Shown: one piece after another, positions 1 to 64,000 of the stretch
Layout: each line of letters opens with the position of its first letter
Position numbering within the stretch: position 1 is the stretch's first letter
Assembly: GCA_009692115.1 (NCBI GenBank)
Contig: SHZU01000002.1
Coordinates: forward strand, 62,001 to 126,000
DNA from: Gemmatimonadota bacterium
Lineage (GTDB): Bacteria; Gemmatimonadota; Gemmatimonadetes; Gemmatimonadales; GWC2-71-9
Direction of reading: 5' to 3'
Length of the DNA: 64,000 nt
Program-made: the position numbers and the translations under genes
Notes under the pieces: generated by a model
What the model was told of the DNA's origin: nothing
The model's database searches: none
The model's input: only the letters and a program-made list of their open reading frames with translations

Positions 1-120
1 CAAGACCACGGCCACGCTGGAGGTCCGAATCAGGCAGGACTGCCCGTCGTAGCGGGACACCCGTTCGGGAAAGTGTTTCGCCGCGAAGGCGAAGGCGTGG
101 TGAATGCGGTCGGAGTACAC
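1..120 (-). CDS. HD-domain-like protein, N-terminal fragment (runs off left edge)
   Basis: Only the first 40 codons are in the window. From a GTG at 120 the frame reads MYSDRIHHAFAFAAKHF and later RTSSVAVVL. This resembles the start of HD-domain phosphohydrolases of the RelA/SpoT-like group, which open with a similar Y-S-D-R...A-L-x-F-A-A-K-H stretch and a later T-H-P...V-A-x-x-L. The usual HP of that second motif is not obvious here, so the match is loose. It starts 14 bases after the queE stop on the same strand and is probably the last gene of the queC-queE operon. No good ribosome-binding site is visible. Confidence 0.4.
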   Translation of the reverse strand, partial: MYSDRIHHAFAFAAKHFPERVSRYDGQSCLIRTSSVAVVL

Positions 121-134
121 GGATTTGCCGGAGG

Positions 135-770
135 TTACTTGAGCCCGGTCAACTTATGCGTTTGGAGCGAGAGACGCCACTCTGGATGCTGGAGACAGTA
201 TTCGATGGCGCGCTCGGTGTTTAGGGCCCGCGCCGGCCCGTCCATGGGCTGGAGGAACCGGTGGCTGAAGTGAAGACCGGCCACCTGCTCGGGCATCAGG
301 GCTGGCTGGGGATACACGAGCTTCAGTTCGTTTCCGTCGTGCACGACCAAGGTCGCGTTGGCCTTGGGACTCACGCAGACCCAGTCGACGCCGGCAGGCA
401 CCGGGATGGTGCCATTGGTCTCGATCCCGATTTCAAATGACCGGCGGTGCAGGGCCTCGATCAGCGGCCCATCGAGTTGAAGGAGCGGCTCTCCGCCGGT
501 ACAGACGACGTACTTCGTGCCGCCGACGGCTCCCGCCGGCCACGCCGCCAAGACCGCATCGGCCAGTTCCTCCGCGGTCGGGAACCGGCCGCCGCCCTCC
601 CCATCGGTGCCAAAGAAGTCGGTGTCGCAGAACTGGCAAATGGCCCGCTCCCGGTCGGCCTCTCGCCCGCTCCACAAGTTGCACCCCGCAAACCGGCAAA
701 ACACCGCCGCCCGCCCAGTATGCGCCCCCTCGCCCTGAAGGGTATAGTAGATCTCCTTCACCCCGTACAT
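135..770 (-). CDS. queE: 7-carboxy-7-deazaguanine synthase QueE (radical SAM)
   Basis: QueE converts 6-carboxytetrahydropterin to 7-carboxy-7-deazaguanine on the route to preQ0 and queuosine. The 211-residue protein begins MYGVKEIYYTLQGEGAHTGR, the usual QueE opening. The cluster-binding cysteines are C30, C45 and C48, giving the longer CX14CX2C spacing known from proteobacterial QueE instead of the canonical radical SAM CX3CX2C. A GGEP motif follows near residue 93. It lies 6 bases downstream of queC on the same strand, so the two are cotranscribed. No queD or folE is in the window; queF lies about 9 kb away. Confidence 0.95.
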   Translation of the reverse strand: MYGVKEIYYTLQGEGAHTGRAAVFCRFAGCNLWSGREADRERAICQFCDTDFFGTDGEGGGRFPTAEELADAVLAAWPAGAVGGTKYVVCTGGEPLLQLDGPLIEALHRRSFEIGIETNGTIPVPAGVDWVCVSPKANATLVVHDGNELKLVYPQPALMPEQVAGLHFSHRFLQPMDGPARALNTERAIEYCLQHPEWRLSLQTHKLTGLK

Positions 771-776
771 GCGAGC

Positions 777-1496
777 CTATGCTCCCCGAGTGCCGAGTGC
801 CGAGTGCCGAGCGCCGAGTGCTGAGCCCGGATCCACCATCCCGACCTCGGCGAACCCTTGGAGGCGGATCAGACACGAATCGCACCGTCCGCACGATCGG
901 CCGGCCTCGTCGAGTTGGTAGCAGCTTCGGGTCAACCCATAGTCGACGCCCAGGGCCAATCCGCGCCGGATGATATCCGCCTTCGAGAGCCAGATCAGGG
1001 GTGTGTGGATCGTCGTCTTCCGGCCGCCGGCCGTTGCCGCTTTGGTGGCCAGGTTGGCCATGGCCTGGAAGGCGGCGATGTACTCCGGGCGGCAGTCCGG
1101 GTAGCCACTGTAGTCGACCGCATTCACGCCAATCACGATTTCGGTGGCCTCGAGGACTTCGGCCCATGCCAAGGCATAGGCGAGGAAGATGGTATTGCGG
1201 GCCGGGACGTAGGTAATCGGGATGGTCGTGGCCGGCTCACCGGCGGGCCGGCCTTCAGGCACCGGGATGTCGGCGGTCAAGGCCGAGCCGCCGAAGGCTC
1301 GGAGGTCGATATCGACGATCCGGTGCTCAATCACGCCCTGACGAGCCGCCACGGCCATGGCGGCGTCGATCTCGGCCGCGTGTCGCTGTCCGTAGCGGAA
1401 GGACAGGGCGTACGGATCGAGCCCGAGCGCCTTGGCCACCGCCAGGGCCGTTGCGGAATCGAGGCCCCCGCTCAGGAGGACGACGGCCTTGGTCAT
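777..1496 (-). CDS. queC: 7-cyano-7-deazaguanine synthase QueC
   Basis: QueC is the ATP-dependent ligase that turns 7-carboxy-7-deazaguanine into preQ0. The 239-residue protein has the PP-loop SGGLDS at residues 9-14 and the C-terminal zinc cysteines in RSCGRCDSC. The start ATG overlaps the stop of the upstream epimerase (ATGA), so the two are translationally coupled. Odd feature: the last 15 or so residues ([15 protein letters not shown]) are encoded by a heptamer tandem repeat at 784-825, which appears to have extended or replaced the normal C-terminus. The catalytic parts are intact. Confidence 0.95.
784..825. repeat. Heptamer tandem repeat, TGCCGAG-type, 5-6 units
   Basis: Five clear units lie at 791-825: TGCCGAG three times, CGCCGAG, and TGCTGAG. 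A degenerate unit CCCCGAG sits at 784-790. The array is inside the 3' end of queC. A shorter array of the same unit lies at 12421-12441, also at a gene end. Confidence 0.85.
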
Positions 1497-2860
1497 ACCG
1501 GGCCTCGGCCGAGCTCGTGTTCCAGCGCCGCCGTCAGCGTGGTGTGGCGGAAGTGGTAGCCGGAGTCGATCAGCCGGCTCGGCGCAACCCGGGTGCTGGC
1601 CAATAAGCCCTCATCGGCCAGCTCGCCAAACAGCAAGCGGAGCACCGGCGCCGGGACGCCGAACCACGCCGGGCGGTGGAGGACCCGGCCCAGGGTCTTG
1701 GTGTATTCGGCGTTGGTCACGGGTTCGGGGGCGACGACGTTGACCGGCCCGGTCACGTCCGTCTGGAGCAAGTGAACCAAGGCTCCGACGCAGTCCTCGA
1801 GGCTGATCCAACTGGTCCATTGGCGGCCGGTCCCGAGAGTGGCGCCGGCCCCGAGGGAAAACGGCACCAGCATCTTACCCAAGGCGCCGCCGGCGGGAGA
1901 CAAGATGATTCCGAACCGGGCGTGGACCACCCGGACGCCCGCCTCGCGGGCCGCCGTGGTCGCTCGTTCCCAGGCCTGACCGACGTCCGCCAGGAATCCC
2001 GTCCCGGCCGGCGCCCCTTCGCCGAGGATCTCGTCACCCCGGCTGCCGTACCAGCCAACGGCCGACGCCGAGATCAAAACCCGAGGCCGGGGCGATGCGG
2101 CCGCGATGGCCCGTGCCAACGTGGTGGTTCCCGCGATTCGGCTCGACCGAATTCGGCGTTTCCGCTCCTCGGTCCAGCGACCATCGGCGATACTCTCGCC
2201 GGCCAGGTGGACCACGGCGTCGACGCCGCCGAGCGCGGCCGGATCGAGCCGGCCGGTGTCGGGGTCCCAGAAAATTTCCCCGGCTTCGGCCGGACGCCGG
2301 ACCAAGCGAACGACGGGGTGCCCGCCGGTGGTCAGCAACGCCACCAACGCCCGGCCGACGAGTCCCGAGGCACCGGTTACGGCAACCGTCAGCCGGGGTT
2401 GACTCTGGAACCCTCGGTGGAGGGCGAGGTCCGCGGCGGTGACGTCGTGGCGAAACCGCAGGGTATGCCGGAGCTTGGCACGGACAAAGGGCTCGGCGAG
2501 TTCGCCTAACGGTCCGCCGGGCAGCTCGACGTCGATTCGATCGACCAAGGCCGACCGGCCGGCGTCGAGCGGTTCGAACCGGTGCTCATGCCGCCACCGG
2601 GCGAAGGGGCCCTTTTCCTGGACGTCGACGAACCCGCGGCCCGGCTCGACCCGCTCGTGCCGGGCTACCCAGTCGGTGGTCACCGGGCCTACGGTGAGCC
2701 GAAGGAGGGCCCGGCTGCCCTCCACGAGCCCTGGGTGGGGGGCCCGGAGGCGGACCGACTCCCAGGGCGGGACCAGCCGCTCAAAGGCCCCCGGTCTCGC
2801 GTGCCACGCGAAGACCTCCCCGGCCGGGGAGTCGATTTCGGTTCGGCGCTCGATGATCAT
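1493..2860 (-). CDS. TIGR01777-type NAD(P)-binding epimerase with N-terminal SRPBCC domain
   Basis: The protein is a fusion. Residues 1-150 ([20 protein letters not shown]...) form an SRPBCC/START-like ligand-binding domain. From about residue 158 an extended SDR domain starts with VTGASGLVG, followed by the family hallmark [11 protein letters not shown] and an interrupted SASAVGWYG stretch. This is the TIGR01777/YfcH-like group, whose substrate is unknown. I chose the ATG at 2860 because the SRPBCC domain begins there; the frame is open to 2923, but that extension is not domain-like and would approach the divergent speA promoter. Its stop overlaps the queC start. About 455 residues. Confidence 0.85.
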
Positions 2861-2952
2861 GTCTGGAAGATAGCCAGCCGCCACTCGCATGCGGGCGCCC
2901 GCGTTCGTAGATTGAGGCCCCAATTCGTTCGATCTGTAGCCGAGGGGTTGCC

Positions 2953-4875
2953 GTGAGTGTTCCGTCTGGCTGGTCCGCCAAGGATGCCGAGAAGCTGTAC
3001 AACATGGCCGGGTGGGGGCAGGGGTTTTTTCGGGTCAACGCTGAGGGGCATGTGGCCGTTCATCCCGACCCGAAAAATGGCCCGGCGTTGGACCTGTACC
3101 GGCTCGCCCTCGATCTCAACGCCCAGGGTGTCCAGCTGCCCCTCCTGATCCGTTTCTCCGACATTCTCCGGTCCCGCATCGAATTGTTGGCGCACGAGTT
3201 CAAACGGGCCATCGATGAGTTCGGCTATACCGGCCACTACAACACGGTGTACCCGATCAAAGTCAATCAACAGCGCCACGTGATCGAGGAAATCGTCCAG
3301 TTCGGAGCGCCGTTTGGGCTCGGTCTCGAATGCGGGAGCAAGCCGGAACTCCAGGCCGTGATGGGGATCACCGACCGGGCGGACCATTTGATCGTCTGCA
3401 ACGGGTACAAGGACGAGGAGTTTCTTCGGTTCGCTCTCATGGCGCAGAAACTCGGCCACCGGGTGTTCATTGTGCTCGAGCAGCTCAATGAACTTGATGT
3501 GGTGCTGAAGATGGCCGACGAACTCGGCGTCGAGGCCACGATCGGCGTCCGGATCAAACTCGCCACCGAAGGCGCCGGACGGTGGGCCAAGAGCGGCGGG
3601 GAGAAGTCAAAGTTCGGTCTGAGTGCCCCGCAATTGCTCCGGCTCTTGGAACGGCTGAAGGAGCTTGGCAAGCAGGACATGCTCAAGATGCTGCACTTCC
3701 ACCTGGGCAGTCAAATTACCGACATTCGGTACATCAAGGCCGCCCTCGAAGAGATCGGGCGGTTCTACGCCGAGATCCGGGAAATGGGTTTTGACTTGTC
3801 GCATCTCGATGTCGGCGGCGGACTCGGAGTCGACTACGAGGGATCTCGAACGACCCGGGCGGCGAGCATGAACTACACGCCCCGCGAGTATGCCAATGAC
3901 ATCATTTACGGTTTGGGCACCATCTGCAAAGAGCAGAACATGCCGATGCCGAATATCATTTCGGAGTCGGGCCGGGCGCTGACGGCCCATCATGCCTTGC
4001 TGCTGATCAACGTCACCGATGTCGAGGCGCAGACCGAGCCGCAGGTGCCGCCGCTCCGGGAAGCCCCCCACCGGGTTTTGGTCGAGCTGCACGAAAATCT
4101 CGAATCCCTGACGCTTGACCGGGTCGAGGAAGCCTTCCACGATGCGATCGCGGCTAAAGAACGGGTCCAGGAACTGTTCGCGAGCGACGCCATCTCCCTC
4201 CGGGAGCTGGCCGATATCGAAGAGCTCTATCTCTGCACCATCAACGCCATCGCCAAGCTGATTGCATCCGACCGGGCCGCGTTCCCGGAGGTCGTCAATC
4301 ATATCGAGTCGGCGCTGGTCGATCGGTACTTCTGTAATTTCTCGATCTTCCAGTCGCTCCCGGACAACTGGGCCATCGATCAACTCTTCCCGATCATGCC
4401 GATCCATCGGCTCGACGAGGAGCCGATCCGCCGGGGAACCCTCCAGGATGCGACCTGTGATTCGGATGGGGTCATCGACCGGTTCGCCGGCGGGCGGAAG
4501 GGCAAACCGTGCCTTGAGCTCCATCCCCATCGGCCGGGCGAACCCTACATTCTCGGGATCTTCCTGACGGGCGCCTATCAAGAGATTCTGGGCGACCTCC
4601 ACAATCTGTTCGGCGACACCAACGCCGTGCACATTCGGGCCACCGAGACCGGGTATGAGATTACCGACCTGGTTCACGGCGACACCGTGACCGAAGTCCT
4701 CAACTACGTCCAGTTTAGCGGGAGCGATCTCCTCGCCAACTTCCGCCGCAAAGTGTCGAATGCCCAGAGCCTGAGTCGCGCGGAGGCCAACGCCTACATC
4801 GCCGATTATGTCGCCGGGCTCGAGGGGTACACCTACCTGGAAGGCGATATTCCGATCGCCGAGCCGGTCCGGTAA
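2953..4875 (+). CDS. speA: Biosynthetic arginine decarboxylase SpeA
   Basis: SpeA is a PLP enzyme that decarboxylates arginine to agmatine, the first step of putrescine and spermidine synthesis. The 640-residue length is typical of the family. The PLP lysine is K103 in the motif YPIKVNQQ. The HFHLGSQ and DVGGGLGVDY motifs follow in the barrel domain, and the LYLCTINAIAKLI insert and a C-terminal beta domain are present. The start is a GTG at 2953 with GAGGGG at 2942-2947 upstream. It is divergent from the epimerase-queC operon and 19 bases ahead of the next gene. No agmatinase or agmatine deiminase is next to it. Confidence 0.95.
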   Translation: MSVPSGWSAKDAEKLYNMAGWGQGFFRVNAEGHVAVHPDPKNGPALDLYRLALDLNAQGVQLPLLIRFSDILRSRIELLAHEFKRAIDEFGYTGHYNTVYPIKVNQQRHVIEEIVQFGAPFGLGLECGSKPELQAVMGITDRADHLIVCNGYKDEEFLRFALMAQKLGHRVFIVLEQLNELDVVLKMADELGVEATIGVRIKLATEGAGRWAKSGGEKSKFGLSAPQLLRLLERLKELGKQDMLKMLHFHLGSQITDIRYIKAALEEIGRFYAEIREMGFDLSHLDVGGGLGVDYEGSRTTRAASMNYTPREYANDIIYGLGTICKEQNMPMPNIISESGRALTAHHALLLINVTDVEAQTEPQVPPLREAPHRVLVELHENLESLTLDRVEEAFHDAIAAKERVQELFASDAISLRELADIEELYLCTINAIAKLIASDRAAFPEVVNHIESALVDRYFCNFSIFQSLPDNWAIDQLFPIMPIHRLDEEPIRRGTLQDATCDSDGVIDRFAGGRKGKPCLELHPHRPGEPYILGIFLTGAYQEILGDLHNLFGDTNAVHIRATETGYEITDLVHGDTVTEVLNYVQFSGSDLLANFRRKVSNAQSLSRAEANAYIADYVAGLEGYTYLEGDIPIAEPVR

Positions 4876-4894
4876 ACGGACCCAAGGATTCTCG

Positions 4895-7621
4895 ATGTCT
4901 GCGCGTCGGCTGGGCCTCATGTTCGGGATCGCCACTCTGCTGGCGATCGTGGTGGTCTTTCCACTCGGGAGCCGGGCGCTCACCGACTGGTGGTGGTTCA
5001 AGGAAACCGGGTACCAGGTCGTCTTCACGACCGAACTGGCGACGACGGCGGCCCTCTTTACGGCCGTGGGTCTCGTCAGTGCGTGGGTGGTCTACCTCAA
5101 TCTCCGGATCGCCCAGCGAGGCCTGGTTCCGTACCCTGTGACGGTCGGCGCGATTGGCCAAGGGCCGGTGGTCAATCTCGCCACGCTGCTGGGCCGGCTG
5201 ACGGTGCCGGTGTCGCTCGGCGTCGGCCTCCTGTTCGGGTTCGCGGTCACCCCGGCATGGCAAGTGGTGCTTGCCGCCCTTCATCGGACGCCCTTTGGGG
5301 CGGTCGACCCGGTGTTTTCGCACGACATCGGCTTCTATGTCTTTATCCTGCCGGCCCTCTCCGCGGGGCTCACGCTCGCGTCCAGTCTGATCGTGATCTG
5401 CCTCCTGGTGCTTCTCCCGGTCTATTGGACCCGGGGTGACATCATTCTCCGGCCGCGGGTTGTTCGGATTGAACCCTCCGCGGGTATTCATCTCGGCGTC
5501 GTCCTCGCGGCCGTGCTCGTCATCTGGGCCCTCCAACTCTGGTTCGTGGACGCACCGAGTCTGGTGTTCTCGAACACGGGGCCCCTGATCGGCGCGAGCT
5601 ACACCGACTTACATGCCCGGCTCCCGGCGATCCGTCTCTCGGCGGTCGTGGCCCTGATCGGCGCTGGATTGGTTGGGGTGGGGGCGGCCCTCCGCCGACT
5701 CCCGCGCTATGCCCTGGTGGCCCTGGGCGGCTATCTCGCGGTGGCGTTCGTTGGCCGAGGGCTGATTCCGCTCGCGATTCAAAAGCTCGTGGTCGCGCCA
5801 ACCGAGTTGACCCGGGAGAGCACCTATCTCGGGTATCATATCGACGCGACCCGGCGAGCGTGGGGACTCGACAGCGTGGACGTCCGGGAGCTCCAGGGCG
5901 AAGCCAGCCTCAGCCTGGCCGACATCCGGGCCAACGCGCCCACGATCGACAACGTCCGGCTGTGGGACCGCGATCCGCTGCTCCAAACCTTCGGCCAGCT
6001 CCAGGAAATCCGGACCTACTACGATTTCGTCTCGGTCGATGATGACCGGTATTGGATTGATGGCAAGTACCGGCAGGTGCTCCTCTCGCCCCGGGAGCTC
6101 AATCCAGCGTCGCTGCCGACCCGGACCTTCATCAACGAGCGGCTGACGTTTACCCACGGCATGGGACTGACGCTTGCACCGGTCAATCAGGTCACCATTG
6201 AAGGCCTGCCGGTCTTGTTTATCAAGGACCTGCCACCCGCCTCGACCGGCTCGCTGAAAGTCACCCGGCCCCAGATCTACTACGGCGAAATGGAGGGCGG
6301 CTACGCCTTCGTCGGGACCAAACAACGAGAATTCGATCACCCCGCCGGTGACGCCAACGTCTATTCGGTGTATAGCGGTTCCGGAGGGATCCGGGTCGGC
6401 AACCTATTGCGGAGGCTGGCTCTGGCGGCCCGGTTCGGCAGCTCGGAGATTCTCTTTTCGCAGGACATCACGAGTCAGAGCCGGGTGCTCTTTCACCGGA
6501 ACATCAAGGAACGGGCCTCCTTGGCGCTCCCGTTCCTGCGGTTCGACCAGGACCCCTATTTGGTCATTGCCGCTGATGGGACGCTGGTCTGGATTCTCGA
6601 TGCCTACACCAGCACCAGCCGGTACCCGTACTCCCAGCGTTTGACCGACGGCACGAGCTACATGCGGAACGCGGTCAAGGTGGTGATTGACGCGTACGAT
6701 GGGTCGATCAAAGCCTACGTCAGTGCGCCGTCCGATCCGCTGATTCAGACGTGGGCCAAGATTTTTCCCGGAATCTTTCTCCCCCTCGACCAGTTGCCGG
6801 CCGACCTCCGGAGCCACCTCAGGTACCCCGACGAGATCTTCCGGATTCAGACCTCGCTCTACTCGACCTACCATATGGAGGCGCCCGAGGACTTCTACCG
6901 CCGGGAGGATCAGTGGCAAATTCCAGTAGTGGCCGAGACCAGTGGATCGGTGCCGTTCATGCGCCATATGGTGATGCGTTTGCCGGAGGAGTCCAAGGCC
7001 GAGTTCGTCTACATGGTACCGTTCACGCCCCGGGGGAAGGACAACCTGGCCGCCTGGATGGTGGCCCGGAACGACGGCGACGTCTACGGTAAACTTCGGG
7101 TGTACCAGCTCTCGCGCCAGAGTCTCGTCTACGGGCCCCAACAGATTGAGAACCGGATCAATCAGGATACCGAGATTTCCCGCCAGGTGTCGCTCTGGGA
7201 CCAGCGCGGCTCCAAGGTCATCCGAGGCGACTTGTTGGTGATCCCGATCGAGAAGGCGCTGCTGTACGTCCAGCCGCTCTACCTCCAGGCGGAAGGGGGC
7301 CGGATCCCCGAGCTCAAGCGGGTGGTCGTTGCCTATCAGAATCAGGTGGTCATGCAGGAGACGCTGGAGGGGGCTCTGGCGGAGCTCTTTGGCGGTTCGA
7401 CGGAATCTCCCGCCCGCCCAACGGACCCGACCACCGCCGTAGCTCGTGGTGCAGAGTCAACACAGTCGTCGGACTCGTCGGCCCTGATTGCGGAAGCCCG
7501 GCGGCGGTTTACCAATGCGATTCAGGCGCAGCGGGACGGAGACTGGGCAAGGTATGGCGAGGAGATCAAACAACTCGGGCAAATCCTCGAACGCCTCGAG
7601 GCGGCGAAGGCCAGGCCGTAA
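4895..7621 (+). CDS. UPF0182 family (COG1615) large membrane protein
   Basis: About 908 residues from the ATG at 4895. The first 310 residues contain about seven hydrophobic segments (for example LGLMFGIATLLAIVVVF and a run of A/V/L/G-rich helices). A large hydrophilic, presumably extracytoplasmic domain follows, with the UPF0182 signatures RESTYLGYHIDATRRAWGLD, DNVRLWDRDPLL and VAPTE. The C-terminus has a low-complexity linker and a charged helix (IKQLGQILERLEAAK). The family is widespread in actinobacteria and others, and its function is unknown. Its 3' end forms one arm of a terminator hairpin shared with the convergent gltA. It may be cotranscribed with speA, but nothing links the functions. 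Confidence 0.88.
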   Translation: MSARRLGLMFGIATLLAIVVVFPLGSRALTDWWWFKETGYQVVFTTELATTAALFTAVGLVSAWVVYLNLRIAQRGLVPYPVTVGAIGQGPVVNLATLLGRLTVPVSLGVGLLFGFAVTPAWQVVLAALHRTPFGAVDPVFSHDIGFYVFILPALSAGLTLASSLIVICLLVLLPVYWTRGDIILRPRVVRIEPSAGIHLGVVLAAVLVIWALQLWFVDAPSLVFSNTGPLIGASYTDLHARLPAIRLSAVVALIGAGLVGVGAALRRLPRYALVALGGYLAVAFVGRGLIPLAIQKLVVAPTELTRESTYLGYHIDATRRAWGLDSVDVRELQGEASLSLADIRANAPTIDNVRLWDRDPLLQTFGQLQEIRTYYDFVSVDDDRYWIDGKYRQVLLSPRELNPASLPTRTFINERLTFTHGMGLTLAPVNQVTIEGLPVLFIKDLPPASTGSLKVTRPQIYYGEMEGGYAFVGTKQREFDHPAGDANVYSVYSGSGGIRVGNLLRRLALAARFGSSEILFSQDITSQSRVLFHRNIKERASLALPFLRFDQDPYLVIAADGTLVWILDAYTSTSRYPYSQRLTDGTSYMRNAVKVVIDAYDGSIKAYVSAPSDPLIQTWAKIFPGIFLPLDQLPADLRSHLRYPDEIFRIQTSLYSTYHMEAPEDFYRREDQWQIPVVAETSGSVPFMRHMVMRLPEESKAEFVYMVPFTPRGKDNLAAWMVARNDGDVYGKLRVYQLSRQSLVYGPQQIENRINQDTEISRQVSLWDQRGSKVIRGDLLVIPIEKALLYVQPLYLQAEGGRIPELKRVVVAYQNQVVMQETLEGALAELFGGSTESPARPTDPTTAVARGAESTQSSDSSALIAEARRRFTNAIQAQRDGDWARYGEEIKQLGQILERLEAAKARP

Positions 7622-7635
7622 GTCACGGCCTGGCC
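7609..7635. terminator. Bidirectional hairpin between UPF0182 gene and gltA
   Basis: Perfect 11-bp stem: GGCCAGGCCGT at 7609-7619 pairs with ACGGCCTGGCC at 7625-7635 around a 5-base loop. It lies between convergent genes and overlaps the last codons of the left gene. There is no clear T-run on either side, so termination is inferred from the stem and its position. Confidence 0.6.
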
Positions 7636-7643
7636 AATGTGGA

Positions 7644-8927
7644 TTATTTCCGCTGGCCGATCGGAACGAAATCCCGGGCGTCCGGACCGGTGTAGATCTG
7701 GCGCGGCCGGGCAATCTTCTGATCCTTGTCCTTCAACATCTCTTCCCACTGGCTGAGCCACCCGGGCAGGCGCCCAACGGCGAACAACACGGTGAAGTAG
7801 TCGGTCGGGTACCCCATGGCTTGATAAATCAGCCCTGAGTAGAAATCGACGTTCGGATAGAGCTTCCGCTTGATAAAATACTCGTCCTCGAGCGCAATCC
7901 GTTCCAACTCCAACGCGATCTCGAGTTTCGGGTTGAGGCCGGTCTCCGCAAAGACATCGTCGGCGGTCTTCTTGATGAGCTTGGCCCGCGGATCGTAGGA
8001 TTTGTAGACCCGGTGGCCGAAGCCCATCAGCCGGCCTTCGCCATTCTTGACGCTCTCGATGAACGCCGGAATGTTCTTTTTGTGGCCGATCTGGTCGAGC
8101 ATCTCCAGGACGGCTTCGTTCGCTCCGCCGTGGAGCGGGCCGTAGAGCGCGGCCACCCCGGCTGACACCGCCGAATACGGATCGACGTGCGACGACCCGA
8201 CCGAACGGACGGCGCTCGTCGAGCAGTTCTGCTCGTGGTCGGCATGGAGAATGAGTAGAATCTCGAGCGCCCGCTGCAGTACCTTGTTCGGCTGGTGCTG
8301 CCCGCCGATCGAGAACATCATGTTGACGTAGTTGCCGATGTAGTCGAGGTCGTTGCGGGGGAACTCGTAGGGCAGACCCCGCGAATGCCGGAAGATGAAC
8401 GCCGCGAGCGTCGGCATCTTGGCCATCAGGCGGACCCGCTGGACGTAGCGGTTGGCCGAGTCGTCGATGTGCTTGGCGTCGGGGTAGAACGTGGACATCG
8501 CGGCCACCGCACCGACCATCATTCCCATCGGATGCGCGTCGTAGCGGAAGCCCTCGAGGAACTTGATGATGTTGGTATGGACGTAGGTGTGGTACCGGAT
8601 GTCTTCGGTCCATTTGTCCAGCTGGGCCGGTGTCGGCAACTCACCCTCGGCCAGCAGATAGGCCACCTCGAGGAACGTAGCCTGCTCGGCCAGCTGTTCG
8701 ATCGGGTATCCTCGGTAGCGGAGGATCCCTTTGTCGCCGTCGATGTAGGTGATCGCGCTCCGACACGCCGCCGTGTTCATGAAGGCGGGGTCGTAGGTCA
8801 TCAACCCGAAGTCATCGGCATCGGTCTTGATGTTGCGAAGGTCCACCGCCTTGATCGTTCCCTCGGCGATCGGGACCTCGTAGCTCTTGCCGGTCCGGTT
8901 GTCGGTAATAGTGAGGCTGTTGGCCAC
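7644..8927 (-). CDS. gltA: Citrate synthase
   Basis: This enzyme condenses acetyl-CoA and oxaloacetate to citrate, the entry of the TCA cycle. About 427 residues. Active-site regions are visible: ILILHADHEQNCSTS (first catalytic His), GFGHRVYK (second His), and NVDFYSGL (catalytic Asp). Length and N-terminal region match the hexameric type II enzymes of Gram-negative bacteria. I prefer the GTG at 8927 because AAGAAGG lies 6 bases upstream; the frame is open to a TTG at 8945, which would put that ribosome-binding site inside the gene. It is a single gene facing the UPF0182 gene. Confidence 0.95.
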   Translation of the reverse strand: MANSLTITDNRTGKSYEVPIAEGTIKAVDLRNIKTDADDFGLMTYDPAFMNTAACRSAITYIDGDKGILRYRGYPIEQLAEQATFLEVAYLLAEGELPTPAQLDKWTEDIRYHTYVHTNIIKFLEGFRYDAHPMGMMVGAVAAMSTFYPDAKHIDDSANRYVQRVRLMAKMPTLAAFIFRHSRGLPYEFPRNDLDYIGNYVNMMFSIGGQHQPNKVLQRALEILLILHADHEQNCSTSAVRSVGSSHVDPYSAVSAGVAALYGPLHGGANEAVLEMLDQIGHKKNIPAFIESVKNGEGRLMGFGHRVYKSYDPRAKLIKKTADDVFAETGLNPKLEIALELERIALEDEYFIKRKLYPNVDFYSGLIYQAMGYPTDYFTVLFAVGRLPGWLSQWEEMLKDKDQKIARPRQIYTGPDARDFVPIGQRK

Positions 8928-9068
8928 CGCGAACCTTCTTTCCAAGGGTGGGGTGCTCTCGAAGCGCGGCGCGTCGAGATCGCGACTGGAAAGTAAGCGA
9001 GGTCGCGATGCCTTTCGAGTCCCGGAAAGTATCGGCCGGGCCGTGGGGCCCTTGAGTAGATTGGGTCC

Positions 9069-9785
9069 ATGACCCTGACCGCCTCCGACCGGCTGGCCGG
9101 CCTCAGTCTGGGGCTTGGCCTTGGGCCTGAGATCGCGGCCCTAGCGACCGGCGAGCAGGTTCTGGGATCGATGCTCCTTGAGGAGCTTTCGAGGCCCGAC
9201 TTCGAGCTTGGCCGGGTGGTCGCGCGGTGGGTGGAAAACCTCGACCGGCCGTTCGAGTGCCCGGTCGTGGCCCGGTCGCTCGCCGAGTTGGCCCGGACCG
9301 GCGCTCCGCCGGCGGAGGCCGCTTTTGGGCCGGGCCTCGGGGCGGCCGTGGTCGCTCTGGCGGGGGCAGCCCGACTGTTTCAAACGCCTCGAAATTTGGT
9401 GTCCGGGATCTACCACCTGGCCCGCCTGCTCGACCCCCACCCCGTGGGAGGGTACTCGGCCGTCGCGGTTGGGGTCGCGGCCAGTCGGCTTCTTCAGGGC
9501 AAGCGGGATTTCGTGCCGGAGGTGCTCGATGTCTTGCTCGCCAACGAGGCACCGGAACACTTGATTGGGGAGATTCGCCGAGCGCCGGTCTGGGTTCGAA
9601 CGATGCCAACCGGCGGCCCCGCCGCCGCTCCGGAGGCGCTATTGGGGACCGTGTTCTGGGCCCTCCATCACCTGGGGTCGGCTCCCCGGGTCCTGGACGC
9701 CCTGGTACCCCTGGGGCCCTTGGCCCGGACCATCGGCCGCGCCCTCCTCGGCGCGCGTGACGGCCCCCCGGCGCTAGCGGGGTAG
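9069..9785 (+). CDS. ADP-ribosylglycohydrolase-fold protein lacking the metal-binding residues (probable pseudoenzyme)
   Basis: 238 residues. The pattern of the ADP-ribosylglycohydrolase (ARH) family can be followed along its length: DRLAGLSLGLGLG at the N-terminus where active members have GxxxGLAxGDAxG; the SMLLEELSRPDFELGRVV helix; ARLLDPHPVGGYSAVAVGV where active members have a THPDPRAVAAA-like stretch; and ALVPLGPLARTIGRALLGA where they have LGGDTDT followed by GAxAGA. The acidic metal ligands of the GDA, TDDT and GDTDT motifs are missing, so hydrolase activity is unlikely. This is my own comparison from memory of the family pattern. It has its own short upstream region, divergent from gltA, and its last 12 bases overlap the end of queF. 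Confidence 0.5.
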   Translation: MTLTASDRLAGLSLGLGLGPEIAALATGEQVLGSMLLEELSRPDFELGRVVARWVENLDRPFECPVVARSLAELARTGAPPAEAAFGPGLGAAVVALAGAARLFQTPRNLVSGIYHLARLLDPHPVGGYSAVAVGVAASRLLQGKRDFVPEVLDVLLANEAPEHLIGEIRRAPVWVRTMPTGGPAAAPEALLGTVFWALHHLGSAPRVLDALVPLGPLARTIGRALLGARDGPPALAG

Positions 9786-10160
9786 GGTCACCGAGCAGGT
9801 CGTCTCGAACCCGCCGCGAATGTTGTAGAGGGTCTTGACGGTCAGGCGTTTGGGAGCCAGGACCCGGAACAGGTCTTCGGCAATCCGGGCGGTGGCGTGC
9901 TCCTGGAAGATCCCGACGTTCCGATAGCTGGTCACGTAGTATTTGAGACTCTTGAGCTCGATGCAGCAGGCGCCCGGGGTATAGGCGATCGTGAGGGTGG
10001 CGAAGTCAGGGAGCCCGCTGTAGGGACAGACGGCGCTGAATTCGCGGGTTTCGGTCACGATGTCTTGGTCCGGGCCCTCGTAGGCGAAGGTCTCGAGCCT
10101 GGCCACATCGATATGTTCGGGGCCCACAAAGGGGACGGTACGTCCTTCGGCTGTCGCCAT
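9774..10160 (-). CDS. queF: NADPH-dependent 7-cyano-7-deazaguanine reductase QueF (short form)
   Basis: QueF reduces the nitrile of preQ0 to preQ1 in queuosine synthesis. The 128-residue protein is the single-domain type. The nucleophile C45 and the acid D52 lie in FSAVCPYSGLPDF, and the QueF motif ELKSLKYY is at residues 68-75. The start ATG at 10160 has GGAGGAATC immediately upstream; the open frame extends further but has no such site. It is divergent from the beta-helix gene and is not linked to queC-queE. Confidence 0.95.
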   Translation of the reverse strand: MATAEGRTVPFVGPEHIDVARLETFAYEGPDQDIVTETREFSAVCPYSGLPDFATLTIAYTPGACCIELKSLKYYVTSYRNVGIFQEHATARIAEDLFRVLAPKRLTVKTLYNIRGGFETTCSVTLPR

Positions 10161-10232
10161 GATTCCTCCGGTTTGCTGGAATCTAGTCGCTCCGGTGTAG
10201 CCGGGAACCCAATCCAGGAGTAGCATCTCGGC

Positions 10233-12407
10233 ATGCTTCTGATCTTCGCAGCGTTGCTGGCGGCCCCGGCCCCGGCCGACACCATTGATTTGACCCCGGG
10301 TCTCGTCATTACCAAGAGTGTCGTCATTCGCCCCGCCCCGTACCGGCTTCAGCCCCTGGCAGAGGACTCGGCCGTGATCCGGATCAAGGGCGACGGGATC
10401 GAGGTCAATTTCGCGGGTTCGATGCTGATCGGGTCGGCCTACGCCGCCGATCCCGACCGAGGCCAGGGGATCGGGGTGCTGATCGAAGGCGGGCGGAATA
10501 TCACGCTTCGGGGCGCGAACATCCGCGGCTACAAGATCGGGGTGCTGGCCCGCGGGGTGGTCGGGCTCTCGTTGCTGGACAATGACGTGAGCTACAACTG
10601 GAAGCCGCGGCTCTGGAGCGGGATCGGTCACGAGAGCCTGGTCGACTGGCTCTCGTTTCACCACAACGAGAAAGACGAGTGGCTCCGGTTCGGCGCCGGA
10701 TTCTATTTGGCCGACGTCCAAGGCGGCGAGATTCGCGGCAATGTCGCGATCCAAAGCATGAACGGCCTGCTCTTGGTCCGTTCATCCAAGCTTGAGGTGT
10801 GGAACAACAATTTCTCCTATCTCTCGGGGCTCGGCATCGGTCTCTATCGCGCCACGGACAACCGGATCATGCACAATCGGGTCGACTATGCGATTCGCGG
10901 GTACCGCCACGGGATCTACGCGAGAGGCCAAGACTCCGCGGCGCTCCTGCTCTACGAACAAAGCTCCCGGAACGTCGTGGCCTACAACTCGATGACCCAC
11001 TCGGGGGACGGGCTTTTCCTCTGGGCTGGCCAATCAACGATGGATACCGGGCAGGGAGGGGCCAACGACAATCTGATCTTCGGCAATGATTTCAGCTTTG
11101 CCGCCACTAACGGGATCGAGGCCACCTTCAGCCGGAACCGGTTCATCGGCAATCTCGTGGAGGGGGCTCAGTACGGGATGTGGGGCGGCTACAGCTATGC
11201 ATCGGAGATCCGGAACAATCGGTTCAAGAACAACGTGACCGGCATCGCGATTGAACATGGTCAGGACAACAAGATCCTGGCCAACGACTTCGAGGGTGAC
11301 CAGACCGCCATCCGCCTCTGGTGGAACCCGATCGAGCCATCCGACTGGGGCTACCCGAAGAGTCGGGACACCAAGAGCCGCACCTATACGATCGACGACA
11401 ATCGGTTTCTCGGCACCAAGGTCGCCCTCGCCCTCGAGAACACTCAGAAGACCGTCCTGCTCCGCAATAAATACTTTGGGGTTGACACCCTCGTCCGGAC
11501 CAAGGGCGACACCGCCGGCTTCCGCCGTGACGCCCGCCGGAGCGGGATGGCTGCGTTGCCGTTGGCCCCGTGGCGCCCGAACCCCCGCGATCCCGCGGCG
11601 CCGCCACCCTTGGCCAAGGCCGTGGATCCGTTTTCACTCGATGCCCCAGAGCGGGGCCGGGCCGGGATCTTGATCGATGAGTGGGGGCCGTACGATGGAC
11701 GGGCCCCGAAAGCCTGGCCGGTTCGGGACGCCGACAGCGCGGTCGTGCTGGGGCAGGTGGCCTACCGGATCATCGGGCCGGCCGGCGCCTGGCACCTGGT
11801 GGCGGCCCGTGGAGCCGTGGTGAACCGGACCATGGGAAAAGTGGGTGACACGCTCCTGGTCACCCCGGCGGCCGGTCCGGTCGTTGACGTCGATATCGAG
11901 TTAGAGCACCAGGGTGACGCGGTGGTGAGTTCCGACGGTGCCGTCGGGAGGGCAGGCGACCCCTACCGGTTTCGGCTCCGAAGGTTTCTCGCCCCGATCG
12001 ATTGGACGGTCCAGGCCTTTGCCTGGGACAGCACGACCGATCCGCGGAAGGAGGGCGACCGGCACCGGGCCGCATTCAAGACGTCGCCGCTCGCGACCCG
12101 GCGGGACTCACTGCTCGACTACGTGTGGTCTACTCCAAAACACCCCGGGTTTCCCGCCCAGCGGTTCCTGGTCGCCGCCGAAGGCACGGTCGACCTCCCC
12201 AAGACTTCCGAGTACCAGCTCGTGACCATCAGCGACGACGGAATCCGCGTCTGGATCGACAACAAACTCGCCATCGACCACTGGTCACCCCACGAATCCG
12301 CCGTCGACCAAGTGGAGATCAAGCCCGGCAAACACCGCCTCCGGGTCGAGTACTACCAAGTCGACGGCTGGGTCGAACTCCGAGTCGAAATCCGCCGCCG
12401 CCCGTAA
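10233..12407 (+). CDS. Secreted right-handed parallel beta-helix (NosD-like) protein with C-terminal PA14-like domain
   Basis: 724 residues. It starts with a signal peptide (MLLIFAALLAAPAPA). Residues 70-420 are rich in N-containing turns typical of right-handed beta-helix repeats of the NosD/CASH type (ITLRGANIRGYKIGV, LSLLDNDVSYN, NRIMHNRVDYAIRG, ENTQKTVLLRNKYFG). After a proline-rich linker near 430-460, a second part ends in a PA14-like module: YQLVTISDDGIRVWIDN, then PGKHRLRVEYYQVDGW. Such proteins bind or cleave carbohydrates, or position copper sites (NosD), but no catalytic residues can be named here. There is no nos cluster nearby. Confidence 0.75.
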   Translation: MLLIFAALLAAPAPADTIDLTPGLVITKSVVIRPAPYRLQPLAEDSAVIRIKGDGIEVNFAGSMLIGSAYAADPDRGQGIGVLIEGGRNITLRGANIRGYKIGVLARGVVGLSLLDNDVSYNWKPRLWSGIGHESLVDWLSFHHNEKDEWLRFGAGFYLADVQGGEIRGNVAIQSMNGLLLVRSSKLEVWNNNFSYLSGLGIGLYRATDNRIMHNRVDYAIRGYRHGIYARGQDSAALLLYEQSSRNVVAYNSMTHSGDGLFLWAGQSTMDTGQGGANDNLIFGNDFSFAATNGIEATFSRNRFIGNLVEGAQYGMWGGYSYASEIRNNRFKNNVTGIAIEHGQDNKILANDFEGDQTAIRLWWNPIEPSDWGYPKSRDTKSRTYTIDDNRFLGTKVALALENTQKTVLLRNKYFGVDTLVRTKGDTAGFRRDARRSGMAALPLAPWRPNPRDPAAPPPLAKAVDPFSLDAPERGRAGILIDEWGPYDGRAPKAWPVRDADSAVVLGQVAYRIIGPAGAWHLVAARGAVVNRTMGKVGDTLLVTPAAGPVVDVDIELEHQGDAVVSSDGAVGRAGDPYRFRLRRFLAPIDWTVQAFAWDSTTDPRKEGDRHRAAFKTSPLATRRDSLLDYVWSTPKHPGFPAQRFLVAAEGTVDLPKTSEYQLVTISDDGIRVWIDNKLAIDHWSPHESAVDQVEIKPGKHRLRVEYYQVDGWVELRVEIRRRP

Positions 12408-12420
12408 CCCCAACGCCCGC

Positions 12421-12441
12421 CGCCGAGCGCCGAGTGCCGAG
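12421..12441. repeat. Heptamer tandem repeat, (C/T)GCCGAG, 3 units
   Basis: CGCCGAG, CGCCGAG, TGCCGAG in tandem, in the 37-base gap between two convergent genes. It is the same unit as the longer array in queC (784-825). Confidence 0.75.
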
Positions 12442-12444
12442 CCC

Positions 12445-14316
12445 TTACCCCTCCCACCCCGCAATGCCCTCCTCGATCCACACATGCTTTCTGGCGATGA
12501 CATCCTGCGCCAACCGGTACGCCTGATCGTCGTCGTTCCCGAAGATCTCCTCGAACTTGACCGCCACCCGCCGAGAAGCCTGGCGGCAAAAGAGGTCCGC
12601 TAGCTCAACCGCCGCCCGATTCGAGGGATCCTTCTTCAGCATCATCTGGGCTTTGGACACCGTCGCGCTGATCGCAAAGAGCTCGGCGCCGATCTCGACC
12701 ATCCGGAACAGCACGGCCTGCTTCTTCTCGAGCCGCGGGCCGAACCGGATCATCGAGTGGAACAGGTTCCGGGCCAGCCGACGGGATGCCCGGTTCACGA
12801 ACCGGAGATGCTTCGCGAGCCCGCCGAACTCCGAGTACCGCGGCCAGAGACTCCAGCCGAAATACTGGCTCGGATACCACCAGGCGTAGAAGAGCCCGGC
12901 CTTGAGCAACGAACCGAGCTTCTCGCCGACGGACGACCGGGGGTCGATCAGCTTGCCGGCCACCTTGAGGTGGGTGTCGACCGCTTCGCGGGCGATGAAC
13001 AACCGCATGATCTCGGACGAACCCTCGAAGATCAGGTTGATCCGCCAGTCGCGGAGCGCCCGCTCAACGGGGTCGGGCCGTTCACCGCGGCTCTTCAAGG
13101 AATCAGCGGTCTCATAGCCCCGGCCGCCCCTGATCTGCAGGGTATCGTCCACGATTCGCCAACCGGTCTCGGAGTTCCACATCTTGGCAATCGCCGCTTC
13201 GAGGCGGATGTCGGTTTGGGGCCGGTCGGACAGTAGCGAGCAGAGGTCGCTCACGGCATCCATCGCAAAGGTCTCCGAGGCCATCCGGCCCAGCTTCTGC
13301 GCAATCGCGTCGTGCTTGCCGATCGGCTGGCCCCACTGGACCCGCTCCCCGGCCCACTTCCGGGAAATCTCGAGCAGGCGTTTGGCTCCGGTGACGCAAC
13401 TGGCCGGCAACGTCAACCGGCCGGTGTTGAGCGTAATCAAGGCGAGTTTGAGCCCTTTGCCTTCGCCCCACAAGACGTTCTCCACCGGCACCTTCACATC
13501 GTGGAAGCGGAGCAGGCCGTTTTCGAGCGCCCGGAGCCCCATGAAGTGGAGCCGATTCACCACTTCGATGCCGGGCCAGTTCGCCTCGACGATAAACGCC
13601 GTGATCGCCTTCGGGCCGGTTCGCGCCATGACCACCATCACATCGGCCACGGTCCCATTGGTGCACCAGAGCTTCTCGCCCGAGAGGATCCAGTGCTTCC
13701 CGTCCTCGCTGAGCGTGGCCGTCGTCGACAGCCCGGCGGGATCCGACCCGGCGTTGTTCTCGGTCAGCGCAAACGCCGAGATTGCCCCCTTGGCCAATTG
13801 CGGGAAGTATTTCTTCTTCTGCTCCGGCGTGCCGAACAGCTTGAGTGGTACCGGGACGCCGATCGATTGACTGGCCGAAAGCAGAGCGGTGACGTTGCCG
13901 CAGACCGACGCCGCCATCGCGACGGCCCGGGTATACATCAACTGGCTCAGCCCCTTGCCGCCATACTCGGTCGGGATCTTGATGCCGAACGCGCCCAGCT
14001 GCTGGAGGCCCAACACCACCTCCGGCGGCACTTTGCCGTCCCGGTCGATGGCGTCGCCGTCGACATGCTCCAGAAGGAACTTCTCCAGGGCGTCGAGGAA
14101 CGGTTTGGCCTGGGCCACGTCCTCGGCCTTCGGCTCGGGGTAGGGATGGATCAACCGGAGGTCGAGTGTCCCCTCGAACAGTTCCTTGACGAAGCTTGGG
14201 TTCCATTCGATTTCCCGGGCGGCCTCCGCAAGATCGCGGGCCGCCTGCTCGGCGGCGCGACCGGAAGCCGGGGGCGCGTTCTTGGAATCGACGGGGTTCG
14301 ATGCGACGCTGGTCAT
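12445..14316 (-). CDS. Acyl-CoA dehydrogenase (long, VLCAD/ACAD9-like)
   Basis: FAD enzyme for the first step of fatty acid beta-oxidation. At 623 residues it is longer than short-chain ACADs and matches the VLCAD/ACAD9-type with an added C-terminal helical domain. Signatures: FALTENNAGSDPAG and GEKLWCTNG in the FAD/substrate region, RGGRGYETADS, and IFEGSSEIMR, whose Glu aligns with the MCAD-type catalytic base. A TetR regulator ends 24 bases upstream on the same strand, forming a tetR-acd operon of the kind used to control fatty acid breakdown. A 673-codon open frame on the same strand crosses both genes and is a shadow. Confidence 0.92.
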   Translation of the reverse strand: MTSVASNPVDSKNAPPASGRAAEQAARDLAEAAREIEWNPSFVKELFEGTLDLRLIHPYPEPKAEDVAQAKPFLDALEKFLLEHVDGDAIDRDGKVPPEVVLGLQQLGAFGIKIPTEYGGKGLSQLMYTRAVAMAASVCGNVTALLSASQSIGVPVPLKLFGTPEQKKKYFPQLAKGAISAFALTENNAGSDPAGLSTTATLSEDGKHWILSGEKLWCTNGTVADVMVVMARTGPKAITAFIVEANWPGIEVVNRLHFMGLRALENGLLRFHDVKVPVENVLWGEGKGLKLALITLNTGRLTLPASCVTGAKRLLEISRKWAGERVQWGQPIGKHDAIAQKLGRMASETFAMDAVSDLCSLLSDRPQTDIRLEAAIAKMWNSETGWRIVDDTLQIRGGRGYETADSLKSRGERPDPVERALRDWRINLIFEGSSEIMRLFIAREAVDTHLKVAGKLIDPRSSVGEKLGSLLKAGLFYAWWYPSQYFGWSLWPRYSEFGGLAKHLRFVNRASRRLARNLFHSMIRFGPRLEKKQAVLFRMVEIGAELFAISATVSKAQMMLKKDPSNRAAVELADLFCRQASRRVAVKFEEIFGNDDDQAYRLAQDVIARKHVWIEEGIAGWEG

Positions 14317-14340
14317 GATGGGCGTTCCTGGAGGAAGGGC

Positions 14341-15006
14341 CTAACGGGCATGAGTCGCACTCCGGCGGGCCATCAGCCAGCCGGACAACAATTCGGTCAC
14401 GTGCTGCTTCCGGCGGGCAAAGAACCCGGGCGCGGTGGGGTCGAGCCCAATGACGCGTCCGAGGGTTTCGCCCTGAAGGTGCGGGAACCAGGTGAGGGCG
14501 ATCAGACTGAAGAGCATGTGGGTGACCTCCGCCGGTTCGACTTCCTCGAGACCGAGTTCCTGGGTCAGCGCCGAGATCATTTCCTGGCCGGTTACCAAGG
14601 ACAAGGGCAACCCATCGAGGGTCCGGCCATCCCCTAACGCCTCGCGCTGAATCAGCCGGACGAACGTCGGCCGGGCGGCCACGAAGTCGAAATAGTCCGA
14701 CACGGCGCCGGCGAGGATCACCTCGGGCGTTTCTCCGCTGGCGAGGGCCCGGTCCCGCCCCACCCGGACCGCCTGTCGGACCGCCTCGAAGCACCGCTCC
14801 AGTACCGCGTGGTGCAACTCGCCTTTGGAGCCGAAGAAGTAGCCCGGCGTGGCGCGCGACAACCCGGCTTCCCGGCCGACGTCGTTCAGGCTGGTGGCCG
14901 CGTAGCCCCGCTCGGCAAACAGCCGCTCCGCCGCGTCGAGAATCAGCTCGCGCGAACGAGAGGCGTTCCGTTCCTTGTCTGGGGGTGGGGCGGGGATCGT
15001 TGTCAT
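14341..15006 (-). CDS. TetR/AcrR family transcriptional regulator
   Basis: 221 residues. The N-terminal helix-turn-helix is clear: ILDAAERLFAERGYAATSL at about 21-39, then VGREAGLSRATPGYFFGSKGEL. The C-terminal ligand domain is variable. It is the first gene of an operon with the acyl-CoA dehydrogenase, so it probably represses that operon and its own gene and responds to an acyl-CoA or fatty acid; this is an inference from context. A palindrome six bases upstream of the start is a candidate operator. Confidence 0.9.
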   Translation of the reverse strand: MTTIPAPPPDKERNASRSRELILDAAERLFAERGYAATSLNDVGREAGLSRATPGYFFGSKGELHHAVLERCFEAVRQAVRVGRDRALASGETPEVILAGAVSDYFDFVAARPTFVRLIQREALGDGRTLDGLPLSLVTGQEMISALTQELGLEEVEPAEVTHMLFSLIALTWFPHLQGETLGRVIGLDPTAPGFFARRKQHVTELLSGWLMARRSATHAR

Positions 15007-15011
15007 AGTCT

Positions 15012-15033
15012 ACTTGCTGGTCGGCAAGCAAGT
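15012..15033. promoter_or_regulatory. Candidate TetR operator upstream of the tetR-acyl-CoA dehydrogenase operon
   Basis: Inverted repeat ACTTGCT (15012-15018) and AGCAAGT (15027-15033) with an 8-base spacer, six bases before the TetR start. The right half, GGCAAGCAAGT, is identical to part of the palindrome upstream of the second TetR gene at 47106. Confidence 0.6.
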
Positions 15034-15122
15034 TATAACTCGTTACTCTCAATCGCAATAGCTCCACAATCGTCGGCTCCCGTCGGTATCTTTCCGGCGG
15101 TTTCCTGGCGCACCGAGGTCCC

Positions 15123-15263
15123 ATGCCCGACAAAGTGTGCGCCGGTTGCGCCGTCCCCCTTCAGCGCGATGCGGCGTTTTGCCCCTCTTGTGGCAAGCCG
15201 GTGCCCGGCGTTGAGCCCACGACTTCAAGACCCGCCAAAGCAGTCGGACACTGGCGCAGCTGA
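15123..15263 (+). CDS. Short zinc-ribbon protein, probably a truncated remnant
   Basis: 46 codons from an ATG. It contains two CxxC pairs, CAGC and CPSC, in MPDKVCAGCAVPLQRDAAF and the following residues. This is the double-zinc-ribbon pattern found at the N-terminus of many larger bacterial proteins. Nothing recognisable follows before the stop. Its 3' end overlaps, in another frame, the start of a dinB tail, which suggests that a deletion joined two unrelated fragments. Confidence 0.45.
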   Translation: MPDKVCAGCAVPLQRDAAFCPSCGKPVPGVEPTTSRPAKAVGHWRS

Positions 15264-15545
15264 TCGACACCGATCGGGCCGTGTTGGCCATTGCCCGCCA
15301 ACTGCTCGCCGGGCTCCGCGCCCGCCGCCGGGTGGCCGCGAGGCTGATCGGAATCGGGCTGACTCGGCTCCAGGCGCCGGCGCCCACCGCCCAACTGACC
15401 CTGCTCGGGGCGGGCCCCGAGACGGTCGAGACCGACCGCGACCGCGCCGTGGCCGGTGCGATGGACACCATCACCACTCGGTTCGGCCGCGATGCGGTCA
15501 GGCCGGCCCGCCTGACCCGGAAGCGGTCCAACCCACAGGAGTCCG
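15215..15545 (+). pseudogene. Remnant of DNA polymerase IV (dinB), C-terminal little-finger domain only
   Basis: In the frame that includes the GTG at 15281, the sequence reads SRTLAQLIDTDRAVLAIARQ, LLAGL, RLIGIGLTRLQ, QLTLLG, then AMDTITTRFGRDAVRPARL. This is the order of the little-finger domain of Y-family polymerases (SRTL...RLLGVGLSxL...QLSLF...A.D.IR.RFG..A). The polymerase palm, fingers and the N-terminal half are absent, and an in-frame stop lies at 15212-15214. It has no convincing start and should not be functional. Confidence 0.65.
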
Positions 15546-15584
15546 GCGGCCCCCAGTATATTTGTTCGGTCTCTTCCTACCCGG

Positions 15585-16091
15585 ATGGTTATGCGAATCA
15601 CCGTGCACATGCAGAAGGCCCTGAACGAGCAGATTGCTAAAGAGTTCGGCGCCTCCTACCTCTACCTCTCGATGGCCGCCTACTTCGCCGAAAAGAACTT
15701 CAATGGGTTTGCCAATTGGATGCGGATGCAAGCCTCGGAAGAAACCAATCACGCCTTGAAGCTGTTCCAGTTCGTCGAGGACCGCGGTGGCCGGGTCACG
15801 CTGGAAGGTATCGACCGGCCGCCGCCGGATTTCCCCTCGCCGATCGCCGTGTTCGAACACGCCCGCGACCACGAGACCAAGGTCTCCGCCGGCATCAACC
15901 AACTGTTCGAACTCGCGGCCACCGACAAGGACTGGGCCACCCAGGCCACTCTCCAGTGGTTCATCACCGAACAGGTCGAAGAGGAGAAGACCTCCTCTGA
16001 AATCGTGGCCACGCTCCGGATGATCGGCGACAACGCCTCGGGGCTCTACATGTTCGACAAGGAGCTGGGCCGGCGCGGCTCCAGCGACTGA
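15585..16091 (+). CDS. ftnA: Bacterial non-heme ferritin
   Basis: 168 residues, one four-helix bundle. Ferroxidase-type residues are visible: the first Glu in LNEQIAKEF, ExxH in QASEETNHALKLF, a Glu in VFEHARDHE, and EQVEEEKTSS in the fourth helix. It stores iron as a 24-mer in the cytoplasm. Three ATG codons are close together (15585, 15591, 15609); the sequence similar to known ferritins starts around the third (MQKALNEQ), so the exact start is open. It is 7 bases upstream of the next gene. Confidence 0.92.
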   Translation: MVMRITVHMQKALNEQIAKEFGASYLYLSMAAYFAEKNFNGFANWMRMQASEETNHALKLFQFVEDRGGRVTLEGIDRPPPDFPSPIAVFEHARDHETKVSAGINQLFELAATDKDWATQATLQWFITEQVEEEKTSSEIVATLRMIGDNASGLYMFDKELGRRGSSD

Positions 16092-16098
16092 GGCTCCG

Positions 16099-17001
16099 GT
16101 GAACGAATCTCTGCCAAAGATCGCCTTTCTCGGGCTCGGCGCCATCGGCCGGCCCATGGCGGCCCGGGTGGCGGCCCGCTACCCGCTCACGGTCTGGAAC
16201 CGCACGGCGGCCCGGGCCGAGGCGTTCGCCGCCGACGTGTCGTGCCGGGTGGCCCCATCGGCCGCGGAGGCCGTGGCCGACGCCACCGTCGTGATGACCT
16301 GCCTCTCGACCTCCGCCGATGTAGACCAGTTGCTCCATGGCCCGGACGCCGTGCTTCCAAGTCTCCGGAGGGGTACCCTGTTCCTGGACTGCACCTCGGG
16401 CGACTCGGCGACGTCCTGCCGCCTGGCGGCGGCCTTGGAGGCTCGGGGCATTGCCTTTGCCGATTGCCCGGTCAGTGGCGGCACTAACGGCGCCGAGGCC
16501 GGCATCCTCACGGTGATGGTCGGCGGGTCTGCCGAGGTGTTTGAGCGGGCTAAGCCGTTTCTGGAAACCTTCGGGAAACTGATCGTCCACATGGGGCCGG
16601 TTGGGACGGGCGACATCATCAAGGCCATCAATCAGGCCCTCCTCGCCGCCAATATCCTCTCCCTTGGCGAAGCGCTGACGGCCATGGTCAAGGCAGGGGT
16701 GCCGGCCCGGGCCGGCCTCGAGGTGCTCAATGCCTCGAGCGGTCGGTCATTCGTCAGCGAGTCGCTGATTCCGGCCCGGGTCCTTCCGGGAACCTGGCCC
16801 AAGACCTTCCGCCTGGCCTTGCTCGACAAGGACGTCGGGATCGCCCTTGATTTGGTCCGGCAGGTCGGGCTCGAGGCGCCGATTCTGTCCCAGGTCAGGG
16901 CCCATACGGAGCTCGCCCTCAAGGAATTGGGCCCGGAGGCCGATTATCTCGAACCAATCAAGCTGTGTGAACAACGGGCGGGGGTCGAGGTTCGCGGATG
17001 A
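16099..17001 (+). CDS. NAD(P)-dependent beta-hydroxyacid dehydrogenase (3-hydroxyisobutyrate dehydrogenase family)
   Basis: 300 residues from a GTG. The Rossmann motif GLGAIG is at residues 12-17. The substrate motif DCPVSGGTNGAEAG and the family catalytic lysine K175 in IIKAINQALLAAN are present. Family members reduce or oxidise beta-hydroxyacids such as 3-hydroxyisobutyrate, tartronate semialdehyde or succinic semialdehyde; the substrate here cannot be read from the sequence. The stop overlaps the next start (ATGA). Confidence 0.88.
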   Translation: MNESLPKIAFLGLGAIGRPMAARVAARYPLTVWNRTAARAEAFAADVSCRVAPSAAEAVADATVVMTCLSTSADVDQLLHGPDAVLPSLRRGTLFLDCTSGDSATSCRLAAALEARGIAFADCPVSGGTNGAEAGILTVMVGGSAEVFERAKPFLETFGKLIVHMGPVGTGDIIKAINQALLAANILSLGEALTAMVKAGVPARAGLEVLNASSGRSFVSESLIPARVLPGTWPKTFRLALLDKDVGIALDLVRQVGLEAPILSQVRAHTELALKELGPEADYLEPIKLCEQRAGVEVRG

Positions 17002-17213
17002 GTGAGTGGCTGAGTACCCGGCCCGAACCGGTCGACGTCCACCTGACCGACCGGCGGCAGGGCATGGTGACGCTGAACGACGCCTTGCTTGATCTCGTCG
17101 AGCGGAACCTGGTGGAGCCCAGGGAGGCCTATCTCAAGGCCGTCGACAATTCGAGCCTCCTGGCCTCGCTCAAAGTGAAGGGCCACGCCACCGACTTCAT
17201 GGGGGAAGGGTGA
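16998..17213 (+). CDS. Small protein resembling the C-terminal tail of PilT/PilB-type ATPases
   Basis: 71 residues, wedged by 4-base overlaps between the dehydrogenase (ATGA) and the RNA methyltransferase (GTGA), so it is very likely translated. The central part, GMVTLNDALLDLVERNLVEP, then REAYLKAVD, resembles the terminal helices of pilus retraction ATPases (QTLNQALxxLVxxGxIxxEEAxxxA). No ATPase core is present. It may be an independent small adaptor or a domain remnant kept for coupling. Function unknown. Confidence 0.6.
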   Translation: MSEWLSTRPEPVDVHLTDRRQGMVTLNDALLDLVERNLVEPREAYLKAVDNSSLLASLKVKGHATDFMGEG

Positions 17214-18025
17214 CCGCCCCGCCCATTCTCGTCTTGGTCGAGCCCCAGGACATCGTCAACATCGCGAGCGCCATCCGGATCGCGAAGAACTTCGGGATCG
17301 AGTACCTCCGCTTGGTCAAACCGCGGGTGTTCGATCCCTATCGGATCGAAGGCATCGCCCACAACACCGGCGATATCGTCGACCGGATCCGGATGTGTCA
17401 GTCCCTCGAAGAGGCCATCGGCGATTGTGTCTTCGTCGTCGCGATGACCGCGCGGGAACGGGCCGCCAAACGGCAGCTCCTCCGTCCCCCCGCGGCGGCC
17501 GCCGAGGTAACCGAACGATCGGTCGAGGGGCCCGTCGCGGTGGTGTTTGGGCGGGAAGACAGCGGCCTGACGAACGACGAACTCGATCGCTGCCATGCCT
17601 TGGCCACGATCGCCACGAATCCGGCCCACCGGTCGCTCAATCTGGCCCAGGCGGCCGCCATCATGGCCTACGAGTGCTGGAACGCCCGCGAGGGCGCCGA
17701 TCCGTCTCGGAAGTCCCCCCGGCGGCGCACGGTCAAGGCCCGGGCCGAGGATCTGGCCAGCCTGTTCCAGGACAGCGAGCGAGCCCTTTGGGCCGTCGAT
17801 TTCTTCAAGAGTCGGAACGGGGAGAACGTCCTCCGGTCGATTCGGGAGATCGTCTTTCGCGCTGATCTGGATGAACGGGAAGCCAAGCTGCTCCGGGCCA
17901 TGACCCTGGAGACCGTTCACTACCTCAGTCGGACCGGCGTGCTCCAGGAACTCCCGGAGCGGCTCCGGCTACCCGCGGGGAAGCGATCCGCTCCCGGTGG
18001 TGAGGTTCCGTCGGAGAATCCGTAG
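17210..18025 (+). CDS. SpoU/TrmJ-family RNA 2'-O-methyltransferase
   Basis: 271 residues from a GTG. SPOUT-fold motifs are clear: LVEPQDIVNIASAIRIAKNFG near the N-terminus, VAVVFGREDSGLTNDEL at about 105-120, and NPAHRSLNLAQAAAIMAYE, which forms the knotted SAM site. This is the pattern of TrmJ (tRNA Cm32/Um32) and close relatives. A C-terminal helical extension (about residues 165-271) is also as in TrmJ. The exact tRNA position modified cannot be assigned. It is the last gene of a three-gene overlapping run. Confidence 0.88.
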   Translation: MTAPPILVLVEPQDIVNIASAIRIAKNFGIEYLRLVKPRVFDPYRIEGIAHNTGDIVDRIRMCQSLEEAIGDCVFVVAMTARERAAKRQLLRPPAAAAEVTERSVEGPVAVVFGREDSGLTNDELDRCHALATIATNPAHRSLNLAQAAAIMAYECWNAREGADPSRKSPRRRTVKARAEDLASLFQDSERALWAVDFFKSRNGENVLRSIREIVFRADLDEREAKLLRAMTLETVHYLSRTGVLQELPERLRLPAGKRSAPGGEVPSENP

Positions 18026-18059
18026 CCCTCGACTCCCAATTAAGGGGTAGTTGGCCTCC

Positions 18060-18087
18060 TTGTGTAGGGGCCTCTCACTTTTATCTT
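18060..18087 (+). promoter_or_regulatory. Candidate sigma-70 promoter for the act operon
   Basis: TTGTGT at 18060-18065 and TATCTT at 18082-18087, spaced by 16 bases, in the 166-base gap before actA. The -10 element is imperfect, so this is only a candidate. Confidence 0.35.
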
Positions 18088-18139
18088 ACCTGCGGCCTTG
18101 TACCTTGGTGCGCTTGCACTTGCGGGGCCTTCCCAACTT

Positions 18140-18155
18140 CGTGAAATGTTTCACA
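18140..18155. promoter_or_regulatory. CRP/FNR-type palindrome upstream of actA
   Basis: CGTGA-AATGTT-TCACA: one mismatch to TGTGA-N6-TCACA, with the inner core GTGAAATGTTTCAC perfectly symmetric. It ends 36 bases before the actA start. The same core spacing occurs upstream of the cupredoxin gene at 27104. Confidence 0.6.
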
Positions 18156-18191
18156 TAGGTTTGCCACCCACGTATCGGCGGATGCCCACGC

Positions 18192-18788
18192 ATGCGTAAG
18201 CTCCTGGTTGCTGGGGTTGGAGTCGCGGTGATCGTCGGGGCCATGGCCCTCGGATCATCCCGGCCTTCGACCGCACAACAACAAGCGAAGAAACCCGACG
18301 CCGACTCGGTCGTCGCGCCGCGCCTAACGGTTGTTGATTCGGGCCAGCTCAAGGGCCCGAAACAGCCGATCTTTTTTCGGCACGACATCCATGCCGGGCA
18401 GTACAAGATCCAGTGCCAGTATTGCCACTACTCGGTGGCGGATGGGGCGGAACCGGGCATCCCGACGCTGCAGACCTGCATGGGCTGCCATGTGGCCATC
18501 GGCGGATCCGACTCGACCCATCGGGTCGAGATCAAGAAGGTCCGGGACAGCTGGCGCCAGAAGCGGCCGATCGAATGGGTCCGGATCCACACCCTCGCCA
18601 AGCATGTCCATTTTCCCCACATGCGGCACGTCAAGGCCATGGGGCCAAATGCCTGCGCCACCTGTCACGGCGACGTGGCCCGGATGCCCCAGGTATTCAA
18701 GGTTAACAACGTGAATAACATGGGCTTCTGCATCAGCTGTCATGTGGAGCGCAAGGTCAATCGCGATTGCACGGCGTGTCACTACTAG
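18192..18788 (+). CDS. actA: Alternative complex III subunit ActA, pentaheme cytochrome c
   Basis: 198 residues with an N-terminal hydrophobic anchor/signal (LLVAGVGVAVIVGAMALG). Five CxxCH haem-binding motifs are present: CQYCH, CMGCH, CATCH, CISCH and CTACH, as expected for ActA. It sits on the periplasmic side of alternative complex III, a quinol:electron-acceptor oxidoreductase that replaces cytochrome bc1, and passes electrons onward. It is the first gene of the actABCDEF operon, followed 19 bases later by actB. Confidence 0.93.
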   Translation: MRKLLVAGVGVAVIVGAMALGSSRPSTAQQQAKKPDADSVVAPRLTVVDSGQLKGPKQPIFFRHDIHAGQYKIQCQYCHYSVADGAEPGIPTLQTCMGCHVAIGGSDSTHRVEIKKVRDSWRQKRPIEWVRIHTLAKHVHFPHMRHVKAMGPNACATCHGDVARMPQVFKVNNVNNMGFCISCHVERKVNRDCTACHY

Positions 18789-18807
18789 GCCGCCTGAAGG
18801 AGAGTTG

Positions 18808-21810
<3,003 letters not shown>

Positions 21811-21814
21811 CGCG

Positions 21815-23164
21815 ATGACCGCCACGCTTCACGATTCTTCCCGGCCCGCCATGACGCACGCGGAGGTCACCCGCGACGTCGTCAATACCCTCCAGACGCC
21901 AAGCCGGGGCTACTACATGGCCCTGTTCGCGGCCATCGGCATGTTCTTGATCGGTGCCGCCACCTTCGTGGCGTTGCTGAAAGAGGGCCTCGGCTTGGCC
22001 GGCTACAATCCGCCGGTCTTCTGGTCCGTCTATATCACGACGTTTGTCTTCTGGATCGGTATCGGTCATGCCGGCACCCTGATTTCGGCCATCCTGTTCC
22101 TGTTCCGGTCTCCGTGGCGAACGGCCGTCTACCGGTCCACCGAGGCCATGACGGTGTTTGCCGTCATGACGGCTGGTCTCTTTCCGATCATCCACATCGG
22201 ACGCCAATGGATCTTCTACTGGCTCTTGCCGTACCCGAACCAGCGCTGGCTCTGGCCGAACTTCAAGTCGCCGCTGATTTGGGACGTCTTCGCGATCTCG
22301 ACGTACCTCACTGTGTCGACGACGTTCTTGGTCGTTGGCCTAGTGCCGGATATCGCCGCCGTTCGCGACAAGATGACCGGCTGGCGCAAGAAGCTGTATG
22401 GGGCGTTGTCGCTCGGCTGGACCGGAGCCGATTCCCAGTGGCGGCACTACAGCCGAGGATATCTCTACCTCGCGGCGCTGGCGACTCCTCTGGTGCTCTC
22501 GGTCCACTCGGTCGTATCCTGGGACTTCGCAATGTCGGTCATACCGGGGTGGCACGGGACGATCTTCGCCCCCTATTTCGTGGCCGGGGCCATCTACTCC
22601 GGCATCGGCATGGTGCTCACCCTAGTCATTCCGCTCCGCCGGGTGCTCAAGATCGAGCACCTGATCACCGAGTATCACTTCGATAACCTGGCCAAGCTCA
22701 CGCTGCTCACCGGGACGATTCTGTTCTACGCCTACGGCATGGAATACTTCGTGGCCTGGTATAGCGGGAATACCTACGAGCAGGAAACCTTCTGGCGCCG
22801 GGCGTTCGGCCCCCAGTGGTGGTCCGGGTGGACCATGATCACCTGCAACGCGTTCGTGTCGCAGCTACTCTGGTTTCGGAAGGTCCGGCGGAACCTGACC
22901 GCCTTGTTCGTCATCTCGATCTTCATCAACATCGGGATGTGGTTCGAGCGCTACGTCATCATTACCTCGTCGCTGTCCAATGACTTCCTCCCCTTTGCCT
23001 GGGGCCAGATGAACCCGACGTGGGCTGACTGGGGCATCCTGGTCGGCTCGTTCGGCTGGTTTGGGATGTACTTCCTGCTCTTCGCGCGGACCTTCCCGGT
23101 CGTCGCGATTCAGGAAATCAAGGAGATGATTCCGATGCCGCGTCGAAAGGGGGGAGCACACTGA
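21815..23164 (+). CDS. actC: Alternative complex III subunit ActC, NrfD-like membrane protein
   Basis: 449 residues with about ten transmembrane segments. The NrfD/PsrC-like character shows in FWIGIGHAGTLISAILFLF and HSVVSWDFAMSVIPGWH. In alternative complex III this subunit holds the quinol site and takes part in proton movement. It starts 4 bases after actB, and its last base pair overlaps the first of actD. Confidence 0.92.
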   Translation: MTATLHDSSRPAMTHAEVTRDVVNTLQTPSRGYYMALFAAIGMFLIGAATFVALLKEGLGLAGYNPPVFWSVYITTFVFWIGIGHAGTLISAILFLFRSPWRTAVYRSTEAMTVFAVMTAGLFPIIHIGRQWIFYWLLPYPNQRWLWPNFKSPLIWDVFAISTYLTVSTTFLVVGLVPDIAAVRDKMTGWRKKLYGALSLGWTGADSQWRHYSRGYLYLAALATPLVLSVHSVVSWDFAMSVIPGWHGTIFAPYFVAGAIYSGIGMVLTLVIPLRRVLKIEHLITEYHFDNLAKLTLLTGTILFYAYGMEYFVAWYSGNTYEQETFWRRAFGPQWWSGWTMITCNAFVSQLLWFRKVRRNLTALFVISIFINIGMWFERYVIITSSLSNDFLPFAWGQMNPTWADWGILVGSFGWFGMYFLLFARTFPVVAIQEIKEMIPMPRRKGGAH

Positions 23165-23676
23165 TGGCCAAAGCCGTTTCGGGCGTGCTTGCCTCGTTCA
23201 AATATGAGGACGCCGCCGTCAATGCGATCAAGGGCTTGAAGGCCAAAGGCTTCAAGGACCTTACCGTGTACTCGGCCGCGCCGAATCACCACATCGAGGA
23301 AGCCCTCGACCAACCGGTCAGTTGGGTCCGGGCCTTTACCCTGATCGGGGCCATGACCGGTTGCGCCGCCGGTTTCGGGATGTCGATTTGGATGGCCGTG
23401 GACTGGCCGCTCCTGGTCGGCGGCAAGCCAATCGTCGCCATTCCGCCGTTCGTCGTGCTGGGGTTCGAACTCACGATCCTGTACGGCGCGCTCTCAACCG
23501 TCGCGGGGGTCATCATTTTGTCGGCGATGAAATCTCTCAAGGGGCGGCCCTATAAACCCGAGTTCAGCGATGACACCATCGGGCTGTTCGTCCCCTGCCC
23601 CCAGGAGCAACGCGGCGCCGTTCGCACGTTCCTCGAGGGAACCGGGCCGGAGGAGGTCACCGAACATGGCTCGTAA
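23164..23676 (+). CDS. actD: Alternative complex III subunit ActD (DUF3341)
   Basis: 170 residues. A soluble N-terminal part (GVLASFKYEDAAVNAIKGL) is followed by two membrane helices (FTLIGAMTGCAAGFGMSIW and the region after IAIPPFVVLGFELTILYG). This is the DUF3341/ActD layout. It overlaps actC by one base and actE by 11 bases. Confidence 0.92.
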   Translation: MAKAVSGVLASFKYEDAAVNAIKGLKAKGFKDLTVYSAAPNHHIEEALDQPVSWVRAFTLIGAMTGCAAGFGMSIWMAVDWPLLVGGKPIVAIPPFVVLGFELTILYGALSTVAGVIILSAMKSLKGRPYKPEFSDDTIGLFVPCPQEQRGAVRTFLEGTGPEEVTEHGS

Positions 23677-24277
23677 ATCCTGGTTCACGCTCCTGGTGGT
23701 TGGAAGTCTGTCGGGGTGCAACTGGTACTACAATACGTTGCCGTCCCCGGACGACCTGATGAAACTGGTGCCGTGGTTCGATCATATGATCAAATCCCCG
23801 GCCGTTAGTCCCTACCAACGGTCCGATGTGCCCCGGATTACACCGCCCGGCACCGTCCCGATTACCGGAGGCGAGGCCGACTGGAATACCGGGAATCTGA
23901 CCGGCCCGATTCCGCTCTACGGCTTCGATAGTCTCGTCGGCAGTCGCCAAGTCAACCCGACCGATCCGGCTCGCACCTTAGCTCGGGGGGATACCCTGTA
24001 CGCGACGTTTTGCGCCACCTGCCACGGCGATCTCGGTGACGGCAAAGGCCCCGTCGGCGTGCGGCTGGGCGCGATGTCGCTCGTGACCGACCGGGCCAAG
24101 AGCTTCACCGATGGCTATCTGTATAGCATCGTGCGGTATGGGCGGGCGGGCATGCCCTTGTATGGTGACAAGATGTTCCGCCAGCATGACCGCTGGGCCG
24201 TGGTGAATTACCTCCGAAAACTTCAGGGCCTGACGGCGCCGGCACCGGCCCCTGCGGCGGAAGGAACGGTCAAATGA
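23666..24277 (+). CDS. actE: Alternative complex III subunit ActE, monohaem cytochrome c lipoprotein
   Basis: 203 residues from the ATG at 23666, inside the end of actD. A lipoprotein signal is visible (LLVVGSLSGCNW, lipidated Cys likely at residue 18). One CxxCH (CATCH) and a distal Met region (GRAGMPLYGD) mark a class I cytochrome c domain in the second half. It ends in an Ala/Pro tail. The longer open frame to 23570 lies inside actD and is not needed. Confidence 0.92.
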   Translation: MARKSWFTLLVVGSLSGCNWYYNTLPSPDDLMKLVPWFDHMIKSPAVSPYQRSDVPRITPPGTVPITGGEADWNTGNLTGPIPLYGFDSLVGSRQVNPTDPARTLARGDTLYATFCATCHGDLGDGKGPVGVRLGAMSLVTDRAKSFTDGYLYSIVRYGRAGMPLYGDKMFRQHDRWAVVNYLRKLQGLTAPAPAPAAEGTVK

Positions 24278-25599
24278 CCTCGCATCTCCGCGATCGCCTG
24301 GTGGCTCGCGGCCTCAGCGGCCGCTACGACCTGTTCTTCAATCTCGGCGGGTTGCTTGCGGTGGTTGGCGCCGCCTTGTTCGGGTACGCCATGACCTCGG
24401 TCGGCTCCGAGCGCGCTTGGCATTTGTTCCACGTCAACTGGCTGTTTTTTACCGGCATCACCGGCGGTAGTCTGGCCGTGTCCGCCGTCCACAAACTGGC
24501 CAACGCCAAGTGGTCCGGGGTCATCATTCGATTCGCCCAGGCCCACGTCTTCTTCGCGGTGGTCTCCCTGGCGGGATTGGTGGCCATTTTTACGGTCGGG
24601 TACGAACCGATCTATGGCCACATGCATGAGCAACTGCATTCGTTCTCGCATGGCAAGGCGCTTTGGCTCTCGAAGCCGTTCATGTTCGGCCGGTTGCTGA
24701 CGGGCCTCGGATTGCTGTACTGGGTTGGGTGGTCGCTGGTTCGGGCCGACTTGGCGCCGGACATTTCGCTGGCCAAGGATGTCGTCACCGATGCTCGCAA
24801 AGGGCTCTACCAGGGCATCGCGCAGGGGTTTGATCCGACGCCGGCTGGCCGGGCCGCGCACGACGCCAAGATTGGCCGCCTGGCCGCCGTCTATGTCGTC
24901 CTCTATGCGTTGGTGTTCTCGATCGTGGCGTTCGACGGAATGATGGCCCTCCAGCCGCACTGGTTCAGCAATCTCCTGGGCGGGTGGTATTTCATGGGCT
25001 CGTTCTTGGGAGCCCATACCTGCTTGGCCCTGATGACGATCTACGGCGGTCGCCACCTCGGGATCTCCGACTTGGTAAGCCCGAAGCAGCGGCACGACCT
25101 GGGTAAGCTCTGCTTCGGCTTTACTGTGTTCTGGGCGTATCTGATGTGGTCCCAGTTTCTGGTCATCTGGTACGGCAACATGGACGAGGAAACCGGGTTC
25201 GTCTTTGCCCGGCTTTGGGGCGAGTGGATGCCGATTGGCCGGGCGGTCTTCGTCGGCATGTTCCTGCTGCCGTTCTGGGGCCTCCTTTTCGTTGCGGCAA
25301 AGCGGACACCGCTGGTTCTAGGCGTGTTCGCCCTGGTGAGCTTCAGCTCGCTGTGGCTGGAGCGCTACCTCTTGGTGCTCCCGTCGGTCACGAAAGAGCA
25401 TGGTCCGGTCTTCGGCCTTCCAGAACTTGGGCCGACCCTGCTGATGCTGGGGCTCTTTCTGCTCTGTTATGCGGTATTCGCCAGACGGTTCCCGATGATT
25501 TCCCCGCGGCTGGCGGAGATTACCCTGGCGGCCGAACAGCACCACGGACACGAGGCGCCGGCTGCGGATCACGGCCCCGCGAAGGAAGTCGGCGCGTAG
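24274..25599 (+). CDS. actF: Alternative complex III subunit ActF, membrane protein
   Basis: 441 residues, about ten transmembrane helices, overlapping the actE stop by 4 bases. Recognisable stretches include FNLGGLLAVVGAALFGYAM, GGSLAVSAVHKLANAKW and LWSQFLVIWYGN-like sequence (MWSQFLVIWYGNMDEETGF). ActF is a distant relative of ActC. It is the last act gene; no cytochrome oxidase genes follow, unlike many genomes where a caa3-type oxidase is next. Confidence 0.92.
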   Translation: MTSHLRDRLVARGLSGRYDLFFNLGGLLAVVGAALFGYAMTSVGSERAWHLFHVNWLFFTGITGGSLAVSAVHKLANAKWSGVIIRFAQAHVFFAVVSLAGLVAIFTVGYEPIYGHMHEQLHSFSHGKALWLSKPFMFGRLLTGLGLLYWVGWSLVRADLAPDISLAKDVVTDARKGLYQGIAQGFDPTPAGRAAHDAKIGRLAAVYVVLYALVFSIVAFDGMMALQPHWFSNLLGGWYFMGSFLGAHTCLALMTIYGGRHLGISDLVSPKQRHDLGKLCFGFTVFWAYLMWSQFLVIWYGNMDEETGFVFARLWGEWMPIGRAVFVGMFLLPFWGLLFVAAKRTPLVLGVFALVSFSSLWLERYLLVLPSVTKEHGPVFGLPELGPTLLMLGLFLLCYAVFARRFPMISPRLAEITLAAEQHHGHEAPAADHGPAKEVGA

Positions 25600-25631
25600 C
25601 CGTTCGGAGCAGGTCCAGTGATAAGACAAAA

Positions 25632-25662
25632 CGAGGGGTCGGCCCGGGTGGCCGACCCCTCG
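25632..25662. terminator. Strong hairpin terminator after actF
   Basis: Perfect 13-bp stem: CGAGGGGTCGGCC at 25632-25644 and GGCCGACCCCTCG at 25650-25662, 5-base loop. On the minus strand it is followed by TTTTGTCTT, so it also suits transcription arriving from the decayed sigma locus on that strand. Confidence 0.8.
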
Positions 25663-25685
25663 TCGCATACTGTGCGCCCCCGGCT

Positions 25686-25889
25686 CTACTCGCGGAGGGC
25701 GATACTCCGAGCCAATAGGTTGAGCGAGTCGGCAGGAAGCTGGCCGGTGACCGTAAGGATCCGGAGCCCCCGCCGGGCGCTGACCGCCCCGTCGCTGAGA
25801 TAGTCCGGAGGCGTCAGGTCGGGTTGACTGGCGCCGAGTCCCGCGTGCTGCGCTCGGTGCCGGACCACCAGATCCTGAACCCGATCCAT
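25686..25889 (-). pseudogene. Possible remnant of an anti-sigma-like protein C-terminus
   Basis: 67-codon open frame directly downstream of the broken sigma gene. Its end (LRILTVTGQLPADSLNLLAR) resembles the last strand and helix of some anti-sigma or secreted regulatory proteins, but the match is weak. No zinc-finger or membrane segment is present. Together with the truncated sigma gene it looks like what is left after a deletion across a sigma/anti-sigma pair. Confidence 0.3.
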
Positions 25890-25896
25890 CGGCCCC

Positions 25897-26157
25897 TCAA
25901 TGGTCTGAACGATTCGGCCAGGGCCAGATTGACGGAGGCTCTGCGTTCGTCCTGCTCCATGACCTCGTCTGCCGGCATTTCCGGCGCCGAATGGCCGCTT
26001 GGGCTTCGTCGCGAGCCAAGTTGGCCGCCACCGCGAAAACCCAGGCCCGCGGTTTCTCGGGACGGTGCGCCATCGCCCGGATGAAGACCTTTCGGTACAG
26101 AAATCGAACTACTGCCGTGTAGGTGGACTTGTAGAGGCGCTCTAGTTCATCGGTCAT
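25897..26157 (-). pseudogene. Broken ECF-type RNA polymerase sigma factor
   Basis: From the ATG at 26157 (GAGGGGGGAAG upstream) the frame reads MTDELERLYKSTYTAVVRFL, then YRKVFIRAM, then PRAWVFAVAANLARDEAQAA. This is ECF sigma region 2, but the segment between FLYRK and VFIRA that normally carries the A-E-D-L-x-Q-E core is missing (about 15 residues). After RRRK the frame shifts: the continuation DEVMEQDERRASVNLALAES is in another frame. Region 4 (the -35 binding helix-turn-helix) is absent. It lies downstream of the cysteine-rich gene on the same strand. Confidence 0.65.
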
Positions 26158-26298
26158 TCCGAGCTTCCCCCCCTCCCCCCGGTCGTCCGCGTTCCGACAA
26201 TAGTTAAGATGACGCTTGACCTGAGGCCAATTGCACAGGTTCCAGGCGCCTCCAGCCCGATTCTGCTCGATGCGATCATCTAAAGCGTTTTCGGACAA

Positions 26299-27057
26299 CT
26301 ACTTAGGTAACTGGGCTGGTTGAAAAACACATCCCGAGTGGTACACATCGCCGGGGCTGGGCCAGTCGAAACAGAGGTCCGGCTTTGCGGTTCGACCGTC
26401 CGGCCGCTGGCGCCCATGGAGGCTGCAGCTGACCCGATCTGCGGCCAGGAACGAGCACGCGGAGATGACCTCGGCTCCGAGGGAATCCGGGCTCTCGCGG
26501 TCGACCTTGCAGAGGTAAGGGGACTTCCGGGCCCGAACCAGGGACTCGCGTTCGCTCTCCTCGGGTGAACACAGGATCTCGATCTGGAGGTCCCGGCAGC
26601 AGGCGGCGCCGACGGTCCGATCCGCGGTCCGACATCGCGCGGTGGCGCAGGGGTTGTCGCCCCCGAGGACTGGTAGTCCCCGATCGGGGACCGGTGAGAT
26701 TTCAATCGGCTGAAGCCGGCCGTGATGGGCCAGTGAGACCTGATTCCCGGCGAGTTTCCGCTCCGCTCGCTGCCGCACGGGGCGGGGGGCCGACCCGCTG
26801 AAGCCGTGGGCGCCGCAGGCAACGTTCGGCCCATCGACCGTGGCGAACCGGCAGGGAATCGCCAAGTACGCCTGGCACCGAAGCTCGGCACCGTGGCCGG
26901 TCAGGGGGCCGAAGTCGAGCCGCTCGGTATGGCCGAGGAGCCAAGTCGCCTCGTGGTCGCCCGACTCGGGACCGCCATCGAGTTTGGCCACCCGGAGGGT
27001 AACGTCCAGGCCGTGGCATTGGGCGCCGACGTCTCTGCAACTGGGGATGTTCGCCAT
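26299..27057 (-). CDS. Cysteine-rich protein of unknown function
   Basis: 252 residues with 15 cysteines and no signal peptide or membrane segment. Clusters include CRDVGAQC at the start, CATARCRTAD and AACCRDLQIEILC in the middle, and KPDLCFDWP followed by GCVF at the end. The cysteine pattern, including an R-P...K-P-x-L-C-x-x-W-P stretch, is loosely like metal-binding YkgJ-type proteins, but I cannot assign a family. It is divergent from the cupredoxin gene and shares its 127-base upstream region, including the CRP-like site. Confidence 0.55.
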   Translation of the reverse strand: MANIPSCRDVGAQCHGLDVTLRVAKLDGGPESGDHEATWLLGHTERLDFGPLTGHGAELRCQAYLAIPCRFATVDGPNVACGAHGFSGSAPRPVRQRAERKLAGNQVSLAHHGRLQPIEISPVPDRGLPVLGGDNPCATARCRTADRTVGAACCRDLQIEILCSPEESERESLVRARKSPYLCKVDRESPDSLGAEVISACSFLAADRVSCSLHGRQRPDGRTAKPDLCFDWPSPGDVYHSGCVFQPAQLPK

Positions 27058-27103
27058 GGCCGGAACCTAGGCCCTGGAAGTGGGGGAACAAGTCCCTTAT
27101 ACT

Positions 27104-27119
27104 TGTGAATCATTTCACA
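27104..27119. promoter_or_regulatory. CRP/FNR-type palindrome (perfect TGTGA-N6-TCACA) upstream of the cupredoxin gene
   Basis: TGTGA-ATCATT-TCACA, extended to CTTGTGAA and TTCACAAG arms of 8 bp. A possible -10 element, TATACT, lies immediately upstream at 27098-27103, so a bound regulator would sit at the transcription start unless another promoter is used. The site is between divergent genes. Confidence 0.7.
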
Positions 27120-27184
27120 AGCGATCGCGCTCTCGTGGCAAGCGCGATCCAGGTTCTGACCCGAGACCACGGCCAAATTGGGGG

Positions 27185-27658
27185 ATGCGGAGAATGCGGA
27201 AGATCGGACTAGTGGCGGCGGTTGTTGGGTTGGCTGCCTGTGGCGGCGGCGAGAAGGCTCCGGCGGTCGACTCCACGGCGGTGGCGGCTTCGACCGAGGC
27301 GGCGGCTCCGGCTCCGGCCGGCGGCGTGATCACCGTGAACATGGAGTACGACGGCACGGCCTACAAGTTCGTCCCGGCCATGATCGAGGCCAAGGCGGGC
27401 GACAAGATCGTGTTTGTAAATGTCAGCGGCGGGCCCCACAACGTGCAGTTCTTCGCCGACAGCATTCCGGCTGGTTCGGCCGCGGCGCTTGATGCCGCCA
27501 TGTTGGGCGACAAGCTGGGTGAGTTGAACGGGCCGCTCCTGACCGAGCCGAATCAGACCTACGAGATCTCGCTCGCGGGGTTGGCGACCGGCGACTACAA
27601 GTTCACCTGCACGCCGCACATGGCCATGAACATGAACGGTCACCTCATCATCAAGTAG
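27185..27658 (+). CDS. Plastocyanin/auracyanin-like blue copper lipoprotein
   Basis: About 158 residues. The lipoprotein signal is MRRMRKIGLVAAVVGLAACG with the lipidated Cys in AACGGG. An Ala/Pro-rich linker follows. The cupredoxin domain has the first His in GGPHNVQFF and the Cys-His-Met loop in FTCTPHMAMNM, a complete type 1 copper site. It is a small periplasmic, membrane-tethered electron carrier. Auracyanin is thought to accept electrons from alternative complex III in Chloroflexus, so this gene is a good partner for the act operon 1.6 kb upstream. Start at 27185 or 27194. Confidence 0.85.
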   Translation: MRRMRKIGLVAAVVGLAACGGGEKAPAVDSTAVAASTEAAAPAPAGGVITVNMEYDGTAYKFVPAMIEAKAGDKIVFVNVSGGPHNVQFFADSIPAGSAAALDAAMLGDKLGELNGPLLTEPNQTYEISLAGLATGDYKFTCTPHMAMNMNGHLIIK

Positions 27659-27682
27659 TTGGTGGATCTCGAATATTTCAGG

Positions 27683-27710
27683 GGCCCCGGTTACGCCGGG
27701 GCCTTTGTTT
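27683..27710 (+). terminator. Rho-independent terminator after the cupredoxin gene
   Basis: Stem GGCCCCGG (27683-27690) and CCGGGGCC (27696-27703), loop TTACG, followed by TTTGTTT. A textbook intrinsic terminator on the plus strand. Confidence 0.88.
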
Positions 27711-27793
27711 CTTCGCTCCGCCCCGCGACGGAACGCCGGGGCGGGGCATCCCCATCGGACACCCGTTGCCACCGCCATTCCCCGGAGATCCCC

Positions 27794-28948
27794 ATGCCCC
27801 GACGCTGCTTGCTCGCGCTCCTCTCGCTCGCGGCCGCGGCACCCGCGGCGGCCCAACCCGAGGCCAAGCTCGTCAGGCCGGCCGCCAGGCTGGCCCATCA
27901 ATTCAGTACCATCGGCGGCGCCAGGGAATTGGCGGATGGCCGGGTGCTGATTGCCGATGGGATCGACAATGTCGTACTCCGGGTCGACTTGGCGACGCAG
28001 AAGCTCGACACCGTCGGTCGGTCGGGGCAGGGGCCGGGTGAGTACAAGGCACCCGACGCGCTCTTTCCGCTGCCGGGCCAGGCCACGATGGTCGTCGATC
28101 TCGGGAATGCCCGGCTCAGCATCTTCGATGGCGCCGGCAAGTACCGTGAGTCGATTCCGATTGCGCAGGGCCAGCCCGGCCAGGGCGCGTTCTCGCTGAT
28201 CTTTCCGAGGGCGGTCGATGCGGCCGGCCGGATTTACTACCAGCCGCTGGGCGGCGGACCCCGAGCCGACTCCACGGTCGTGATTCGCTGGGATCGGGCG
28301 TCGGGCCGGTCCGACACCGTGGCCCGAGTCAAACTCCCCTCGATGATCACCAAGGAGTCGGGCGGACCCAACAACCGCAACATGCGCCAGCGGCCGACGC
28401 CGTACCCTCCCCAGGATTCGTGGGCGGTTGCTCCGGATGGCCGAGTCGCGCTGGTTCGGGCTCCGGTGTACCGGGTCGACTGGGTCTCAGCGGCTGGCGT
28501 CCGAACGGTTGGGAAGCCGATACCGGCTGTCGCCGTGCCCATTCGCGAGGCCGAGAAGAAGGAATACCAGGCGGACCAGGCCGCCAACGGACTCTCGGTC
28601 TCGATGGAAAACCGCAACGGACAGGTTTCGATGAACTTCAGCCGAGGCCGATCCGACGGAGCCAGGGAAGAGGCCGAAGACATTGCCGCAACGGAGTGGC
28701 CCGCCGCGAAGCCGGCCGCGACCGGTCTGGTGCTCGCGGCACCGGACGGGATCCTCTGGATCGAGCGATCGGGCCCGGCCGGTGCCGCGCGGACCTACGA
28801 CTTGATCGGCCCCGATGGCGCGGTGGCTCGCCGGGTGACCCTGCCGGTTGGACGCCGGGTGGTGGGCTTTGGGGCTCGAGGGGTCTACGTCCGGCACATC
28901 GATGCGGACGGGATCAATTACCTGGAACGGTACGACCAGCCGAAGTGA
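27794..28948 (+). CDS. Secreted 6-bladed beta-propeller-like protein
   Basis: 384 residues from the ATG at 27794 (GGAG upstream). It has a signal peptide (CLLALLSLAAAAPAAAQ). The repeated pattern of blade-like strands (DGRVLIADGIDNVVLRVDL, TVGRSGQGPGEYKAPDALF, MVVDLGNARLSIFDGAGKY) is that of NHL or 6-bladed propellers common in Gemmatimonadota and Bacteroidota. No enzyme active site can be identified. The last 35 bases overlap the end of the convergent PAP2 gene. Confidence 0.7.
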   Translation: MPRRCLLALLSLAAAAPAAAQPEAKLVRPAARLAHQFSTIGGARELADGRVLIADGIDNVVLRVDLATQKLDTVGRSGQGPGEYKAPDALFPLPGQATMVVDLGNARLSIFDGAGKYRESIPIAQGQPGQGAFSLIFPRAVDAAGRIYYQPLGGGPRADSTVVIRWDRASGRSDTVARVKLPSMITKESGGPNNRNMRQRPTPYPPQDSWAVAPDGRVALVRAPVYRVDWVSAAGVRTVGKPIPAVAVPIREAEKKEYQADQAANGLSVSMENRNGQVSMNFSRGRSDGAREEAEDIAATEWPAAKPAATGLVLAAPDGILWIERSGPAGAARTYDLIGPDGAVARRVTLPVGRRVVGFGARGVYVRHIDADGINYLERYDQPK

Positions 28949-29792
28949 AGATCCACCGCGTGGCGGGAACGACCATCGCCGCGACGATCGCCCCCGCGAG
29001 GGCGTCGATCCCGTAGTGCATCTGGCAGTAGACCACCCCGACGGTGAGGAGCCCGGCGGCGACGATGAGTGCGCCGCCCACGGGGCGGGAGGCAGGCCAC
29101 GTCATCGCGGCCGCTACCCAGGTGGCCGCCACGTGTGACGATGGAAACGCGGCCCCGTATGAGCTCCCCCGCTCGAGTACGCCGTACACGGCCCGGGCCG
29201 GCCCATTGGCCGTGAACCACGCGTCGGGCCGAACGTATTCGTAGTAGGGCCCCGCCACCGGAAAGAAAATGAACCACAAATAGCAGACGACGAAGGTGGC
29301 CATCAACGCGAAACTGGCGAACACCAGCCGGGGCTCGTCGCGCCGGACTATCGAGATCAGGATCGGGACCGGAACGACGAAGTAGTAGGCAAAATACGCC
29401 GCATGGAGCACCGAGGACCAAAAGGGGCTTGGCGCCCGGCGCCACCATTCCGCACTGATCTCGTGGCCGAAGAGGCCGCGTTCCCATTGCCGGATCAGGA
29501 CGTCGTAGGTTCGCTCGGCCCCGAAGCCGCTCAGGAGGTCGAGGGCTCCGTAGAGTGCCAGCAGGACGACGAACGGGGCGGCGCCCCGGAGCAGCCGGCC
29601 GGCCGGCCCGAGTCGGGGAGATTGGAACAGCCCCAAGAGCACCAGCAGCAGTCCATGGGCCACCACCGCCCACGCGGCGGCGGGATACCGATCCATCCGG
29701 ACCAGTCCCGTGGCGATGACGACCGTGGCATAGCCGCCAAGCAGCCACTCGGATGGTCGGGGCCTCACAACCACCGATGCTGGCGATACCAA
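28914..29792 (-). CDS. PAP2-superfamily membrane protein, probable sphingolipid phosphatase or head-group transferase
   Basis: Up to 292 residues with about six membrane helices. PAP2 catalytic motifs: AAFPSSHVAATW (second phosphatase motif with the catalytic His) and CQMHYGIDALAGAIVA (third motif, His and Asp). The layout is closer to the inositol phosphorylceramide synthase-like PAP2 group than to soluble acid phosphatases. It is the last of four overlapping genes after serine palmitoyltransferase, an acyltransferase and an SDR, so a role in processing a ceramide phosphate or adding a head group is likely (inference). The start is a TTG at 29792, or a GTG nearer 29774; both overlap the upstream gene. 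Confidence 0.8.
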   Translation of the reverse strand: MVSPASVVVRPRPSEWLLGGYATVVIATGLVRMDRYPAAAWAVVAHGLLLVLLGLFQSPRLGPAGRLLRGAAPFVVLLALYGALDLLSGFGAERTYDVLIRQWERGLFGHEISAEWWRRAPSPFWSSVLHAAYFAYYFVVPVPILISIVRRDEPRLVFASFALMATFVVCYLWFIFFPVAGPYYEYVRPDAWFTANGPARAVYGVLERGSSYGAAFPSSHVAATWVAAAMTWPASRPVGGALIVAAGLLTVGVVYCQMHYGIDALAGAIVAAMVVPATRWIFTSAGRTVPGN

Positions 29793-30733
29793 TCAGCCGT
29801 CAGGCGGGCACCCGTCTCACAATCGTGCCGGGCTGTCCACCCCGTAGCGGTGGTCAACGGCCCCGGGTCGGCGAGCCAGGCTGGCGCGAAGAACTCGGCT
29901 GCCTTGTCGAAGGAGAGTACCGTGGCTTTGCCCGCCACCCGGGCCGCCCGATCGGTGGCCCAAAGGATGGCTCGGCCGAGTGGCTCTGGAATGCCGAAGA
30001 TCTTGACCCGTTTTCCCATCGCCGCCCCGACGAGTTCGATCAACCGGCGACTGGAGATCGCCTCCGGGTGGCAAGCATAATAGGTTCGCCGCGACGTTGT
30101 TGGGGCCGTCCCGGCCGCGACGAGCGCTTCCGCCAGATCCGGGGCATACACGAACGAAAGCTGCTGAGCGCCACTGCCGAATACCGGAGCAAACCCTAAC
30201 GCCGCGGCTCGGAATACTCGGAACAACTCCCGGTCGCCGGGGCCGTAGACGGCGGGTGGGCGGATGATCGTCCAGTCCAATGCGGACGCACGAACGACCT
30301 CTTCGCCGGCGAGCTTGCTCCGGCCGTACTGAGTGACCGGATGGGGGGGCTCGATCCCGGTCAAGGGCCTGTCTCTGACGGTAGGGCCCCCAGCGGCCAG
30401 GGACGACACCAAGATGAATCTGGGACATTGGGCCTCGATGGCGCCGGCTACCAGGCGGGCGGTGCCGTCTCGATTGGCGGCATCGAACTCGGCTTGGCTC
30501 CGGGCGGCGACGAGTCCGGCCACGTGATAGACGAGGTCGTGGCCTTCGCAGGCCTCCGCCAAGCCGTCGGAGCGATCGACGTTGCCCGCGATGACCTTGA
30601 CGCCTCGGGCCGTCATGTCGCCGGCTTTCGATGGGCTTCGCACCAGGGCCGAGACCGAATGTCCACCGGCCAGTAGCGCGTCGACCAAGTGGCCACCTAC
30701 GAAGCCGGTCGCACCGGTGACCAGCACGTTCAC
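29765..30733 (-). CDS. Extended SDR (NAD-dependent epimerase family), candidate ceramide reductase CerR
   Basis: 322 residues from the GTG at 30733. The cofactor motif VTGATGFVGG is at the N-terminus, VSSLAAGGP carries the Ser, and the catalytic pair is in TQYGRSK (YxxxK). In Caulobacter the reduction step of ceramide synthesis is carried out by an epimerase-family SDR, CerR. Position between a GNAT-type acyltransferase and a PAP2 protein in an spt operon supports the same role here. The substrate is inferred, not shown. The longer open frame to 30877 lies inside the upstream gene. Confidence 0.75.
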   Translation of the reverse strand: MNVLVTGATGFVGGHLVDALLAGGHSVSALVRSPSKAGDMTARGVKVIAGNVDRSDGLAEACEGHDLVYHVAGLVAARSQAEFDAANRDGTARLVAGAIEAQCPRFILVSSLAAGGPTVRDRPLTGIEPPHPVTQYGRSKLAGEEVVRASALDWTIIRPPAVYGPGDRELFRVFRAAALGFAPVFGSGAQQLSFVYAPDLAEALVAAGTAPTTSRRTYYACHPEAISSRRLIELVGAAMGKRVKIFGIPEPLGRAILWATDRAARVAGKATVLSFDKAAEFFAPAWLADPGPLTTATGWTARHDCETGARLTADWYRQHRWL

Positions 30734-31845
30734 AAGCGGCGCTCGTAGACGCGGAAGGTCTTGTACGGGGTCATCCCCAGGTTCGTCAGTCCGGCGTTCA
30801 TGACCGGGTTGTCCTCCAGCACCCATCCACCTTCGCCCCAGGTCATGTTGCGGGCGCCTGCCTTGGTCCAGATCCAATGATAAAGGAGGGCGTCGACGGC
30901 CTTCCCGCGGTACTCAGGCAGGACGCCCAAGAGAAGGATCCGGGTCCGGCGGATTTTCTGCCGTTTCACCGCCCACAGCAATTGGAGCGCGGCCGGCCAC
31001 ATCCGTCCCTGCCGATTGGTCCGGAGGATCTGGTTGAAATCCGGGAGTGCCAGCCCGAAGCCGATGGGTTCACCGTCGCGCTCGGCAAAGGGTACCAGAT
31101 CGGGCACCACCACCGGCCTAAACTGGGCTGCCAAGTGATCGATCTCGGGATCGGTCATTGGCACGGCGCCCCAGTTTGATTCCCAGCACCGGTTGTAGAG
31201 AGTCTTGACGGTCTCGACTTCGGCCTTGAAGTCCTTGAGGCGGAGCGCCCGGACCGTGATGCCGAACCGTTTCTTCGCGATGTCGACCGCTCGCCGGATC
31301 CGATCGGGCGGCGTCACGAACTGTTTTTCGTCGCCCCCTTGGTAGGCCGTTAGGTTCTTCACCCCGGCCAAGCCGGCGCCTTCGAGCAGTCGGGCGTAGC
31401 TGGCCGGGTTGTGGGGCATCATGATGGTGTTGGGCGTGTCGAACCCGGCGACGAGCAGGCCGTATTCGTCGTTGACGGAAAACGACGCCGGACCCCGGAT
31501 TGAATCGAAACTCTTGGATTTGAGCCAGGCTGCCGCGGCTTCGACGAGCGCCGTTGCGACGGTGTGATCGTCGATCGTCTCGAAAAACCCGAAGAACCCG
31601 ACCCGGTCATGGTGCGCCTCATTGTGGAGCCGGTTGACGATCGCCGCGATCCGGCCCACCACTTCGCCTCCGCGTTCGGCCAGGAAATACTCGGCCTCCC
31701 CGTGCTCGAAGAATGGATTCTTGATCCGAGAGAGGAGGATCTCGACATCCCGACGCAACGGCGGGACCCATAACAGGTCCCGCTGGTGGAGTCGAAACGG
31801 CAGATCGATGAAGGCCTTGAGTCCGGCGCGGTCCGAGACCGCCAA
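30730..31845 (-). CDS. GNAT-fold acyltransferase, candidate bacterial ceramide synthase (bCerS)
   Basis: About 371 residues. Recognisable segments are FIDLPFRLHQRDLLWVPPL, NPFFEHGEAEYFLAERGGEV, FGFFETIDDHTVATALVEAA, and the late GNAT-like ILLLGVLPEYRGKAVDALLY. This large two-lobed GNAT-like family commonly lies beside spt; in Caulobacter such a protein (bCerS) acylates the sphingoid base. The start is uncertain: TTG at 31845 has AAGGG close by; the frame is open to 31965 inside spt. It overlaps spt and the SDR, so the genes are cotranscribed. Confidence 0.75.
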   Translation of the reverse strand: MAVSDRAGLKAFIDLPFRLHQRDLLWVPPLRRDVEILLSRIKNPFFEHGEAEYFLAERGGEVVGRIAAIVNRLHNEAHHDRVGFFGFFETIDDHTVATALVEAAAAWLKSKSFDSIRGPASFSVNDEYGLLVAGFDTPNTIMMPHNPASYARLLEGAGLAGVKNLTAYQGGDEKQFVTPPDRIRRAVDIAKKRFGITVRALRLKDFKAEVETVKTLYNRCWESNWGAVPMTDPEIDHLAAQFRPVVVPDLVPFAERDGEPIGFGLALPDFNQILRTNRQGRMWPAALQLLWAVKRQKIRRTRILLLGVLPEYRGKAVDALLYHWIWTKAGARNMTWGEGGWVLEDNPVMNAGLTNLGMTPYKTFRVYERRL

Positions 31846-31862
31846 GACCCTTACGGGCGCGC

Positions 31863-33071
31863 TCAGATGACGCCCATCTCCCGGCCGAGCTTCCCGATCG
31901 TCTCGAGGGCATAGTCGATCTGATCGGCCGTATGAGTGGCCATGACGCTGGTCCGGAGCCGACATTGGGACAGGGGTACAGCGGGCGGCACCACCGGATT
32001 CGTGAACACGCCGGCGTCATACACCTTCCGCCACATCATGAGCGTCCGGTCGAGCGGTCCGATCAGGATTGGAATGATCGGGGTTTCCGACGGGCCGACG
32101 TCAAAGCCGAGGTGCTTGAAGCCGTCGGCCAGGCGCTTGGTGTTGGCCCACAACTGGGTCCGCCGCTCGGGCTCCTGCTGGAGAACTTCGAGCGCGGCCA
32201 AGACGCCGGCGGTGTTCGCGGGCGGCAACGCGGCCGTGAAGATCAACGGCCGGCTGTGGTGGCGGAGGTAGTTGATGACCGATTTGGACCCGGTGACGAA
32301 TCCACCGATCGAGGCCAGCGACTTGGAGAACGTGCCGGCAATGATGTCGACTTCGTCGGACAGCCCGAAGTGGGCGGCGGTGCCGTCGCCGTTCGGTCCG
32401 AGGACGCCGATCGAGTGAGCGTCGTCGACCGCCAGGGCCGCCCCATGGCGGCGGCAGACCTTGAGGAGGTTCGGGATGTCGGCGATGTCACCTTCCATCG
32501 AATAGACCCCGTCGACGATCACCATTTTGCCGCCCGACTCATCGTGCCGGGCGAGCTTCCGCTCCAGGCCTTCGAGCGAGCCGTGATTGAACCGTTCGGT
32601 GGTGCCATAGCTCATTTTGGCGCCATCGACGATCGAGGCATGATCAAGCTTGTCGAGGTAGACGACATCGCCTTTGGTAACCAAACCGGAGATCAGGCCG
32701 AGATTGGCATTGTAGCCGGTCGAGAAGACGATGCAGTCGTCTTTGCCGAGGAAGCGGGCCAGCGAGTCTTCGAGTTGGAGATGGAGGTCGAGCGTGCCGT
32801 TCAGGAACCGGCTCCCGGTGCAGCCGGAGCCGTAAAGGTGCAGTGCGCGGGTGGCGGCCTCGAGTACCTTCGGATGGTGGGTCAAGCCAAGGTAGTTGTT
32901 CGACCCCAGCATGATCCGCTTCTGGCCTTCAATGACGACAACCGTGTCTTCCGACTCGGAAATGGGCTTGAAATAGGGGTAAAGACCGGCCGCCTTGACC
33001 TCGTCGGCCCGGGTGAAGTCCCGGCACTTGTTGAACAGTGAGATGTCGGTGGTGACAGTGGTGCTCGACAT
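31863..33071 (-). CDS. spt: Serine palmitoyltransferase (alpha-oxoamine synthase)
   Basis: 402 residues from the ATG at 33071 (GAGGGA upstream). It condenses serine with an acyl thioester to 3-keto-sphinganine, the first step of sphingolipid synthesis. Fold-type I PLP motifs: SNNYLGLTHHPKV, TGYNANLGL, DHASIVDG, VDDAHSIGVLG (PLP Asp), and TFSKSLASIGG with the Schiff-base Lys. Related enzymes KBL and BioF share the fold, but the Y-F-K-P-I N-terminal stretch and the operon with an acyltransferase, an SDR and PAP2 favour SPT. First gene of the operon, divergent from the M6 protease. Confidence 0.88.
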   Translation of the reverse strand: MSSTTVTTDISLFNKCRDFTRADEVKAAGLYPYFKPISESEDTVVVIEGQKRIMLGSNNYLGLTHHPKVLEAATRALHLYGSGCTGSRFLNGTLDLHLQLEDSLARFLGKDDCIVFSTGYNANLGLISGLVTKGDVVYLDKLDHASIVDGAKMSYGTTERFNHGSLEGLERKLARHDESGGKMVIVDGVYSMEGDIADIPNLLKVCRRHGAALAVDDAHSIGVLGPNGDGTAAHFGLSDEVDIIAGTFSKSLASIGGFVTGSKSVINYLRHHSRPLIFTAALPPANTAGVLAALEVLQQEPERRTQLWANTKRLADGFKHLGFDVGPSETPIIPILIGPLDRTLMMWRKVYDAGVFTNPVVPPAVPLSQCRLRTSVMATHTADQIDYALETIGKLGREMGVI

Positions 33072-33288
33072 GGGGTCCCTCGCCGCTGAAGTGTTGACGG
33101 GAAACATGGAGCGATCCCGTTACGCAACAAGGAGTTAAGTTATTAGGCCGGGGGGCCGAGCACAAGCTGGATGTCTCGGAACGGGACGGGAGGGGCCGGC
33201 CGGGTCGGGTGGTGCGCCGTGGCGCCGTGTCCTAGTAGTATTCGCAGTATTCCCGATCGGGTTCGGGATGGTTCCGGGGAGGATGGGG

Positions 33289-35562
33289 ATGCTAGCTCGG
33301 CTTGGAATGATCGGACTTCTCACGGTCGGCGCGGCCACCAGCCTGGCGGCGCAGCGGCCGAATGCGGTGGCCGGCCGGTTCGAGGTGCCGGGCATGGATT
33401 GGGCTCCGACCTCGGCTTGGCGGGCCCGAGCGGCGCAGGTTCGGGCTAATCGGTGGGCTGCGATCGAGCGGGGCGACTTCCGGTCGCTCAACAGCAGCGG
33501 CCGGTTGCTTGCCCTCGGCGCGCCGGGCGGCGGCGCCAGCAGTTTTGCGGTGACCGGCACGTTCTTCGTTCCGGTGCTGGCCATTGCCTACAACAACATC
33601 GACGTGGCCTATCCGGTGCCGAACTTCCAGCAGGTCCTGTTCGGCGCCACCCCGCCAGACCAACGCCCCTTCACGCTGAAGTCGTACTACGAGCAAGTCT
33701 CGAATGGCCGGATCGGAATGGACGGCCGGGTGTTCGACGGCGTTCGGGTGGACTCGAGCAACACCTACTACGAGAACGGCTGCAACGGCATCGGCGTCCG
33801 GACTACCTGCTCCGATGGCGGCCAGCGACTCGGGAACATGCTGATTGCCGTGCTGGACTCGGTGTCAAACCGAGCTGGTGGTGACACCGTGTGGAATCAG
33901 TTTGACAACGACGGCCCCGACGGCGTTCCGAACTCCGGTGACGATGACGGCGATGTTGACTTCGTCACCTTCCTGCAACCGACGGTCGATGGGGCCTGTT
34001 CGACCCCAGGGGTGTGGGCCCATCGGTTTGTGATCGCGGGATGGAACGGCGGGTCCAAATACGTGACCAAGACCCCACGGCGGAATGGTGCCGGCCAACC
34101 GATCGCGGGGCAATTCGTCCGGGTCAACAACTATACGATCCAGAGCCAAGTGGGCGGGGCCTCGGGGTGCGGTGCGGGCTTCATCATGCCGATCGGCACC
34201 GTGGCCCATGAGACCGGGCATGCGTTCGGCTTGCCGGACCTCTACGACACTGACGTCAGCGGTAGCGGAACGGAGGGCATCGGCGAATGGGGCATCATGG
34301 GCAGTGGGAACTACTCCAGAGCGTACAGCCCGACCGGTTACGATGCTTGGTCGCTCAATGAGTTAGGCTGGGTTACGGTCGACACGCTCAATGCCAGCCG
34401 AACGGTGAAGACCGGTCCGCGGCAGGCGTCCGATACCATCTTCTTGGCGCGACTCGAGGCCAACAACGAGCTGCTGCTGATCGAGAACCGGCAAGCGGTC
34501 GAGTCGGACACGGCGGCGCTCAACCCCGGCGGAAATACGGCGGCGAACTGTCGCTCCAATTGTCTGAAAGGTCCGGGCCTGCTGCTCTGGCATATCGACC
34601 TGGGTCGAATCGCGTCGGGGCGCCCCTCCAACCGGATCAATACCGGCTCGATCCAGGGCGTGGCGCTGAAGCAAGCCGATGGCCTCAACAATCTCCGAAG
34701 CAGCGGGTCGACCCGAAATCGGGGCGACATTGGTGATCCCTATCCCGGGTCGACCGGCAATACCACGTGGTCGTTGACCACCACCCCGGCGTCCCGGTCG
34801 AATTTTGGAGAATACGCGGGCTTCATCGTGGACCGGATCGAGGCGTTGCCAAGCCAAGTCATCCGGTTTCGGTTTCTTCGCCGGAATCCGTCGGTGGTGC
34901 GCTCGACCCTTCCCGGCGCCTCGGTCCGGGTCAATGACCAGCTCTGGGGCCGATTTGAAGACGTGATTGCCCAGGGCGAGGCGTTGCGGCTCGACGCTGA
35001 CTCGGTTCAGGAGGTGTTCACCGGCCGGACCCGAGGGCGGTTCCTGGCCTGGAGCATCGGCGGGCCGCGGCGCCAAGTTGTCATCAGCGGCGTGAAGCCA
35101 GATACCATCTCGGCGACCTTTGCTGCCGATCATCGCCTCCAGGTGGTCCGAACGGGTGTCGGGCAGGGAACGGTCACCGCCAACCAAACCGGCGACCTCA
35201 CGGCCGGGTTCTTTCTGACGGAGGGGACGCCGGCGGTGCTGACGGCGCTTCCGGCCGCCGGATCGCTGTTCGTCGGCTGGCGGGGTGATACGACGATCGC
35301 CATCCCGACGATCACCGTCTCAATGGGACGGCCCTATGATCTCGAAGCGACGTTCATCGTGGAGCTGGACGTGCCGGTCGCCGACGCCACCACGGAAATC
35401 CTCGGCACCGCTAGGCTGACGAGCGACCAGAAGGAGTTCCTCGATCAACTGGGGAATCGGAACGGGGTCTACGATATCGGCGATTTGTTGTCGTTGTTGA
35501 GGCGAAAGGGCCAAGTACCGTCGCCCGAGTTGCTCCGGGCCATCGCCACGAAGGGGGCCTGA
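33289..35562 (+). CDS. Secreted M6-family metalloprotease with C-terminal repeat and dockerin-like end
   Basis: 757 residues from the ATG at 33289; GGGGAGG lies 6 bases upstream, which decides this start over 33268. Signal peptide: MLARLGMIGLLTVGAATSLA. The zinc motif HETGHAFGLPD begins at H307, followed by EWGIMGSG, as in immune-inhibitor-A-like M6 peptidases. After the catalytic domain come beta-rich segments, one of the type VVRTGVGQGTVTANQTG, and a C-terminal stretch FLDQLGNRNGVYDIGDLL that looks like a single EF-hand/dockerin-type repeat. It is exported and probably degrades extracellular protein. Confidence 0.85.
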   Translation: MLARLGMIGLLTVGAATSLAAQRPNAVAGRFEVPGMDWAPTSAWRARAAQVRANRWAAIERGDFRSLNSSGRLLALGAPGGGASSFAVTGTFFVPVLAIAYNNIDVAYPVPNFQQVLFGATPPDQRPFTLKSYYEQVSNGRIGMDGRVFDGVRVDSSNTYYENGCNGIGVRTTCSDGGQRLGNMLIAVLDSVSNRAGGDTVWNQFDNDGPDGVPNSGDDDGDVDFVTFLQPTVDGACSTPGVWAHRFVIAGWNGGSKYVTKTPRRNGAGQPIAGQFVRVNNYTIQSQVGGASGCGAGFIMPIGTVAHETGHAFGLPDLYDTDVSGSGTEGIGEWGIMGSGNYSRAYSPTGYDAWSLNELGWVTVDTLNASRTVKTGPRQASDTIFLARLEANNELLLIENRQAVESDTAALNPGGNTAANCRSNCLKGPGLLLWHIDLGRIASGRPSNRINTGSIQGVALKQADGLNNLRSSGSTRNRGDIGDPYPGSTGNTTWSLTTTPASRSNFGEYAGFIVDRIEALPSQVIRFRFLRRNPSVVRSTLPGASVRVNDQLWGRFEDVIAQGEALRLDADSVQEVFTGRTRGRFLAWSIGGPRRQVVISGVKPDTISATFAADHRLQVVRTGVGQGTVTANQTGDLTAGFFLTEGTPAVLTALPAAGSLFVGWRGDTTIAIPTITVSMGRPYDLEATFIVELDVPVADATTEILGTARLTSDQKEFLDQLGNRNGVYDIGDLLSLLRRKGQVPSPELLRAIATKGA

Positions 35563-35563
35563 G

Positions 35564-35956
35564 ATGAGACGCTCAATTGGCGGGGCCGTTCTGATCGGAC
35601 TGTTGGCGGGTTGCGGCGGTAAGGACGGGCCCGAGCCCACCAAGCCGGTGGCCGGCGATCTGACGGTCGCCTACACGGGTCCGAGCCAGACCGACGGGGC
35701 GCTCTTGTTGGTCGTGACCGGGGTGATTTCGGAGGTCAAGGCGGTGGGCGGGTACCAAGTGGCGTCGGCGCCGCTCGGACCGACCACCACGCGGGTGGTG
35801 GTGCTTGGCACCCTCAGCGCCGGGGATCTCTTCAAGATTCGAGTCAGCGACGTCAACACCGGATCGGCCTACAGCGCCCGGGTCGATCAAGCCGCGGACC
35901 GCCTGACGTTCGCCCTGAATGACCCGCTCGGGTACTCCGCGGTCGTTCGCAAGTAG
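35564..35956 (+). CDS. Small lipoprotein, unknown function
   Basis: 130 residues. Lipobox LLAGCGG after a short signal (MRRSIGGAVLIGLLAGC). The rest is beta-rich (LTVAYTGPSQTDGALLLVVT, VVVLGTLSAGDLFKIRVSD), of the type found beside dockerin-like and adhesion domains, but I do not recognise a family. It starts 1 base after the protease stop, so the two are cotranscribed and could act together at the cell surface. Confidence 0.75.
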   Translation: MRRSIGGAVLIGLLAGCGGKDGPEPTKPVAGDLTVAYTGPSQTDGALLLVVTGVISEVKAVGGYQVASAPLGPTTTRVVVLGTLSAGDLFKIRVSDVNTGSAYSARVDQAADRLTFALNDPLGYSAVVRK

Positions 35957-35962
35957 CGGTCA

Positions 35963-38134
35963 ATGGAACGCCGCGAATTCATTCGAGTAGCCGCCGGCGT
36001 CGGCGCCGGACTCACGCTGGCGGTGTCGCTCGACGGATGTTCCGAACCCGCCCCCTCATCGACGGCCGCGTTCGCGCCTAACGCCTGGATTCGGATCGGC
36101 CCGGACGGTGTGGTCACGGTCATGGTCGACCGGTCCGAGATGGGGCAGGGCATCAGTACGGCTCTCCCGATGCTCGTGGCCGAGGAGCTCGATGCTGATT
36201 GGGGGTTGGTGCGATACCAATTCGCGCCGGCGAATGAGGCCTATTACAACCCAATCATGAAGATTCAGGCTACCGGCGGAAGCACGTCGGTGCGGGCCGC
36301 CTGGGGGCCGCTGCGGCAGGCGGGCGCGACGGCGAGGGCCATGCTGATCGGGGCGGCCGCGGCCGAGTGGAAGGTCCGGCCTGAGGAGTGCGGGACCGAA
36401 GCAGGTTTTGTCGTCCACGCCGGGTCGGGCCGTCGGGCCGGCTATGGAGCGCTGGTGGAGGCGGCTGCCGGTCTTCCGGTTCCTGCGGCGGTGACGCTCA
36501 AGAAGTCGAGTGAGTTCCGGTTGATCGGCCAGCCGCTTCGGCGGCTCGATCTGCTGGACAAGGTGACCGGCCGAGCGGTATTCGGGTCCGATGCCGGCCC
36601 GCGGGACGCGTTGGTGGCCGTGATCGCCCGGAGTCCGACGCTCGGCGGCAAGCTGGTGACCTACGATCCGATCGGTGCCCTGGCGGTTCCCGGGGTGAAG
36701 CAGGTATTCCCGACCACCAGCGGGGTTGCGGTGGTGGCCACCACGTTCTGGGCCGCCCGGACCGGACGAAACGCCCTCAAAGTCCTCTGGAACGAGGGGG
36801 CCGCAGCGGCGTTGAGCGATGCCACCATCTCGGAGGAACTCGATACCCTGATCGCGTCCGGGGGGCGGCTGGCGGAATCGGCGGGCGACCTCGCGTCGGT
36901 GGTGCCCGCCACGCTGCTCGAGGCGGTGTTCGATGTGCCGTATCTGGCCCATGCCACCATGGAGCCGATGAACTGTACCGCGGATGTTCGGGCTGACGGC
37001 GTCACCGTCTGGGCGCCGACTCAGTTTCAGGCCGCGCCGAGCTTTATGGCGGGCGGGGGGGCCCGAGGAGTCGCCGCCAGTATTGCGGGAGTGCCGGTCG
37101 ATCAGGTCGAGATCCACACGACCCACCTGGGGGGCGGCTTCGGGCGTCGGTCGGAAGTTGATTTCGTCCGAGAGGCCGTCGAAGTGTCCAAGTCGGTCAA
37201 GGCACCGGTCCGGGTGGTGTGGACGCGGGAAGACGATATGCAACACGACTTCTTCCGCCCGATCGCCAGGCATGCCATCGCCGCGGGTCTCGATGCCACC
37301 GGCGCTCCGGTCCTGTGGAGGCACATCGTGGCGTCGCCATCGATCTTCGCCAAGTTCTTGCCGAGCGTCGTGCCTGAGTGGATGGCGCACTTGGCTGGCC
37401 CGCTCAAGGGCGGGGTCGACCAAAGCGCGATGGAGGGCGCGGTCGACATGGCCTATCCGGTTCCGAACCGGGAGTTTCGATACGCCGAGGCCCGGTTCCC
37501 GGTGCCGGTCGGGTATTGGCGCTCGGTTGGCCATACTCACACCGCGTTCGCGGTTGAGTGCATGATCGACGAACTCGCGGCGGCTGCCGGCCGGGACCCG
37601 GTGGCCTTCCGTCGCCTTCTCCTCGCGGATGCGCCTCGCCATCGGGCGGTCCTGGACCTCGCGGCGGAGCAGTCCGGCTGGGGCACCCCGCTTCCGGCCG
37701 GTCGGTTTCGGGGGGTGGCGGTGCATGAGTCCTTCGGGAGCTGGGTGGCTCAGGTGGCGGAGGTCAGCGTCACCGGGAGCGTGGTTCGGGTGCACCGGGT
37801 GGTCTGTGCGGTCGATTGCGGGACGGTCGTCAATCCGGATACGGTCCGGGCCCAGATGGAAGGCGGCATTGTCTACGGGCTCACCGCCGCGCTCAAGGGA
37901 CGCATTTCGATCCAGGGCGGTAAGGTCAAACAGACCAATTTCCACGACTATCCGATGCTTCGAATGTCGGAGATGCCGGTCATCGACGTGCATATCGTGT
38001 CGAGCCCATTTGACCCGGGCGGGGTCGGCGAGCCGGCCACCCCCCCCATTGCCCCGGCCGTGGCCAACGCGGTCTTTGCCGCGACCGGCCGCCGGGTCCG
38101 CTCGCTGCCAATCACGGTGCTTCCCGCGACGTAG
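35963..38134 (+). CDS. Isoquinoline 1-oxidoreductase beta-like molybdopterin-binding subunit (xanthine dehydrogenase family), orphan
   Basis: 723 residues. N-terminal Tat-like signal ([20 protein letters not shown]) with a following LDGCSE. Family signatures: [51 protein letters not shown], and near the end [20 protein letters not shown] with the conserved active-site Glu. Such subunits hydroxylate aromatic heterocycles or oxidise aldehydes, and normally need a small 2Fe-2S subunit (IorA). None is adjacent in this window. It begins 6 bases after the lipoprotein. Confidence 0.85.
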
Positions 38135-38168
38135 CCCACTCGCCGCCGCCTAAGGGCAACCCCGCGGG

Positions 38169-40058
38169 TCAGGCAGGGGCTGCCTTGGCCGCCCCGCTGG
38201 TCGCCACTGCCGGCTCCCGGTCGGCGACGAGTTCTTCGCCGGGATTGGTAAACCGGTCCTGCTCGATCCGATGCTGCTTCTCGTACAACTGAAGGTACCG
38301 GCCACCCGCCGCCAATAACTCGGTGTGGGTCCCGCGCTCAACGATCTGACCCCCTTCGATCACGAGGATCTGGTCCGCGCTGATGATCGTGCTCATCCGA
38401 TGGGCGATGACGAACGTGGTGCGACCGGTCCGCAAGGCCTTGAGCCCGCTCTGGATCAGGGCTTCGCTTTCGCTGTCGAGGCTCGAGGTGGCCTCGTCGA
38501 GCAGGAGAATCGAGGGCTCGGCCAAGATGGCCCGGGCAATCGCGACCCGCTGCCGCTGACCACCGGACAGGCGGACGCCCCGTTCCCCGACGATCGTATC
38601 ATACTGGTCCGCAAACCCCTGAATAAACTCGTCACAGTGGGCGATCTTGCTGACTTGAATCACGTCCTCCCGCTTGGCGTCGGGCCGCGAAAAGCGGATG
38701 TTGTCGGCCACCGTTCCGTCAAACAGAAAATTGTCTTGGAGCACGATGCCGAGGTGGGCCCGGTAGTCGCGGAGCTTGAGCCCCGCCAGATCCTGTCCGT
38801 CGATCGTGATCCGCCCTTTGGTCGGGCGATTGAACGCCATGACCAGGCCCATCAGGGTGCTCTTGCCCGAACCGCTCGATCCAACCAACGCCGTCGTCGT
38901 GCCGGTGGGAACCTGAAACGAAATGCCTCTGAGGACCGGCACCCCCGGATTGTACTCGAACCAGACGTCCTCGAAGGCGACTCGGCCGGTGATCGCGCCG
39001 ATCGGCGACCGTTCGGCATCCTCGTCGTCCTCGGTGGCCATCGACTTGAGTTCGCGAATCCGATCCAGCCCCGCGAAGGCTTCACTGAACTGGGTTCCGA
39101 TCGACGCCAGTTGAACCAGCGGAAAGGCCATCATGCCGGTGAACAAGGCATAGGTGAAGTAGTCGCCGATGGTCATCCGGCCGGCCAGGACGCTGCCGCC
39201 TCCGACCACGATCATCAAGGCTCCGATCACGCCGACGACCAGGGCTGAACCGGCCCCCACGGCGGACACGCCCGTCATGGTCGTGGCCACGTTCCGGAAC
39301 ATCTTGTGAACGCCCTTGGTGAACACCCACTCTTCGCGGCGCTCCGCGACGTATGACTTGACGACTCGGATGCCGCCGAGGGTCTCGGTCAGCCGCCCGG
39401 TGACGTCGGCGTTGAGTTTGCCGCGTTCCCGGAACAAGGGCCGGAGTCTTGTGAAGGCGAGCGCCATGCCGCCGCCGAACAGGAGCAACACGATCAGGGT
39501 CACGGCGGTCAACTGCCAGTTCAGAGCGAACAACACGCCGAGCACGATCACCGCCGTCACCAACCCGCCGGTAATCTGGACCAGCCCGGTACCGACCAAA
39601 TTGCGGATTCCTTCGGCGTCGTTCATGATCCGGCTCACCAACTGGCCGGTCTGCGTGGCGTCAAAGGCCCGAATCGGAAGCCGGACCACGTGCTCCATGA
39701 CGCTCCGCCGCATGTCGGTGATGGCTCGCTGGGCGGCCACGCCAAGGATTCGGGTGAGTGCAAAGCTGGTAATCGACTGAATCAGGGTGGCCACAGCCAC
39801 CGCCGCCGCGATCAACCACAGGCGATCACCGTGGTCAGGCGGAAGCAGGCGGGCCCAGACGCCGGCGACTCCGGTTGGCACCAAGACATAGTCGATCAGG
39901 ACTTTGGGACTGGCCGGCAGCACCAACCCGACCACCCGGCTGATCAGCATCAGGCCCATGCCCAGGGCGATCCGGTGCCGATGCTTCCAGATCAGCGCCT
40001 TGGCCTCGGGCCAAGCGGCCTTGTAGTCGACCTTTTTCTTCTTCGGAGGCGGGTTCAT
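38169..40058 (-). CDS. ABC exporter, fused membrane and ATPase domains (MsbA-like)
   Basis: 629 residues. Residues about 25-330 are six-helix ABC exporter membrane domain ([20 protein letters not shown] and following). The ATPase half has Walker [11 protein letters not shown], the signature [14 protein letters not shown], Walker [13 protein letters not shown] and a switch His in FVIAHRMST. Half-exporters act as dimers and move lipids, drugs or peptides; the substrate is unknown. The C-terminal tail is rich in Ala. It begins 1 base after the small unknown gene upstream and probably belongs to the same transcript as the RND pump. Confidence 0.9.
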
Positions 40059-40499
40059 TCAGCGGGCCGATCGCATCTGTTCGACTCGATCCTTGAGGCG
40101 CCCAAACATCTCGCGGCCGGCCTCGGTCTCGGTGGCGATCCACTCGGTGTTCCGAAGGAAACGGGCGCCGCTTCCTCCGGCCCGCACTTCCGTCAGCCAC
40201 GGCCAGACTTTGGCGAGGATGATCAACCCTTCGCCACCGGCGGAGTCGGCCATGTATTCCGAATGGACGATGCCGTGCCGGGCCATCCCATACACCAACT
40301 CCCAGTAGCTCGTGACCTGGCGGAACATTCCGTTTTGCGGATGGCTCCACGCGGCGATGGCCGTGACGTCGTCGAGGCTCTTGGGCCACCAGTCCATTAC
40401 GATGGCCTTGCGGGCCTCTCGGAGGACCGGCTCACGGCGGAGGTCGTAGGCGCGGAGCACCAACTCCGCGTCATGGTGGTCGGGATACTCTTTGATCAT
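40059..40499 (-). CDS. Conserved-looking protein of unknown function between RND and ABC transporter genes
   Basis: 146 residues from the ATG at 40499. It has no signal or membrane helix. Notable are the tryptophan-rich stretches VMDWWPKSLDDV and VTSYWELVYGMARHG, and YMADSAGGEGLIILAKVWPW. I do not recognise a family. It lies 8 bases after the RND gene stop and 1 base before the ABC exporter, so it is cotranscribed with both. Confidence 0.7.
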   Translation of the reverse strand: MIKEYPDHHDAELVLRAYDLRREPVLREARKAIVMDWWPKSLDDVTAIAAWSHPQNGMFRQVTSYWELVYGMARHGIVHSEYMADSAGGEGLIILAKVWPWLTEVRAGGSGARFLRNTEWIATETEAGREMFGRLKDRVEQMRSAR

Positions 40500-40506
40500 C
40501 GGAACC

Positions 40507-43500
40507 TCATGGAGTGTGCTTCGGCGCCAGCGGCGGGGCGGCCGCCGGATCAAGGTTCCGGTGAGCAGCCTTCTTGGCGCCGAAGAACCGAGCCCTGGTC
40601 TCGTGGAGGACCTCGTAGAAGGTCGGCACAACTAACAGCGTCAGCAAGGTCGACGTGATCACCCCGCCTATGATGGCCACGCCGAGCGGGGACCGGAACT
40701 GCGAGCCCTCGCCTGTCCCCAGCGCGATCGGAATCATGCCGGCGATCAGCGCGACGGTCGTCATCATGATTGGCCGGAGCCGGATCCCGCCGGCCTCGAT
40801 CAGGGCATCCCGGATCGAGAGACCCTTTTCCTCCTGGGCCCACTTGGCGAAGTCAATCAGCAGAATCGCGTTCTTGGCCACGATCCCCATCAACAGGATG
40901 ACGCCGATCAGGCTCATGATATTAATGGTGTAATTCGCCAAGGAAAGCGACAGGAAGACCCCAATCAGGGACAAGGGCAGGGACGCCATGATGGCCAGGG
41001 GGTCGAGGAATGACCCGAACTGCATCACGAGCACCAGGTACATCAGCAAGACGGCGACGCCCAGTGCAAAAAAGATGCTTCCGAAGGCCTCGTCCTGGCC
41101 CTCCTGGTCGCCACCCGTGGCGATCTCGACTCCCGGCGGGAGATCGAGTGCCTGGAGCTTGACCTGTGCGTCGGCCATCACTTCTCCGGTCGAGCGGCCG
41201 GCGACGTTCCACTCGACGGCGACGTTGTTGTCACGGTTCAAGTGGTTGATGACGGCGGGGCCGATGCTTTGGCGGATCTCCGCCACCTGACCGAGGGGAA
41301 TCGTCACGGGCCCGTTCGGTCCAGCCACCACCAAGGGCAGTTGGGCAAGATCGGTGATTCGTTCGCGATACTCGGGGGCCAGGCGAATCCGGACGTCCCG
41401 GGTCTCGCCGCTCGGGTCGACCCAGTCGCCGGCGTCGATGCCGGCGAACGCGGGGCGGATCGATAGCGCCACCTGCCCTACGGTAACGCCCAGACTGCCG
41501 GCAAGGCCGCGGTTGAGCTCGACATTGACCTCGGGCTTCTGGCCCTTCGTCGAGAGCGACAGGTCGACCACGTTCGGGACCTGTGCGACGATCGACTTCA
41601 CTTGCTCCGCCACGGCATTGAGCACCGCGCCGTCCTCGCCCCGGATGTTGAGCGCGAGTTGTTTCCGGCCGCCGTTGAAATCACTGGTATAGACCGAGGT
41701 CGTGAACCCGGTGGTGGCCTTGACCGAGTCCCGGACCACGGCGGCGATGTCGTCGGCGCTTCGGTCCCGGTCCTTTTTGGGAGTTAGGCGCACGAAGATC
41801 GTGCCGGCGTCCACCGACCCGGTGGCGCCGTCGCCAATCGTGCTATAGGTGTAGCGGACCTCGGGGACGCTGCGGGCGATCCGCTCGACCATCCCGGCTT
41901 TTTGGCGGGTGTAGAGGAGGCTCGAGCCGGGAGGGGTTTCCACCTTGATGTTAAACTCGGACCGGTCATCGATGGGAAAGAATCCGAAGCCGACCTTCTT
42001 GTAAGTCGGCGCGACCTGGACCAGGGCGACTGAGATGCCGATCCCGACGGCCGTACCGAGGATCTTGGTGGGCCACGCTGCCCGTCCGGCGGCCCACGCC
42101 GCAATGCTGACGCCGATCAATGCGCCGAGCAGGGCAAGGAGCCCCTTTGACGGCAGCGTGAACGCCGCGAAGAAGGTTCCCACCGTCAGGACCAGCATCG
42201 ATAGCCGGTGGTCGAGGGCCCAGGCCACCACTCGGCGGTAGCCGTTTGCCTGCCGGTTGAACCAGAGGTTGAACCAGTCCAACTGGCGGGTGATCCAGCC
42301 GCGCTTCTCGGGTGGAACGTACGGGTCGGGCCAGTAGGCCGAAAGCATCGGGTCGAGTGAGAACGACACCAGCAACGATACCGCCACCGCGCACGCAATC
42401 GTCAGCGCGAACGGCTTCATCCACTGTTCGGTCAAGCCGCCTTGGAAAGCGACCGGAATGAACACGGCGAGCAAGGAGAAAGTCGTTGCTGTCACGGCCA
42501 AGCCGATCTCGTCGGTGCCTTCATGGGCGGCTCGAAAATGGTCTTTGCCCATCTCGACGTGCCGGACGATGTTCTCCCGCACCACGATGGCGTCGTCGAT
42601 CAGAATCCCGATGGCGAGCGACAATCCGAGCAACGACATCGTGTTGAGCGTAAAGCCGAAGGCCCAGACCGCAATGAACGACGCCAACACGGACACCGGT
42701 AAGGCGAGTCCGGTGATCACCGTCGACCGCCAGGAGTTGAGGAACACGAACACCACCAGCACCGTCAGCAGGGCACCCTCGAGCAGGGCCTTCTCCACCT
42801 CCCACACGGAGCTCTCGACCCGCTCGCCCGAATTGCGAATGACCTCGAGCTTCACGCTCTCCGGCAGACGGTGCTTCACCCGCTCGATCCGTTCCAAGAG
42901 CCGGCTACTCACTTCGGTAGTGCTGTACCCCTGGGATTTCTTGATGTCGATCCCGACGGCCTCGACTCCGTCGAACAACGCCACGCTTCGCTGTTCCTCG
43001 AACCCGTCGCGGACGGTGGCCAGCTCCCCAAGGCGAATGACCCGGCCCTGGCGCTCGACGACCACGATTTGAGCGAACTCCGCCGGACTCTCGAGCCGCC
43101 CCTTGAGCCGGATCGAGCGTTCCGCATCGCCGGATCCGAGCCGCCCCACCGGGGCCGCGATGTTCTGGGCTTGAATGGCCTGAACTACTTGTCCAACGCT
43201 TACCCCAGTGGCCTGAAGGGCTTGCGGTTGAAGTTCGATGGTCAGCTCGCGGTCCTGCTTTCCAGCGACCGTGACCTCGGCGACGCCGGCGATCGAGCGG
43301 AGTTCGCGGGTAACCCCCGGGTCGGCGAGCCGGGTCAGTTCACCCGAGGAGAGAGTGACCGAGGAAAGGGCAAGCGACACGATTGGCCGATCGGTGTCGT
43401 TGAATTTCTTGATGATCGGCTCTTCCATTTCCCGGGGAAGGTCGTTCCGGATCGTGGAAATGGCGTCGCGAATGTCCTGGGTGGCTTCGCCCAGTGGTTT

Positions 43501-43794
43501 GTCGAACTGGAATTCAACCAAGACGCGTCCGAACCCGTCCTCAGCGGCCCCGATCACTCGCTTGACGCCCGCGATCCCGGCGATGGCCTCTTCGACCGGA
43601 TCGAGGACCTCCTTCTCGACGCCATCGGGCGAGGCGCCCGGATAGATGAGGGCGACGGTCACGAACGGCGGATTGATCTCGGGAAACTCGTCGGTCTTGA
43701 GCCGGAGCAAGGCAAAGATGCCGAACACCACCAGCGACATCATGGCGACGATCGTGATGACCGGCCGCCGAATCGCAAAATCAGAAATGATCAT
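40507..43794 (-). CDS. RND-family multidrug efflux transporter, inner membrane
   Basis: 1095 residues, about 12 transmembrane helices and two large periplasmic loops in the AcrB/MexB/MdtBC style. Signatures: IRRPVITIVAMMSLVVFGIF at the N-terminus, GLSLAIGILIDDAIVVREN with the proton-relay Asp pair in TM4, and SLIGVILLMGIVAKNAILLIDF in the second half. It uses proton motive force to export drugs or metabolites. An insert of hydrophobic residues around 530-590 (FFAAFTLPSKGLLALLGAL) is longer than in AcrB. It forms a complete tripartite system with the two upstream genes. Confidence 0.93.
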   Translation of the reverse strand: MIISDFAIRRPVITIVAMMSLVVFGIFALLRLKTDEFPEINPPFVTVALIYPGASPDGVEKEVLDPVEEAIAGIAGVKRVIGAAEDGFGRVLVEFQFDKPLGEATQDIRDAISTIRNDLPREMEEPIIKKFNDTDRPIVSLALSSVTLSSGELTRLADPGVTRELRSIAGVAEVTVAGKQDRELTIELQPQALQATGVSVGQVVQAIQAQNIAAPVGRLGSGDAERSIRLKGRLESPAEFAQIVVVERQGRVIRLGELATVRDGFEEQRSVALFDGVEAVGIDIKKSQGYSTTEVSSRLLERIERVKHRLPESVKLEVIRNSGERVESSVWEVEKALLEGALLTVLVVFVFLNSWRSTVITGLALPVSVLASFIAVWAFGFTLNTMSLLGLSLAIGILIDDAIVVRENIVRHVEMGKDHFRAAHEGTDEIGLAVTATTFSLLAVFIPVAFQGGLTEQWMKPFALTIACAVAVSLLVSFSLDPMLSAYWPDPYVPPEKRGWITRQLDWFNLWFNRQANGYRRVVAWALDHRLSMLVLTVGTFFAAFTLPSKGLLALLGALIGVSIAAWAAGRAAWPTKILGTAVGIGISVALVQVAPTYKKVGFGFFPIDDRSEFNIKVETPPGSSLLYTRQKAGMVERIARSVPEVRYTYSTIGDGATGSVDAGTIFVRLTPKKDRDRSADDIAAVVRDSVKATTGFTTSVYTSDFNGGRKQLALNIRGEDGAVLNAVAEQVKSIVAQVPNVVDLSLSTKGQKPEVNVELNRGLAGSLGVTVGQVALSIRPAFAGIDAGDWVDPSGETRDVRIRLAPEYRERITDLAQLPLVVAGPNGPVTIPLGQVAEIRQSIGPAVINHLNRDNNVAVEWNVAGRSTGEVMADAQVKLQALDLPPGVEIATGGDQEGQDEAFGSIFFALGVAVLLMYLVLVMQFGSFLDPLAIMASLPLSLIGVFLSLSLANYTINIMSLIGVILLMGIVAKNAILLIDFAKWAQEEKGLSIRDALIEAGGIRLRPIMMTTVALIAGMIPIALGTGEGSQFRSPLGVAIIGGVITSTLLTLLVVPTFYEVLHETRARFFGAKKAAHRNLDPAAAPPLAPKHTP

Positions 43795-43807
43795 CGTCGT
43801 CTCCGGG

Positions 43808-44929
43808 TCAGTTGCTCCCGGCCCGTTCGGCCGGAGCGGAGGGACGGACCTTGGTACCGGATTGGAGGCCGCGCGCCGACCCGATCACGACCGTGTCGCC
43901 GACGGCGAGGCCGCTGGTGATCTCGATCCGGTCGATCGTCTGGTCTTCGATGCCGAGGGCCACTTCGAGTCGCTGGGCCATGCCGCCATGGATTCTCGTC
44001 ACCGTGGGGCGGATCCCGCGGCGATCAACCGCCGAACTCGGTACCACCAGGCCCGTCCGGGATTCGACGGCGACGCGCCCTTGGGCAAAGACTCCCGCTA
44101 CCAAGCGACCGGCCTGGTTGGGAAGGGTGACCGTGATCCGTACCTGCCGGGTGGCCGGATCGACCGCTGGGTTGATCCGGCTGATCTTGCCGTCGAAGGT
44201 CCGGTCGCCGTAGCCGTCGATCGTGAAGCCGACCGGCGTGCCGACCGTCAGACGGCCGACGGCCGCCACCGGGACTTGGGCTTCGAGCCGGAGGCTCGAC
44301 GGGTCGACGACGGAAAACAGGGGATTGCCGGCGGAGACATTGTCGCCGGCGTTGACGTTGCGTTCACTGACGATCCCGTTCAGCGGCGACCGGATCCGGG
44401 TATACCCCAGTTGCTTCTTGGCACTGGCCAGACGGGCCGTGGCCTCAGCCTCGGCGCCCTCCGCATTCATGACCGACCACCGGGACTGTTCCAGTTCCCG
44501 CTCGGCGACGGCCCCCGCCTGGGCCAATTTCCCCGACCGCTCGACGTTTCTTCTCGCGACCACGAGGGCCTCGGTGGCCGTCCGCAGTCCGGTTTGGGCC
44601 GACAACACCTGGTCACGAATCGCATCGTCGTTGAGGCGCCCAAGTGCTTGCCCCACTCGTACGGCCTGTCCCTCGTCCGCGAGCGCCTCCACGACGATGC
44701 CGGGCACCTCGGCCCGAATCGTGGCCGACCGCGCCGCGGTCAGCGTTCCGGATATCGCCGGTCCGTTCTGGAGGGTTCGCGATTCGGCGACGAACAGGTC
44801 TTCCGGTCCGAGCAGCACGGGCGCTGCTTCGGTGTAGGCGCTGTCACCGGCGCCGGCCTTACCGCAGCCCGCGAGGGCCGTGACCGCTATGGTCACCATC
44901 GTGGAGCGGAGCAACACAGGGAATCTCAT
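43808..44929 (-). CDS. RND efflux periplasmic adaptor (membrane fusion protein)
   Basis: 373 residues from the ATG at 44929, overlapping the upstream TolC-like stop (ATGA). Lipoprotein signal with Cys in VTALAGCGK. The HlyD/AcrA order is visible: a beta-strand/lipoyl half EVPGIVVEALADEGQAVRVG, a coiled-coil hairpin rich in Ala/Glu/Arg, the second lipoyl half IRSPLNGIVSERNVNAGD, and beta-barrel sequence. It bridges the RND pump and outer membrane channel. Confidence 0.92.
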   Translation of the reverse strand: MRFPVLLRSTMVTIAVTALAGCGKAGAGDSAYTEAAPVLLGPEDLFVAESRTLQNGPAISGTLTAARSATIRAEVPGIVVEALADEGQAVRVGQALGRLNDDAIRDQVLSAQTGLRTATEALVVARRNVERSGKLAQAGAVAERELEQSRWSVMNAEGAEAEATARLASAKKQLGYTRIRSPLNGIVSERNVNAGDNVSAGNPLFSVVDPSSLRLEAQVPVAAVGRLTVGTPVGFTIDGYGDRTFDGKISRINPAVDPATRQVRITVTLPNQAGRLVAGVFAQGRVAVESRTGLVVPSSAVDRRGIRPTVTRIHGGMAQRLEVALGIEDQTIDRIEITSGLAVGDTVVIGSARGLQSGTKVRPSAPAERAGSN

Positions 44930-46500
44930 GGGAACGTCTGACCTCCGGTGGAAGCCGGCTGGGCCGCCTGGGGGCGGCTCGATTGAGTGCGGGTTGCGGG
45001 AGCGGCCTCGGGGGCGCCTCCGAGCGGCAGATCGGCCAACAAGGCCACCCGGACCCGGGCAATCTGGAGATCGCGTGCCGCTTGGGCCCGATTGACCTCG
45101 GCCTGTTGAAGGGCGATCCGCGAGTCGAGCAATTCGGTTTGGGTCGAGATTCCTTCCCGGAACCGAATGTCGGCGATTTGATAGGCCCGGGTCGCCTGGG
45201 CGGCGGTCCCTTCGCTGGCTTGCCAATTGGCGGCGGCCGCCTCGAGTTGGGAGAGGGCGTTTCGTCCGTCGAGTTCGGCGGCCTCGGCTACTTGCTGTTT
45301 CCGGAGCCGGGCCTCGTCGAGGCCGGCCTTGGCCAGCACCCGGTCGCCCTTGAGCCGGCCCCCAGTGAAGATCGGGACCTGGATGCCTAACGCCAATCGC
45401 CAATCGGTCACGAATTCATCGAGACCGGGGAGCCCTCGGGATGGATAGGCAATCCGGCTGTATTGGCTGGTCAGGGCCAGGCTCGGCAATCGGAGCGACC
45501 GGGAGACCTGATCCAGACCTTCCTGGGCCCGGACCGCCTGCGCCGCCTGACGAACGGCCGCTCGGTGGGCCGCCACCGTATCCGGAGCGGAGGCCGCCAG
45601 CCGGGCCAGCGACGGGGTCTTGGCGACCGCGGTGTCCGCCAGTTCGGTCGACAGGGCCAACGGCTGGTCGACGGGCAAGTTGAGGAGTTGGCGGAGCCGG
45701 ATGTAGGCCAGGACCCGTTGGGTCCGGCTCTGAATGACCAAGGGCCGTTGGTTGTCGCGCGCCACGGTGGCCCGGAGGACGTCGAACTCCGGTGCGGTGC
45801 CCACCTCACGCCGAAGCCGAGTCTGGCCTAACGTCGTGTCAGCCTGCGCCAAGGTCGCTTGGGCAATGGCCAGGAGACGGTCGCTGAGGGCGGCGTCGTA
45901 GTAGGCTTGGACCACGTCGAGGACGAGTTGGGCTTCGGCGCTGGTGAGCGCAATCCGAGCTGAGGCCCGGCCGGCTTCAGCCGCCCGCATCTGGCCGAAG
46001 ATCCGGCCTCCGTCAAACAAGGTTTGCGACCCCGAGAGCCCGAGCGTGTAGGTGTTCTTCCGGCCAAACGGCAGGCGGCTGAAGCCGGCGAACGGATTCA
46101 CGGTCGTCGTGCACCGCACGGCCCGCTCCAGATCGTCGAGTCGCTGCCCGATCGGCTTGGTCGGATCGGCGGCGAAGGCGTCGCAACTCGTCGGCGGCGG
46201 CGGGGCGGTGGAGGTGTCGACGGTCCCGCCGAACACGTTGTCAAACTGGGACTTGAGCTGCCGGCTGTAGGAGAATGATCCGGCGAGCTGCGGGTACAGT
46301 TCGCTCCGGGCCTGCAAGACCTGGCCCCGGGCTCGTTCAACTCCGATCCGGGCGATGCCGACCGCCTCGCTCGCCGGCCGGGCAAGCGTCAGGGCTTCTT
46401 CGAGCGATAGCGTGCGGGGAGGCTGCGCCTGCGAGTGGCTCCGGACGGTGAGAGACGCCAACAGGGCGGCGGCGAGCAGGGCAGGACGGCGATAGGTCAC
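44926..46500 (-). CDS. TolC-family outer membrane efflux protein
   Basis: 524 residues from the GTG at 46500, which overlaps the TetR stop (GTGA). Signal peptide in ALLAAALLASLTVRSHSQA. The two OEP repeats with long coiled helices are seen in SLEEALTLARPASEAVGIA and RLRKQQVAEAAELDGRNALS-like stretches; QAEVNRAQAARDLQIARV near the end is typical. An Asp/Cys-containing loop near residue 110-140 (CDAFAADP...RAVRC) may form a surface disulfide. It is the channel of the pump encoded downstream. Confidence 0.9.
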   Translation of the reverse strand: MTYRRPALLAAALLASLTVRSHSQAQPPRTLSLEEALTLARPASEAVGIARIGVERARGQVLQARSELYPQLAGSFSYSRQLKSQFDNVFGGTVDTSTAPPPPTSCDAFAADPTKPIGQRLDDLERAVRCTTTVNPFAGFSRLPFGRKNTYTLGLSGSQTLFDGGRIFGQMRAAEAGRASARIALTSAEAQLVLDVVQAYYDAALSDRLLAIAQATLAQADTTLGQTRLRREVGTAPEFDVLRATVARDNQRPLVIQSRTQRVLAYIRLRQLLNLPVDQPLALSTELADTAVAKTPSLARLAASAPDTVAAHRAAVRQAAQAVRAQEGLDQVSRSLRLPSLALTSQYSRIAYPSRGLPGLDEFVTDWRLALGIQVPIFTGGRLKGDRVLAKAGLDEARLRKQQVAEAAELDGRNALSQLEAAAANWQASEGTAAQATRAYQIADIRFREGISTQTELLDSRIALQQAEVNRAQAARDLQIARVRVALLADLPLGGAPEAAPATRTQSSRPQAAQPASTGGQTFP

Positions 46501-47075
46501 GATAACGGCTCCTTCAAAGCGAGGGCCCGGGCGAACAGATCGAGGTATTGGTCGACCGAAATCTCGGGTGGGTCTGGGTACATCGACGGCAGGATGTCGC
46601 GGCTGATGGCGTCGGCGAACAGGGTGCCCATGAACATGGTGGTGGCAGCCCGGAGGTCGATCTCCGCCGCGATGAGGTGCTCCGCCTGAAGCCGCTCGAG
46701 GTAGGCCTTGAGTTCGAGGCCCGCACACACGGCCTGACTCCGATCCATCGGGAAGATGTCCGGTCGCTCTTCCATCTCACCCATGGCGGTGCGGATCAGG
46801 AAGCGGCGTTCGAACATCTCGTGATGATTCGCCAACGCCCAGACTCGCAGTTCACCGCGAGGGTTGGCCGATCGAGTGGGGAGGGCGCAGGGCGTCGAGC
46901 TGCTGGCGCATTGGATTGCTTCGTGCAGCAGCCGGGTCTTCGACCCAAAGTGGCGGAACAACGTGATTTCGTTGACATGGGCCCGCTCGGCAATCCGCCG
47001 AGTCGTGGCGCCCCGGAAGCCGGTTTCGGAATAGACCTGGGCGGCGGCTTCGAGAATGCGATCGCGGAGTTCCAT
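46497..47075 (-). CDS. TetR/AcrR family repressor of the RND efflux operon
   Basis: 192 residues. Helix-turn-helix at about 8-55: ILEAAAQVYSETGFRGATT, then ERAHVNEITLFRHFGSKTRL. It is the first gene of a contiguous operon with the TolC-like, adaptor and RND genes and overlaps the first of them by 4 bases, so it very likely autoregulates and represses the pump in response to an exported compound. A perfect palindrome 30 bases upstream is the likely operator. Confidence 0.9.
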   Translation of the reverse strand: MELRDRILEAAAQVYSETGFRGATTRRIAERAHVNEITLFRHFGSKTRLLHEAIQCASSSTPCALPTRSANPRGELRVWALANHHEMFERRFLIRTAMGEMEERPDIFPMDRSQAVCAGLELKAYLERLQAEHLIAAEIDLRAATTMFMGTLFADAISRDILPSMYPDPPEISVDQYLDLFARALALKEPLS

Positions 47076-47105
47076 AGGCCGCGAATCGTAATCGACCAGG
47101 AAATG

Positions 47106-47129
47106 GCAAGCAAGTGGTCACTTGCTTGC
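47106..47129. promoter_or_regulatory. Perfect 11-bp palindrome, likely TetR operator of the RND operon
   Basis: Arms GCAAGCAAGTG (47106-47116) and CACTTGCTTGC (47119-47129) around a 2-base centre, 30 bases before the TetR start. Size and symmetry are typical of TetR-family operators. It shares the 11-mer GGCAAGCAAGT with the element upstream of the first TetR gene. Confidence 0.75.
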
Positions 47130-47162
47130 ATTTCAAGTGATTATTTCACAACGAGTTAACCG

Positions 47163-48485
47163 TCAGCCGACTGACGGCTTGCTTCGCTTCCAGAGGTAGT
47201 AGATCGGAATCCCGACCAAAGTACCGCCAATGCCGATGGCGCCCCGCGCCGGATTCGAGACGACCGTGTTCACCACGATCACCACCGCCGCGGCCACGAA
47301 GAGCAACGGAGTCAGCGGATACCCGGGCACCTTGAACGGCCGGGGCGCATCGGGGTCCTTTTGTCGAAAGACGATCACGCAGAGTCCGCCTAGACCGTAG
47401 AAGATCCAACCGACGAATACGACATAGGTCAGGAGCGTATTGAATTGTCCGGACAACGCCAGCACCGCCGCCCAAGCACTGACAGCCAACACGGAATTTG
47501 CCGGCGTGCCGAACCGGGGGTGGACCTCACCCAGTTTCTTGAAAAATACGCCGTCATTCGCCATGGTGAAAAACACCCGGGACGCGGTCAGCATGATCCC
47601 GTGCGCCCCGCTCACGATGGAGACCAACACCGGGATGGCCATGAGTTTGCCGGCGCCGGCTCCAAAGCCCACGGCGACCGCGTCCGACGCCACCGTGCTC
47701 GAGGATTGCAGGGCGGTGGGTCCGAGGCCCGCCACATAGCCCAGGTTCGCGAGCACATAGACCGCGATGCAGCCGGCCGTCCCGATGACAAGGCCAAGCG
47801 GGAAATTTCGTTGCGGGTTCTCGACCTCCCCGCCGACGAAGGTCGCGTACTGCCATCCCTCGTAGGCCCACAGGACGGCGACCATGGCCGCCAATCCCCC
47901 GGAGACCAGCGTGGCATCCCAGGTCGCCGGCCAGGCGACCGTGACCTCGGAAAATCCGTGGCCGACCAGCGGCAAGGCCACGATCAAGAAAAGCAGGGCC
48001 CCCACTTTGAGCGCCGTGGCCACGCCCAGAACCGTGGTGCTCTGTCGGGTGCCGCGGACGTTGATGAAGGCCAGGAAGGCAATCGCGGCCAAGCCCACCA
48101 ACTTCCGTCCGATCGGAGAAATCCCCGGGACGAGCGCAGCCATGTTGTCGCCGGCTGCGGCGGCGAGCGCCGCGACGCTCCCACTCGCGATCACCGCAAA
48201 CAACGTCCAGCCATACACGAACGCCGTGACCGGTCCGAACGCATCCCGGATATAGGCGTACAGGCCTCCAGCTCCGGTCCGCATACATCCGAGTTCGGCG
48301 TAGGACAGCGCGCCGAGCAGGGTGAGGAACCCACCCACGGCCCAGACCGACAACGAGACGCCGACGTACCCGCCGCTGTTCCTAAGCACACCGCCCGGCG
48401 TGAGAAAGATCCCCGAGCCGATGATGGTCCCGATCGTGATGACCGCGACATCCTTGGCACTGAGGGTGCGCTTGAGTTCGCTCAT
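47163..48485 (-). CDS. APC-family amino acid permease (second of a tandem pair)
   Basis: 440 residues from the ATG at 48485. About 12 transmembrane helices. The APC signatures are AVITIGTIIGSGIFLTPGGV in TM1 and ALSYAELGCMRTGAGGLYAY. Homologous along its whole length to the next gene upstream, so the pair arose by duplication. Located after a D-aminoacylase and a GntR regulator on the same strand, it probably imports amino acids or a dipeptide-like product. Substrate not determined by sequence. Confidence 0.88.
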   Translation of the reverse strand: MSELKRTLSAKDVAVITIGTIIGSGIFLTPGGVLRNSGGYVGVSLSVWAVGGFLTLLGALSYAELGCMRTGAGGLYAYIRDAFGPVTAFVYGWTLFAVIASGSVAALAAAAGDNMAALVPGISPIGRKLVGLAAIAFLAFINVRGTRQSTTVLGVATALKVGALLFLIVALPLVGHGFSEVTVAWPATWDATLVSGGLAAMVAVLWAYEGWQYATFVGGEVENPQRNFPLGLVIGTAGCIAVYVLANLGYVAGLGPTALQSSSTVASDAVAVGFGAGAGKLMAIPVLVSIVSGAHGIMLTASRVFFTMANDGVFFKKLGEVHPRFGTPANSVLAVSAWAAVLALSGQFNTLLTYVVFVGWIFYGLGGLCVIVFRQKDPDAPRPFKVPGYPLTPLLFVAAAVVIVVNTVVSNPARGAIGIGGTLVGIPIYYLWKRSKPSVG

Positions 48486-48492
48486 GGAGGGC

Positions 48493-49812
48493 TCACCTCG
48501 AGGGTGGGGCGAGACGGCGCCAAATGGCGTAAATCGGAATCGCCGCCGCGGTCGCGCCGAGGCCGATGAGCCCCTTTTGCGGCGACTGGACGACGGTGTT
48601 GACGACAATCGCGAGGCCCGACAAGACGAAGAGGATCGGGGTCACGGGGTAGCCGGGAACCCGGAACGGCCGGACCGCATCAGGCCGGCTGCGGCGGAGG
48701 GCCAGCACCGCGAGCCCGCCGAGGCTGTAGAACAGCCACCCTACGAAGACGACATACTGGAGCAGCAAATCAAAGGTGCCGGAGGCCGCCAGAATCGCCG
48801 ACCAGATGCCCGCCGCCATCAAGGCAAATGCCGGCGTGCCGAACCGCGGATGGACGCCAGCCATCCGTTGGAAAAAGACGCCGTCCTTGGCCATCGCAAA
48901 GTAGACCCGGGCCGACATCATCGAGTTGGCCTGCGCGGCGGTGAGCATCGAGATCATGATCGGGAGAGAAATGATCTTGGCCCAGGACCCGCCGAGAACC
49001 GCGCCCGCCGCGTCGGCGGCGACCCGGTTCGAGGCCATCACGCCGGCGGGCCCGAGGGCCGCCACATAGGCCAGCGCCGACAGGACGTAGATCACAATCA
49101 ACCCGAACACCCCGAGGGCAAGCCCGCGCGGAAAGTTCCGCTGCGGGTCGATCGTCTCTCCGGTCATGAAGGTCAGATACTGCCAGCCTTCGTAGGCCCA
49201 CAGCACCGAAACCAGCGCCAGTCCGGTCGTGGCGGCCAGGCCGGGCGTCGAGAAGGTCGGCCAGACTTGAGTGACCTCGGAAAAGCCCGAGCCCAGGGCG
49301 GGGAGGGCAATGACCAGCAGCGCGATCGCCCCCAGTTTGATGGCGGTGCCGGCCTTGAGCACGCTGGTGCTCTGCTGGGTCCCCAACACGTTGACGAACG
49401 AAACCAGGAGGGCAAAAAAGACCCCGACCATGCGCTGCGTCATCGGCGACATCGGGATCCACACGGACAGATAGGTGGACGAGGCAACCGCCAGGGCCGC
49501 GACGGTGCCGGAGCCGATCACTACGAACAGGGTCCACCCGTAGGCAAAGGCCACGGCCGATCCGAACGCGTCTCGGATGTAGAGATAGAGGCCGCCCGAC
49601 CCGGGGTTCATCGCCGCCAACTCGGCGTACGTCAGGGCTCCGAGGTAGGACAGGATCCCGCCGACGATCCATACCATCGTCGCGAGCCCGACCGATCCGC
49701 CGGAGTCCCGAAGCACCGCACTCGGTACCACGAAGATTCCGGAACCGATCACGGTTCCGAGGGTGAGGATGGCGATGGCCCGCCAGGTAAAAATCCGCTT
49801 CAGGTCGGTCAT
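48493..49812 (-). CDS. APC-family amino acid permease (first of a tandem pair)
   Basis: 439 residues from the ATG at 49812. TM1 reads AILTLGTVIGSGIFVVPSAV and TM3 region LTYAELAAMNPGSGGLYLYI. The arrangement ALWAYEGWQYLTFMTGE-like (VLWAYEGWQYLTFMTGETID) occurs in both copies. Divergence between the two copies is spread evenly, which suggests an old duplication with different substrates. It ends 7 bases before the second permease. Confidence 0.88.
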   Translation of the reverse strand: MTDLKRIFTWRAIAILTLGTVIGSGIFVVPSAVLRDSGGSVGLATMVWIVGGILSYLGALTYAELAAMNPGSGGLYLYIRDAFGSAVAFAYGWTLFVVIGSGTVAALAVASSTYLSVWIPMSPMTQRMVGVFFALLVSFVNVLGTQQSTSVLKAGTAIKLGAIALLVIALPALGSGFSEVTQVWPTFSTPGLAATTGLALVSVLWAYEGWQYLTFMTGETIDPQRNFPRGLALGVFGLIVIYVLSALAYVAALGPAGVMASNRVAADAAGAVLGGSWAKIISLPIMISMLTAAQANSMMSARVYFAMAKDGVFFQRMAGVHPRFGTPAFALMAAGIWSAILAASGTFDLLLQYVVFVGWLFYSLGGLAVLALRRSRPDAVRPFRVPGYPVTPILFVLSGLAIVVNTVVQSPQKGLIGLGATAAAIPIYAIWRRLAPPSR

Positions 49813-49825
49813 GTAGCCTCGTTGG

Positions 49826-50548
49826 TTACCAGCGTCCGCGGTCGCCCACCCGCTCGATGACCCGGCCAAGACGCTCGGCCGCGTTCTGCCAATTCAACTC
49901 CACTGCCGTCTTGGCCCCCTTGGCATCGCCGGCCTCGATCGCGTCGATGATGGCTTCATGCTCGGTCACCGAGGTGCCGACTTCTCCGGCCAGGAAGCTG
50001 ACGTACAGGCGTTCGTACCGCTCGGCCTGAGGCTTCACCGCCGAGTGCAGCACCGTGAGGCGAGGGCCCGCGGCGGCGTCGACGCACCGCTGGTGGAAGA
50101 GATCATCGAGCACCCACAGCCGGTCGTGGTCGGGGCTCGACGCTTGCGCCACTCTCCGGAGGTCGTTGTTGATGGGCCTGAGTTCTTGGACCAAGGCCTG
50201 TCGCGCCGCCGCGGGCAGTCGCGCCGCAAGGCCGGCGGAGAGTCCCTCCAGTTCGCCGACGATATTGAACAGCTCCCGCGCGTCCTCGCCCGTGAGTGGC
50301 GCCACCGTTGGCCGGGATTGCTGCATCGACGGCGAGTCGATGATATAGCCTTCCTGCAGGAGCCGTTGGAGCGCCCCTCGAATCGGCGTCCGGCTCACCC
50401 CGAAGCGGGTCGCGATGTCGGTTTCGACCAACCGGCTGCCTGGCGCGAGACGACCCGATACGATCAACTCACGGAGCTGTTTATAGACCTGCTTGGGCCG
50501 ATCGGTACGAGCGGCACCTTCCGGCTCGGCCCGGTTGGCCGGCGTCAT
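49826..50548 (-). CDS. GntR-family (FadR/FCD-type) transcriptional regulator
   Basis: 240 residues from the ATG at 50548, overlapping the stop of the D-aminoacylase gene (ATGA). Winged helix at about 20-85: QVYKQLRELIVSGRLAPGSR, then ATRFGVSRTPIRGALQRL. The C-terminal all-helical FCD domain carries metal-binding-type residues in DDLFHQRCVDAA and SVTEHEAIIDAI. It sits between the hydrolase and the two permeases it presumably controls. Confidence 0.9.
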   Translation of the reverse strand: MTPANRAEPEGAARTDRPKQVYKQLRELIVSGRLAPGSRLVETDIATRFGVSRTPIRGALQRLLQEGYIIDSPSMQQSRPTVAPLTGEDARELFNIVGELEGLSAGLAARLPAAARQALVQELRPINNDLRRVAQASSPDHDRLWVLDDLFHQRCVDAAAGPRLTVLHSAVKPQAERYERLYVSFLAGEVGTSVTEHEAIIDAIEAGDAKGAKTAVELNWQNAAERLGRVIERVGDRGRW

Positions 50549-52281
50549 TGATTCCGTCCGGTCCAGCCCGCGCCCCGGACGATCTTGCCCGGTTTCGCCC
50601 CCGTGTGCTTCCCGGCTGTCACCACCGCCATACCGTTCACGAAGACGTGCTCGATGCCGACCGAAAGCTGGTGCGGTTGCTCGAACGTAGCCCGGTCGAT
50701 GACCGTGGCCGGATCGAACACGATGACATCGGCAAAGTACCCCTCCTCGAGCAGGCCGCGCTCCTTGATCATCAAACGGCGGGCGACCGCCGAGGTGCCC
50801 TTCCGGATTGCCTCCTCGAGACCGATCACCTTCTGCTCCCGGACGTAGCGGCCCAGCAGTCGGGGATGGTTCCCGTAGGCGCGCGGATGCGCCAACAGGC
50901 CACCGGTGTTGTCGGGATCCATGCCGTCGGCATCGGTGCCCCATTTGATCCAGGGCTGGCGGATCTGCAACGGCAGGTTGGACTCGGTCATCATGTGGAA
51001 GATCGCCCCGATGGCCGCCTTCTCCCCGACCACGATATCCGACCAGGCCTCGAACCAGTCCTTCTTCATGGCCGTGGCAATGTGGTCCAGACGTTGGCCT
51101 TCATACTGCTTCAGTCCGGCCGTCGTAAAGCCAACCACCTGGACTCCCCCGGGACCGCCTAACGTGCAGAGACCTTCCGAGTTGGTCATCCGGGCCCCGG
51201 TCATCTCGGCCTTGATCTTGGCGCGAACCGTGGGGTCCTGCAGGTTGGCGAGCAGCTTGCCGCCCTCGGCCGCCCAGGGCGGGGCACAGGCGGCCAGCGA
51301 AGTGCCCCCGGCCGTATAGAGGTACATGTCGGCCGTCACATCCTGGCCTGCGTTCCGGACCGAGTCGATCTTGGCGATCGCGAGCGGCATCTTGGACCAG
51401 TTGGCCGTCCCGCTCGCCTTCAAGTGGTAGATCTCAACCGGGACGCCGCCTTCCCGTCCGATCCGGATCGCTTCGTCGATCGCCTCGAGAAACCGGTCGG
51501 CCTCGGAACGCATGTGGGTGATATAGACGCCACCGTAGGGAGCGGCGGCCTTGGCCTGGGCAATCAACTCCTCGGTCGAGGCGTAGCTCGCGGGCGGATA
51601 GATCAGGGCGCTCGCGACCCCAAAGGCCCCGTCTTCCATCGCGTGCTTGACCACGGTTCGAATGGTGTCGAGTTCGGCGGGTGTCGCCTCACCCTGGGCC
51701 TCGCCCTTGGCGTAGATCCGTGCCGTCGCCGCCCCGAGGAACGACCCCACGTTCTGGGACACCCCGTGGTCACGCATCATCTCAAGCCACGCGTTGAAAC
51801 CGCGGGGGCCCCGAAACTTCTCGAGCGCCGGCTTCAGCGCTACCTCGCTGCCGGCCAGCGCGGCGATGATCCGGTCGTTGGACGGCGCCGGCGTGGAGCC
51901 CTCGCCCAGGATGGCCGTGGTAATGCCTTGGGTGACGCTCGAAATCACCCGGCCATCACCAAGAGTAAACGCCGCCACCGATTGGGCCTGGATATCGATG
52001 AACCCCGGAGCGATCACTCGGCCGGTGGCATCGAGTCGTTGCTTGGCCGCGGCTTTGGCCAACATTCCCGGGGGGGTAATTCGCGAAATCCGCTCGCCCC
52101 GAATCGCGACGTCGCCGTAGAACCAGGGATTGCCGGACCCATCGATGATTCGTCCGCCCGTCAGAATCAGGTCGTACTCGGGTCCGTCGCCGGAGGGCAC
52201 GCCCCCCGCCGGGGTCGGCGGCTGACAGGCCAGGGTGGCAAAGAGGAAACCAACAGCGAGCGATCGGGCTGGCGGGACCAT
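50545..52281 (-). CDS. D-aminoacylase/N-acyl-D-amino-acid deacylase family amidohydrolase, exported, with altered metal motif
   Basis: 578 residues from the ATG at 52281. Lipoprotein-like signal (VGFLFATLACQPP). The amidohydrolase frame is clear: YDLILTGGRIIDGSGNPWF, APGFIDIQAQS, VTQGITTAILGEG, ITHMRSE, EIYHLKASG. Two usual metal positions differ: the HxH after GFID is QAQ, and the N-C-G after TT is G-E-G. The His residues of ITHMRSE and YHLKASG that bind the second metal are kept, so activity with one metal is plausible. The substrate may be an acylated amino acid or dipeptide; first gene of the operon with GntR and two permeases. Confidence 0.82.
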   Translation of the reverse strand: MVPPARSLAVGFLFATLACQPPTPAGGVPSGDGPEYDLILTGGRIIDGSGNPWFYGDVAIRGERISRITPPGMLAKAAAKQRLDATGRVIAPGFIDIQAQSVAAFTLGDGRVISSVTQGITTAILGEGSTPAPSNDRIIAALAGSEVALKPALEKFRGPRGFNAWLEMMRDHGVSQNVGSFLGAATARIYAKGEAQGEATPAELDTIRTVVKHAMEDGAFGVASALIYPPASYASTEELIAQAKAAAPYGGVYITHMRSEADRFLEAIDEAIRIGREGGVPVEIYHLKASGTANWSKMPLAIAKIDSVRNAGQDVTADMYLYTAGGTSLAACAPPWAAEGGKLLANLQDPTVRAKIKAEMTGARMTNSEGLCTLGGPGGVQVVGFTTAGLKQYEGQRLDHIATAMKKDWFEAWSDIVVGEKAAIGAIFHMMTESNLPLQIRQPWIKWGTDADGMDPDNTGGLLAHPRAYGNHPRLLGRYVREQKVIGLEEAIRKGTSAVARRLMIKERGLLEEGYFADVIVFDPATVIDRATFEQPHQLSVGIEHVFVNGMAVVTAGKHTGAKPGKIVRGAGWTGRNQ

Positions 52282-52466
52282 CGTCGGGGGCCTCACGCTG
52301 GTATGATGTCCGAAGCATGGTTGTCGCTGGGCTGGCGGCGCGACAACAGAACAGATTTGTATGCAAAAATTACGATCCCGGAGCCAGTCCCGCAAGCAGT
52401 GGAACCGGCGTCGGGCGGCGGCTACAACTCCCGCGCCTTGAGTTCCGCCAACTCGTGCTTGGCCGC

Positions 52467-52913
52467 CTAGAGCACTTGGCTCGGGTTTACCAAGCGATCG
52501 CGAACGGTCTCGGAGAGCGCGGCCGCTTCGGCGGCGGCCCGGAGATGACGGGTGAGCAGATCCGCCAAGATGAGGCGGGCGGCGTGGTCGGTCGGAATCC
52601 GGTTGAGGTGGGTCCGGAGCCGATCCGCGGCTTCGGCGAATTGCCCTCGTGCCACCAGCGAGGCCTCCTGCGAAAAGGTGGGGTCGCCGCGGTGGGCGCT
52701 TGAGGCGGTGACCAACGCCACGAACCCGTGGCCCATCTGGCCGATGAGCCGCCACGCCACGATCCCCAACCCAGCTCCCAGGACCCCAACCACGACCGCG
52801 GCCAGGATGGCGCCACCGAGACCGGTCCGCCCTTGGGCGACGAGGTAAACGCCACCCAAACCGCCGATCACCAGCCCGGCGAGGGCCGGACAGAGGATGA
52901 TCCGGATCCGCAT
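52467..52913 (-). CDS. Small membrane protein with C-terminal TPR-like helices
   Basis: 148 residues from the ATG at 52913. Two N-terminal membrane helices (ILCPALAGLVIGGLGGVYLV, and AAVVVGVLGAGLGIVAWRLI) are followed by a soluble helical part with a TPR-like pattern (ASLVARGQFAEAADRLRTH, HAARLILADLL). Unknown function. It is divergent from the penicillin acylase gene, with 160 bases between, and precedes the D-aminoacylase gene by 185 bases on the same strand. Confidence 0.65.
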   Translation of the reverse strand: MRIRIILCPALAGLVIGGLGGVYLVAQGRTGLGGAILAAVVVGVLGAGLGIVAWRLIGQMGHGFVALVTASSAHRGDPTFSQEASLVARGQFAEAADRLRTHLNRIPTDHAARLILADLLTRHLRAAAEAAALSETVRDRLVNPSQVL

Positions 52914-53073
52914 GATCCGCTCGGCGGCGTCATTGTCAACGAAGTTTGGTTGCAATGACGTTGATCTCCGAGGGAGCCGGTTCCTCGGATCTAACTTCAG
53001 GGACCCCCGATTCCGCAAGCTCGCGAGGCACGACCGCTTGACAACGCCGCCTCCGACCGGAACCTTTGCCCCC

Positions 53074-55557
53074 ATGATCAAGCGAATACTTCTGGGTGGA
53101 GCGGGATTGGCCCTTGGGCTCGGCACGCTCGTTTTCGGATCGCGCCCGCTCGGGAGCCTGCCTCCTCTGGGCCCCTTGCTGGACCCCGGCCATGGGGTCT
53201 GGGCCTTGCCGATCGCCGCCCGGCCCAGGACCGCCGAGGCCATTCGGCTCCCGATTTTCGAAGGGGCAGTGACCGCCATCGTGGACACCCGGGGCGTCCC
53301 GCACATCTATGCGGACCAGGAACTCGACGCCTTTCGGGCGCTTGGGTACCTGGTCGCCAGAGACCGCCTCTTTCAGCTCGAGATCCAGACTCGGGCCGCG
53401 GCCGGGACGTTGACCGAGCTCGTGGGTGCCCGGGCGCTTCCGGTCGATCGCGACGCCAGGCGATTGGGTTTTCGCCGAATGGTGGAACGCGGACTCGCGA
53501 CGGTGGACACGACCTCGGACGCCTTCCGGTCGATCCAAGCCTACGGCGAAGGCGTGAACGCCTGGATCTCGGCCATGAGCGGGCGCGACCTCCCGGTCGA
53601 GTACCGGCTCTTGGGCGCTCGGCCGGCGCCATGGTCGGTCGGGAACACCTACCTCTTGCTGGGCCGGATGGCGCTCACGTTGGCCTACAATGACGCCTCG
53701 ATTCAGAAGGCGGCGGCCGCCGCCAAGGTCGGCTGGCCGGCGGCGGAGGCGCTGTTCCCGGTGGACGCGCCGATTCAGGAGCCGATCCAGCCGAACCCCG
53801 TGGACTCGACTCGGTTGGCGTTCGTCCCGATCCCGGCGCCCGGCCCACCCGATTCCACCGGCCGGCAGGCGGCCGCCGCCGCCACGACCGCTCACTTGGC
53901 GTTAGGCCGATTTCTTCGCTGGTCCGGGGAGGAGGCGCTCGGGAGCAACAACTGGGTCGTGGGCCCGGCCCGCTCGGCCACCGGCCACGCATTGCTGGCG
54001 GGAGACCCCCATCTCGAGCTGACGCTGCCATCGATATGGTATCAGGCCCACCTGGTGGTGCCTGACCGGCTCGATGTGGCCGGCGTCACGCTCCCGGGGG
54101 CGCCGTGGGTGGTGATCGGGTTCAATCGCTCGATTGCCTGGTCGTTTACGAACACCGGATCGGACGCCAACGACTTCTACCGGGAGTCTGTTGATGATCC
54201 GGTCACCCCGACCCGGTATCGCCTCGACGGCGGGTGGCGGGACCTGGAGCTCCGGGTTGAGACGTTTCGATCGCCCCTAGGGGCGGTGCTCGCGGTCGAT
54301 ACGGTCCGATTTACCCACCGAGGGCCGTTGTGGAAGGCCGACTCCGTCTGGATGTCCATGGCCTGGACCGCGTACGGGGCCGCCAACAACGGCTCCGAGC
54401 TCCTCGCCATGGGCCGGGCCGGGAGCACCGATGAATTCCTCGAGAAATCCGCCACGTATGCGGTGCCCGCCCAGAACATGGTGGTAGCCGATCGGCGCGG
54501 AACGATCGCGATTCGGTCTACCGGTCGCTATCCCGTTCGGCCCGGCGCCGGCCGCGGGGATCTGATTCAAGACGGCACCCGGTCGGCCAACGACTGGACC
54601 GGCGACCTGCCCCTCGATTTCTATCCGTTTTCGATCAATCCGGCCCGGGGGTATCTGTCGTCGGCCAACCAACAGCCGGTCGACCCGAGCCAGAACTCGC
54701 GATATCTCGGAGCCAATTGGTACAGCCCCTGGCGGGCGATCCGGATCAACACCTTGCTCCGGGCCGACTCGCAGGTCACGCCCGACGCGATGCGACGGTT
54801 TCAAACCGACCCCGGCAGTGCCCGGGCCGATCGGTTCCTGCCGTTCTTGTTAGGCCGCGATTCGCTCCAGCGGATTCGAGCCCCGGCCAAGGTCGTCGAG
54901 GCTCGGGGGTTGCTGGCCTCCTGGAATGGCCGCTACGAGCTCGAGAGTCGCGGCCCAGCGTTGTTCGAGGCGGTGATGCGGGAACTCGTCCGCCGGACCT
55001 GGGACGAGCTCGCCTCGACCGAGCCGCGCCAGGGCCTTCGCCCGGCTGAATCCGTTTTGTTGGGGCTCCTTGGCGATTCAACGAGCGGGTGGTGGGACGA
55101 TCGTGCGACGACAAGCGTCATCGAGCACCGGGATGACATCCTCGAGGCCTCCCTCGCCGCCGGACTGGACTCGGCGCTGGCCCGGCATGGCCCGGCCGAC
55201 AGCGCCGGTTGGCTCTGGCGCAATGCGCACCACGCCAACATCTACCACCTCCTGAAGATCCCGGCGCTCTCGGCGCTCGAGTTGTCGGTTCCCTCGGGAC
55301 CCTCCACCTTGAGCCCGTCGAGTGGGGCCGGGACCAGTGGCGCGAGCTGGCGGATGGTAGTAGAGCTTGGAAAAGAGGTGACGGCCTGGGCCACCTATCC
55401 GGGCGGCCAGTCCGGCAACCCCACCAGCCGCCACTATCGAGATTTTCTCGACGGCTGGCTGACCGGCGCCCTCGATTCATTGGTCGTCCCCGCCCGGCCC
55501 GAGACCTTTCCCGCCGATCGGATCGAGAGTCGCCTCACGTTCGGAAAGGGGCGTTAG
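53074..55557 (+). CDS. Penicillin acylase family (Ntn) hydrolase, exported
   Basis: 827 residues from the ATG at 53074. N-terminal hydrophobic segment LLGGAGLALGLGTLVFG. The family start of the alpha chain is DTRGVPHIYADQELDAFRA, then GYLVARDRLFQLE. The nucleophile is Ser291 in ALGSNNWVVG at the start of the beta chain, which is exposed after self-cleavage. Other features: GDPHLELTLPSIWYQAHLV and PGAPWVVIGFNRSIAWSFTN. Family members hydrolyse N-acyl groups of beta-lactams, acyl-homoserine lactones or related amides; which of these cannot be read here. Confidence 0.9.
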   Translation: MIKRILLGGAGLALGLGTLVFGSRPLGSLPPLGPLLDPGHGVWALPIAARPRTAEAIRLPIFEGAVTAIVDTRGVPHIYADQELDAFRALGYLVARDRLFQLEIQTRAAAGTLTELVGARALPVDRDARRLGFRRMVERGLATVDTTSDAFRSIQAYGEGVNAWISAMSGRDLPVEYRLLGARPAPWSVGNTYLLLGRMALTLAYNDASIQKAAAAAKVGWPAAEALFPVDAPIQEPIQPNPVDSTRLAFVPIPAPGPPDSTGRQAAAAATTAHLALGRFLRWSGEEALGSNNWVVGPARSATGHALLAGDPHLELTLPSIWYQAHLVVPDRLDVAGVTLPGAPWVVIGFNRSIAWSFTNTGSDANDFYRESVDDPVTPTRYRLDGGWRDLELRVETFRSPLGAVLAVDTVRFTHRGPLWKADSVWMSMAWTAYGAANNGSELLAMGRAGSTDEFLEKSATYAVPAQNMVVADRRGTIAIRSTGRYPVRPGAGRGDLIQDGTRSANDWTGDLPLDFYPFSINPARGYLSSANQQPVDPSQNSRYLGANWYSPWRAIRINTLLRADSQVTPDAMRRFQTDPGSARADRFLPFLLGRDSLQRIRAPAKVVEARGLLASWNGRYELESRGPALFEAVMRELVRRTWDELASTEPRQGLRPAESVLLGLLGDSTSGWWDDRATTSVIEHRDDILEASLAAGLDSALARHGPADSAGWLWRNAHHANIYHLLKIPALSALELSVPSGPSTLSPSSGAGTSGASWRMVVELGKEVTAWATYPGGQSGNPTSRHYRDFLDGWLTGALDSLVVPARPETFPADRIESRLTFGKGR

Positions 55558-55560
55558 GCC

Positions 55561-55911
55561 ATGGTGATGGTTTATTGGATGCTGGTCGTCGCCAACGGCG
55601 TGGCCTTCGGCACCCTCGCCGCCGGGTGGTACGCGGTACCGGTCATCGGGCTGGTCGGGGCACTGTTTGCACCCCGGCGGTCCCGTCCGTTGTTCACGGT
55701 CCCGGCCGGATGCGTGCTCGGCTGGGCTGGCTTGCTGCTCCGGAGCGCCCGGGCTGACGGATTTCCGGCGCTGGTCGCCATGGTAGGCAAGTTGGTTCCG
55801 ATCGCTCCCCCGGCCCTGGTCGGTGCCACGCTTGGGTTGGCGCTCCTCCTTGGCCTCGGGGCCGCGGGTCTCGGGGTCGCCCTTCGCCGGCCGCTCGCCG
55901 AGGATGCGTAG
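55561..55911 (+). CDS. Small membrane protein, unknown
   Basis: 116 residues with about four hydrophobic segments (MVYWMLVVANGVAFGTLAAG, VPVIGLVGALF, GCVLGWAGLLL, LGLALLLGLGAAGLGVAL). It starts 3 bases after the penicillin acylase stop, so it is cotranscribed. No family recognised. Confidence 0.65.
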   Translation: MVMVYWMLVVANGVAFGTLAAGWYAVPVIGLVGALFAPRRSRPLFTVPAGCVLGWAGLLLRSARADGFPALVAMVGKLVPIAPPALVGATLGLALLLGLGAAGLGVALRRPLAEDA

Positions 55912-55946
55912 ACCGACCTTTCACTCACATTGGGAGTTCAAATCAC

Positions 55947-56228
55947 CTGAAGGCCGCAATCACCGCGCTGATCTTGATCGGGTCAGCCAACGCGGCCGAG
56001 GGGCAGCAGGACACGGTCCGGATCCAGGCCATCTCGGTGGCGCCCTATCGGGACATGTTGGTGGCGGTGCGAAACAAGGTGAAGAAGCTGGTTGCCGGTC
56101 GACAAACCTTGGTTCAGGTCCTGGCGGCCAAGCCCAGTGCGGCGTTTGACGCCACTTGGGGTAAGGGCTTCATGAAGGCGGACGACTTGGTGACGTCGGT
56201 GTTCGAGAGCCTCACCGCCAAGAAGTAG
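55947..56228 (+). CDS. Small exported protein, unknown
   Basis: About 93 residues if translation begins at a CTG at 55947, which gives a full signal peptide (LKAAITALILIGSANAAEG); the first ordinary start codon in frame is a TTG at 55974, which would cut the hydrophobic stretch. TGGGAG lies about 10 bases upstream of the CTG. The mature part, SVAPYRDMLVAVRNKVKKL, then AGRQTLVQVLAAKPSAAFD, looks helical. No family recognised. It is convergent with the next gene. Confidence 0.5.
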   Translation: MKAAITALILIGSANAAEGQQDTVRIQAISVAPYRDMLVAVRNKVKKLVAGRQTLVQVLAAKPSAAFDATWGKGFMKADDLVTSVFESLTAKK

Positions 56229-56233
56229 GCCCG

Positions 56234-56641
56234 TTACCGAGTGAAGACCAAGATGGCGCCGCCGTCGTAACCTGTTCCGAATTGAATGCTGGCGTCGGCG
56301 GCATTGAGGTAGCGGATTTCCCGAACGATCATTGCGGAGATTTCCGCCAGCGCGCCCACCCCGACCCGGGGGGCCCCATCCACGACGACCCGGGCGGTTG
56401 GCGTGGGGGTGCCGCTGGCCGCATTGCCGAAGGAGCTGGCGCCCCGGTTCCGAAGGAACCCGGGGCGCAACCGCTGAACGAGGTCCCGCGCCGTGTTGAC
56501 CTCGGTCCGGATCGCATCGATTTCTTCGACGACGATGACATTCGGTTGACGTTTGACTTTGGGCTTGGCGGCGGGTGAATCTTGGGCGGCCGCCGGATCG
56601 CCCAGGACGGCAATCAGCATTACGGACATCAGCCATTTCAT
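56234..56641 (-). CDS. Exported protein with TonB plug-like domain
   Basis: 135 residues from the ATG at 56641; signal peptide MKWLMSVMLIAVLGDPAAAQ. The C-terminal part (EIRYLNAADASIQFGTGYDG, then GAILVFTR) has the sequence of the last strands of TonB-dependent receptor plug domains, common as separate small proteins in this phylum. The frame is also open to a GTG at 56764 that overlaps the stop of the ribbon-helix-helix remnant (GTGA) and encodes a second signal-like stretch (FRLLLAALIAGIGAALPWA); I prefer the internal ATG. Confidence 0.6.
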   Translation of the reverse strand: MKWLMSVMLIAVLGDPAAAQDSPAAKPKVKRQPNVIVVEEIDAIRTEVNTARDLVQRLRPGFLRNRGASSFGNAASGTPTPTARVVVDGAPRVGVGALAEISAMIVREIRYLNAADASIQFGTGYDGGAILVFTR

Positions 56642-56760
56642 CGGAACCCCCAGGATTGCCTCGTGCCGGGAAAGATAGTCCGGAGGAGCCGGGGCGGCGT
56701 CGGCCCAGGGCAGGGCGGCCCCGATGCCGGCAATGAGCGCGGCCAACAAGAGGCGAAAAG

Positions 56761-56928
56761 TCACTCGCTCTTCCTCGGCGGAGGCAGTTTGCCAGCCTCG
56801 GTCAGCGCTCGCCGTAAGGCGAATTCGATTTGACCGTTGAGGCTTCGAAGCTCGGCCGAGGCTCAGCGCTGCAAGGCGTCGTGTAACGCTGGGTCAATTC
56901 GGATCAGGACGGACTTCCGCTCGGCCAC
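56761..56928 (-). pseudogene. Ribbon-helix-helix (Arc-like) DNA-binding protein broken by an in-frame TGA
   Basis: From a GTG at 56928 the frame reads VAERKSVLIRIDPALHDALQ, R, stop, then ASAELRSLNGQIEFALRRAL, TEAGKLP and a final stop at 56761. The pattern is that of Arc-type regulators (beta strand with R-I-D-P, helix, then R-S-L-N-x-Q-I-E). The stop at 56863-56865 is TGA where related proteins commonly have an aromatic or Trp codon (TGG), so one base change explains it. It lies directly after an SPFH remnant. Confidence 0.65.
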
Positions 56929-56933
56929 GGGAA

Positions 56934-57119
56934 TCAGGAGTAGAGCGATCCGGCGTTTATCACCGGTTGGGTCGACCGCTCGCTGCAGAGCACCACGAGG
57001 AGATTCGGCACCATTGACGCCTTCCGCTCATCGTCGAGGTGGACGATCCCTCGCTTGGACAGGAGCTCGAACGCGTTCTCGACCATGCCGACGGCTCCTT
57101 TCGCCGGGCCGGGGTGTGA
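56934..57119 (-). pseudogene. SPFH/Band 7 protein, C-terminal remnant
   Basis: In the frame after the alcohol dehydrogenase stop, the sequence reads [20 protein letters not shown], then [20 protein letters not shown], then a stop at 56934. This matches the end of SPFH (stomatin/prohibitin-like) proteins, which close with a stretch ending N-L-L-V-V-L-C...P-V-x-N-x-G-x-L-Y. The membrane anchor and SPFH domain are missing. In many bacteria an SPFH gene is followed by an Arc-like gene, which is the order seen here, so this is a decayed pair. An ATG at 57086 could still give a 50-residue peptide. Confidence 0.6.
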
Positions 57120-58214
57120 CTACGGGATGATGATGGCCTTGAGAAGGGTCTGCGATGCGACCGCTGCGAGTGCGTCCCCGGCATGGGCCAGGTCGAATCG
57201 GGCCGTCACCATCTCTCGCCAAGGAATCCGGTGCTGAAACCGCGCGGCCAATTCGACCGCCCGATGGAAGTGCGAATAGTCCGATCCCCAGCACCCGCGG
57301 AGGTCCACGTGCTTCCGGTTGATCTGAAAGTGGGGGTGGATCGGAACCGTGCCGTGGTCGGTATACTGGCCGACCACCACCACCCGGCCCCCGTCGCGAA
57401 CCAAATCAAGCGCCTGGGGAACGGCCTCTGGCCGCCCGGCGGCTTCGATGACGACGTCCACCCCCCGCCCTCCGGTCAGGCGGCGCACTGTCTCGAGTCG
57501 TTCGGCGGGAGGCACCGCGAGGTCCAAGGTGGTTGTGGCACCCATCCGCCGAGCGAACGCCAGTCGATCCGCCGGTGCCCCGACGGCGATGATCTCGCCC
57601 GCACCGGACAACGCCGCCAGGGCAATCGCTGATTGGCCCACCGGGCCGGCACCGAGGACCGCCACGCTTTGCCCAAGCTTGATCTCGGCTCGATCGACCG
57701 CGTGGACCGCGGTCGTCAACCCGCATCCTCCGCCGATGAAGGTCTCCGGTTCGAGCGCCGCGGGGAGCCGGATCATCTTGACGCCGGGCTTCATCCAAAT
57801 CCGCTCCGCCCACCCTCCGAGCGGCCCTTCGCTGGCGCTGTAGCTGATCCCGTACACCCGGCGGGACGGACACCGGGTGGTCTGCTTGGCGACCAAACAC
57901 TGGTAACACTGGTTGCAGGTCTCGTGGACGTCGAGGAAGGTGACGACGTCGCCCTCCTGAAAGGGAACCCCGTCGATGTCCTTGATCGGGCTCCCCATCG
58001 CAGCGATGCGGCCGACCGAGACGTGCCCGGGGATCAAGGGGTAGGGAACACCCGAGAGTCGCCCGTGGTGGAGATGCACGTCGGTTCCGCAGACTTCGGA
58101 GTACATCGTCTCGAGGAGGGCGGCGCCGGCGGTCAAGGCCGGAATCGCAATCTGCTCGAGACGAATCGGTTCGTTGGGGCCGGGCATGACAGCCGCAAGG
58201 CACGTGATGGTCAT
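57120..58214 (-). CDS. Zinc-dependent medium-chain alcohol dehydrogenase
   Basis: 364 residues. N-terminal GroES-like half with the catalytic Cys in [13 protein letters not shown] and the GHVSVGRI stretch; structural zinc cysteines in [18 protein letters not shown]; Rossmann half with [17 protein letters not shown]. It oxidises or reduces an alcohol/aldehyde with NAD(P); substrate not assignable. An Ala-rich N-terminus and all domains are present. Its end abuts the SPFH remnant, consistent with its arrival by recombination at that place. Confidence 0.88.
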
Positions 58215-58227
58215 CTGGCGGGCTCGG

Positions 58228-59064
58228 CTAGACCGCGAGCAGTTCGAGTTGCACGCCGCTGCTCCAGTCAGGGTGGATCAGGATCGAACGGGGTCCGAAC
58301 GGCCGAAACGGCACGCCCTCGTGACGGAGATGGGTGGTCGCCGTGTTCAGGTCATGAATCGACACGGTGAGCCCGATGGGCTCAGCGGAGGGCGGATTGG
58401 TCGACAGGCTGGGCCCGAGGCGAGCGGCCGCATAGCCCGGCGACACCAACCAAAGGCGCGAGGCCCCGAGGTCGAGGGCAACACCGCCCGGGTGCGGGTG
58501 AACTCTGGCTCTGCCCAGAAGCCGTTGATAGGCCACGGCTGCTACCTCAGGGGCCGGGTGGATCACGGTCATTCCTGCGATTCCGAAAGCCGTGTTGGCA
58601 TGGTGCTGCCACTCCGGTCGCCAGACGAACTCGCGAGTGTGTTGTTGGCAGAAGAAGGCCGGGAGGGCCGGGCTGGACTCCTCGGGCAGGTGAGCGACGC
58701 TGAAGCGAGCCCGAACCTCTCCATGGGGCAAGGAAACCGGCCGCTCGAAATCGACGACGGGCGGGACGTCGATCCCCCGGTCGATCAGGGCCGTCCGGGT
58801 GGCCCTGACATCGGTGGTGCCGAGAGCCATGGCCCCAAATCCCTCGCGGCGCTCGAGAATCCGGGCCCACCGCTCGCTGCCGGTCGACCGATCGAGCACG
58901 GCCAGGAGTTCGATGTAGTCGCGGCCGAGCATGATGGTGTGGTTAGCGGTCCCCAAGGAGGGGTGGCCGCCCCGCTCGGTGAGCGTGAACCCGAGCCGGC
59001 GGTAGTGGTGCGCCGCCGACTCCAAATTTCGGACAAACACGATGGCATGGTCGAGGAAGATCAT
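58228..59064 (-). CDS. Glyoxalase-like (VOC fold) protein
   Basis: 278 residues, two VOC-type modules. It starts LDHAIVFVRNLESAAHHYRR, then LGFTLTERGGHPSLGTANHT and DYIELLAVLD, the sequence of the Glyoxalase-like domain family. The second half (ITVIHPAPEVAAVAYQRLL) repeats the pattern. VOC proteins are metal enzymes or binding proteins; no substrate can be named. It lies 13 bases upstream of the alcohol dehydrogenase on the same strand, so the two may form an operon. Confidence 0.8.
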   Translation of the reverse strand: MIFLDHAIVFVRNLESAAHHYRRLGFTLTERGGHPSLGTANHTIMLGRDYIELLAVLDRSTGSERWARILERREGFGAMALGTTDVRATRTALIDRGIDVPPVVDFERPVSLPHGEVRARFSVAHLPEESSPALPAFFCQQHTREFVWRPEWQHHANTAFGIAGMTVIHPAPEVAAVAYQRLLGRARVHPHPGGVALDLGASRLWLVSPGYAAARLGPSLSTNPPSAEPIGLTVSIHDLNTATTHLRHEGVPFRPFGPRSILIHPDWSSGVQLELLAV

Positions 59065-59169
59065 CGGAAGCTCGATCGGCGTTGGTCGAATCTACCAAAC
59101 GGCGCACCGCGAAACAACGAGCCGGTGAAACGGCTATTATCCTTCGCTACCTTCGAATGAGGTTCTCTC

Positions 59170-59529
59170 GTGTCCCGCCATCTCGCCAATCCGAACAAGA
59201 TCCAGCACCACCTGACGACCACGGCGTTTACCCTCGACGGGTACCGGGTCACCGCAACCCTCGGCGTCGTACTTGGAATCACCGTGCGGTCTCGCTCGTT
59301 CTTCGGGTTCATCACGGCGTCCCTTGAAACGCTAGGGGGCGGCCGAATCGACCGGTTTGTGCAGCTTTGTGAACGGGCCCGCTCGGAAGCGTTCGAGTTG
59401 ATGCTCCAGCATGCCGAGCAGTCCGGTGGGAATGCCGTGATCGCCATTCGATACGACGCGACCGAGGTCCTGCAGGGTGTCAGCGAAGTCCTGTGCTACG
59501 GAACGGCTGTCGTTGTTGAGCAGGTCTGA
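59170..59529 (+). CDS. YbjQ/UPF0145 family protein
   Basis: 119 residues from a GTG. The family pattern is GYRVTATLGVVLGITVRSRS, FFGFITASL, LCERARSEAFELMLQHAEQS and GGNAVIAIRYD. Members form pentamers and are often called heavy-metal-binding domain proteins, but their role is not established. Divergent from the VOC gene. Confidence 0.88.
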   Translation: MSRHLANPNKIQHHLTTTAFTLDGYRVTATLGVVLGITVRSRSFFGFITASLETLGGGRIDRFVQLCERARSEAFELMLQHAEQSGGNAVIAIRYDATEVLQGVSEVLCYGTAVVVEQV

Positions 59530-59629
59530 TTCGGTCGAATCGCGTTGTGATGGCCTGGTCGGGCAGCAATTGGGTTAACGCCTCCGCCGCTGGCGGCCTA
59601 TCATCCGCGGGCATCCATCCACCGGAGTC

Positions 59630-61162
59630 GTGGTGCTCGCCAAAGTCCGTTCTGCCGCCGTCATCGGCATCGATGCCTATCCGGTCGATGTCGAAATCGA
59701 TCTCGCCAACGGGCTCCCGTCGTTCTCGACCGTTGGCCTTCCGCACGGCGCGGTCAAGGAGGGCAGGGAGCGGGTGTCGGCCGCTCTGGCGAATTCCGGG
59801 TTCGAGTTCCCGCTCAAACGAATCACCGCCAATTTGGCCCCCGCCGATGTTCCCAAGGCCGGCTCGGCCTTCGATCTCCCGATTGCCCTCGGGGTTTTGG
59901 TGGCCAGCGGTCAGCTGGCCATCCCAAGGCTGGCGGACGGATTCGCGTTCGGGGAGCTCGGCCTCGAGGGGAGCCTTCGACCGGTCCGGGGCGCCCTCTC
60001 CCTGGTGAGCTGCGCCCAGGCCCTCGGCGCTCGATGGGTCCTGGTACCTTCGGCCAATCGGGCCGAGGCAGCGTTGGTCGAAGGCATCGAGGTGTTGGCC
60101 GCTCCGTCCCTGCGGGCCATTGCGGATCATTTCCGGGGCCGGGTCCAATTGCTCTCCGGACCCGCCGGCATCGCGGCTGTGGCCGCGCCATCGGACGGCG
60201 TGGATTTTTCAGAAGTCCGCGGGCAGGTGCTTGCGAAGCGCGCCCTCGAGATCGCGGCGGCCGGTGGCCACAACATGCTCATGGTCGGTCCTCCGGGCAG
60301 TGGCAAGACGATGTTGGCCCGCCGGCTGCCCACCATCCTGCCCCCGATGACCGCCGCCGAGGCCGTCGAGGTAACTAAAGTCCATAGCGTGGCGGGGCTC
60401 GGTGGATCCGCGGTCGGCCTCCGGAGCAGCCGGCCGTTCCGGGCTCCCCACCACACGGTGAGTGATGCCGGCATGGCGGGCGGCGGCCCCCATTCCCGCC
60501 CCGGCGAAGTGAGCTTGGCCCACCGCGGCGTGCTCTTCCTCGACGAGCTGCCCGAGTTCCGCCGCAACGTGCTCGACACCCTCCGCCAACCACTTGAAGA
60601 TGGGATCGTCACGATCGCGCGGGCGCAAATGACCGTGACCTACCCGGCCCGGATGATGCTCGTGGCCGCAATGAACCCCTGCCCCTGCGGTTACTTCGGC
60701 GACCCGACCCGGGAATGCCAATGTACGATCGAGGTCCGTCGTCGCTACCGGAACCGGATATCCGGACCGCTCTACGATCGGATCGACTTGCAGTGCCAGG
60801 TTCCCGGCGTGGCCTGGTCTGAACTCGTGGACGGTGACTTGGCTGAGTCAAGTACCGCGATCGCTGCCCGAGTGCGGAGCGCCCGGGAACGGCAGCGGGT
60901 TCGGTTCGACGGCCATTCGGTTGCCTCGGTCAACGCCGATCTGTCAGGCCGCGGGGTGGACCGGTGGTGCGCCCCTGACGCCGAGGGCCGGAAACTCCTG
61001 GCGCTGGCCCTGGCGCGGCTCGGGTTGTCGGCCCGGGCGTATGTCCGGGTTCTCAAGGTGGCTCGGACGATTGCGGATCTTGGAGGGGAGGACCGGGTTC
61101 GGGGGCCCCACGTCGCCGAGGCGGTGCAGTACCGCGGCCTGGATCGGTCTATTGGGGGCTGA
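59630..61162 (+). CDS. comM: YifB/ComM-type AAA ATPase (Mg-chelatase-like)
   Basis: 510 residues from a GTG. The N-terminal domain (IGIDAYPVDVEIDLANGLPS) is a Lon-like S5 fold. Walker A GPPGSGKT is at residues 220-227, Walker B region LFLDELPEF, and a C-terminal lid with DRIDLQCQVPGV. A CxC-rich zinc motif (MNPCPCGYFGDPTRECQC) is present as in ComM. ComM is a hexameric helicase that promotes branch migration during natural transformation. No other competence gene is in the window. Its last 14 bases overlap the end of the convergent lipoprotein. Confidence 0.93.
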   Translation: MVLAKVRSAAVIGIDAYPVDVEIDLANGLPSFSTVGLPHGAVKEGRERVSAALANSGFEFPLKRITANLAPADVPKAGSAFDLPIALGVLVASGQLAIPRLADGFAFGELGLEGSLRPVRGALSLVSCAQALGARWVLVPSANRAEAALVEGIEVLAAPSLRAIADHFRGRVQLLSGPAGIAAVAAPSDGVDFSEVRGQVLAKRALEIAAAGGHNMLMVGPPGSGKTMLARRLPTILPPMTAAEAVEVTKVHSVAGLGGSAVGLRSSRPFRAPHHTVSDAGMAGGGPHSRPGEVSLAHRGVLFLDELPEFRRNVLDTLRQPLEDGIVTIARAQMTVTYPARMMLVAAMNPCPCGYFGDPTRECQCTIEVRRRYRNRISGPLYDRIDLQCQVPGVAWSELVDGDLAESSTAIAARVRSARERQRVRFDGHSVASVNADLSGRGVDRWCAPDAEGRKLLALALARLGLSARAYVRVLKVARTIADLGGEDRVRGPHVAEAVQYRGLDRSIGG

Positions 61163-61565
61163 CCAAGTTCACCACCAGCCGGAGCCGGTAGTCTTCCGGG
61201 CGGATGATCCCGCGAACCAGAGCCGGATAGGGTCGCAAGTCTATCGCCTCGATGATGTAGCGGCCCTCGGTCACGCTCGCCGGCAGTCCAGCATCGATCA
61301 GCACCGGACCCTGGGTGGACCCTCCAAAGACGCCCAGCTCAATTCCAGCCTTTCCCTTGACCACGCACACCGCGTCGATCGGGCACCGGCTGTCGCCGAC
61401 CACCCGTCGAAATCCGACCGTCAGGTCGGTGCCGACGATCCGGGTGCTTTGGTTTGGCGCGATCTCAAATTCCTCGCCCAGCGGAACCTCGGTCGGGTCG
61501 AGCCCAAAACATCCGGCGATCAATCCGGCCCCGGCCATCCAGTGCCAATGCTTCATTCGGGTCAT
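61149..61565 (-). CDS. Small lipoprotein with conserved two-cysteine motif
   Basis: 138 residues (start at 61565, or ATG at 61556). Lipobox in GLIAGCFG. After the signal, the motif DSRCPIDAVCVVKGKA resembles a bacterial family with D-S-R-C-P...C-V-W-x-G-x-A; its two Cys could form a disulfide. Beta-rich remainder. Function unknown. Confidence 0.7.
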   Translation of the reverse strand: MTRMKHWHWMAGAGLIAGCFGLDPTEVPLGEEFEIAPNQSTRIVGTDLTVGFRRVVGDSRCPIDAVCVVKGKAGIELGVFGGSTQGPVLIDAGLPASVTEGRYIIEAIDLRPYPALVRGIIRPEDYRLRLVVNLVSPQ

Positions 61566-61752
61566 GCCTCCGGCGTCCTTTGGGCAATCCCCGTACCAGC
61601 TTGTTCAAGGGCTAAGTGCACTGAATAGGGCCCGGTAGCCGCCGGCCGAGGCACCCCGTGTTGGAACGACACGCGGGTCCGACACGGCTGGTACGCAGCC
61701 AGTGCCGCGCCAGATGTTGTGCGGCGACCGGCAGGGGACCGGAAACCGGACC

Positions 61753-62268
61753 TCAGGTACCCGGGAATACCTGGCGGAGGTGGGTCAGGATGTTGAGTTC
61801 CAAGCGGCCGGTGGTTGCGCAGGGCACCCGTTCGCTTCGGCCTCCCGGGACGTCAACCGCGTCCGCACTGAGCAGGATCTGGAGTCGGGAGCCCTTGGGC
61901 GCGGGGGATACCTGGGCGCCGAGGTTGAGGAAGACATGCCAGAGGTCGGCGTTGGCCCCGGTGATGCCTTCGCCGCAGGAGAGGAACGCCGAGACCGGTT
62001 TGGTTCCGATCCGGCGGCTCACCCGGAGGCGTTTGACCCCAAGCTGGTGGTTGGCCGGATCGTCCTCCTTCATTGCGAGCTTGACGTCGGCGAAGAATGC
62101 CTTGAGGACCCGGTACACGCTGTCAGCGGGTCCGGCGACGAGGCCGCTGGTCGAACCGAGGTCCCGCTCGAACACGAACGTCCCCCAATCCGTGAGGAGT
62201 TTTTCTTGAGCCGCTACGGGCCGGCCCACCAACACCAATATTGCGGTCAGCCATGCCAATGGTCGCAT
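61753..62268 (-). CDS. Secreted protein of unknown function
   Basis: 171 residues. Signal peptide PLAWLTAILVLVGRPVAA. Two Cys (FLSCGEG and VPCATTG) are the only obvious markers. The beta-rich sequence (GTFVFERDLGSTSGLVAGPA, SRLQILLSADAVDVPGG) suggests a single compact domain. No family recognised. Short upstream region shared with the divergent membrane hydrolase gene. Confidence 0.65.
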   Translation of the reverse strand: MRPLAWLTAILVLVGRPVAAQEKLLTDWGTFVFERDLGSTSGLVAGPADSVYRVLKAFFADVKLAMKEDDPANHQLGVKRLRVSRRIGTKPVSAFLSCGEGITGANADLWHVFLNLGAQVSPAPKGSRLQILLSADAVDVPGGRSERVPCATTGRLELNILTHLRQVFPGT

Positions 62269-62336
62269 CGGTCGGTCCTCATTAGGGTTGGTGACTGGTG
62301 GACAATATGAGCCTTTGGGACCGGAAAGGCAGCAGG

Positions 62337-63281
62337 ATGGATCCGTTTTGCCACACGCTGGTTGGCGCCGCCCTCGCGAAAGGCGGGTGTGACCGCTGGA
62401 CGCCGCGGGCCACGGCGGTGCTGATGTTCGCCGCTAACGCGCCCGATGTCGATGTTGTGGCCACGCTGGTGGGAGAGAACCTGGCGTGGCGGCGGGGCGT
62501 GTCGCACGGGGTTCCGGCGCTGCTGGTCTGGCCGTTTCTGATCGCCGCGGCGGCCCTGCTGTTCGACCGATGGCGTCCGGTGCCAGGGGAGCCCCCTGTC
62601 CGGTTCGGACCGGTCGCCGCGATCTCGGCGGTCGGGGTGCTGACCCACCCCGTTCTCGACTACCTCAACAACTACGGGATGCGCTGGTTGATGCCCTTCC
62701 GGGATCGATGGTTTTACGGTGACAGTCTGTTCATCGTGGACCCCTGGCTTTATCTCGTCTTGGGGCTCGGGCTCTACTTGGCGGGCCGGAGTCGCCGGGC
62801 TGGACATCATGACCCTGCTCGCCCGCTCCGCATCGCGTTGGCCATCGGGTTGGTCTATATCGGGGGAATGATGGCGGGCACCACGGCCGCCCGGGCGATC
62901 GCGGTTCGATCGTTAGGTAATGTCGACCGGGATCGGCTGATGGTCACCGCCCTGCCGGTCACGCCATTTCGGAAACAACTCATCGCCGACGACGGCGGGC
63001 ACTATCGGATTGGGACTGTCGACCTGTTGACCCGGACCACTCGAGTGGACTCGACCATGACGAGGAACCCTCGATTTGCCGAGGCGGTCGCCGCGCTCAA
63101 GCAGAGCGCGCCGGGGCGAGCCTTGCTACGGTGGTCGCGCTATCCGGTCGTGCGGGAGGTCGAGGGAGGACGGCTCCGATTCTTCGACCTGCGGTACACC
63201 GACGGCCGCGACCCGTCATGGGCCAGCCTCGATGTCAATCCGATTGAGCCGACGCTCGGACCGCTGCCAGCGACGCCCTAA
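62337..63281 (+). CDS. YdjM/YbcI-like membrane-bound metal-dependent hydrolase
   Basis: 314 residues from the ATG at 62337, with GGAAAGG about 10 bases upstream (the frame also has an ATG at 62298). The family pattern is MDPFCHTLVGAALAKGG with an early His, AANAPDVDVVATL with Asp residues, WRRGVSHGVPALLVW and LTHPVLDYLNNYG, all putative metal ligands, in a frame of four or so membrane helices. The C-terminal soluble extension is about 130 residues long. The last 47 bases overlap the convergent PxpC-like gene. Confidence 0.8.
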   Translation: MDPFCHTLVGAALAKGGCDRWTPRATAVLMFAANAPDVDVVATLVGENLAWRRGVSHGVPALLVWPFLIAAAALLFDRWRPVPGEPPVRFGPVAAISAVGVLTHPVLDYLNNYGMRWLMPFRDRWFYGDSLFIVDPWLYLVLGLGLYLAGRSRRAGHHDPARPLRIALAIGLVYIGGMMAGTTAARAIAVRSLGNVDRDRLMVTALPVTPFRKQLIADDGGHYRIGTVDLLTRTTRVDSTMTRNPRFAEAVAALKQSAPGRALLRWSRYPVVREVEGGRLRFFDLRYTDGRDPSWASLDVNPIEPTLGPLPATP

Positions 63282-64000
63282 GCCGGGCCACCGACATCCG
63301 CCACAGCGGCCCGGCCTGGTCAGTCGAGACCCAGGCAAACCGCACCGTGCTCCCAGGCGCCAGTTGCGCAAACCGGGTCAGGTCGGCGCTGATCACCGCG
63401 CCGATCTTGGGGTAGCCGCCGACCGTCGGCCCGTCGCGGAGGATGACGATGGGCTGCCCGTCGTCCGGTACCTGAATGGCGCCCAGGCAGGTTGCCTCGG
63501 AGGGAAGGGTCGCGGTCACCTTGACCGCCAGGGGCGCGCCTTCGAGTCGAGTTCCCATCCGGTCTGAATTGACCGCCACCCGGTAGGGCGATTCGGCGAG
63601 TCGGAGGTACGCGTCGGTCGCGAAGACGTGCGCTTGGGGGCCAGGGGCCACTCGGATCGGTCCGGGGTCTGGCGGCGGTGACGGTACCGAGGTGCCGGGC
63701 CCGGGTGACATGGGCGGACGGGGTCCCCACCGGAGTTGGTCGCCCGCGGTGAGCCGGCGGCCCTCGAGCCCCCCGAGCGCCGTCGGGAGGTAGGTAGACC
63801 GGCTGCCGAGCAGTAGCGGCACGTTGACTCCGCCCTGGATCGCCATGAGGACAAACCGCCGGCCCGCTTCGGAGGCGATCTCGAGGCGACCGCCCTTCGG
63901 GATAGCGAGCTGTGTCGAGCTCGGGACCTCGGCGCCGTTCAGCCGCACCACGGCCCCTCCCACCACCGCCACGGCCGCCGCGGCGTCAAAGCCTAACACG
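63235..64000 (-). CDS. pxpC: 5-oxoprolinase subunit C (PxpC)/biotin-dependent carboxyltransferase-like, partial at right edge
   Basis: The C-terminal about 255 residues; the N-terminus is outside the window. Characteristic stretches: FVLMAIQGGVNVPLLLGSRS followed by TYLPTALGGLEGR, then YRVAVNSDRMGTRLEG, and ILRDGPTVGGYPKIG. This is the KipA/PxpC family, which with PxpB and PxpA cleaves 5-oxoproline using ATP. The partner genes would be further right. A proline-rich spacer occurs near SPGPGTSVPSPPPDPGP. Confidence 0.85.
   Translation of the reverse strand, partial: VLGFDAAAAVAVVGGAVVRLNGAEVPSSTQLAIPKGGRLEIASEAGRRFVLMAIQGGVNVPLLLGSRSTYLPTALGGLEGRRLTAGDQLRWGPRPPMSPGPGTSVPSPPPDPGPIRVAPGPQAHVFATDAYLRLAESPYRVAVNSDRMGTRLEGAPLAVKVTATLPSEATCLGAIQVPDDGQPIVILRDGPTVGGYPKIGAVISADLTRFAQLAPGSTVRFAWVSTDQAGPLWRMSVARLRASLAAVRASAQSD

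Follow-up and report, generated by a model that had tools for sequence, protein, structure and literature searches.

The window analysed here, a stretch of 64,000 nucleotides of Gemmatimonadota DNA, contains four genes that lie on the minus strand between positions 28914 and 33107, each joined to the next by a 4-bp overlap (Table 1). The initial annotation had described four minus-strand genes overlapping end to end; we found all four and refined their bounds. The start codon of bcerS is most likely a CTG that overlaps the stop codon of spt (CTGA), while the starts of cerR and of the PAP2 gene overlap the ends of bcerS and cerR, respectively, each through the sequence GTGA. Among relatives the 4-bp overlap of the GNAT and SDR genes is common and the junction with the PAP2 gene is tight. 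Because the flanking genes are unrelated and are transcribed in the opposite direction, the operon consists of exactly four genes. A conserved fifth gene was sought in the flanks of 18 loci: the neighbours are only partly conserved and, among the gene families annotated, no lipid gene was recognised.

Table 1. Genes of the four-gene operon and its immediate neighbours (positions in the window).
Gene	Position	Strand	Description
spt	31863..33107	-	serine palmitoyltransferase-like alpha-oxoamine synthase, 414 aa; alternative inner ATG start at 33071
bcerS	30730..31866	-	tandem-GNAT N-acyltransferase, bacterial ceramide synthase family
cerR	29765..30733	-	extended SDR, NAD-dependent epimerase fold; GTG start
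AUR1-type PAP2_3 membrane protein gene	28914..29768	-	284 aa; GTG start; predicted ceramide phosphotransferase (IPC synthase-like)
beta-propeller ORF	27659-28948	+	unrelated neighbour, opposite transcription
M6 protease	33268-35562	+	unrelated neighbour, opposite transcription

Computation gives the identities of the four gene products at the level of protein families, together with the fold, motifs, synteny and co-occurrence described below. In a tree of 46 proteins, Spt groups with serine palmitoyltransferases of solved structure (100/93 for the branch that holds both SPT references) and the separate KBL of the genome groups with E. coli KBL (100/96). A phmmer search of the PDB gave 424 bits to the SPT of Sphingobacterium, 272 to KBL and 236 to cysteate fatty acyltransferase, and in a residue alignment with 3a2b and 2jg2 Spt keeps the PLP lysine in GTFSKS and the conserved DHAS/VDDAHS residues. 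Spt reaches none of the curated NCBIfam SPT cut-offs (517 bits against a cut-off of 640 for SerpalmtaseCFB, 417 against 500 and 353 against 670), but these name three subfamilies narrowly and are no test of activity, so we file Spt by the tree as SPT-like and place it in none of the three. It is closer to the Bacteroidota type of the enzyme, which uses acyl-CoA, than to the Caulobacter/Sphingomonas type.

The GNAT protein is encoded by a single-copy gene and is 35-38% identical, in a full-length alignment, to the GNAT proteins of sphingolipid clusters in Sphingomonas and Roseomonas (219 bits to Roseomonas and 206 bits to Sphingomonas CerS, these cluster genes and not Caulobacter CC_1154 being the references). 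The best PDB folds for its AlphaFold model (pLDDT 89) are tandem GNATs (E 1e-13). The SDR matches the Pfam Epimerase family and carries a TGATGFVG motif together with YGRSK; when Sphingomonas CerR was the query, the SDR of the operon scored 119 bits and the next SDR of the genome 31 bits, making the former the clear counterpart. These alignments with alphaproteobacterial clusters, like the tree placement of Spt apart from BioF and KBL, bear out the initial annotation, which had likened the three proteins to the Spt, bCerS and CerR of Caulobacter; the activities of all three are predicted.

The product of the fourth gene matches Pfam PAP2_3 (62 bits) and has six hydrophobic segments and a His-His-Asp triad. 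Its layout had been likened to that of inositol-phosphorylceramide synthases, a likeness that is strengthened by both fold and motifs. When the AlphaFold model (pLDDT 94.6) was compared with known structures by Foldseek, the sole matches below E 0.001 were the two AUR1 inositol-phosphorylceramide synthase entries (9vj4_A, E 3.2e-5, TM 0.63; 9ivc_A, E 4.0e-5, TM 0.66), with the next match at E 0.047 and phosphatase folds far behind at about 0.05. A profile of the protein, built mostly from bCerS-linked members and thus carrying an ascertainment bias, matches AUR1 from end to end (positions 55-268 of 276, E 0.003) and matches phosphatases only at the C-terminus. Residues H212, H251 and D255, which we take to be the counterparts of the AUR1 catalytic triad, are kept in all 41 relatives, and they lie in AFPSxH and HYxxD motifs with a spacing (39/4) identical to that of AUR1. 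The phosphatase motifs KX6RP and SRX5HX3D were found in none of the same 41 relatives, whereas a control PAP2 protein of this genome (L170:2384-2935) carries both. The protein and fungal AUR1 (PDB 9vj4 and 9ivc) thus have in common the fold, the motifs and their spacing, and the absence of phosphatase motifs, at an identity of about 18%. Fungal AUR1 has a partner, Kei1. It is quite probable that the PAP2 protein is a ceramide phosphotransferase; of the two roles originally offered for it, head-group transfer is favoured and dephosphorylation has been dropped on grounds of fold and motifs.

Named relatives confirm that the DNA belongs to Gemmatimonadota, a phylum across which the order of the four genes is conserved. 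Of 18 loci from the family of this genome and its sister family f3, 17 have Spt, bCerS, CerR and PAP2 in succession on one strand (one of the 17 reaches into Spt at a contig end). All five loci from family f7 show this order too, as do 13 among the 15 best named loci of the phylum (L084-L098); an arrangement by chance is excluded. That Spt, bCerS and CerR are contiguous, as the initial annotation pointed out, is true here but is not special to this genome, for the arrangement recurs in several phyla: Spt adjoins bCerS also in Ignavibacteria, Bacteroidota, Zixibacteria and others, and the full Spt-bCerS-CerR order is present in Myxococcus dinghuensis, a Myxococcaceae MAG and a Streptomyces plasmid. 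Such clusters are already known, and what is new is the assignment of the fourth gene. Most of the clusters in other phyla have no PAP2 gene at the locus, whereas those of Gemmatimonadota add one; PAP2 is also added at the locus in an Acidobacteriota MAG (L133), lies beside bCerS in a Cloacimonadota MAG (L149) and is next to CerR in Nonomuraea (L012).

The operon contains the same three enzyme families as the pathway of Caulobacter and Sphingomonas (Spt, bCerS/CerS and CerR; CC_1162, CC_1154 and CC_1164). For that pathway cerS has been described as always occupying an operon separate from that of spt and cerR (PMC11324152), whereas here all three genes overlap in one. The alphaproteobacterial GNAT and SDR homologues share a cluster with spt, acpR and lptFG, but the acpR/aasR neighbours are absent from the operon described here. 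A periplasmic location is a feature of Caulobacter CerR; in the present protein no signal peptide can be seen, since the predicted start, MNVLVTGATGFVGG, leads directly to the NAD-binding motif. The phospho-head group of Caulobacter is phosphoglycerate and is made by other enzymes. A parallel for the head group is the inositol-lipid cluster BT_1522-1526 of Bacteroides, which combines an AUR1-like enzyme (BT_1522, likened here by description) with MIPS and a PI-phosphate synthase, as this genome does; BT_1522 mutants lose PI-dihydroceramide (PMC9246714, PMC8791184). In Bacteroides the AUR1 homologue is found with the inositol genes and away from the ceramide genes, while here the reverse is true.

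The inositol genes of this genome lie away from the operon on contig C10, where MIPS adjoins a gene for a PI(P)-synthase-like CDP-alcohol phosphotransferase that scores 87 bits against PI(P) synthases, 40 against inositol-phosphate cytidylyltransferase/DIPP synthase and 23 against PS synthase. In a survey of 150 Gemmatimonadota genomes, 62 of which carry PAP2, bCerS accompanies PAP2 in 61, compared with 50.7 expected and a maximum of 58 in 100,000 within-family shuffles. MIPS is present in 138 and PIPS in 142 of the 150. Since nearly every genome of the phylum has them, finding them in any one is of little significance in itself; plain co-occurrence with MIPS was set aside as weak proof of inositol, even though none of the 62 genomes with PAP2 lacks MIPS. 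PIPS was not found at the threshold used in four of the 62 (G066, G091, G131 and G143), the first three of these being drafts with over 250 contigs. Weight is given only to cases of dissociation, namely G015 and family f7. G015, a 99%-complete relative, has Spt-bCerS-CerR and PS decarboxylase, and PAP2, MIPS and PIPS are all absent from it. PS decarboxylase is missing from 10 of the 62 genomes with PAP2; nine of these are among the ten PAP2-bearing genomes of family f7, where PAP2 and the inositol genes are kept, and the other is G107. Members of the wider PAP2 family also occur in PAP2-PIPS-MIPS operons in Zixibacteria. The tree places them outside the ceramide-linked PAP2 clade, so the donor may differ between the two groups; we rejected these operons as direct orthologues, and they support a family link only. 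On such comparisons of gene content, inositol is somewhat favoured as the head group.

These observations suggest that the operon very probably encodes a ceramide pathway and is likely to end in the gene for an AUR1-type phosphotransferase, and that a complete inositol sphingolipid is probably among the lipids of the organism. We infer each of the catalytic activities, and likewise the donor, product and cell compartment. Spt would form 3-ketosphinganine from an acyl thioester and serine, bCerS, with its tandem-GNAT fold, would N-acylate this base, and CerR would reduce the keto group, yielding dihydroceramide; the relative order of the last two steps, which is debated for Caulobacter, is left undecided here. 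The AUR1-type enzyme would use its His-His-Asp triad to move the phospho-head group of a glycerophospholipid to the C1 hydroxyl of the ceramide, the donor most likely being phosphatidylinositol produced through MIPS and PI-phosphate synthase and the product inositol phosphorylceramide. A broader proposal, to which we give an even chance, is that the operon specifies complete inositol phosphorylceramide synthesis, starting from serine and an acyl thioester and ending with the lipid that bears its head group, and that its fourth gene represents a ceramide-linked family of AUR1-type phosphotransferases whose members accompany bCerS or CerR in Gemmatimonadota, Acidobacteriota, Cloacimonadota, Actinomycetota and Bacteroidota.

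Other readings of the operon have to be weighed against this one. It is scarcely credible that Spt is a second BioF or KBL in an operon without a lipid role: its scores below the SPT cut-offs speak for it, but the tree parts Spt from E. coli BioF and KBL and from the KBL of the genome itself, NCBIfam gives it far fewer bits for BioF (395) and KBL (379) than for SPT, and the operon with bCerS and CerR is conserved. We rejected a BioF/KBL identity on the tree and the scores. Many PAP2 proteins are phosphatases, and membership of that superfamily would allow the fourth protein to act on ceramide-1-phosphate, phosphatidylinositol-phosphate or undecaprenyl diphosphate. We consider such a role highly improbable, since both signature motifs are missing from relatives and present in the control PAP2, phosphatase folds rank far behind AUR1 and a general phosphatase is not expected to co-occur with bCerS; one acting on PI-phosphate would agree with the inositol link but would be out of place in a ceramide operon. 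We rejected a phosphatase identity on motifs and fold.

The same ceramide operon might instead be served by a different donor, with PAP2 taking phosphoethanolamine, or a different phospho-alcohol, from PE and passing it to ceramide, which would give ceramide phosphoethanolamine. The genome does encode PS decarboxylase; Prevotella has a CerR-linked PAP2 relative and Phocaeicola a related PAP2, both of which share a clade with the Gemmatimonadota protein (94/96); and Bacteroides make EPC as well as IPC, the EPC synthase being not identified (PMC8791184). We nevertheless regard this donor as unlikely, because most PAP2-bearing f7 genomes and G107 keep PAP2 without PS decarboxylase, while G015 keeps PS decarboxylase without PAP2 or the inositol genes. 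It is very doubtful that the operon makes some other aminolipid, be it a 1-deoxy- or lysine-ceramide or a sulfonolipid formed through a cysteate-type acyltransferase. Spt can take alanine instead of serine, and the use of lysine has been hypothesised to explain the Lys-ceramides of bacteria from the Black Sea that carry Spt-like genes (PMC11334938). Against this, the Spt described here resembles SPT far more than it does cysteate fatty acyltransferase, and the C1 hydroxyl that is the acceptor for an AUR1-type enzyme requires a serine-derived base.

To our knowledge sphingolipids have long been thought rare in bacteria, and we know of few head-group enzymes outside Caulobacter and Bacteroides. 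The earlier remark that these lipids are little described for the phylum holds for the open literature searched, in which we found no paper describing sphingolipid production by Gemmatimonadota, although Spt-like genes have been reported from 40 phyla (PMC11334938). Our findings would add an abundant soil phylum to the probable producers of sphingolipids, and they indicate that cerS need not occupy a separate operon, against the general statement in the literature (PMC11324152). They would also provide a bacterial protein related to the target of the antifungal aureobasidin A. With ceramide synthesis and a predicted AUR1-type head-group enzyme contained in four overlapping genes, the whole route would be testable in E. 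coli from one construct. If the Bacteroidales members have the same or a close function, the family also supplies a candidate for the ethanolamine phosphoceramide synthase of that order.

The four genes spt, bcerS, cerR and the PAP2 gene lie on the minus strand at 28914-33107 of the window and overlap end to end, as the initial annotation described, with 4 bp common to each adjacent pair. Translation of bcerS probably begins at the CTG within its overlap with spt, because the sole in-frame ATG is 33 codons upstream, inside spt, and the same junction in relatives is likewise CTGA or TTGA. Genes on both flanks run in the opposite direction, so the operon is self-contained. Named relatives support the Gemmatimonadota placement of the source genome. 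Elsewhere in the window, 18192-25599 (+) probably encodes a multiheme cytochrome c, a MoCo/Fe-S protein, an NrfD-like protein and further subunits, in what we take to be the gene order of alternative complex III. The ECF-sigma-like ORF at 25897-26298 (-) appears degraded, with residues apparently absent between FLYRKV and FIRAMAH and an apparently frameshifted end; in relatives a more complete copy lies downstream of the ceramide operon.

Overlaps within the operon and loci of the wider PAP2 family
Feature	Position	Strand	Detail
spt/bcerS overlap	31866-31863	minus	CTGA, 4 bp
bcerS/cerR overlap	30733-30730	minus	GTGA, 4 bp
cerR/PAP2 overlap	29768-29765	minus	GTGA, 4 bp
Zixibacteria PAP2-PIPS-MIPS operons	L211 (783-3045), L217 (6703-9470), L221		
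CerR homolog, then directly AUR1-like PAP2 gene	L204:5573-7633		Prevotella sp. oral taxon 299
Related PAP2 gene	L205:94-912		Phocaeicola massiliensis

The annotated ceramide/sphingolipid operon is confirmed as observed, and sequence comparisons and structural models support its interpretation. In a 46-protein tree the PLP enzyme, annotated as serine palmitoyltransferase, falls as expected in a clade holding both SPT references (support 100/93). The KBL-like protein that the genome also encodes groups with E. coli KBL. NCBIfam scores favour SPT (517 bits, short of the curated SPT cut-offs) over the other alpha-oxoamine synthases BioF (395) and KBL (379), PDB scores run from Sphingobacterium SPT (424 bits) through Sphingomonas SPT (305) and KBL (272) to cysteate acyltransferase (236), and the active-site motifs agree with those of solved SPTs. 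Acyl-CoA is its likely predicted substrate, given that no acyl-carrier-protein gene was seen adjoining the operon and that the enzyme is close to the Bacteroidota-type Spt, which uses acyl-CoA (PMC11324152). The proposed kinship of the GNAT and SDR proteins with bCerS and CerR is borne out by proteins of Roseomonas and Sphingomonas sphingolipid clusters, standing in for Caulobacter CC_1154 and CC_1164. The GNAT protein, a tandem GNAT in its AlphaFold model, aligns full length with those of both clusters, which also contain acpR, spt and lptFG and are counterparts of the Caulobacter region described in PMC11324152; a Sphingomonas CerR query scores the window SDR at 119 bits against 31 bits for the genome's next SDR. 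Caulobacter CerR is reported to be periplasmic (PMC11087976); the predicted start of the window protein leaves no space for a signal peptide.

The PAP2 protein, assigned to Pfam PAP2_3, has the layout proposed for it, similar to that of an inositol phosphorylceramide (IPC) synthase: model, profile and triad spacing all agree with the fungal enzyme AUR1. All 41 aligned members conserve H212, H251 and D255 (alignment numbering), with the AUR1 spacing of 39 and 4; neither phosphatase motif is present in any of these members, and a control PAP2 from the same genome carries both. The profile matches AUR1 end to end and phosphatases at the C-terminus only, and AUR1 entries were the sole fold-search matches below E 0.001 for the AlphaFold model (pLDDT 94.6). 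A second AUR1-like PAP2_3 paralog adjoins an LPG_synthase_TM (flippase-like) gene in genome G000 (contig C7:90208-91026; L175:1456-2388 and L175:464-1693); a lysylphosphatidylglycerol-synthase-like gene is also reported near the Bacteroides inositol-lipid cluster (PMC9246714).

Among 150 Gemmatimonadota genomes, 83 have the bCerS gene (E <= 0.001; 77 strongly), including 34 of the 35 in the source genome's own family. The order Spt-bCerS-CerR-PAP2 is retained in 17/18 loci sampled from that family and its sister f3 and in all five from family f7; family f4 has CerR-Spt-bCerS-PAP2. Beyond the phylum, Spt frequently adjoins bCerS, CerR is divergent relative to this pair in Ignavibacteria, Bacteroidota and Zixibacteria, and Spt-bCerS-CerR recurs in Myxococcus dinghuensis, one Myxococcaceae MAG and one Streptomyces plasmid. 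Finding the three ceramide genes side by side is therefore nothing unusual in several phyla, in contrast to a recent report that cerS always occupies an operon of its own (PMC11324152). Some plasmids (NZ_CP106839.1 and others) from Klebsiella michiganensis, Escherichia, Ensifer, Shinella and Rhizobium also carry bCerS homologs.

The operon-type PAP2 occurs in 62 of the 150 genomes, 61 of them with bCerS (within-family shuffling: mean 50.7, maximum 58 in 100,000 trials), an association shown for this subfamily rather than for PAP2_3 at large, because the profile was built mainly on bCerS-linked members. The one exception, G041, is a draft of 370 contigs. Several genomes carry their PAP2 gene a few kb away from bCerS, outside any shared operon. 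In the source genome the inositol-phosphate synthase (MIPS) gene adjoins a CDP-alcohol phosphotransferase nearest to PI(P) synthases. MIPS is close to universal across Gemmatimonadota, so it is the cases of dissociation that carry the information. One 99% complete genome (G015) has the three ceramide genes and the PE-making PS decarboxylase and lacks PAP2, MIPS and the PI-phosphate synthase PIPS; nine PAP2-bearing f7 genomes have MIPS and PIPS and lack PS decarboxylase. Both kinds of dissociation favour PI over PE as donor for the predicted PAP2 transferase; PE could still be made by another route. Within L170:1584-2935, a few kb away from the genome's MIPS/PIPS, are genes for a glycosyltransferase of GT4 type and a PAP2 of phosphatase type; the organism may make glycosylated inositol lipids.

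Zixibacteria have members of the wider PAP2 family in PAP2-PIPS-MIPS operons (two copies in one genome), which are probably inositol-lipid loci, but these PAP2 proteins branch outside the ceramide-linked clade. Inside that clade (support 94/96) are relatives that adjoin CerR in one Prevotella record and in Nonomuraea, follow CerR in one Acidobacteriota MAG and follow bCerS in one Cloacimonadota MAG. Since Bacteroides makes ethanolamine phosphoceramide and a published search for its synthase gave no match (PMC8791184), the Prevotella-type PAP2 is a candidate for that enzyme in Bacteroidales, and it is chiefly for this reason that the head group in the window organism is kept tentative.

The Spt-bCerS-CerR pathway and the clustering of its genes are already known. 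What is new is a predicted head-group enzyme of AUR1 type as a built-in member of the operon, together with comparative evidence for its predicted use of PI.
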